From a virus, in IMG/VR virus record IMGVR_UViG_3300015206_000011, positions 1 through 21,472 of that record: a stretch of DNA of 21,472 nt; one strand, written 5' to 3'. Under the pieces are notes generated by a model. That model ran no database searches and was not told the origin of the DNA. It saw only the letters and a list, made by a program, of their open reading frames with translations. The position numbers and the translations under genes were made by a program. Shown piece by piece: positions 1-21,472 of this stretch (positions within the stretch are counted from its first letter, which is position 1; each line of letters opens with the position of its first letter).

Positions 1-35
1 CCATGGCCTTAAGGGAGGTTCTTCCCAGGGGCGGC

Positions 36-542
36 TCATTCCTTGGTTTCAGTGTCCGCTGAAGCTGTCGAGATCGCGGAGCCCTCTTGCGACCCTTCCG
101 AGCCGCCATTTAAAGAAGGGCCGCCGTTATCTCCGATAACAGCATCGAGATCATCGAAATGATCGACCAGCGAGTTGATGTCCGCCACCTTGTCGCCGAT
201 ATGATCGGTGACCTTCGCGAATACCTCCTGGCGCCGCTCATGTGCACCTTCCAGCAAGCCCACGGCTTTGTCGATGTCGCGATCGACATCATGGCGAAAC
301 CGCTCGATGCCGGAAATCAGGCCGCGAAGCTTCGGATTTTTCGGTTCAACTGTTTTTTTTGCGTCCGCCATGCGTCTGTTCCGTTCGATCTGCACCAGCG
401 CATGCTCGATGCGCACGCGAAACCGGCATACTTCGATCTGCTGAATGACGAGACTGGTGTTAATTCGCCGCTCGATATGTTTGCGATAGGTGGGCGACAG
501 CCTTTGCCAATTGGGTACGCCGGGCAGATCGTGTTGCCGCAT
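36..542 (-). CDS. Hypothetical phage protein, coiled and charged
   Basis: Unrecognised 168-residue protein starting at ATG. The body (about residues 20-130) is charged and predicted helical, with many Arg/Glu/Asp residues and Val/Ile spacing that would suit a coiled coil (for example the stretch around 70-125). Near residue 137 there is an IGDNGGPSL segment, a motif I associate with small phage proteins of alphaproteobacteria, followed by a Ser/Gly/Thr-rich, probably disordered tail. It has no signal peptide or membrane segment. It is the last complete gene of the late operon, 35 bases after the repeat-rich virion protein, so a virion-assembly or lysis-adjacent role is possible but cannot be read from the sequence. 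Confidence 0.75.
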   Translation of the reverse strand: MRQHDLPGVPNWQRLSPTYRKHIERRINTSLVIQQIEVCRFRVRIEHALVQIERNRRMADAKKTVEPKNPKLRGLISGIERFRHDVDRDIDKAVGLLEGAHERRQEVFAKVTDHIGDKVADINSLVDHFDDLDAVIGDNGGPSLNGGSEGSQEGSAISTASADTETKE

Positions 543-577
543 GGCGCATTATCCCAACCCCTAAGACGGCCGCTTCA

Positions 578-2251
578 TCAGGCGGGCTGCCCCACCACCT
601 GGTGCGACCAGCCGATCAAGGTCTGGTTATCCGAGGTCAGAATGCTTGCGGTGATCCGCGCCACACCAATGCCGAGCCCGGTCCATTGCTGCAAGACCGC
701 GGCATTGGCGACGCCGCTGCCGCCTAGCGCGATCGCCGCGGTTCCCACTTGAGGCAACCCGGCCAACTCGACATAGGCCGATCCGCCAACCGGAAAATAA
801 TTGGTGACAGTCACCGAGAGCACTTGCGCGATCGTGGCGCCGGGCGAAAGCCAAAGCGAAAAATCGATCGCGCCGGTAACCGTCTCGCCGACGTCCATCT
901 GCGACAAATCAGGACCCTGCGGCATAGGCAATCCTAGCTTGGTAGCGGTTCTGCGCGGCATGAGGGTCAAAGCCGTCGAACGTGCGCGGAAGCGGCTGAC
1001 GAAGCGAGGATCGACGAGTAGCGCTGTCGTCAGTTTTAGAACCGCCCTCGCGCTCGCCATGCCCCTGGCAAAGCCCGAGAATGACGTAAACGGGAGCGAA
1101 CCGGTTAGAACTCCGCGCCCAGTGGTTTGCGCCTTTGCCAGCGAGGAAAGCCTCAGCATGCCCTTGATCGCGGAGTTGCCCGATAGTTTCGCAAATCCAA
1201 CGCCCGACAAGGCCGCGCGCAAGGTGGCACCACCGATACGGCCCGATGCGATGGCCTTTGATATCGACTGAAGGCCTGCCGTGAAGGTCGCCGAGGCAAT
1301 GGTAGACGCCTTTGCCGCAGCACGCCCCAACAATGGGACGATACCTCGCGGAGACGCTGCGCCCTTTGCCTTGGATTCCGAACGAGCCGTCAGCGTCAAG
1401 ACGCCCGATGGAGATGCCTTACCCTTGGCGACCGCAAATCCGAACGCCAGTAGCGCGACCTGCGCTCCGAAAACGAGAACGCCGCGACCACTTCCGACGA
1501 CTTTTGCCAGCGCTGCAAGCGATAGTTTCCCCGACGGCGATGCTTGCGCTTTGGCTTGAGCGGTTGACGCTGCTCTCAAACTCAGCACGCCCGAAAACGC
1601 GGCTTTTCCCGCGCCCATCGCCTTGGCAAGTGCGGCGAGCGCCAGCTGCGCGCCGAACACAAGCGCACCGCGACCGTTGCCCATGGCTTTCGCCAGGGCC
1701 GCAAATGACACCTTCCCAGATGCCGATGCCTGTAGCTTCGCCTGCGAGTCCGATCTTGCCGTCAATCTGATCGCGCCGGAAAAACTCGACCGCCCGACCG
1801 CGACGGCCTTGCCGATTGCCACAAGTGCCAACTGAGTGCCGAAAATCAGAACACCGCGGCCCGACGCCATCGCGTTGCCTAGCGCCTGCAGCGGCACAGT
1901 GCCGGATGGCGCGGCGGTCCCCTTCGCCACCGCCATCACGCGAGAGGCGAATGCGGCTGCACCACTCGCAGATGCCATACCCCTTGCCGATGCCAGTAAC
2001 CGCGACGATAGTCCGACCGCGCCCGATAATTGTGCGAGCGCCCTTGCTCCCGAAAATCCCCGTGCCGCGAGCGGCATTCTGCCGCTGAATACGGATCGAC
2101 CCTCGGCCTGGGCCTTCGCTATCGCCTTCAACGCCAGCGCCCCGGATATCGAGGCACGAGCAGAACTCATTCCTACCGCCTTGGCGGAGAGCGAGACTGT
2201 TGAGGCGCCCCCGCTCGGAAGTTCTTGTATCAGGCCATAATAAGCGTACAT
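578..2251 (-). CDS. Repeat-rich virion protein with C-terminal adaptor-like domain
   Basis: A 557-residue protein built almost entirely from Ala, Gly, Ser, Leu and Lys. Residues about 30-400 are tandem units of 20-21 residues with the pattern SG-x-L-x-L-x-A followed by an Ala/Lys-rich stretch and G-x-G. Three such units make an exact 62-residue super-repeat: IFG/VFG recurs at residues 136, 198 and 260, FSG/PSG at 157, 219 and 281, and SGK or RGI at 178, 240 and 302. Alternating small and aliphatic residues suggest stacked beta-strands (solenoid or fibre). Residues about 450-557 form a different, beta-rich domain (DVGETVTGAIDFSLWL...) resembling phage fibre-tail adaptor or Ig-like domains. Position among the last virion genes supports a tail fibre, spike or adhesin. 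The family assignment is inference; the repeat is directly visible. Confidence 0.8.
   Translation of the reverse strand: MYAYYGLIQELPSGGASTVSLSAKAVGMSSARASISGALALKAIAKAQAEGRSVFSGRMPLAARGFSGARALAQLSGAVGLSSRLLASARGMASASGAAAFASRVMAVAKGTAAPSGTVPLQALGNAMASGRGVLIFGTQLALVAIGKAVAVGRSSFSGAIRLTARSDSQAKLQASASGKVSFAALAKAMGNGRGALVFGAQLALAALAKAMGAGKAAFSGVLSLRAASTAQAKAQASPSGKLSLAALAKVVGSGRGVLVFGAQVALLAFGFAVAKGKASPSGVLTLTARSESKAKGAASPRGIVPLLGRAAAKASTIASATFTAGLQSISKAIASGRIGGATLRAALSGVGFAKLSGNSAIKGMLRLSSLAKAQTTGRGVLTGSLPFTSFSGFARGMASARAVLKLTTALLVDPRFVSRFRARSTALTLMPRRTATKLGLPMPQGPDLSQMDVGETVTGAIDFSLWLSPGATIAQVLSVTVTNYFPVGGSAYVELAGLPQVGTAAIALGGSGVANAAVLQQWTGLGIGVARITASILTSDNQTLIGWSHQVVGQPA
1286..1846 (-). repeat. 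Three diverged 186-bp tandem repeats inside the fibre-like gene
   Basis: Codons 136-322 of the 557-residue gene hold three tandem copies of a 62-codon unit, each made of three sub-units of about 21, 20 and 21 residues. Spacing of the landmark residues is exactly 62 each time. A fourth, more diverged copy (about residues 74-135) precedes them, with spacing off by one residue in places. The copies differ at many positions, so this is an old, selected protein repeat rather than a recent duplication. Confidence 0.75.
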
Positions 2252-2261
2252 GGCCTAATCC

Positions 2262-2591
2262 TTAGACCCTCAGCATCTTCCAGGCGAAGGTTCGCCCGGC
2301 CCCTGCTACCTGCTTCAACGTGCACTTGATGCTCTGGTCGCTCGCGACCGGCGGGTTGATCTTGTGGTTGTTGATCTGGGCGTGCTGGTAAGTGCCCTTC
2401 CACGCTTGCGTCAGCGTCCCGCCCGAAAGCGTGATCGTATAGACGCGGATTTCCAAGAGATCGCCGAGCGCAAGGTTTGACGTATCGACTTCAAGCGAGA
2501 ACGTGCCGTTGTTGGTATCCGTGGCAAGTGTCGTTTCGGTGCCGATGGTCAGCGCTGACGTGGTGCCGCTGTCGCTCAGGGTCCACGTCAT
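2262..2591 (-). CDS. Small virion-associated protein, beta-rich
   Basis: A 109-residue protein with no Cys and alternating hydrophobic/Thr-Ser residues, predicted to be a single beta-sandwich. It begins with MTWTLSDSG and has TFSLEVDTSNLALGDLLEIRVY in the middle. Its start ATG (2591-2589) overlaps the TGA of the upstream gene by four bases (ATGA), so the two are translationally coupled. It lies between the duplicated-domain protein and the repeat-rich fibre-like protein. I take it for a minor structural protein of the tail or fibre region; no precise function can be stated. Confidence 0.75.
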   Translation of the reverse strand: MTWTLSDSGTTSALTIGTETTLATDTNNGTFSLEVDTSNLALGDLLEIRVYTITLSGGTLTQAWKGTYQHAQINNHKINPPVASDQSIKCTLKQVAGAGRTFAWKMLRV

Positions 2592-3403
2592 TGGTACACA
2601 CCGTATATCGTGACATTGTATGTGCCGGTAGCACTGTTAATTCTGCAAGCCAGACGTGTTCCTGCCGGTATGTTGACCGCAGTGAAAGGCATCACCACCG
2701 GATATTGATTGAACGGATCACAGAATGCGTCAGGGATGATGATTTGTTCCGAACCGGAAGCGCCAATCGCGATGTCAACCAAAGCAAAATTGTCAGGCGG
2801 CGATGCTACGCCGTTGCAGTCTATGATCGCGAACAACCCGATATAGTCTCGCGTGGTCGCTGCGGTGATCTGCGCGTAGCTGCCTTTGGCGCTATTCCCT
2901 GCCGTCACCGCCGTCCCAGCCGTGGTGGATGCGTTAAATCCTATGGCATCGACACCGGCTGCTCCCTCGGATTGAGTGAAGCCACCATCGTAAGTCTGTA
3001 GGACAATTTGGCAGGCGTTTCCGCTGGCTTGATCGGCTTGGCACCGAGCGGAAATGCGTGTCCCCTTCGGGATCGCAATTGGTAGAGCAAGTTGAATTTC
3101 AATCATCGTGAAGTTGGTTGAGGCCCAATTCGAAATATTTGGAACTATGACAGTCTCGCTACCAGACGCTCCTATTCCGATGTCGATCGCCAGCCCAAAA
3201 GGCGTAGCGGTTACGTTGAACTGAAATATATTAATGACTAGGGCAACGGCGTCGGCTGCGGTCGCGGCAATTAGCTGTGTCCAACTGCCCTTGGTGTTTG
3301 CTGTAGCCGATGGCGTCACCGTCGTCCCGGCAGGACCTGACGCCACCGAGCCAATCGAATTGCCGTTGCAGAGGTCGCCAATATTCGGGAAGCCACCGGA
3401 CAT
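2588..3403 (-). CDS. Virion protein with two tandem copies of one beta-domain
   Basis: A 271-residue protein that contains the same domain twice: about residues 26-138 and 162-269. Matching landmarks are GTTVTP / GTAVTA, KGSW / KGSY, IGASGSETVIVP / IGASGSEQIIIP and IPKGTRISARC / IPAGTRLACRI. Each copy is beta-rich with Thr/Ala/Gly-rich turns, as in receptor-binding or decoration domains. A short N-terminal segment (residues 1-25) precedes them. The start ATG lies two bases after the stop of the upstream gene and the stop overlaps the next start. Role inferred as fibre, spike or virion surface protein, from neighbours and composition only. Confidence 0.78.
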   Translation of the reverse strand: MSGGFPNIGDLCNGNSIGSVASGPAGTTVTPSATANTKGSWTQLIAATAADAVALVINIFQFNVTATPFGLAIDIGIGASGSETVIVPNISNWASTNFTMIEIQLALPIAIPKGTRISARCQADQASGNACQIVLQTYDGGFTQSEGAAGVDAIGFNASTTAGTAVTAGNSAKGSYAQITAATTRDYIGLFAIIDCNGVASPPDNFALVDIAIGASGSEQIIIPDAFCDPFNQYPVVMPFTAVNIPAGTRLACRINSATGTYNVTIYGVYQ

Positions 3404-3405
3404 GA

Positions 3406-3843
3406 CTATGGCCCGTTCACGGTTGCCGGCACCGCCATGATGACTTGTGCGCGGGCCGACGTGAGCAGGTTGATCGACACAAGGTAAGCCGCGCCATTGA
3501 TCATCTGCGACGTGCTGAGATCAACCTGCGTCGTGTGGTTCAGCGCGTACATGAATTGCTGAACCGTCGCGTCGGTTGAAGCGGCGATGGCCTGAAACTC
3601 TTGCGGCGTGAACCGCAAAATCCAGATGCCGGTCATGATCGGTTGCGGCGGCGTAGGCGCCGCAACCGTCACCGTGGTCTTTTGCGCCGGGCTCCATGCC
3701 ACGGTCGGCCCTTGCGGCGGCAATCCAGAAACAGCCGTCAAGCCGTTTGCGGTAAGCGTGGCCTGATCCGCGACGGGATCGGTATCATTCGGGGAGTACG
3801 AATAGAGCACCCCCGTCGCGGTGACGTAGACATAGATCGCCAT
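3406..3843 (-). CDS. Hypothetical virion-region protein
   Basis: A 145-residue protein with ATG start. The N-terminus (MAIYVYVTATGVLYSYSPND) is beta-rich, a central part is Pro/Thr-rich (VAAPTPPQPIM), and residues about 75-140 are more mixed helix/strand (FTPQEFQAIAASTDATVQQFMYALN). This layout, a small beta domain, a linker and a helical piece with 'Q-F-M-Y-A-L', resembles small tail-assembly or fibre-chaperone proteins of phages, but I do not recognise the family. It is seven bases downstream of the preceding virion gene and two bases upstream of the next, so it belongs to the late operon. Confidence 0.72.
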   Translation of the reverse strand: MAIYVYVTATGVLYSYSPNDTDPVADQATLTANGLTAVSGLPPQGPTVAWSPAQKTTVTVAAPTPPQPIMTGIWILRFTPQEFQAIAASTDATVQQFMYALNHTTQVDLSTSQMINGAAYLVSINLLTSARAQVIMAVPATVNGP

Positions 3844-3850
3844 GGCGTTT

Positions 3851-4729
3851 TTACGCCAGCGTCAGCGTCAGCGTGCTTGCCGCAAACGACGCCGTGACGT
3901 TGATCGCGATCGGCTGCTGCGTGACCTGGCGGAACTGGCCGCCGCCGATCCCGGTGGTGTTGACGCCGGCGTTAAAGGTCGCGCCAGACAGACCTGCGGT
4001 GGTGAGAATTCCCGACCACGAGCCTGCCGTCGTCGGCAAGGTGCCGCCGAATTTCTGGGTGACCACGATCGAGGAGCCGTTCGCCGGCGCGTCGGAGGCG
4101 GTGTCGGCCGTCATCACGCCCGGGCTCGCGCTGGTGCAGCTGAAGGGAATCCACTTGTTGTTCCCCATGTAGTCGAATTCGATGAAGTTGCCTGCGGTCA
4201 CCGCATCATAGAGGCCCCAGGCGACCACGGTGCCCCAGCTTGCGGTAGCCTGAGCAAAGGTGATGACCGCACCGTTGACGGCCTGGGCGGGCGCTGTCGC
4301 GGGCTCGGTGCCGGAGGAAGCCGATGCCGCCGGCCATGCCGAGAATTGCAGCGAGTCGGTCGAGCCCGCCGAGGCATGCGCTGCGTTCGACGTCAGCACC
4401 AGCGCCGTGCCGGTGTAGGTCAGCACTGTGCCGATCTGCTGGTTGTTGGTCAGATCGTAGACGTTCATCCCCGGCGCGACCCAGCCAGGGTTCGACGTCA
4501 TCGTGATGTTTGGCGAGCCCGTCGTGAAGGACGCGGTGGCAGCAACTGCGGCGGCGACCTGGACGCGCGCATAGGAGCCGCCCGAAACTTCGGTCCCGCC
4601 GGTGCCGGCGTCCGAGGTCGGCGCCGTCGTGAACAGCGCCAGAAAGCGATTGCCGATCGATGGGAACGGCTGCTGTCCGGCCGCCCAGTTGATGGCGTTT
4701 TCGGCCATATAGTCGCTAAGTCCGGGCAT
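3851..4729 (-). CDS. Phage virion protein (tail/fibre type)
   Basis: A 292-residue protein whose N-terminus, MPGLSDYMAENAINWAAG followed by FLALFTTAPTSDAGTGGTEVSGGSYARV, is characteristic of a widespread family of phage structural proteins annotated as tail or fibre components. The rest is Gly/Thr/Ala/Ser-rich and beta-rich, with a central segment around residues 140-200 (VITFAQATASWGTVVAWGLYDA) typical of the same family. No signal peptide. It is separated by about 75 bases from the upstream connector candidate, the largest gap in this part of the operon, and is followed closely by the next gene. Function in virion surface or fibre is inferred from family resemblance. Confidence 0.8.
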   Translation of the reverse strand: MPGLSDYMAENAINWAAGQQPFPSIGNRFLALFTTAPTSDAGTGGTEVSGGSYARVQVAAAVAATASFTTGSPNITMTSNPGWVAPGMNVYDLTNNQQIGTVLTYTGTALVLTSNAAHASAGSTDSLQFSAWPAASASSGTEPATAPAQAVNGAVITFAQATASWGTVVAWGLYDAVTAGNFIEFDYMGNNKWIPFSCTSASPGVMTADTASDAPANGSSIVVTQKFGGTLPTTAGSWSGILTTAGLSGATFNAGVNTTGIGGGQFRQVTQQPIAINVTASFAASTLTLTLA

Positions 4730-4803
4730 GGGTGCTGTTCCCTTGTTTTGAAAATCAAAGAGAGGAAAGAGACGGCGCTATCGCAGCGCGCGGCACATGA
4801 CGG

Positions 4804-5268
4804 CTATCCGCCGTTGCCGCCAGGCGCCGAGCTGCTTTCGTTGCCTGCAGGGGCAACCGGCAGGAAATCGTCGTCCATTCCGATCTGGAACTGCGGATTG
4901 ACGCGATCCGAATCCATTTCCTGTTGCAACTTGTCGGCGACCGAGATGCCGCCGGCATAAGGCATCCCTGCCCCGCCCATCGCGGCCTTGGCCTCGAAAT
5001 CCAGCGCCTTGCCCGTATAGGCCTTCGCCATCTGGCTGAAGCTAGACTTGCTGGAGCCTGCTGACATGTCGACGCTACGCGCGAATTTCGCCGCCAGCGC
5101 GCGACAGCATTCCGCCGCAGCGCCCCAGATTGAGGATCGCTGACTGATCGCAAAGACGATCTCTTCGTCCTGCACCTGCTGATCGGTCGACAGCGTGTCT
5201 CCGATCAGAAAGCGGACCTGGTCCTTTACGACCGTGGCGAGCGTCGCCGGGGTATAACTCCAGGTCAT
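4804..5268 (-). CDS. Probable head-tail connector/adaptor protein
   Basis: A 154-residue protein beginning MTWSYTPATLATVVKDQVRFLIGDT, an opening I associate with phage head-tail connector proteins of the gp6-like helical type. After a Gln-rich helix (QQVQDEEIVFAISQRSSIWGAAAECCRALAAKFA) comes a second helical block and a Gly/Ser-rich acidic tail. The start was placed at the ATG at 5268 rather than an in-frame start 72 bases upstream, because this ATG follows the upstream TGA by one base (TGATATG) and the longer N-terminus is Arg-rich, out-of-character sequence. Its position, after the capsid genes, fits a connector. The family is inferred from pattern, not from a search. Confidence 0.72.
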   Translation of the reverse strand: MTWSYTPATLATVVKDQVRFLIGDTLSTDQQVQDEEIVFAISQRSSIWGAAAECCRALAAKFARSVDMSAGSSKSSFSQMAKAYTGKALDFEAKAAMGGAGMPYAGGISVADKLQQEMDSDRVNPQFQIGMDDDFLPVAPAGNESSSAPGGNGG

Positions 5269-5269
5269 A

Positions 5270-5767
5270 TCAGTCGCCCGGCGTAAAGGCCGTGAGGCCG
5301 TTCGCAAAAGCGTCGACCCGCAGCGTCGTCGAGCCAGCATAGGTGCCTACGGTCGTGAACTTCACGCGCCACTGGTTTCCGAACACACCGTCTTTCGCGG
5401 TATTTCCGCCCAGCGTTCCATCCGTGGGGACGTATTCAGTCACGAACGACGTGGCCGAGCTGAGGTTATAGATGAACCGCGCGGACGCCGTGGTGAAGTG
5501 GAAATTCGCGACATCGGTCCAGGTCAGACCTCCATCGATGGATGTCTGCACATAGGCATCCGCCGACGTACCGCCGCTGCCAAAGGTGAAGTTGCCCTGC
5601 AGCGTCATGTTCGTTGGCAGCCCGCCAGCGGGGCCGGGGCGCAACTGGAACGTGGATGAGAGCTGCGTAGTGACAGCCGTCGTCACGCCGATATTGAGCA
5701 GCGCCGTCGCGGCGGCCGGCGATACCCAGCAGACGAGAGCGACAGCGAGCGCGAGAAGCCGCTTCAT
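5270..5767 (-). CDS. Virion-region protein with a Sec-type signal peptide
   Basis: A 165-residue protein with a textbook signal sequence: MKRLL, a hydrophobic core (ALAVALVCWV), then SPAAATA, with a likely AxA cleavage near residue 20-22. The mature part is beta-rich with SIDGGLTWTDVANFHF (an Asp-box-like SxDGGxTW motif seen in sialidase/BNR and carbohydrate-facing beta-propeller repeats) and several Thr/Ser/Gly-rich strands. I chose ATG 5767 over an in-frame start 18 bases upstream because it places the positive n-region first and starts two bases after the upstream stop. Exported proteins are uncommon in head/tail operons. A periplasmic or surface role, such as superinfection exclusion or virion glycan binding, is speculative. 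Confidence 0.75.
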   Translation of the reverse strand: MKRLLALAVALVCWVSPAAATALLNIGVTTAVTTQLSSTFQLRPGPAGGLPTNMTLQGNFTFGSGGTSADAYVQTSIDGGLTWTDVANFHFTTASARFIYNLSSATSFVTEYVPTDGTLGGNTAKDGVFGNQWRVKFTTVGTYAGSTTLRVDAFANGLTAFTPGD

Positions 5768-5769
5768 GA

Positions 5770-6159
5770 CTACTTGGTCCACCACTGACCGGCAATGCCG
5801 CAGTAGAACATCGTGATCGCATTTTTCGCGGCCGTAACGGCAGCACCGGCAGACCCGGCGTTGATCGTGTCACTGCCTGCCGGGAAAACATTGATGGTGG
5901 CGGCGGTCACATTCTGGACGACGACGGAAATTTCCATGCCCGGCACAGAGGCGGGCAACGTCACGGAGTCTCCTGTGGTAGCCGCGGTCGCGATAAAGCA
6001 CGCCATCGCGGTGAGCGCGGTGCCGTTCGCCTGGCCGCCGCCTGCATGCGCCGTCAACCCCGTCTGCACGGACTGCAATATCTGCCCCATAGGCGATTGC
6101 ATTGCGATCTGAATCGCGGCGATCTTGCCCTTGAACCGCTGCATGAAACCGTTGGCCAT
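5770..6159 (-). CDS. Small virion (head/neck fibre-like) protein
   Basis: A 129-residue protein. Residues 1-35 are helical (MANGFMQRFKGKIAAIQIAM), then a Thr/Ala-rich beta domain ending in a pattern (NVTAATINVFPAGSDTINAGSAGA...FYCGIAGQWWTK) that recurs in small phage proteins carrying a virion-exposed beta-domain. A purine-rich ribosome site (GGAGATAGG) precedes the ATG. It sits directly downstream of the 102-residue protein and upstream of the secreted protein, with almost no spacing to the latter. Structural role inferred from context and the recurrent C-terminal pattern; exact role unknown. Confidence 0.72.
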   Translation of the reverse strand: MANGFMQRFKGKIAAIQIAMQSPMGQILQSVQTGLTAHAGGGQANGTALTAMACFIATAATTGDSVTLPASVPGMEISVVVQNVTAATINVFPAGSDTINAGSAGAAVTAAKNAITMFYCGIAGQWWTK

Positions 6160-6213
6160 GACCTATCTCCGATCGTTGGTTTTGATTCTGGGAGGGGTGT
6201 GCGACGACGCGAA

Positions 6214-6522
6214 CTATTCCGGCTGGGTGGCCAGGTCTTCCGCTTCGTCTTTCGTCAGCGGGCTATCATTGAGCTTGACGCCCTTGATGACGTCGTACTT
6301 GCCGCCGCCCATGTGCACGATATGGCGCTCGCCGACGCTCTCAACGGGCCCGCGCGGATAGACTTCAATGAAGCCTGCTTCGACCAGCGCGCGGCGGTTG
6401 GCGGGCGCAAACTTGATCACCTCGCTGGCGGAAAGCATGGTGCCGGCGCGCAAGGTTTCTTCGCCGCGGCGGAACAGCCGGCGCACGCGCGCGCCGCCGA
6501 TGTCGGCTTCCTCGATCTGCAT
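6214..6522 (-). CDS. Hypothetical protein after the major capsid gene
   Basis: A 102-residue, charged protein (MQIEEADIGGARVRRLFRRGEETL...) with a mixed alpha/beta look and no Cys. Residues 30-60 (LSASEVIKFAPANRRALVEAGFIEVYP) look like a small helix-strand fold. Genes of this size and place, just after the capsid gene, are often head-completion or connector proteins, but I cannot name the family. It is preceded by a 105-base gap holding two hairpins and has an AGGAA-type ribosome site about eight bases before the ATG. Confidence 0.7.
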   Translation of the reverse strand: MQIEEADIGGARVRRLFRRGEETLRAGTMLSASEVIKFAPANRRALVEAGFIEVYPRGPVESVGERHIVHMGGGKYDVIKGVKLNDSPLTKDEAEDLATQPE

Positions 6523-6549
6523 GACGATGTTCCTGATTGGGGAGAGAGC

Positions 6550-6577
6550 GACGCCTGCGCAAATTTGCGCAGGCGTC
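6550..6577 (-). terminator. 28-bp perfect palindrome after the capsid gene
   Basis: Perfectly self-complementary around 6563/6564: an 11-bp arm GACGCCTGCGC, centre AAATTT, and the complementary arm. In RNA it makes a very stable GC-rich hairpin. On the minus strand no U-run follows (GCTCTC comes next), whereas on the plus strand CTTTG follows. It may therefore be a partial or factor-dependent terminator, or a 3' stability element setting capsid mRNA abundance, rather than a strict intrinsic terminator. Confidence 0.6.
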
Positions 6578-6605
6578 TTTGTCAGGCTCGTTGGCGCCTG
6601 TCGTG

Positions 6606-6623
6606 CCCGGCTGTGGTGCCGGG
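6606..6623 (-). other. Short hairpin directly after the capsid stop codon
   Basis: CCCGGC - six-base loop - GCCGGG, five bases past the capsid stop codon in the direction of transcription. Together with the larger palindrome 29 bases further on it makes a double hairpin at the 3' end of the capsid gene. There is no U-run, so I call it an RNA structure candidate, not a terminator. Confidence 0.45.
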
Positions 6624-6627
6624 TGAA

Positions 6628-7644
6628 TTACTGAACGATGTTGGAGAAGTAATAACCGAGATCAGTACCCACGGCCTGCATGTCGAAGGCCATTTCGCCC
6701 TCGGTACGGACCGTCTCAAGACCCAACCAGGGAAGCGGGATCTGTGCGACGCGCACGCCCATGGTGTTGAGGCCCGTGAGACCCGACCATGCGAACGTGT
6801 AGCCGGCCGTCGGGATCATGATGCCGGGCTCCGGCGCGCGGTGACACAGCAGTGCGTTCTTGCCGGCAATGAAAGCATAGGTGCCGGACGAACCCGTCGT
6901 ATCGGTCGCACTTTCCGTGGCGCTGTTGAACACCGCCTTGGAGACCTTGACGCGATCGACGTCGAAGGCCGCCGCCAGCAACTCCGGCGTGATCTTGTTG
7001 GCATCGGCGCGGGTCGTGTATTTGATGCGATCGACCACCAGCGGATGTTTCCGCAAGGCCTGATAGACCGGATAGGTCTGCAGGAACATGTTGGCCTCAA
7101 AGCCCGTGTTCTGCAGGACCGTGGTCTGCCCCGTGGCGATATCGGTGAAGGGATCACCGTTGGCGTCGTCATTCCAGAATGCAGGCGTCGTGGTGCCCGG
7201 CGTGCCTCCGGCGGTTCCGACGTTGTCGATGCCCCACAGACCGGTCTTCAGATACTGCGTGGCGAAGAACCGGTCTTTGCGGATCAGCATCTTCTGCATC
7301 ACGAACTTGGTGCAGGCGATGTCCATATTGACAGCGGGGTCGGCGTTGCGGCGGGTCTGGCCGCCGAGATCCTTGTGGTAGGCCCACACGTCAGCCGAAT
7401 AGCTGTTGTTCGAATTCAGGTTGAAGCCGCCGCCGGCGGACTCCGTCGCATCCGAGCGCAGCTGCGCTTCGTCGCGATAGAAGTCGTCCTTCGAGAAAGC
7501 GAAATACTTGTCGCTCTGGAATTCGACCGGAACGATCGGAAACACGTCGTCGGCGACGTAGTTCTTCTCGCTCTGGATGTAGGCGGTCGCAATTTGGGTT
7601 AGCGCGGCCTGAACATGGACCTGCTGGACTGTCGGTTGGGGAAT
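6628..7644 (-). CDS. Major capsid protein, apparent ATT start
   Basis: A 338-residue protein from ATT at 7644 (read as Met). The N-terminus after the start is PQPTVQQVHVQAALTQIATA, then AYIQSEKNYVADDVFPIVPVEFQSDKYFAF. This arrangement, a short N-arm, a conserved FPIVPV-type segment, then mixed alpha/beta domains with a Gly/Thr-rich loop around residues 150-170, matches major capsid proteins of HK97-like phages. It follows protease, scaffold and decoration genes, as expected. No ATG, GTG or TTG exists in frame between the stop at 7654-7656 and a GTG at 7545. Starting at that GTG would delete the conserved N-arm and has no ribosome site. AGGAGG lies exactly five bases before ATT. Coat identity is well supported; the start codon is the unusual part. 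Confidence 0.88.
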   Translation of the reverse strand: MPQPTVQQVHVQAALTQIATAYIQSEKNYVADDVFPIVPVEFQSDKYFAFSKDDFYRDEAQLRSDATESAGGGFNLNSNNSYSADVWAYHKDLGGQTRRNADPAVNMDIACTKFVMQKMLIRKDRFFATQYLKTGLWGIDNVGTAGGTPGTTTPAFWNDDANGDPFTDIATGQTTVLQNTGFEANMFLQTYPVYQALRKHPLVVDRIKYTTRADANKITPELLAAAFDVDRVKVSKAVFNSATESATDTTGSSGTYAFIAGKNALLCHRAPEPGIMIPTAGYTFAWSGLTGLNTMGVRVAQIPLPWLGLETVRTEGEMAFDMQAVGTDLGYYFSNIVQ

Positions 7645-7655
7645 CGTAGCCTCCT
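7642..7655 (-). promoter_or_regulatory. Perfect AGGAGG ribosome site before an ATT start
   Basis: Read on the minus strand: AGGAGG, spacer CTACG, then ATT CCC CAA CCG. The Shine-Dalgarno match is the strongest I saw in the window and the five-base spacer is near optimal for ATT. The ACG in the spacer is only two bases from AGGAGG, too close to serve. An in-frame TAG overlaps the AGGAGG, so translation cannot enter from further upstream. Confidence 0.75.
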
Positions 7656-7715
7656 ATTTCTAGGCCTGAGCGCTTTGGCCGCGGCGAGGATATGGACGCT
7701 CGTTTAAAAACCCGA

Positions 7716-7750
7716 TCGCTTTCTCAGGGAGGTCCGTCCTGAGAAAGCGA
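7716..7750 (-). other. 13-bp perfect hairpin in the capsid gene leader
   Basis: TCGCTTTCTCAGG, a nine-base loop, then the exact complement. Read on the minus strand the stem is followed, five bases later, by TTTTTAAA, so it could act as a weak terminator after the decoration gene. It also lies about 60 bases before the capsid ribosome site and could be a 5' stabilising or processing hairpin. I cannot separate these roles by sequence alone. Confidence 0.55.
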
Positions 7751-7767
7751 GTTTATTGACTGACGCT

Positions 7768-8181
7768 TTAGACGGCCGCCGTCGCACCCGACGGAATAAG
7801 GGCGACCGTGATGATCTGGTTCGCGGCTGCCGCAGCCTCGATCGCGCGGCCAACAACCGCGCCGCTAGTGAAGGTCACCACTCGACCGGCGTTATCGGAC
7901 TGCAGGAGCGCGCCAGCGGCGATCGCAGCGCCGGCGACCGCTTTCGACGGACCGAGAATGCCGACGTCGGCCGGCTGACCCAACGGCGGGGTGTTCTGCA
8001 GGATGCCGTAGACGTCGCCGCCAGCCGAGGTTTGAACAGTGACGACGCGCGTCGCGCTGATAAAGACGCAGAGGAATTGACCGGAGCCGCCGGGACCGTC
8101 CAGCGCGGAAGCTGGGTTAAAATAGTTCGCAGCAGCTACACACTGGCTGCCATCGTGTAGGAGCGGGCCTTCGGTTGCCAT
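7768..8181 (-). CDS. Capsid decoration / head stabilising protein (DUF2190-like)
   Basis: A 137-residue protein, all beta-rich with Ala/Gly turns. The C-terminal half (GAAIAAGALLQSDNAGRVVTFTSGAVVGRAIEAAAAANQIITVALIP) has the pattern typical of DUF2190-like capsid decoration proteins: AGGAIxAG-AL, a VVGxAxEAA, and a final hydrophobic strand. Such proteins sit on the outside of the capsid at threefold positions and stabilise it after expansion. Ribosome site GGAGG lies six bases before the ATG. The gene lies between the scaffold and the major capsid gene, as in many phages. Family assignment by pattern; confident on structural role. Confidence 0.82.
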   Translation of the reverse strand: MATEGPLLHDGSQCVAAANYFNPASALDGPGGSGQFLCVFISATRVVTVQTSAGGDVYGILQNTPPLGQPADVGILGPSKAVAGAAIAAGALLQSDNAGRVVTFTSGAVVGRAIEAAAAANQIITVALIPSGATAAV

Positions 8182-8228
8182 GTTGGCCTCCGTTTGAGGG
8201 GAAAGGGATCAGGGTCGATGAAATTGAT

Positions 8229-8266
8229 CTGGCGAGCCTGCAGGTGCCGGAAAACCCACTCGCCAG
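8229..8266 (-). other. Inverted repeat between scaffold and decoration genes
   Basis: CTGGCGAG and its exact complement CTCGCCAG, separated by 22 bases that contain the palindrome CCTGCAGG. It lies in the 103-base gap between the scaffold stop and the decoration start, with its near arm about 48 bases before the decoration start. It could form a hairpin in the mRNA; there is no U-run to call it a terminator. Confidence 0.4.
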
Positions 8267-8284
8267 TACGATCCGGCTTCCTCG

Positions 8285-9511
8285 TCACGCCGCGGAGGGC
8301 CGGTTTTCCGACCGCTCGCGCTTGGCGAGATCGGCGTTGGCGGGATCGGCGTAGACCTTGGCGAAGGCCTGCTCCTTGGTGAGCGAAGTTTCCTTCTTGC
8401 GGAGTTCATCGGCCTTGGCCACCAGTTCGTCATAGGCGCTGTTGGCTTTGCCGCCGTTGTCGCGGCCGTCGCCGATCTCCTTGAAGAGGCCGGCGGCCTT
8501 GACCTGCGCGTACGCGGCCTTGACGAGATCGATAAGCTTGTCGACCGCGCTCTTGTCGCCGGTATAGGCTTTCTTGACCGTATCGACGTGTTCGGTCGCA
8601 ATCCCAATGTCAGCCAGGCGCTTGCTGATGGATTCCGTTGCGTCCTTGTCTTCGAGGGCCGCGAGACGCTTGCGCATATCGTCGGCGTCGGCGAGCTGCT
8701 TGCGGATATGCTCCGGCAACTCATCGCGCTTGGACATCTTGGACTTGCGATCTTCCTTGCTGGCGGAACGGAACGTCGCCTTGGCGTCGTCGTCCTTGAG
8801 GCCGTCGTGATAGGCCTTCTCGTCGTCGCTCATCGCGGCTTTCGAGATGGCCAAGTCAATGGTCATCTTGGCAACGGCCTCGCCAGCAGCCTTCGCGTCG
8901 GCGAGTGCCTTGACAATCGCAGCCTGGACTTCAGCATCGGTAGCGCTGTCGGGAAGCCCCAGCGCTTTCTTGATCGGATTCATGTCTAGCTCCATTTCGC
9001 TGGTGGACGCACTGCCCGCGGCCAGGGCTTTGGTAACCTCGCTGCCGAGGTGATCGGAGAATTGATCGAAGGTCTGTTCCAGCAACGCGCCTTTGTCGGC
9101 GGTCTTGCTGGTCAGAATAGAGGCGACACTTTCGGCCAAGAACGTGGTCGCGCGCTTGATCGTCTCAACGACGCCCTTGGCGGGCTTGGCCGCTTCATTT
9201 TTGCTGACAGCCGCCAGCATCTCGCTGATTTCTTCAGCGGCCATTGACTGGAATATCTCGGCGCCCGATCGGAGCCAGCCCTTCAGCTTGCCCGGGATCA
9301 TCGATCCGTCACCCTCGCGCTGCGCCTCGTACTCGCTCGACTGCATCAAGGAGCCGATCGAGCACAGCAGGCTCGCGAAGTTTGAAACCTGGTACATGTC
9401 CTTGCGCACGTCGTGGCGCTTGAGGATCGCAGCCTTGGCGTGCGCTTGCGCGGGACGATCGACGGCGGAAATCTCGCTCATCCGGAACGAATGCATGATC
9501 GTCTTCGGCAT
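8285..9511 (-). CDS. Capsid scaffold protein with protease-tail segment at N-terminus
   Basis: A 408-residue, Ala/Lys/Asp/Glu-rich, predicted mostly helical protein, typical of phage scaffolds. Residues 1-31 (HSFRMSEISAVDRPAQAHAK...) carry the EIS-VDRPA segment normally found at the very C-terminus of XkdF/S78-type prohead proteases. Residues 173-408 hold a separate scaffold-like region: NPIKKALGLPDSATDAEVQ, a coiled-coil central part, and a C-terminal TKEQAFAKVYADPANADLAKRERSE that would contact the coat protein. Its ATG overlaps the protease stop by one base (TGATG). An internal in-frame ATG at 8983 has GGAG six bases upstream and could give a second, 232-residue scaffold form. Role well supported; sub-domain readings are inference. 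Confidence 0.82.
   Translation of the reverse strand: MPKTIMHSFRMSEISAVDRPAQAHAKAAILKRHDVRKDMYQVSNFASLLCSIGSLMQSSEYEAQREGDGSMIPGKLKGWLRSGAEIFQSMAAEEISEMLAAVSKNEAAKPAKGVVETIKRATTFLAESVASILTSKTADKGALLEQTFDQFSDHLGSEVTKALAAGSASTSEMELDMNPIKKALGLPDSATDAEVQAAIVKALADAKAAGEAVAKMTIDLAISKAAMSDDEKAYHDGLKDDDAKATFRSASKEDRKSKMSKRDELPEHIRKQLADADDMRKRLAALEDKDATESISKRLADIGIATEHVDTVKKAYTGDKSAVDKLIDLVKAAYAQVKAAGLFKEIGDGRDNGGKANSAYDELVAKADELRKKETSLTKEQAFAKVYADPANADLAKRERSENRPSAA
8981..8993 (-). promoter_or_regulatory. Internal ribosome site and ATG within the scaffold gene
   Basis: Minus-strand reading GGAG CTAGAC ATG AAT CCG: a good ribosome site with a six-base spacer before an in-frame Met (codon 177). Translation from here gives MNPIKKALGLPDSATD..., which begins exactly where the scaffold-like region starts. 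This mimics the lambda C/Nu3 arrangement of a nested scaffold. Seen as sequence; use as a start is inferred. Confidence 0.5.
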
Positions 9512-10047
9512 CAGACCACCTCATCCTTGCCGCGCGAGCCGCCAATCGAGAAGCCGGTATAGGTGCCGTCCTTGAACTTGCCGAACACCTCTGGCGAAGG
9601 CTTCATCGCAATCAACAGCCCCGTCTGCTCGGTTTCGATCTTGAGCGACTTTGCAATATCGCTGGTTAGCGGAAACGCAAACACGACCGTCCCGTCGGCG
9701 CTGTCATGCATATCTTTCGACACGCGGGAATGGATCATGAAATCGGTCGCGGCTTCCAGCATCGCCTTCTCGGTGATGTGGTCATCCTGCAAGTCGAAAT
9801 AGCGCTCGCCGTCGCGCTTGCACACGACGGCAAAGCCGAACACCAAGCCCAAGTCGGCGTCGACCTTGACGACCTGAGCCTTGTCGAAATCCGCCATCGT
9901 CGTCTCGCCGTCGGTTTCGATAGGTTTACCTTCCGCCATCACGGAGAACGTGGTCGGTTTCTTCTTCCGGCCTTCGTTTCCGATCGCGGTCGTGGCGTGC
10001 ACACTCTGAGCCGTCGCGTCCTTGAAAAGTCCGGCGAACAGCTTCAT
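9511..10047 (-). CDS. Prohead maturation protease (XkdF / peptidase S78_2-like)
   Basis: A 178-residue serine protease of the phage XkdF-type prohead maturation family, which cleaves scaffold and capsid N-arms during head maturation. Landmarks: a DLQDD segment (85-89) corresponding to the D-x-Q-x-D region, FMIHSRVSKDMHD (103-115) with the likely catalytic His at 114, and TGFSIGG (164-170) with the likely nucleophile Ser167. The sequence stops just after SIGGSRGKDEVV; the usual C-terminal tail (EIS-VDRPA) is instead at the start of the next gene. ATG overlaps the upstream TGA as ATGA, and its own stop overlaps the scaffold start. Catalytic residues are assigned by family pattern. Confidence 0.8.
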   Translation of the reverse strand: MKLFAGLFKDATAQSVHATTAIGNEGRKKKPTTFSVMAEGKPIETDGETTMADFDKAQVVKVDADLGLVFGFAVVCKRDGERYFDLQDDHITEKAMLEAATDFMIHSRVSKDMHDSADGTVVFAFPLTSDIAKSLKIETEQTGLLIAMKPSPEVFGKFKDGTYTGFSIGGSRGKDEVV

Positions 10048-10379
10048 CGAATGCTGCGGCCGTTGATCGTGAAGCCTTCCTCGCCCTTGACGGGCAGCGG
10101 CGCGCCCAGAAACTGCCGCGTCGCCGCGATAAACTCCGGATTACTCGGATCGAACGGCTTCACTTCGGGACCTCGCGGCGCGACATAGAGGTCGATCTTC
10201 GGCGCCGGAATCGGCGCCTGTCCGCGCTGCTGTCGCAGGCGATTATGCGCATCGCGGAACGCGGGCGAGAGCTTGGCCCAGTTCGCCTCTTCGTAAGGTA
10301 CTGCCGGCGCATTGCCGCGCACGTCGCGGAACGTATTCTCGCGCGAGGTGGCCGCACGTTCGATCTGATGGTCGCTCAT
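10044..10379 (-). CDS. Hypothetical protein between portal and protease
   Basis: A 111-residue, basic protein with no recognisable domain. Residues 1-30 look flexible (MSDHQIERAATSRENTFRDV), then a helix (NWAKLSPAFRDAHNRLRQQR), then Pro-rich stretches (PIPAPKIDLYVAPRGPEVKPFDPSNPEF). Start overlaps the portal stop by four bases and its stop overlaps the protease start by four bases, so it is translated in the chain portal, this protein, protease. Small proteins at this place are sometimes head-morphogenesis factors; I cannot assign this one. Confidence 0.72.
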   Translation of the reverse strand: MSDHQIERAATSRENTFRDVRGNAPAVPYEEANWAKLSPAFRDAHNRLRQQRGQAPIPAPKIDLYVAPRGPEVKPFDPSNPEFIAATRQFLGAPLPVKGEEGFTINGRSIR

Positions 10380-11854
10380 GATGTCCCTCTCGTGAACTCG
10401 CGACGTTTTCGGATTTCCTTCGCCATCCCGGCGAACATCATCTTCTTCAGCGTGTCCTGACCGCCGGTCTTGGCCGCCGCCATCGCAGCCGCGGTCGCCT
10501 TCGGATCGGTGATGTCAGGAAGGCCCGCCGCGTCACGCAGGAAGCCCTGCAACTCATCATCCGGAAACAGCGGCATGCCTGCTGCGGCCAGGTTGGAAAT
10601 GTAGGCCCCTAGGCCGTCGAGATCGAGACGCTGCGCCATATCAGGCACGTAGCGCGGCATCAGGTCCGGATTGAGCCCGTTCATCTGCCAGATGCGCGGC
10701 AGCGCATAGTTGTTGAGGACGCCCGCGATCGAATTCAGCCAGCCCTCGATGGCCGCGAAGAACATGTCGACCTTGCTCACGGCAAGGTTGTTGGTTCCGC
10801 GCGTCTCATGGCCGAGCGTCAGGAAGTCGCACAAGAGCGTCATCATCATGCTGATGGTATGACGCGTGATCGTCTTGTCGACGTCGACAGAGCCTTTGCC
10901 GTGCTCCGGCGTCAGCAGCTTGAACTCGTACATCCGCACATTGGACAGCTTGCCGTCGGCGTCGCGGTAGCAGTCGCTCGGTAGGACCGCTCCCATCTGT
11001 TCGTCGATGCGAACGTTGGTGACGAGTTTCTTGTAGGCCGCGAGCGCCTGGAGGGCAGCCGGATCGGGATTCGCCGCGAGCGCCTTTTCCAGCAACTGGT
11101 TGGGCACGTACATGACCGGGAAGCCGGACATGCGTTCGAACAGGATCGCCTCCAGCTCCTCCAGCCGCTTGACGAAGTAGTAGCTGCGATAGGCATTACG
11201 AAGGACCGAGCGGCCTTCCGGGTTGTTCTTGTGCGCCGTCGGGCGAAACAGCAGCATCTTCTCGATCGGGATATCGATCAGAGATCCGACCCACGGCTGT
11301 TGCGTGACGCCGCGCACCTGGCCGTTGACGTCGAAGAACCACTTCAGGATGGTATCCTGACCGCGGATCGGCAACCGGCGCCAGCCAATGCGACCATCGG
11401 AGAATTTCGAAGACGGCGTATCAACTTCGATCGGGCGCGGGCCAAGCCGGCGCTTATAGACCAGCTCGTGAACCGAGTAGCCGTAGCCCAGCATCGAGAG
11501 CGCTTCAGCGACGAAGTCTTCCCAGGTATGGGACATGTCGCTGCGCAGACTGTCGGCGAATTCGGCTTCAGCCTTGGCTTTCGCGCTGTCGTTGGCCGGC
11601 TCGATACGCCACTCGACCTTGCGCATGGCCTGCGTGATCGCAAACACCATCGCGCCGATCGTCGCCGAATTGTCGAGCATCTCGCGGTAGACGCGAGCAG
11701 CTTCCCGGCCGACGAGCTGGGGTAAAAATTCTTCGCGGACCCAGCCTGAGTACTGCCGAAGGCCGTACGAGCCGTAATCCTTGAAATTCATACCCCAATC
11801 TAGCGTTGGGGCGCCCCAGCCGCCGGAGCCGTCGCTATAGGGATCGACTGCCAT
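10376..11854 (-). CDS. Portal protein (Mu gp29 / DUF935-like)
   Basis: A 492-residue protein resembling DUF935-type portal proteins (Mu gp29). Landmarks: a helical N-terminus (VREEFLPQLVGREAARVYREMLDNSATIGAMVFAIT), then MRKVEWRIEPAND, ALSMLGYGYSVHELVYKRR, GRIGWRRLPIRGQDTILKWFFDVNG, and LEAILFERMSGFPVMYVP. The portal forms the dodecameric ring through which the terminase motor pumps DNA. Position between large terminase and prohead protease is classical. C-terminal parts include long helices (PDDELQGFLRDAAGLPDITDPKATAAAMAAAKTG) as in portal wing/stem regions. Family by pattern; portal role strongly supported by synteny. Confidence 0.88.
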   Translation of the reverse strand: MAVDPYSDGSGGWGAPTLDWGMNFKDYGSYGLRQYSGWVREEFLPQLVGREAARVYREMLDNSATIGAMVFAITQAMRKVEWRIEPANDSAKAKAEAEFADSLRSDMSHTWEDFVAEALSMLGYGYSVHELVYKRRLGPRPIEVDTPSSKFSDGRIGWRRLPIRGQDTILKWFFDVNGQVRGVTQQPWVGSLIDIPIEKMLLFRPTAHKNNPEGRSVLRNAYRSYYFVKRLEELEAILFERMSGFPVMYVPNQLLEKALAANPDPAALQALAAYKKLVTNVRIDEQMGAVLPSDCYRDADGKLSNVRMYEFKLLTPEHGKGSVDVDKTITRHTISMMMTLLCDFLTLGHETRGTNNLAVSKVDMFFAAIEGWLNSIAGVLNNYALPRIWQMNGLNPDLMPRYVPDMAQRLDLDGLGAYISNLAAAGMPLFPDDELQGFLRDAAGLPDITDPKATAAAMAAAKTGGQDTLKKMMFAGMAKEIRKRREFTRGTS

Positions 11855-11872
11855 GCGCGGCTTCCTTCCGCG

Positions 11873-12100
11873 CTACTGCTTCACGGCGCGGCGCAGGGCT
11901 TCTGTGTAGCGGTTGACCGCGATCTCAACGCCGGGGCCGCGATAGATCGCGCGGATCAGCGTGCCGGCGGCGAGCGCTGAGGCATCGAGGAATTCGCGGA
12001 TCGACAATCCTTGCGCGATCGCAGCGATGCGCCCGGCGATCGTCTTGACGTTTGCAACGCGGTTTGCGGATTGATCGTCGAGAATTCCGAGAGTGTCCAT
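11873..12100 (-). CDS. Small hypothetical protein between terminase and portal
   Basis: A 75-residue protein starting MDTLGILDDQSAN, predicted helical throughout (about residues 8-75), with a hydrophobic segment LDASALAAGTLIRAIYRG that is too short and charged at its ends to be a clear transmembrane span. An AGG-rich ribosome site (ACAGGTAATCG) is near its ATG. It starts eleven bases downstream of the large-terminase stop codon and ends 18 bases upstream of the portal start. Unknown function; conserved placement suggests a packaging or head accessory role. Confidence 0.68.
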   Translation of the reverse strand: MDTLGILDDQSANRVANVKTIAGRIAAIAQGLSIREFLDASALAAGTLIRAIYRGPGVEIAVNRYTEALRRAVKQ

Positions 12101-12111
12101 CGATTACCTGT

Positions 12112-13680
12112 CTAAATCATCGGACCCGCGATCACGATGGCGTCGCTGCCGGGGATGGACCGCGCATGACCGGTCACAAACGGCATCACGATCGGCGCAT
12201 CGGGATCGGCGATCAGCGCGTTGAACGCTTCGCTGGTTGAGTCCGCGTCGTCATCGTGCTTGACGTCCGGCCCGAAAGCTTCGAGCGCGCCAAACCAGTG
12301 TTCGTTCCAAGGGCCGCGCAACACCAGTACGTTGCCGGCTTCCGCTTGTGCAGAGAACGCCTTGAACCGCGTGACCTTGTCGCCTGAAGCCGTTTTGACG
12401 CGAACGTCATAACCGACGAGCAACTTGACCAGGTTGACCGCCTGCGCCTTGCCGGCAGCAGCCGGATCCTGCGGCAGTGCGATCCCGACTTCCTTGCCGT
12501 CGCTCGAGGCGATGTTCTTTAGCGCGACCTCAACATCGCCCGGACTGCCATACATGTGCATGTGGTGCATCACGATGAAGCGGCCGTCCGTCAGGCGCGC
12601 GATCTTTGTCGCGGTTGTCGCGTCCGGATCGTTGTTTTCGGTCTTGATCGTCGCCGCGAAGTCCCAGCCGCGCTTTGGCGATCCGGCGATCGGCGGGCAG
12701 ACATCAACGACCTGGCACCACGACCGCCTGAAGTAGAGACCCGCGGCGGAACGGATTTTCCAGTTGCCGCCGAGAAGCCGCTCGCGATCGACGGTCGTCA
12801 GTGCCATCAGGTTGGCGCGATAGCCCGGATCACGCTCCATCAGGATGGAGTTGTCCTCGAGCTTGGCCGGAATGAACGTGACCGACTTCGGCTCGCAGCC
12901 GGGATGCTTTTCGCGCAGCTCGCGGGCGCTGTTGCCCCATTCCAACGCATCGTTGACGCGGATGAACCAGCGCAGCACGCCGGCGCGCTCGAAGATTGGC
13001 AGGCCCGTGTCCTGGTTGATCCACCAGGAGATGAAGTCCGCGACCCAGCTTTCGGCGTCGGGGTTGCATGTGGCCCTGATATAGGGCCGAACGTTACAGG
13101 TCGAGCGGTTGCGCGACATCATGTAGAAAAACATCTGACGCGAGAAGTGCGTCAGCTCGTCAAATCCGAGAAACGGGATTTGCGAGCCCATCCAGTCCAG
13201 CACGGTCTTTTCGTGCTCGAGGTGACCGAAGGCGACCTTGGCGCCAGATGGAAAGCGCCAGAGGATATCGCCGCCGCCTTGACGTAACGTGGCGTTGAAC
13301 TGGCCATACAGAGGGATCGACGTATCGAGCAGCGAGCCCTGCTTTTTGACATCGACCAGCGTGCGGCGAAAGATGACGGCGCCGAAGGCCTGTACGCTGA
13401 TGTGGCGCAGCGCTTCAAGCAACAGCGCGTAGGATTTGCCGCCGCCGGCCGCGCCGCCGTAAATTGCAATGTCCGCTGAAGACGAAAGAAACTGTTCTTG
13501 CGGGCCCGGTTGAGGCTTAACGCCCGTTAGACGGGAGCTCGACGGCTGGGCTTGACGGCTCGCTTCCTGATCCTTCTGACGGAGCGATATCCGGCGCTCG
13601 ATCTCCGCTCTCACCTGCCTCAACGTCCCCGCCGCTAGCGGCGGCGGCAAGAATGCTTTCGAACTGGATGAGTTGGTCAT
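12112..13680 (-). CDS. terL: Terminase large subunit
   Basis: A 522-residue terminase motor/nuclease. ATPase: Walker A GGAAGGGKS (75-83), Walker B PFLGFDE (169-175). Nuclease: RNase H-like acidic residues Asp340 (KRGWDFAATIK), DPAAAGK at 406-411, and a HDDDADSTSEAF cluster at 475-486, as in TIGR01630/terminase_6C proteins. It couples ATP hydrolysis to DNA packaging through the portal and makes the cuts that start and end packaging. The annotated ATG overlaps the small subunit by 164 bases and has no strong ribosome site. The first 55 residues are low in conservation (Ser/Arg-rich), so the real start could be later, at a GTG at codon 23. Family call is certain; start is open. Confidence 0.93.
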   Translation of the reverse strand: MTNSSSSKAFLPPPLAAGTLRQVRAEIERRISLRQKDQEASRQAQPSSSRLTGVKPQPGPQEQFLSSSADIAIYGGAAGGGKSYALLLEALRHISVQAFGAVIFRRTLVDVKKQGSLLDTSIPLYGQFNATLRQGGGDILWRFPSGAKVAFGHLEHEKTVLDWMGSQIPFLGFDELTHFSRQMFFYMMSRNRSTCNVRPYIRATCNPDAESWVADFISWWINQDTGLPIFERAGVLRWFIRVNDALEWGNSARELREKHPGCEPKSVTFIPAKLEDNSILMERDPGYRANLMALTTVDRERLLGGNWKIRSAAGLYFRRSWCQVVDVCPPIAGSPKRGWDFAATIKTENNDPDATTATKIARLTDGRFIVMHHMHMYGSPGDVEVALKNIASSDGKEVGIALPQDPAAAGKAQAVNLVKLLVGYDVRVKTASGDKVTRFKAFSAQAEAGNVLVLRGPWNEHWFGALEAFGPDVKHDDDADSTSEAFNALIADPDAPIVMPFVTGHARSIPGSDAIVIAGPMI

Positions 13681-14107
13681 AGCTGAGCTTGGATGCGTCG
13701 ATCGTTTGGACCGGACCGCCGCCGCGTCCCGTCAGTTCGGTGCGGCGCGGCGCGCGAAGGCCCAGCATGTCGCGGATCTGGCCGGCGGCGTTGAGCCGAT
13801 GCGTCCAATCGATCGGCGGGTTTTCGCCTGGGAATTCGGCGCCGTCACCGTAGAGCATGGCATTGAGGGTTTCCTCGATCCGCCTGCGCTTTTCGAGCAG
13901 CATCTCATCGGAGAGGTCCTTCTGGCGGAAATAGGCGATCCAAGCCCGGACGTCCTTGTTCGCCTCCCACTTGGTGGCCTGCCCGTTGTCAGGATTGCCG
14001 CCGACCTTGCGACAGGCTTCAAACTTGGACAGCCCAAGCGAGCGCTCGAAGGCATAGGCCTTGCGCTGTGGCGCGATCGGTTTGGGTGAAAGGACTTCCG
14101 TCTGCAC
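13517..14107 (-). CDS. terS: Terminase small subunit
   Basis: A 196-residue probable small terminase. Residues 1-60 (APQRKAYAFERSLGLSKFEACRKVGG...WEANKDVRAWIAYFRQ) resemble the DNA-binding helix-turn-helix of terminase small subunits. The middle is coiled coil (LSDEMLLEKRRRIEETLNAML), then an acidic, Ser/Pro-rich C-terminus (residues 155-196). It recognises the packaging start and regulates the large subunit. The start is GTG at 14107; no in-frame ATG lies between it and the stop at 14138. The 3' third overlaps the large terminase gene by 164 bases in another frame. First gene of the late operon, downstream of two terminator-like hairpins. Confidence 0.85.
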   Translation of the reverse strand: MQTEVLSPKPIAPQRKAYAFERSLGLSKFEACRKVGGNPDNGQATKWEANKDVRAWIAYFRQKDLSDEMLLEKRRRIEETLNAMLYGDGAEFPGENPPIDWTHRLNAAGQIRDMLGLRAPRRTELTGRGGGPVQTIDASKLSYDQLIQFESILAAAASGGDVEAGESGDRAPDIAPSEGSGSEPSSPAVELPSNGR

Positions 14108-14155
14108 AGTTGGGATTCCAAAGGATTCCGAATGGACTCAATCTCGCCAGAAAAC

Positions 14156-14184
14156 GCCGCTCGTCTCTTTCAAGCACGAGCGGC
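14156..14184 (-). terminator. Second minus-strand hairpin terminator candidate
   Basis: Nine-bp perfect stem (GCCGCTCGT and ACGAGCGGC on the minus strand) around an 11-base loop, followed by GTTTTCTGG. The short U-run makes it a weaker intrinsic terminator than the one at 14249-14273. It lies about 50 bases upstream of the small-terminase start. Confidence 0.55.
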
Positions 14185-14243
14185 AGTTGAGGGAGGAAAC
14201 GCCCAAGGAGGGCAGCGACTGATCGAAAGCAGTCCCTATAAAC

Positions 14244-14273
14244 GGCAAAAAGCCCCGCTTTTGGCGAGGCTTT
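14244..14273 (-). terminator. Intrinsic terminator downstream of the NusG-like gene
   Basis: On the minus strand: AAAGCCTCGC, loop CAAAA, GCGGGGCTTT then TTGCC. Ten-bp stem with one U-G wobble, U-run TTTTT. In the plus direction the same position is a C-A mismatch, so the structure favours minus-strand transcription. It ends the early operon 150 bases after the NusG-like stop codon. Confidence 0.72.
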
Positions 14274-14345
14274 GAGGGTATGGGACAATGACTGGAGGTG
14301 TTCGGGGCGCGACCTGTTCGGTTATCCGGCTCCAAAATACCCGAC

Positions 14346-14366
14346 ACCAGCTAGAGCTGGTTTTTG
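14346..14366 (+). terminator. Small hairpin with U-run on the plus strand
   Basis: ACCAGC, loop TAGA, GCTGGT followed by TTTTG on the plus strand. On the minus strand it has only a preceding run of A. No plus-strand gene ends here, so it may block stray antisense transcription into the NusG-like gene or be chance. Confidence 0.35.
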
Positions 14367-14422
14367 AAACGATCCGTGGACCGCCGACCGGGAACCAGAG
14401 GAAGTGGATTAACTCAGACTTC

Positions 14423-15040
14423 CTAAATTCGCTCGATCTGATGCGGGAAGACCGTGATCGGTACTTTCCGCCCTATCATGTTTACTTCAACGCTGATTCG
14501 CCCATTCTTAGCAACCTTCACGACGAGGCCGGGAGGCCAGTGGTGCGATAAATCGTCGATGAACTTCACTTTCTCCCCAAGTTTGAAGTTGTGCCCTGTG
14601 GCTTCCGGCTTCGGCGTATTCATCGTGACGTCGATGCGGCGGATGATCGTCAGGTCGCGATCGCGAAGCAGCAGAGGGTTGCCGGAGAAGGTTCGTACGA
14701 TGTCCATTATGGACATGACGCGCTCGGTTTTGCTTTTGAAATCGACATCCGGCTCGCGCGGGCTAAGAACGTAAGGGAGAATGCCAACCCTCACGCTGCG
14801 CGAGGTGTGACGACCCGCAACCATGCGTTTGGTGGCGGCCAATCGTTCGTAGCTGGGCCAATAGGCCCGAAGGCCCTGCCGCCTCAACCCATCGACAGCA
14901 TCCAGATGATAGTTCGATCGCACCACCACCATGTACCATTCGGCACCTTCGTCCCGATCGGGCGACAACGTCACCCCGGTAATCCCCTCCAGCGCGCCTC
15001 TGACCTGTTCCATGTTCCCCGCCTCTGCCGCCATATCCAT
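14423..15040 (-). CDS. NusG-family transcription elongation / antitermination protein
   Basis: A 205-residue protein with the NusG/RfaH layout. Residues about 34-135 are the NGN domain (EWYMVVVRSNYHLDAVDGLRRQGLRAYWPSYERL and VRVGILPYVLS), which binds the clamp helices of RNA polymerase. Residues about 150-205 are a KOW domain (FKLGEKVKFIDD, WPPGLVVKVAKNGRISVEV). Residues 100-145 are a linker that joins them. Cellular NusG is about 180 residues, so this is full length. A phage paralogue at the end of the early block, with terminators directly downstream and late genes beyond, is expected to modulate elongation there. ATG 15040 has GAGG nine bases upstream; a second in-frame ATG two codons on is possible. 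Confidence 0.85.
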   Translation of the reverse strand: MDMAAEAGNMEQVRGALEGITGVTLSPDRDEGAEWYMVVVRSNYHLDAVDGLRRQGLRAYWPSYERLAATKRMVAGRHTSRSVRVGILPYVLSPREPDVDFKSKTERVMSIMDIVRTFSGNPLLLRDRDLTIIRRIDVTMNTPKPEATGHNFKLGEKVKFIDDLSHHWPPGLVVKVAKNGRISVEVNMIGRKVPITVFPHQIERI

Positions 15041-15073
15041 CGCCCTCGCCTCGTGCTGGTTTGAAGTTTCGAA

Positions 15074-16417
15074 TTATTTGACGTGTGAGTAGTCGTCTTC
15101 CGTCATCAACGACGCTGTGGTCGGTGGGCCTGTCTTGCTCCAGCTACCGTCCTTAAGCGGCGGCCAGGGATGAGGCACCCGAAGGCCCTTCACGCTCTTG
15201 CGGAACCTAAAATCACGATGGCTAAACGGCAGATCGTGGACGGCCGGATCGTGCGGCTCTTTCCAGATTTTGTGCGAGACGACTTCGAAGCCGGTCCAAG
15301 TCTTGAGCTTCTTGCGCCATGCGCCAAAACTCTCCGATCCCTCTTCGACGACGGCCGGGAAATCTTCCGTATCGCTATCGGCAAACGCAGCCATGGCGAG
15401 CAGGTCATTTCCGATCTCGCCGCGGCGCGCCACACCCCGAACGTTCGATTGCTCGCCTTCGCCGAAATGTGTTCGGAACTCGATTTTTGCGGTGAGGTGA
15501 GCGGCCTTGAGCGCCTGGCAGACATCGCTGTCTTCCGGATAAAACACCTTCGGGGGCAGCTCCGGCTGCTTTTCCGGAAGCCGCGCGTGTTCGAAGTTTT
15601 TGAAAATCCCCTCCTTCAAAAACCGTTCCGGCCGCACGGGCGGCGGCTTGCGCTTGGTCCGCTCGATGATCTTGGCGTATTCGGGCGAAGCGGCGGCAGC
15701 GCGGTATTGTTCGGCTGGTGTCAGCACGCCGAACAGCGGCAGCACCTTGTCCCATGACCAGCGGTCGCGATCGGGATAGTTCGATTTGAAATAGGCGAAG
15801 TGTTCAGGTTCCACTGCCGCTTCGCTTCCGTCCCGATCTTCATCGGATCGAACGCCCCCCGGAGGGGGGTTGGGGGGAGAGTTTAGTGGTTCAGGTTCAG
15901 AGATTAGGCCCTCGCACGACTGCGAGGGCTGACCGAGGGCTAACGCAGGGCTAACGGTTTCCAGTTCAGAATTTAGCCCTTGCTGGCTGCTAGGGCTAAT
16001 CGACGTTGTTTGCGTTGAGGAATTGTCGCTGTTTTCCGCATTTTCAAGCCCACTCGCCGACCGCTCGATATCATCGATATCGGCTTGCAACAGCATCCGG
16101 ATTTCATCGGTGGTGCGCTTGCCTTTGCCTTCGCTGTTGCGCCGCCCATTGCCATCCAGCCATTGCGGCAGCCGCACAATGACGCCGATCTGTTCCAGCC
16201 AGATCAACCGGCGGCGAACCGTGTCGGATGACAGGTCCGTATCCTCGGCAAGCTGTTCGATACTGACAAAGCAGGACCCTTCGCCGTTCACATAGAGGGC
16301 GAGTGCACGCAAGACAGTCTTTGCGTTCGGGTTGTTCAGAGGCAGGCTGCGCGCCCAAGCGTGGGCCTCGTCGGAAGCAACGTGGCGCGCGCGGCGTTTT
16401 TTTGCGTCGAATGTCAT
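15074..16417 (-). CDS. Winged-helix replication-type protein
   Basis: A 447-residue protein. Residues 1-90 form a winged helix-turn-helix (NAKTVLRALALYVNGEGSCFVSIEQLAEDTDLSSDTVRRRLIWLEQIGVIVRLPQW), the pattern of phage replication initiators and RepA/O-like proteins. A Ser/Gln/Pro-rich linker (about 125-200, with SPPNPPPGG) follows, then a conserved-looking C-terminal half (SNYPDRDRWSWDKVLPLFGVLTPAEQYRAAAASPEYAKIIE...). Probable role: origin recognition and loading of replication proteins. Start ATG 16417 was chosen because it overlaps the upstream TGA by four bases (ATGA); an upstream in-frame start adds six residues. Function is inferred; the HTH is clear. Confidence 0.75.
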   Translation of the reverse strand: MTFDAKKRRARHVASDEAHAWARSLPLNNPNAKTVLRALALYVNGEGSCFVSIEQLAEDTDLSSDTVRRRLIWLEQIGVIVRLPQWLDGNGRRNSEGKGKRTTDEIRMLLQADIDDIERSASGLENAENSDNSSTQTTSISPSSQQGLNSELETVSPALALGQPSQSCEGLISEPEPLNSPPNPPPGGVRSDEDRDGSEAAVEPEHFAYFKSNYPDRDRWSWDKVLPLFGVLTPAEQYRAAAASPEYAKIIERTKRKPPPVRPERFLKEGIFKNFEHARLPEKQPELPPKVFYPEDSDVCQALKAAHLTAKIEFRTHFGEGEQSNVRGVARRGEIGNDLLAMAAFADSDTEDFPAVVEEGSESFGAWRKKLKTWTGFEVVSHKIWKEPHDPAVHDLPFSHRDFRFRKSVKGLRVPHPWPPLKDGSWSKTGPPTTASLMTEDDYSHVK

Positions 16418-16692
16418 TTGCGTCGCTCGCCCCACTTTTTTAAATTCAGTTTGTAATCGACCGCCCCGCGCTCGTTGATATCCGCGCTGATCAGCTTTTT
16501 CTTTTCCAGATCAATCAGGCACTCGATCACCCTGCTATCGGGAAGATTGGCGTCGCGGGCCAAACGCCGCCACGATGTTGTTCCGCGACCGCCTTTATCT
16601 GCATCCAAGGCAAGAAACATCAGAACGAGGACCGCGTACGGATCGCCCATCCTGTGGGAATGCCACCATTCGATCTGATTTTTGCTCTTCAT
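16414..16692 (-). CDS. Small winged-helix DNA-binding protein
   Basis: A 92-residue protein. Residues 20-75 (AVLVLMFLALDADKGGRGTTSWRRLARDANLPDSRVIECLIDLEKKKLISADIN) fit a winged helix with a helix-turn-helix (SWRRLARDANLPDSRVIECL), and a basic C-terminus (KLNLKKWGERRK). It is coupled to the larger winged-helix gene by ATGA. It could be a replication accessory, a DnaD-like module, or a small transcription regulator. There is no strong ribosome site at its ATG, but the gap to the upstream gene is 35 bases. Confidence 0.72.
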   Translation of the reverse strand: MKSKNQIEWWHSHRMGDPYAVLVLMFLALDADKGGRGTTSWRRLARDANLPDSRVIECLIDLEKKKLISADINERGAVDYKLNLKKWGERRK

Positions 16693-16727
16693 GATTCAGC
16701 GCCGCGGCGGTGCGTGAGACGATGCGA

Positions 16728-16985
16728 TCATGGCCAAGCAGCCTCCGAATTGCAGGGAGGTGCGAGATCGGTCGTGATCTGCGGGCCGTCGGCGGTGCGC
16801 CGCCACGCGCGCGGATCCGGAGCGCCGAGCACCGTGACGCGGACCGCGCCGCAGTTGCGGCAGGTCTTCTCTTTTTGCTCGAAGCCGGATGGCGAGACGC
16901 AAGCGGCAATCAATACCTCGGCGCCGAAGACATGCGGCGGGTAATGTGGCTTGGTCGCCAAATTCTCGTGGCCAATGACGTTCAC
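16728..16985 (-). CDS. Small CxxC protein, GTG start
   Basis: An 85-residue protein with KTCRNCGAVRVTVLG (residues 40-54) followed by PDPRAWRR and a final Cys near residue 78 (LAPPC). This looks like a half zinc-ribbon, but only three Cys (C42, C45, C78) are plausible ligands; a His or a partner protein would have to give the fourth. GTG start at 16985 overlaps the upstream TGA by four bases (GTGA). Position in the replication block suggests a nucleic-acid-binding accessory protein. Confidence 0.68.
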   Translation of the reverse strand: MNVIGHENLATKPHYPPHVFGAEVLIAACVSPSGFEQKEKTCRNCGAVRVTVLGAPDPRAWRRTADGPQITTDLAPPCNSEAAWP

Positions 16986-17359
16986 GCGGATAGCCCCTCG
17001 CGTTTCTTGTCGAGCGCGCTTCGCCCCGGCAGGGGATCGCCGAGCAGGTAGGCCGTGAGGGAAGAAGGTTCCGGCAGGTGCACCGGGCGTTGCAGTCCAC
17101 TATGGCTTTCCACGAAATGGTTTTTGGGACTGACGCGTTCCTTGTAGGAGCGTTTCGGCGCAGCCCTTTCAGCGCGATTCCAGAACCTGTTTTTGCAGGA
17201 GGCCAGCGTGCGATCCGGGAATTGTGCGGCGACATCCGCCCACGCTTGTTTGTTCAAGCCAGGAAGACCGTTCACGCCGGGGACAAGCCTGGAATTACAG
17301 AGTTGCAGTAGTTTTTCGTCCTCTTGATCGGTCCAGAAAACCCTTTTTCCCGCGGTCAT
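16982..17359 (-). CDS. Myb/SANT-like DNA-binding protein
   Basis: A 125-residue protein. Residues 8-62 (FWTDQEDEKLLQLCNSR ... WADVAAQFPDRTLASCKNRFWNRAE) match the Myb/SANT pattern: a regularly spaced aromatic (W9), a second Trp (W40), and the third-helix S-C-x-N-R-F-W segment that contacts DNA. The 12-16-residue insert in the middle (LVPGVNGLPGLNKQ) is longer than usual. The C-terminal half is basic and Pro/Ser-rich with no recognised fold. Coupled to helicase upstream (ATGA) and to the small CxxC protein downstream (GTGA). Likely binds phage or host DNA; target unknown. Confidence 0.78.
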   Translation of the reverse strand: MTAGKRVFWTDQEDEKLLQLCNSRLVPGVNGLPGLNKQAWADVAAQFPDRTLASCKNRFWNRAERAAPKRSYKERVSPKNHFVESHSGLQRPVHLPEPSSLTAYLLGDPLPGRSALDKKREGLSA

Positions 17360-19098
17360 GATGTGGTGTTGCCCTTTTCCAGATACATTTTGGCGAGTGC
17401 CTTGATGCGGGATTCATCGGTAGAGACCGCCTGCACGCCCTGGCCGGGATTGATGATGCCGTGCGCCTGACTGGCCTTCAGGCCCTGCACGGCTGCGATC
17501 AACGGATCACTGCCGCCGTTGGCGACGATGTAGATTTCATCGATCGGATCGGGTCGCGCGTGTGGCCGCAGGCGTCCCGCGAGCTGCTTGTGGACTTCGC
17601 GGCTCCAGTCCAGTTCACCATGCACGACCGTGCGGCAGCGATGCTGCAAGCCATCCAGCCCCGCGCCGGACCGGTTCGAAATGATGATACAATCGGTATC
17701 GCCCGCCATGAAGGCGCGCTTGACCGCGTCCTTCTCCTTTGGAGTTTCCGAGCCCGTGTAGAGTTTCGGATTGTAGGGCGCGAGTTCCTTCAGCCAGATG
17801 TCGTAGACGTCGCGATGCCAGCCGCCGAGAATGACCGGCGTCTTGGCTTCCAACAAAATCTTGACGTAGGCGGCGACATGGCGGGCTTTCGCCAACCCGG
17901 TGACCCTGCGCGCCCACATGTCGAGTTCACGCGCGGCCTGCCCGCGTTCGGTGAACGAGCCGGAGAGCACCTTCTGCGCCAGCGTCCGGGCGAAGGCGTC
18001 GTCAGCTTCGACCACGTCTTCGTCATACGGCACATCGATGATGAGGCGGTTCGAGGGCGGTCCCTGTCCGACTTCGCGCAGCACCAGGTTGAGATCGCGC
18101 AGATGCGAGCCCAGCGCTTCCGGCTGCTTGATGATCATCTTGCCGTCGTCGACCGTGCACCATTCGCGGACGAATTCTTCGCGGCTGCCGAGTGCGCCGG
18201 GCTCGATGATCTCGAGGATGTTGAAGATTTCCCCGCCATAGCCATAGATCGGCGTTGCCGACAGTCCGATGCGCAGGACCGCATTGCGCGCGAAGACCTC
18301 GCCGGCGCGGCCTTTCTGGGTGTTGCAGCCGTGGCGAAGTTCCTGACACTCGTCGAAGATGATCGATCTAAACCGCCCGGTGGCGGCGATATCGCACCAG
18401 CCCCATGCGTTGGAATATTTGAAGATGTAGACGTCGACGTCCGGCAGCGGGTACGGCTGGGTGCCCTGAATGACGTGTGACGTCAGCGTGGTGAAGGCCT
18501 GAATAAAATCCCGCTGCCACTGGATCGCCAGATTGGCCTGCACACAGACCGCCGCGGGAAGGAACCTCTCGTCCATAACGGCCGCCAGTGCCGCATGGGT
18601 TTTGCCGAGGCCCACGTCGTCGGCGACGATCAGCCGGCCAAGCCGCTGTGAAATCTCGACTGCGCGCGCCTGGTTCGGTCGCAGCACCACCCCTTCCCGC
18701 AACCGCGCCGGCACGGTCGATGGTTGCCACGCGCCAGTCAGGACCTGTTCGATCTCGCGGCGGGTCTGCTCAAAGCGAAGCCGGCCGTCGCAAAGCCGGG
18801 CGCGGTCTTCCAGTGCCACGACCAGCGGATAGCGCGCGATGAACCATTCCAGTTCCGAGCGGCTTTCGTCGCTGTCGGCAAAGGTGAACGAGCCGACCTG
18901 CGTCGGTGACACACGCGGGAAAATCCGCTTGATGCGAATGGCGACCTGCGGCTCCAGTTCCGTGATAACCCAGCGCCGGTAGTAGTCGTCATAGGCGAGA
19001 TTGCCATAGGTGCGTTCTGGCGTTTCGCCATCGCGCCAGGCGAGCCGCGCGGCAGCGGCCAGAAAGTCGTCTTGCTGGATGGCCATGTTCATAGCCAT
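17356..19098 (-). CDS. SF2 helicase / SNF2-like ATPase
   Basis: A 580-residue superfamily 2 DEAD/H helicase. Motifs in order: LRPNQ (139-143), Walker A ADDVGLGKT (159-167), IIFDECQ (246-252, a DECQ variant of DEAH), motif III GLSATP (278-283), motif V SNRSGAGLDGLQ (474-485) and motif VI QLAGRLRPHARPD (505-517). Residues 1-135 are an N-terminal extension of unclear fold (YYRRWVITELEPQVAIRIKRIF...). This type of helicase, next to a nuclease, is common in phage replication or recombination modules: it remodels or unwinds DNA with ATP. Start ATG 19098 overlaps the nuclease stop; M3 and M5 are alternatives. The specific DNA substrate is not known. Confidence 0.9.
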   Translation of the reverse strand: MAMNMAIQQDDFLAAAARLAWRDGETPERTYGNLAYDDYYRRWVITELEPQVAIRIKRIFPRVSPTQVGSFTFADSDESRSELEWFIARYPLVVALEDRARLCDGRLRFEQTRREIEQVLTGAWQPSTVPARLREGVVLRPNQARAVEISQRLGRLIVADDVGLGKTHAALAAVMDERFLPAAVCVQANLAIQWQRDFIQAFTTLTSHVIQGTQPYPLPDVDVYIFKYSNAWGWCDIAATGRFRSIIFDECQELRHGCNTQKGRAGEVFARNAVLRIGLSATPIYGYGGEIFNILEIIEPGALGSREEFVREWCTVDDGKMIIKQPEALGSHLRDLNLVLREVGQGPPSNRLIIDVPYDEDVVEADDAFARTLAQKVLSGSFTERGQAARELDMWARRVTGLAKARHVAAYVKILLEAKTPVILGGWHRDVYDIWLKELAPYNPKLYTGSETPKEKDAVKRAFMAGDTDCIIISNRSGAGLDGLQHRCRTVVHGELDWSREVHKQLAGRLRPHARPDPIDEIYIVANGGSDPLIAAVQGLKASQAHGIINPGQGVQAVSTDESRIKALAKMYLEKGNTTS

Positions 19099-19475
19099 CC
19101 CCGGCCGAGTTGCGCGATCGCGGTTGGCTTGCCGTTTATCTCAACGGGCAGCGCCATCGGCACGTTGGTTGCCAGGATGATGGAGGTGACCGCCTCATGG
19201 CGGCAGTAGCGCTCCAGCTGCCGGTAGATGGCGCGGCGCGCGCCCTTGATCTTCACTTCGATCGCAAGGCCGCCCAGCATGAAGTCGACGATGTCGCCGT
19301 CGCCTAAGCGAACCTCGCGTTCAAAGTCGAGTGCCGCCGCCTCCAGCACGTCTGCGATAGATCGCTGCAACACTTTTTCGTCGGACAGCGGCAGGCGGTT
19401 GGTCGTCAGAAGATGAACGACAAGACTTGCGGGCGGCTGCAGGCGCGCGTCGCGAAATAGCTGGAGCGTGTTCAT
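19089..19475 (-). CDS. PD-(D/E)XK nuclease (VRR-NUC / holliday-type small nuclease)
   Basis: A 128-residue nuclease-fold protein. The core is VRLGDGDIVDFMLGGLAIEVKIKG (56-78) with Asp64, Glu73 and Lys75 as the D...ExK metal-binding residues, preceded by Glu53 and followed by RRAIYRQLERYC (80-91), a Q-x3-Y helix as in RecB-like nucleases. Small single-domain nucleases of this kind act with an adjacent SF2 helicase. The start was placed at ATG 19475, which overlaps the 57-residue gene's TGA (ATGA), rather than at a GTG three codons upstream. Its stop overlaps the helicase start. Confidence 0.8.
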   Translation of the reverse strand: MNTLQLFRDARLQPPASLVVHLLTTNRLPLSDEKVLQRSIADVLEAAALDFEREVRLGDGDIVDFMLGGLAIEVKIKGARRAIYRQLERYCRHEAVTSIILATNVPMALPVEINGKPTAIAQLGRGWL

Positions 19476-19645
19476 TCCCGGCACCCCGGGCAGTAGTGCA
19501 TCCAGTCCGAGCCGAGCTTTCGCGCCCGCCAGCCTTCGGCATCAAGCACGCCCTTGGACTCAGCAAACTCTCGCTCGCCGGTTTCAAGCGTGGCGCTGCA
19601 GGCATCGCATTCGAAGATGATCTTGCCGTGCTGGCGGTCGAGCAT
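19472..19645 (-). CDS. 57-residue zinc-ribbon protein
   Basis: A small gene between the unknown 142-residue gene and the nuclease, on the minus strand. Residues 12-17 are ECDACS and 50-56 are HYCPGCR, two CxxC pairs 35 residues apart, with a charged and aromatic middle (EFAESKGVLDAEGWRARKLG). This is a typical four-Cys zinc ribbon. ATG 19645 overlaps the upstream gene's TGA by one base (TGATG) and its TGA overlaps the nuclease ATG by four bases, so it fills the gap exactly. The same arrangement of GW, W, and CPxC is seen in small phage proteins of rhizobia. Role likely nucleic-acid or protein contact in the replication module. Confidence 0.78.
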   Translation of the reverse strand: MLDRQHGKIIFECDACSATLETGEREFAESKGVLDAEGWRARKLGSDWMHYCPGCRE

Positions 19646-20073
19646 CAGCCGGCCTCGCTCGGTGCATGGTTTTGCAACACCAATGGATGACGTTGCCGCT
19701 CGATCACCCAGGGATAAGCCGCGCGCGCGTGTTCGAAGGCTAGCTTGGCATTCTCTCGCGCGGTTTCGCGTGTCAGGTTCTCAGGACCGAACCCGCCGAC
19801 GTAGAACCCCGAGTTTGATCCTGGTCGGCGATCGCCGCTGCGATCCCACCAATAAAATGCGTACCAAAAATCGGGCCGCCCGCCGCAGGTCCAATAGACC
19901 TTCCCGTCGCAGACGTCTGAGCGTTGGCCGTTCTTGAGTAGGCCGCCGTCCATTACGCCATCCCAAAAGGCGATCTCCGGCGGCGTCTGCCAGATCGTTT
20001 TGTGACCGAGCTGCAAATAGTGCCCGGGCTCATTTGCATCGCGACAACCGAAGTAGAACGCGCACTTTCCCAT
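19645..20073 (-). CDS. Hypothetical protein, aromatic-rich
   Basis: A 142-residue protein starting at ATG 20073, which overlaps the GapR stop (TGATG). It is rich in Trp, Tyr, Phe and Cys: GKCAFYFGCRDANEPGHYLQLG, then TPPEIAFWDGVMDGG, DVCDGKVYWTCGGRPDFWYAFYWWDRSGDRR. The segment FWYAFYWWDRSGD resembles a lectin- or enzyme-like beta-strand pair. The four Cys do not form an obvious ribbon. C-terminus is a helix (ENLTRETARENAKLAFEHARAAYPWVIERQRHP). I do not recognise the family. Part of the coupled early operon. Confidence 0.75.
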   Translation of the reverse strand: MGKCAFYFGCRDANEPGHYLQLGHKTIWQTPPEIAFWDGVMDGGLLKNGQRSDVCDGKVYWTCGGRPDFWYAFYWWDRSGDRRPGSNSGFYVGGFGPENLTRETARENAKLAFEHARAAYPWVIERQRHPLVLQNHAPSEAG

Positions 20074-20384
20074 CACAGCATCCCCAAAGCCTGCATATAG
20101 GTTTCCAGGATCGTTTCCTCTTCGGCCCGCTCGTTGGCGTCTTGCTTGCGCATCCGCACGATGGTGCGCAGCGCCTTGACGTCGAAGCCGTTGCCTTTCG
20201 CCTCCGCGTAGACATCGCGGATGTCGTCGGACATTGTTTTCTTCTCTTCCTCCAGCCGCTCGACCCGTTCGATGATGGATCTCAGTTGATCCTTGGCGAA
20301 GCGGGTTGCCGGAGCCTCAGTGGGCTTACCGTCAATGCCGGTATTGTGGCCGGTTGAGGGTGCAGAACTCTGTTGCGCGTCCAT
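20073..20384 (-). CDS. gapR: GapR-family (DUF2312) nucleoid-associated protein
   Basis: A 103-residue protein. Residues about 28-103 match the DUF2312/GapR family: [22 protein letters not shown], then [29 protein letters not shown], and a final [13 protein letters not shown]. GapR in Caulobacter binds overtwisted, AT-rich DNA ahead of replication and transcription machinery and stimulates type II topoisomerases. The length matches bacterial GapR apart from about 25 extra N-terminal Ser/Thr/Pro-rich residues ([12 protein letters not shown]...). The ATG is preceded by GGAGA. A phage copy could ease supercoils during phage replication or compete with the host protein; this is inference. Family call is very sure. 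Confidence 0.93.
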
Positions 20385-20488
20385 GGCGCTTCTCCGGTTT
20401 ACAAGGTGAAAAGGGAACGCGTGATGCTACAGGAAGGTGTTTTTGACTATGAACAGCGTGCCGGTCGTTCTTCCGAGAAGTGCGCCGG

Positions 20489-20908
20489 CTATGTGCCGGG
20501 GGCCTCGGATGCGGCCAGTTCATCCTCAAATTGGAGATCGTCGTCATCCACCTCTGGCGCGGCCAACCGATAACGCAGAGGCACATTCGGCGTGCTCATC
20601 GCCATCACGGTCGCTTCGTCCGTTAGCGTGAAAGAGAAAATCGATGACCCGCCGTAGTAGTGCGTGGTCCATTCCACCTTTGGAGGATCAAGGCGCACGG
20701 CCGGATCGGCGACATCAAATGTCAAGACGACAGGCACATCGATGCGAAGCATCTTTGAGCCGAACTTTTCTTCCTCGCGCCCGCGACCAGCGTGTCGGCG
20801 ATGGCCGAAAATCTCGACGATGCACCAATCGAATGCCGCAGCACCCGCCGCTGGGGGGTGACCGCTCTCATGCGCGGCAACGTCACCGGTCCCTTGATCA
20901 GGATTCAT
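20489..20908 (-). CDS. Hypothetical phage protein (VEIFGH type)
   Basis: A 139-residue protein. Central segment FDWCIVEIFGHRRHAGRGREEEKFGSKMLRIDVPVVLTFDV is the kind of conserved core found in small uncharacterised phage and prophage proteins of alphaproteobacteria and others. Then a beta-rich piece (WTTHYYGGSSIFSFTLTDEATVMAMSTPNVPLRYRL) and an acidic tail (EVDDDDLQFEDEL). ATG 20908 has AAGGA about seven bases upstream and overlaps the preceding gene by 11 bases. About 100 bases separate it from GapR. Unknown role. Confidence 0.75.
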   Translation of the reverse strand: MNPDQGTGDVAAHESGHPPAAGAAAFDWCIVEIFGHRRHAGRGREEEKFGSKMLRIDVPVVLTFDVADPAVRLDPPKVEWTTHYYGGSSIFSFTLTDEATVMAMSTPNVPLRYRLAAPEVDDDDLQFEDELAASEAPGT

Positions 20909-21143
20909 AGTCTTTCCTTTCCATCGGTTCTAACTTCCACCCTGCTTGTTCAAGCCCGTGCAGGATCAGCCGCACCACCTTGTCTTCCGGATCGTGCATT
21001 TTTCCCGGCACCCATCGCACCATCGATAGCGAGATCGCGATTACCTCAGCCGGCGTGATCAAAGGTCCTGCACTCGGCTTGCGCAGCGACAGCGCGAGAT
21101 GATCGAGCACCAGGCGGCGACGTTCGGCGGGGGATGGGGTCAT
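20898..21143 (-). CDS. Small hypothetical protein
   Basis: An 81-residue, mixed-charge protein. It begins MTPSPAERRRLVLDHLALSLRK, then TPAEVIAISLSMVRWVPGKMHDPEDKVVRLILHGLEQAGWKLE. Predicted mostly helical with a final strand. Start ATG 21143 overlaps the TGA of the MazG-like gene (ATGA); an in-frame ATG five codons upstream (21158) is possible. No family recognised. Coupled in the early operon. Confidence 0.7.
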   Translation of the reverse strand: MTPSPAERRRLVLDHLALSLRKPSAGPLITPAEVIAISLSMVRWVPGKMHDPEDKVVRLILHGLEQAGWKLEPMERKDYES

Positions 21144-21457
21144 GCCAGTGCGTGCCATTTGCCGAGAAACAACATCTTCTTGATCCGCCGCCGAAAGATG
21201 CGGTCGCGGTCCAGATCGAAACGCCGCTTCACCAATTCGATGTTCGCCTCAACGTCGGCGATCTCATCTTCGAGCCAGTCCCGGTTGAGCTTGCCAGTTA
21301 CAGGCTCAGCCTCATCGACGCCCTGAATGATGCAGCGAGAGACTGCCGAACCGAGTTCGTTGCATTCCTCGCCGAGCTTGCCGAGGTGCTTCAGGTCGAT
21401 CGTGTCCGTGATCGGATGCCAGGGATTGGCGTCGCGGATTTTGTCGGCATCAGCCAT
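21140..21457 (-). CDS. MazG-like nucleotide pyrophosphohydrolase
   Basis: A 105-residue protein. WHPITDTIDLKHLGKLGEECNELGSAVSRCIIQG holds the EExxE helix (Glu30, Glu31, Glu34) and WLEDEIADVEANIELV holds ExxD (Glu65, Asp68). These are the MazG-fold Mg-binding residues that hydrolyse NTP to NMP. Phage MazG proteins are thought to remove (p)ppGpp or odd nucleotides in the infected cell, or to tune nucleotide pools. ATG 21457 has a clear GGAGGA ribosome site. Its TGA overlaps the next start. Upstream, TGA at 21470-21472 may be the stop of another early gene beyond the window. Confidence 0.8.
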   Translation of the reverse strand: MADADKIRDANPWHPITDTIDLKHLGKLGEECNELGSAVSRCIIQGVDEAEPVTGKLNRDWLEDEIADVEANIELVKRRFDLDRDRIFRRRIKKMLFLGKWHALA

Positions 21458-21472
21458 GCATTTCCTCCGTCA

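Follow-up and report, generated by a model that had tools for sequence, protein, structure and literature searches.

Initiation from all 64 codons is said to have been obtained by Hecht et al. in 2017. Among natural genes, infC starts with AUU in Escherichia coli, AUC in Streptomyces and AUA in Staphylococcus aureus (PMC5472188, PMC13009471). With AUU or AUA, one base pair to the initiator tRNA is lost, and IF3 discriminates against these codons in known cases (PMC5472188). In S. aureus, AUU and AUA starts with an extended Shine-Dalgarno sequence (SD) gave roughly 10% of an AUG reporter, and ccpN reached up to 30% in rich medium; the authors hold that extended SDs help the recognition of weak codons (PMC13009471). 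Across prokaryotes, GUG and UUG starts have stronger SDs (Belinky et al. 2017, PMC5622118), although the same source gives the difference in SD conservation between start codons as not significant in alphaproteobacteria, the likely hosts here.

Like infC, the phage major head protein gene described here has an apparent start codon of the AUN class against which IF3 discriminates. infC, however, is autoregulated by its own product, whereas the phage gene encodes a virion protein and its codon is not conserved in near relatives. Like cvfC1 (AUU) and ccpN (AUA) of S. aureus, it has an odd start behind an unusually strong SD, but those genes are cellular and keep the odd codon in relatives (PMC13009471), while ours encodes a structural virion protein and has a fast-changing codon. 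pcnB of E. coli also has an AUU start limiting translation, as stated in a reference title in PMC13009471; it encodes a cellular enzyme kept low, in contrast to a major head protein. The coupling of a weaker start codon to a stronger SD resembles the GUG/UUG rule of Belinky et al. 2017, which concerns cellular genomes and leaves out AUU and similar codons (PMC5622118). AUU and AUA starts, their sensitivity to IF3 and strong SDs are already known, and what appears new is their recurrent use for a phage major head protein; within open-licence PMC papers we found no report of AUU or AUA as the start of a capsid gene in a phage.

The window, by which we mean the whole 21,472-nucleotide stretch of viral DNA analysed (IMGVR_UViG_3300015206_000011), carries the gene on its minus strand (Table 1). 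Read on that strand, the order is TAG, AGGAGG, CTACG, ATT and then PQPTVQQVHVQA. No ATG, GTG or TTG occurs in the capsid frame between the TAG and the GTG, which lies 33 codons inside the frame opened by the ATT. The earlier note had placed the TAG, the AGGAGG, the five-base spacer and the ATT exactly to the base, and the frame reading likewise bears out its statement that no canonical start stands in that stretch.

Table 1. Features at and around the start of the major head protein gene in the window.
Feature	Position	Strand	Basis
ATT, apparent start codon of the major head protein gene	7642..7644	-	direct reading and aligned relatives
AGGAGG, perfect Shine-Dalgarno core, 5 bases before the ATT	7650..7655	-	
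Spacer CTACG	7645..7649	-	direct reading
In-frame TAG, four codons upstream of the ATT, closing the frame and overlapping the first bases of AGGAGG	7654..7656	-	
Major head protein gene, 338 codons and stop, phrog_1005	6628..7644	-	
GTG, first canonical in-frame start triplet, within the conserved arm, without SD	7543..7545	-	
Cement/decoration gene upstream (Phage_cement_2), ordinary ATG start, served as control	7768..8181	-	
Strong hairpin, terminator- or attenuator-like, followed by a T-rich tail, in the gap that separates the capsid gene from the cement gene	7716..7750	-	

The product is a major head protein, matching phrog_1005 (E 3.3e-70) with residues 5-337 aligned to profile positions 6-314 of 315. 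Because the match spans these residues, the N-terminal arm belongs to the phrog_1005 family; the earlier note had called the arm conserved. One solved relative found by sequence, 3bjq (E 1e-16), is aligned only from profile position 22 and is therefore uninformative on the arm. The gene stands in a head-gene cluster with a large terminase, a Mu-type portal, an XkdF-type protease and the cement protein. The loop of the hairpin listed in Table 1 contains ACCTCC.

AGGAGG-N5-ATT occurs once in the window against 0.06 expected on both strands, while the hexamer alone is not rare (5 against 7.9 expected). The 22 bases upstream could be read for 29 of the 30 predicted window genes, and AGGAGG stands there in the capsid gene alone. 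Five bases separate AGGAGG from the start in the window and likewise in four related loci (L005, L006, L024 and L027).

To collect relatives, viral contigs and GTDB genomes were scanned by homology, which gave 260 loci with a tblastn capsid match, the window included; pattern scans gave nine loci beyond these. After removal of 92 duplicates (identical from -30 to +150), 38 loci without the N-terminal motif and nine without the N-terminus, 130 distinct N-termini remained, 127 from homology (with the window) and three from patterns. Starts without an in-frame upstream alternative were ATG in 95 of the 127 homology rows, GTG in 6, TTG in 5, ATT in 5 and ATA in 1. The remaining 15 have a canonical start upstream in frame and carry ATG (5), TTG (2), GTG (1), AAG (3), AAA (2), TAT (1) or ACG (1) at the aligned position. 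That position is thus ATG, GTG, TTG, ATT or ATA in 120 of 127 rows, eight of these having a further canonical start upstream. In the ACG row (L359, 4998-5000), the codon stands behind TAGGTAGGTG; an in-frame GTG lies 16 codons upstream, so initiation at the ACG is only possible. A canonical start was within reach in all 38 homology rows without the N-terminal motif.

In the homology sample, ATT is found in the window, L005, L207, L397 and L432, and ATA in L200; the three pattern rows (L314, L318 and L320) all have ATT. ATT or ATA capsids thus number nine distinct sequences (ATT eight, ATA one), from various datasets and one metagenome-assembled genome (MAG). At the conserved start position there is an AUN codon, with no in-frame canonical start ahead of the conserved part. 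Among the DNA patterns, six of the 19 stretches hit by the ATT pattern proved to be capsid starts (L314, L315, L316, L318, L320 and L325), as did two of the 26 hit by the ATA pattern (L409 and L419, both identical in sequence to L200), and none of the 119 stretches found with a loose pattern had a capsid match. A tblastn search with the L314 capsid retrieved only relatives below 60% identity. As for named phages, the annotated capsid starts in 10 of 138 matching records checked were ATG in nine and GTG in one, and there was no DNA-level match to the start region in that collection. A comparison of the start codon among related phages had been proposed in the earlier note; the codon changes repeatedly among ATG, GTG, TTG, ATT and ATA.

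The codons right behind the ATT change mainly at synonymous positions. Within codons 2-33, synonymous against other changes were 11 vs 4 between the window and L002, 12 vs 2 with L005 and 13 vs 5 with L006; they were 8 vs 0 for L005/L003, 15 vs 1 for L207/L200, 10 vs 2 for L207/L204 and 15 vs 5 for L314/L320. The pattern is much like that of codons 34-65, and by this measure the arm directly behind the ATT is under amino-acid constraint. All six odd codons of the homology sample are AUN, as expected if the initiator tRNA reads them. Canonical triplets do occur in frame downstream of some odd starts (GTG at 8 codons in L005, L207 and L320 and at 10 in L200, ATG at 16 codons in L432 and L318), and these could be used, but the SD is wrongly placed for them or absent. 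Taken from the sequences, the capsid protein very probably begins at the ATT.

The start codon is coupled to the strength of the SD. AGGAGG was found within 22 bases before the start in 15 of 20 non-ATG rows vs 5 of 95 ATG rows (Fisher p 8e-11, without correction for kinship). In the 65-row clade holding the window, AGGAGG precedes 13 of the 17 non-ATG starts but just one of the 48 ATG starts, and ATG accounts for only one of the 14 AGGAGG rows of that clade. The predicted pairing with the 16S tail averaged -8.2 kcal/mol for ATG, -11.0 for GTG, -11.2 for TTG and -10.6 for ATT/ATA. A perfect SD is not obligatory, since AGGAGG is absent in three of the nine ATT/ATA loci (L397, L432 and L314).

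On a capsid tree of 115 rows, built by a quick method with the first 12 residues left out and with SH-aLRT support only, at least eight changes between ATT/ATA and the rest and at least 11 between ATG and the rest are needed. A likelihood test of correlated evolution on this quick tree gave LR 36.2 (p 2.7e-7, 115 rows), and LR 31.4 (p 2.6e-6) in the 65-row clade; the order of codon and SD events is left unsettled because several fitted rates touch their bounds. In a conservative pair test of low power, with six independent pairs on starred branches, the SD went the same way in 4.3 and the opposite way in 0.0, a result short of significance (median p 0.125).

Near pairs show the same exchange at short distance: L003 (ATG) and L005 (ATT) are 97% identical, L002 (ATG) and the window (ATT) 89%, and further pairs are L204 (GTG) with L200 (ATA) and L211 (ATG) with L213 (TTG). 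L002 is the closest relative of the window, and its ATG stands behind a weaker site. One nine-row subclade has no ATG at all (GTG in L027, L199, L203, L204, L212 and L330, TTG in L209, ATT in L207, ATA in L200). One option offered in the earlier note was that ATG had recently turned into ATT and that a perfect ribosome site made up for the loss. Compensation is well supported by L002 and by the association on the tree, but a single such event does not agree with at least eight changes.

Two types of leader were seen within one clade, TTGATGGAGCC before ATG (L009, L020, L345, L349 and others) and AAATAGGAGGYT before weak starts (the window, L200, L202, L204, L209 and L213). L003 and L005 are alike as far as the leader and diverge from there, as if an initiation cassette had been exchanged.

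Both features are restricted to the capsid gene. In these loci, starts were also aligned for the orthologues of 12 further genes of the window, and AGGAGG was found within 20 bases in none of 191. Three of these starts, from few and weak matches, had no canonical codon near the extrapolated position (CCT, ACT and TTA), and none was AUN. The cement gene starts with ATG in 55 of 64 loci and with TTG in one, its start lying upstream in seven and just inside in one. Among 150 capsid starts, with the window excluded and near-duplicates counted, 28 have AGGAGG and eight lack any canonical codon, all eight being ATT or ATA. A host-wide habit of AUU starts or strong SDs is not a likely cause, because the other genes show neither.

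We think it probable, from these comparisons, that the ATT is a real start, that the strong SD compensates for it and that the strength of initiation is under selection. Of the three bases of AUU, the first two would pair with the initiator tRNA, while a near-perfect SD five bases upstream would retain the 30S subunit long enough to initiate. Across the phage group, the capsid start codon has shifted repeatedly and the SD with it, a weak SD accompanying ATG and a strong SD the weaker codons. The likeliest cause would be compensation, with selection keeping the total strength of initiation roughly constant. Two steps here are inferred: initiation at AUU, and selection on expression level as the force behind the pairing of codon and SD. 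The near-absence of ATG with AGGAGG in the clade favours selection for a set level over drift, and it suggests that excess initiation may also be avoided. Read in this way, the phage capsid gene would extend the rule of weak codon and strong SD to AUU and AUA.

A misreading of ATG as ATT in sequencing or assembly might be considered since the window is a single metagenomic contig, but ATT in eight distinct capsids and ATA in one, from separate datasets and one MAG, together with the identical assembly of the ATA sequence from two datasets (contigs L200 and L257), make it extremely improbable; errors would also need a preference for AGGAGG loci. Very unlikely, too, is another site of initiation, be it the downstream GTG or one further upstream that would involve frameshifting or coupling to a leader peptide. 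The position of the GTG 33 codons in and the TAG within the SD would allow such a start, but the mainly synonymous changes from codon 2 on speak against it, as do the lack of an SD before that GTG and of a common leader ORF ending at the upstream stop in 13 strong-SD loci. Masking of the site by structure was looked at in predicted folds from -45 to +45, and no common hairpin was found in 9 ATT/ATA, 11 GTG/TTG and 94 ATG rows; the start codon was on average unpaired at 0.64, 0.50 and 0.44, and the SD region at 0.38, 0.47 and 0.50, respectively.

The start codon might hardly matter behind a perfect SD and so drift neutrally, as the rapid exchange of ATT, ATA, GTG and TTG among strong-SD rows would allow. 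Drift alone, however, predicts that ATG is common with AGGAGG, as it is not in the clade, and AUU and AUA cost about tenfold where measured in the cited work, a strong SD notwithstanding (PMC13009471); we consider neutrality unlikely. Also improbable in our view is a regulated start, in line with the IF3-sensitive control among the options of the earlier note. AUU or AUA would then be kept because IF3 discriminates against them, and capsid synthesis would be restrained or would respond to the IF3-to-ribosome ratio during infection, as in infC. The AUN class of all odd codons, the subclade without ATG and the single ATG with AGGAGG in 65 clade rows, a hint that the strongest combination is avoided, would fit it, and sigR (GTC) and infC are precedents (PMC5472188). 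But GTG and TTG replace ATT and ATA among near relatives, as in L204 and L200, and ATT gives way to ATG between L005 and L003; a regulatory codon should be kept, and the odd codon is not kept among close relatives, though L314 and L320 share ATT. More doubtful still is a selected switch made of a near-perfect SD and a codon that IF3 rejects, in which capsid mRNA would bind ribosomes strongly and fire only once the IF3-to-ribosome ratio drops late in infection; a single base would then decide when the virion's most abundant protein is made. The deliberate rate limit raised in the earlier note is compatible with the rarity of ATG behind a strong site (one of 65 clade rows) and may apply.

Under the favoured reading, compensation of a weak codon by a strong SD, the group offers a natural repeated experiment on SD strength against start codon in a gene that needs high expression. 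The near pairs L003/L005, L002/window and L204/L200 make the trade-off testable. Gene callers limited to ATG, GTG and TTG would shorten the capsid proteins of this kind by 8 to 33 residues; in the window such a caller would begin at the downstream GTG and lose 33.

The phage carrying this ATT capsid start is of soil type, and several of its relatives have AUU or AUA too. L432 comes from a MAG labelled Asaia bogorensis (Acetobacteraceae), while L433 and L434 come from MAGs assigned to Acetobacteraceae and Elstera, respectively. Upstream of what is likely the small terminase gene, at 14142-14220 on the minus strand, the window also has a match to the suhB/mmgR small RNA (RF00519; 45.9 bits, gathering threshold 41), an alphaproteobacterial RNA family. 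The MAG labels, subject to errors of binning, and this match point to alphaproteobacterial hosts. The match has CCUCC in the loop and in the linker. Nine of 50 related virus records, many of them fragments, have suhB/mmgR at E 0.001, three of them over the cut-off. A phage-borne small RNA against the SD was rejected as the cause of the ATT, eight of the nine records having an ATG capsid start. The phage-borne copy of what appears to be a host regulatory RNA merits a separate look.

Follow-up and report, generated by a model that had tools for sequence, protein, structure and literature searches.

The region between the early and late genes of this phage genome carries a gene for a NusG-like protein, an intrinsic terminator (T1), an RNA of the alphaR8 (suhB/MmgR) family that ends in a second terminator (T2), and then the packaging genes, and the same order is found in other phages. 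On balance, and with confidence only a little above even, we read the region as the early-to-late switch of a tailed phage, in which the NusG paralogue is the last early gene and would drive read-through of T2, at the end of the alphaR8 leader that follows T1, into the late genes.

The window, which is the whole stretch of DNA analyzed here, is an IMG/VR virus record of 21,472 bases, and all of its genes that were tested for function are on the minus strand. Read 5' to 3' on that strand, genes for a helicase, a Myb-like protein, and a replication initiator are followed by the NusG-like gene and then by the terminase and portal genes. Since the replication genes are upstream and the terminase and portal genes downstream, the NusG-like gene and the RNA sit at the boundary between early and late genes (Table 1). 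A long ORF at positions 578 to 2251 (minus strand) contains degenerate Ala/Gly/Ser-rich repeats and is probably a tail or fibre protein. The phage probably infects rhizobia-like bacteria; its link to Bradyrhizobium comes from its relatives.

Table 1. Coordinates of the features at the early/late boundary of the window
Feature	Position	Strand	Evidence or remark
Replication-initiation protein (HTH_36), early gene upstream of the NusG-like gene	15074..16435	-	Pfam/PHROG searches
NusG-like (NGN + KOW) protein, 205 aa, proposed antiterminator	14423..15040	-	PHROG 6386, AF2 model, Foldseek
T1, intrinsic terminator downstream of the NusG-like gene	14247..14273	-	Fold z = -2.9; kept in L001
TATAGGG element after T1; possible -10 or pause element	14234..14240	-	In relatives (TG)CATAGGKTGTGC, at a fixed distance after T1
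SL1, GACUG-CUUUCGAU-CAGUC	14217..14234	-	Sequence varies between phages, hairpin kept
alphaR8 (suhB/MmgR, RF00519) small-RNA gene or leader RNA	14142..14220	-	Rfam
SL2, GCCC-UCCUU-GGGC, weak hairpin before the alphaR8 core	14201..14213	-	Fold
UUUCCUCCCU, single-stranded 10-mer seed of alphaR8 sRNAs	14190..14199	-	Exact match
T2, sRNA terminator hairpin (stem 14184-14156) with imperfect U-tract GTTTTCT	14149..14184	-	Fold and covariation
First late ORF, putative small terminase (terS), by position only; no Pfam match	13517..14107	-	
Terminase large subunit (Terminase_6N/6C), terL	12112..13680	-	

PHROG 6386 (transcription antiterminator) matches residues 30 to 202 of the NusG-like protein (E = 1.9e-10) and is matched by 14 of its 15 aligned homologues. 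The AlphaFold2 model, calculated from a 15-sequence alignment (mean pLDDT 76), contains an NGN-like domain at approximately residues 34 to 141 and a KOW-like barrel at residues 157 to 204, and how the two domains are oriented to each other is uncertain (pTM 0.54). The first Foldseek matches in the PDB are NusG, RfaH, and the NusG chains of the lambda and rrn antitermination complexes. The NGN plus KOW architecture of a specialized NusG paralogue is thus found by the model and Foldseek, whereas the Pfam NusG profile alone falls short (E = 0.0074, a weak match below the Pfam cut-off). The earlier note had described a full-length NGN-KOW protein as the last early gene and a late operon on the same strand; the former is borne out by PHROG 6386, the model, Foldseek, and the gene order, and the latter by the minus-strand terminase and portal genes. 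When the protein of the window was used as the query, the protein search gave no matches in annotated phages or genome contigs, and it was the RNA motif that led to the relatives.

T1 has the form AAAGCCTCGC-CAAAA-GCGGGGCTTT at positions 14273 to 14249, followed by a U-tract. It folds with a z-score of -2.9 (2 of 200 shuffles were equally good) and is not listed by the consensus terminator scan because the tail after the stem counts too few Ts. An intrinsic terminator had been claimed at 14244-14273, with a second hairpin at 14156-14184. The first is confirmed as T1; the coordinates of the second are exact and its fold is stronger still (z = -3.6, 0 of 200 shuffles equally good), but it is not a plain terminator, being the 3' end of an MmgR/alphaR8-type RNA. 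All seven predicted pairs of T2 have changed on both sides among the relatives, i.e., the changes are compensatory.

No E. coli-type sigma-70 promoter was found on either strand of positions 12000 to 17000 (0 versus 1.2 expected by chance), in agreement, for this consensus, with the earlier statement that a clear late promoter is lacking. In the aligned leaders, TAGGKT is invariant, although this invariance is partly circular, as the motif was used to fetch some loci and had to be present in the alignment. A sigma-70 promoter located downstream of T1 and before the sRNA was considered but not adopted because TAGGKT is conserved without a conserved -35 element, and no promoter was placed; a sigma-54 spacing, tried by eye, does not hold either. 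T1-like terminators are located upstream of 31 of 32 non-redundant leaders (1.0 in shuffles), and the TGCATAGGKT block follows T1 at a fixed distance. By eye, this block is duplicated together with a T1-like hairpin in three loci (L216, L095, and L169). The unit of a terminator hairpin and TATAGGGT/CATAGGKT occurs there at least twice in tandem between the NusG-like and late genes (5188-5680 in L216, the leader of L095, and after 2034 in L169).

The Rfam family RF00519 (suhB; MmgR, the makes more granules regulator) matches the window at 14220-14142 on the minus strand with 45.9 bits (gathering score, 41), and T2 is the 3' hairpin of this match. The whole RNA folds with a z-score of -2.9. Members of the alphaR8 family, including MmgR and SisA-D of Caulobacter, have a 10-nt single-stranded UUUCCUCCCU core, a weak hairpin before it, and a Rho-independent terminator, and SisA uses the core to repress transporters and TonB-dependent receptors (PMC12559287). 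All three structural features are present in the RNA of the window, and the preserved seed suggests that the terminated leader RNA may also work as an sRNA. Within the window, possible seed targets in the phage's own mRNAs (up to 2 mismatches) are not above chance (17 matches versus 13.6 expected). RNAalifold on an alignment of 21 leaders paired TAGG with the seed region; this pairing is doubtful and was not used.

The order of NusG-like gene, T1, alphaR8 RNA, and terminase is kept in the relatives. The closest of these (L001) encodes a NusG-like protein 68% identical to that of the window, followed by T1, an alphaR8-like RNA, and late genes; its terminase differs by eye, its T1 is identical by eye over 27 nt, and its RNA, at 26.7 bits, falls short of the Rfam cut-off. 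When viral contigs were scanned with nothing but a 14-nt segment of the RNA (GGCGTTTCCTCCCT), at least 119 contigs matched, and the core is followed by a terminator-like hairpin in 87 of 121 sequences (the matches listed, plus L001 and the window). Among the matches listed, 13 contigs encode a NusG-like protein, and for 12 of these 13 genes the RNA motif follows on the same strand, no more than 500 nt past the end of the gene, while random motif placement expects 0.35 (P <= 5e-5). RF00519 was above its cut-off in all 14 further phage loci tested. A second leader pattern, TAGGKTGTGCGGTAGCG, which is independent of the first motif, gave 15 new viral loci, 12 of which have an alphaR8 core approximately 45 to 49 nt downstream; where the upstream sequence of a core-bearing locus was sufficient, a NusG-like gene was always present 43 to 275 nt upstream (10 of 10). 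In genome contigs, the TAGGGT motif gave Bradyrhizobium sp. YR681 (L140) as the only real case, and five other matches were rejected as chance.

The NusG-like proteins of the relatives fetched by the motif are only 14 to 22% identical to that of the window. The large downstream ORF scanned is TerL in 10 of 10 NusG-positive loci and belongs to the Pfam groups TerL_ATPase/TerL_nuclease or GpA, unlike the Terminase_6 of the window. The divergent NusG-like proteins and the different terminase families together indicate that the module crosses phage lineages. In a close homologue (L121, 56% identical), the NusG-like gene has no sRNA leader. As a separate observation, dozens of phage contigs (among L002-L120) contain an alphaR8/MmgR-like RNA that has the UUUCCUCCCU core and a terminator but no NusG-like gene nearby, for example after a capsid gene (L060 and L078) or a DNA polymerase gene (L005 and L018). 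Phages may often carry alphaR8 RNAs, most of them undescribed.

For the reciprocal test, NusG-like loci were fetched by protein alone from 147 genomes of the genus of Bradyrhizobium sp. YR681. The exact sRNA core follows the NusG-like gene in 6 of the 11 strongest loci and in 9 of 30 overall; many of the weaker matches are probably not phage genes. L169 has a core that appears degenerate by eye, and the exact core is absent in five prophage-type loci (L159, L161, L163, L165, and L166). In L163, the NusG-like gene is followed apparently by a terminator hairpin alone, without the sRNA core, and then by late genes; the terminator may be the indispensable part. RF00519 was found in 146 of the 147 genomes, with 1 to 12 copies each. 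Strain YR681 (G001; L143-L147) has five alphaR8 copies, and because three of these (L143, L145, and L147) have the phage-type T1-TAGGKT leader, some of the alphaR8 paralogues counted as chromosomal are probably prophage copies.

Two temperate Bradyrhizobium phages that are produced spontaneously, ppBdUSDA122-1 (OP596612) and ppBeUSDA76-1 (OP596613) (PMC10127595), both carry the module. Their NusG-like genes are annotated as a hypothetical protein and an ABC transporter substrate-binding protein, respectively, and are followed by an alphaR8-type leader, an HNH endonuclease, two small ORFs, terminase, and portal. The RNA of ppBeUSDA76-1 scores 62.8 bits against RF00519, and that of ppBdUSDA122-1 does not reach the cut-off of this Rfam family.

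In ppBdUSDA122-1, the annotated start codon of the HNH gene is only 13 nt past the T2 stem. In most other loci, the first usable late start follows the T2 stem at a distance of approximately 4 to 25 nt, the single distances being approximate because the starts were called mechanically; in the window, 48 nt separate the stem from the terS start codon. With such short gaps, a promoter could hardly, if at all, fit between T2 and the late genes, and since T2 abuts the first late gene in most relatives, the late mRNA probably reads through this sRNA terminator, as judged from the sequence. The T2 tails of the phages contain a median of 5 Ts per 8 nt, compared with 7 in chromosomal alphaR8 genes (Mann-Whitney p = 3e-8, a guide only, as the phage sequences are partly related). 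Instead of an upstream T1-like terminator, the chromosomal copies have CTTGC... and CATATT-like promoter boxes. In two loci, the HNH start beside T2 (L215, 5427; L216, 5626) has no obvious Shine-Dalgarno sequence.

In the proposed mechanism, T1 would end the early transcript that carries the NusG-like gene, and a leader of the alphaR8/MmgR family (SL1, SL2, the UUUCCUCCCU seed, and T2) would then be made from a start presumed to follow T1. By default, transcription would stop at T2 and release a small RNA of the Hfq type, with a presumed sRNA action. The NusG-like factor would modify RNA polymerase in the leader, which would allow read-through of T2 into the packaging and head genes. Several observations count against this switch: no promoter was placed for the leader, L121 has no sRNA leader, the five Bradyrhizobium loci lack the exact sRNA core, alphaR8 RNAs occur in phages away from NusG-like genes, and the gap in the window is 48 nt. 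In addition, RfaH-type paralogues act mainly against Rho and not against intrinsic terminators.

Tentatively, and with low confidence, we suggest that the leader may have two outputs: when terminated at T2, it would be an alphaR8 sRNA that retunes the host, and when read through by means of the NusG paralogue, it would be the 5' end of the late mRNA. If so, in many alphaproteobacterial phages the antiterminator would turn an sRNA for host control into the late transcript, and the targets of the sRNA might be, for example, transporters or TonB-dependent receptors of possible use to phages.

The alphaR8 RNA could instead be a separate trans-acting sRNA that retunes host mRNAs and was acquired together with a NusG-like gene whose protein acts elsewhere, which we consider unlikely. 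The seed UUUCCUCCCU is kept while the terminator sequence drifts, the alphaR8-type RNAs found after capsid or DNA polymerase genes stand elsewhere in phage genomes, and the targets of SisA in Caulobacter (PMC12559287) would suit such a role; however, this explanation does not account for the adjacency to the NusG-like gene and the constant order up to terminase in phages whose terminases are unrelated, and late transcripts must still pass T2, which abuts the late genes.

A rather improbable alternative is that the NusG-like protein is an RfaH-like anti-Rho or translation-coupling factor for a long late operon, with T1 and T2 as ordinary partial terminators. The NusG/RfaH fold and the HNH start next to T2 without an obvious Shine-Dalgarno sequence are in its favor, as is the ops-like string GCGGTAGCG in the leaders of relatives. 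E. coli ops is GGCGGTAGCGTG (PMC5995543). Most relatives carry GTGCGGTAGCG in the leader, and so do chromosomal alphaR8 genes. This string forms the 5' arm of SL1 and pairs with the sequence just after it; because GCGGTAGCG also opens chromosomal alphaR8 genes and pairs within SL1, it was not counted as a recruitment site. The window and L001 have other SL1 sequences without the string, and an ops-like site (GCGGTAGC) was not seen in the leader of the window, so the RfaH-type recruitment raised in the earlier note finds no counterpart there.

That T1 and T2 merely insulate early from late genes, with a late promoter missed by the consensus scans, is very improbable: promoters of alphaproteobacteria and phages do depart from the E. 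coli consensus, and the gap from T2 to the late start is 48 nt in the window, but it is only approximately 4 to 25 nt in most relatives, and the alphaR8 family identity and the recurrent NusG-like neighbor would be left unexplained.

We found no description of a late module with a NusG-like gene and an alphaR8 RNA in the open-access literature searched. If the switch model is true, phages that combine a NusG paralogue with a copy of a widespread host sRNA would have solved the antitermination problem differently from those with Q- and N-type factors, the textbook examples. The phage NusG-like proteins of PHROG 6386 would gain a concrete target site, and some alphaR8 copies in alphaproteobacterial genomes would be parts of prophages.

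In phage lambda (Q, pR', 6S RNA, and tR'), the regulator gene likewise ends the early region and is followed by a short terminated RNA and then by the late genes. Q is unrelated to NusG and the 6S RNA is unrelated to a host sRNA, whereas the protein described here is NusG-like, with no homology to lambda Q, and no pR'-like promoter was found. The logic of lambda Q invoked by the earlier note is supported in part, by the NusG paralogue at the boundary, the terminators, the lack of a recognized promoter, and the recurrence in unrelated phages; T2 abutting the late genes and the poorer U-tracts of the phage T2 make it plausible. In Shiga-toxin phages, early termination of the late transcript also gives an Hfq-type sRNA, StxS, but this RNA is unrelated and belongs to a lambdoid Q system.

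The RNA of the window shares with MmgR and SisA-D (RF00519; PMC12559287, PMC7143759) the seed UUUCCUCCCU, the preceding weak hairpin, the Rho-independent terminator, and a score that passes the Rfam cut-off. In the chromosomal copies, the promoter is of the host type and the U-tract is strong, whereas in the phage copies T1 comes immediately before the RNA, the U-tract is poorer, and the late genes follow immediately. The RfaH/ops system (PMC5995543, PMC6391919) is similar in its NusG paralogue and in the position of GCGGTAGCG between gene and operon in the relatives; here, however, GCGGTAGCG belongs to SL1, is common to chromosomal copies, and is absent in the window.

LoaP is a NusG paralogue that reads through an intrinsic terminator after binding a hairpin in the leader RNA, and the dfn and mln leaders of Bacillus velezensis likewise combine a NusG paralogue, a short hairpin leader, an intrinsic terminator, and a long operon (PMC12691694). 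SL1, SL2, and T2 provide the same arrangement of hairpins and intrinsic terminator before the target operon. In Firmicutes, LoaP binds a UNCG hairpin and acts on antibiotic operons, whereas the present system is that of a phage with an alphaR8 sRNA leader; the SL1 loop of the window contains UUCG, which is not kept in the other leaders folded. The most economical reading, by analogy with these systems, is plausibly a layout like that of lambda Q-tR' with a chemistry like that of LoaP-dfn.
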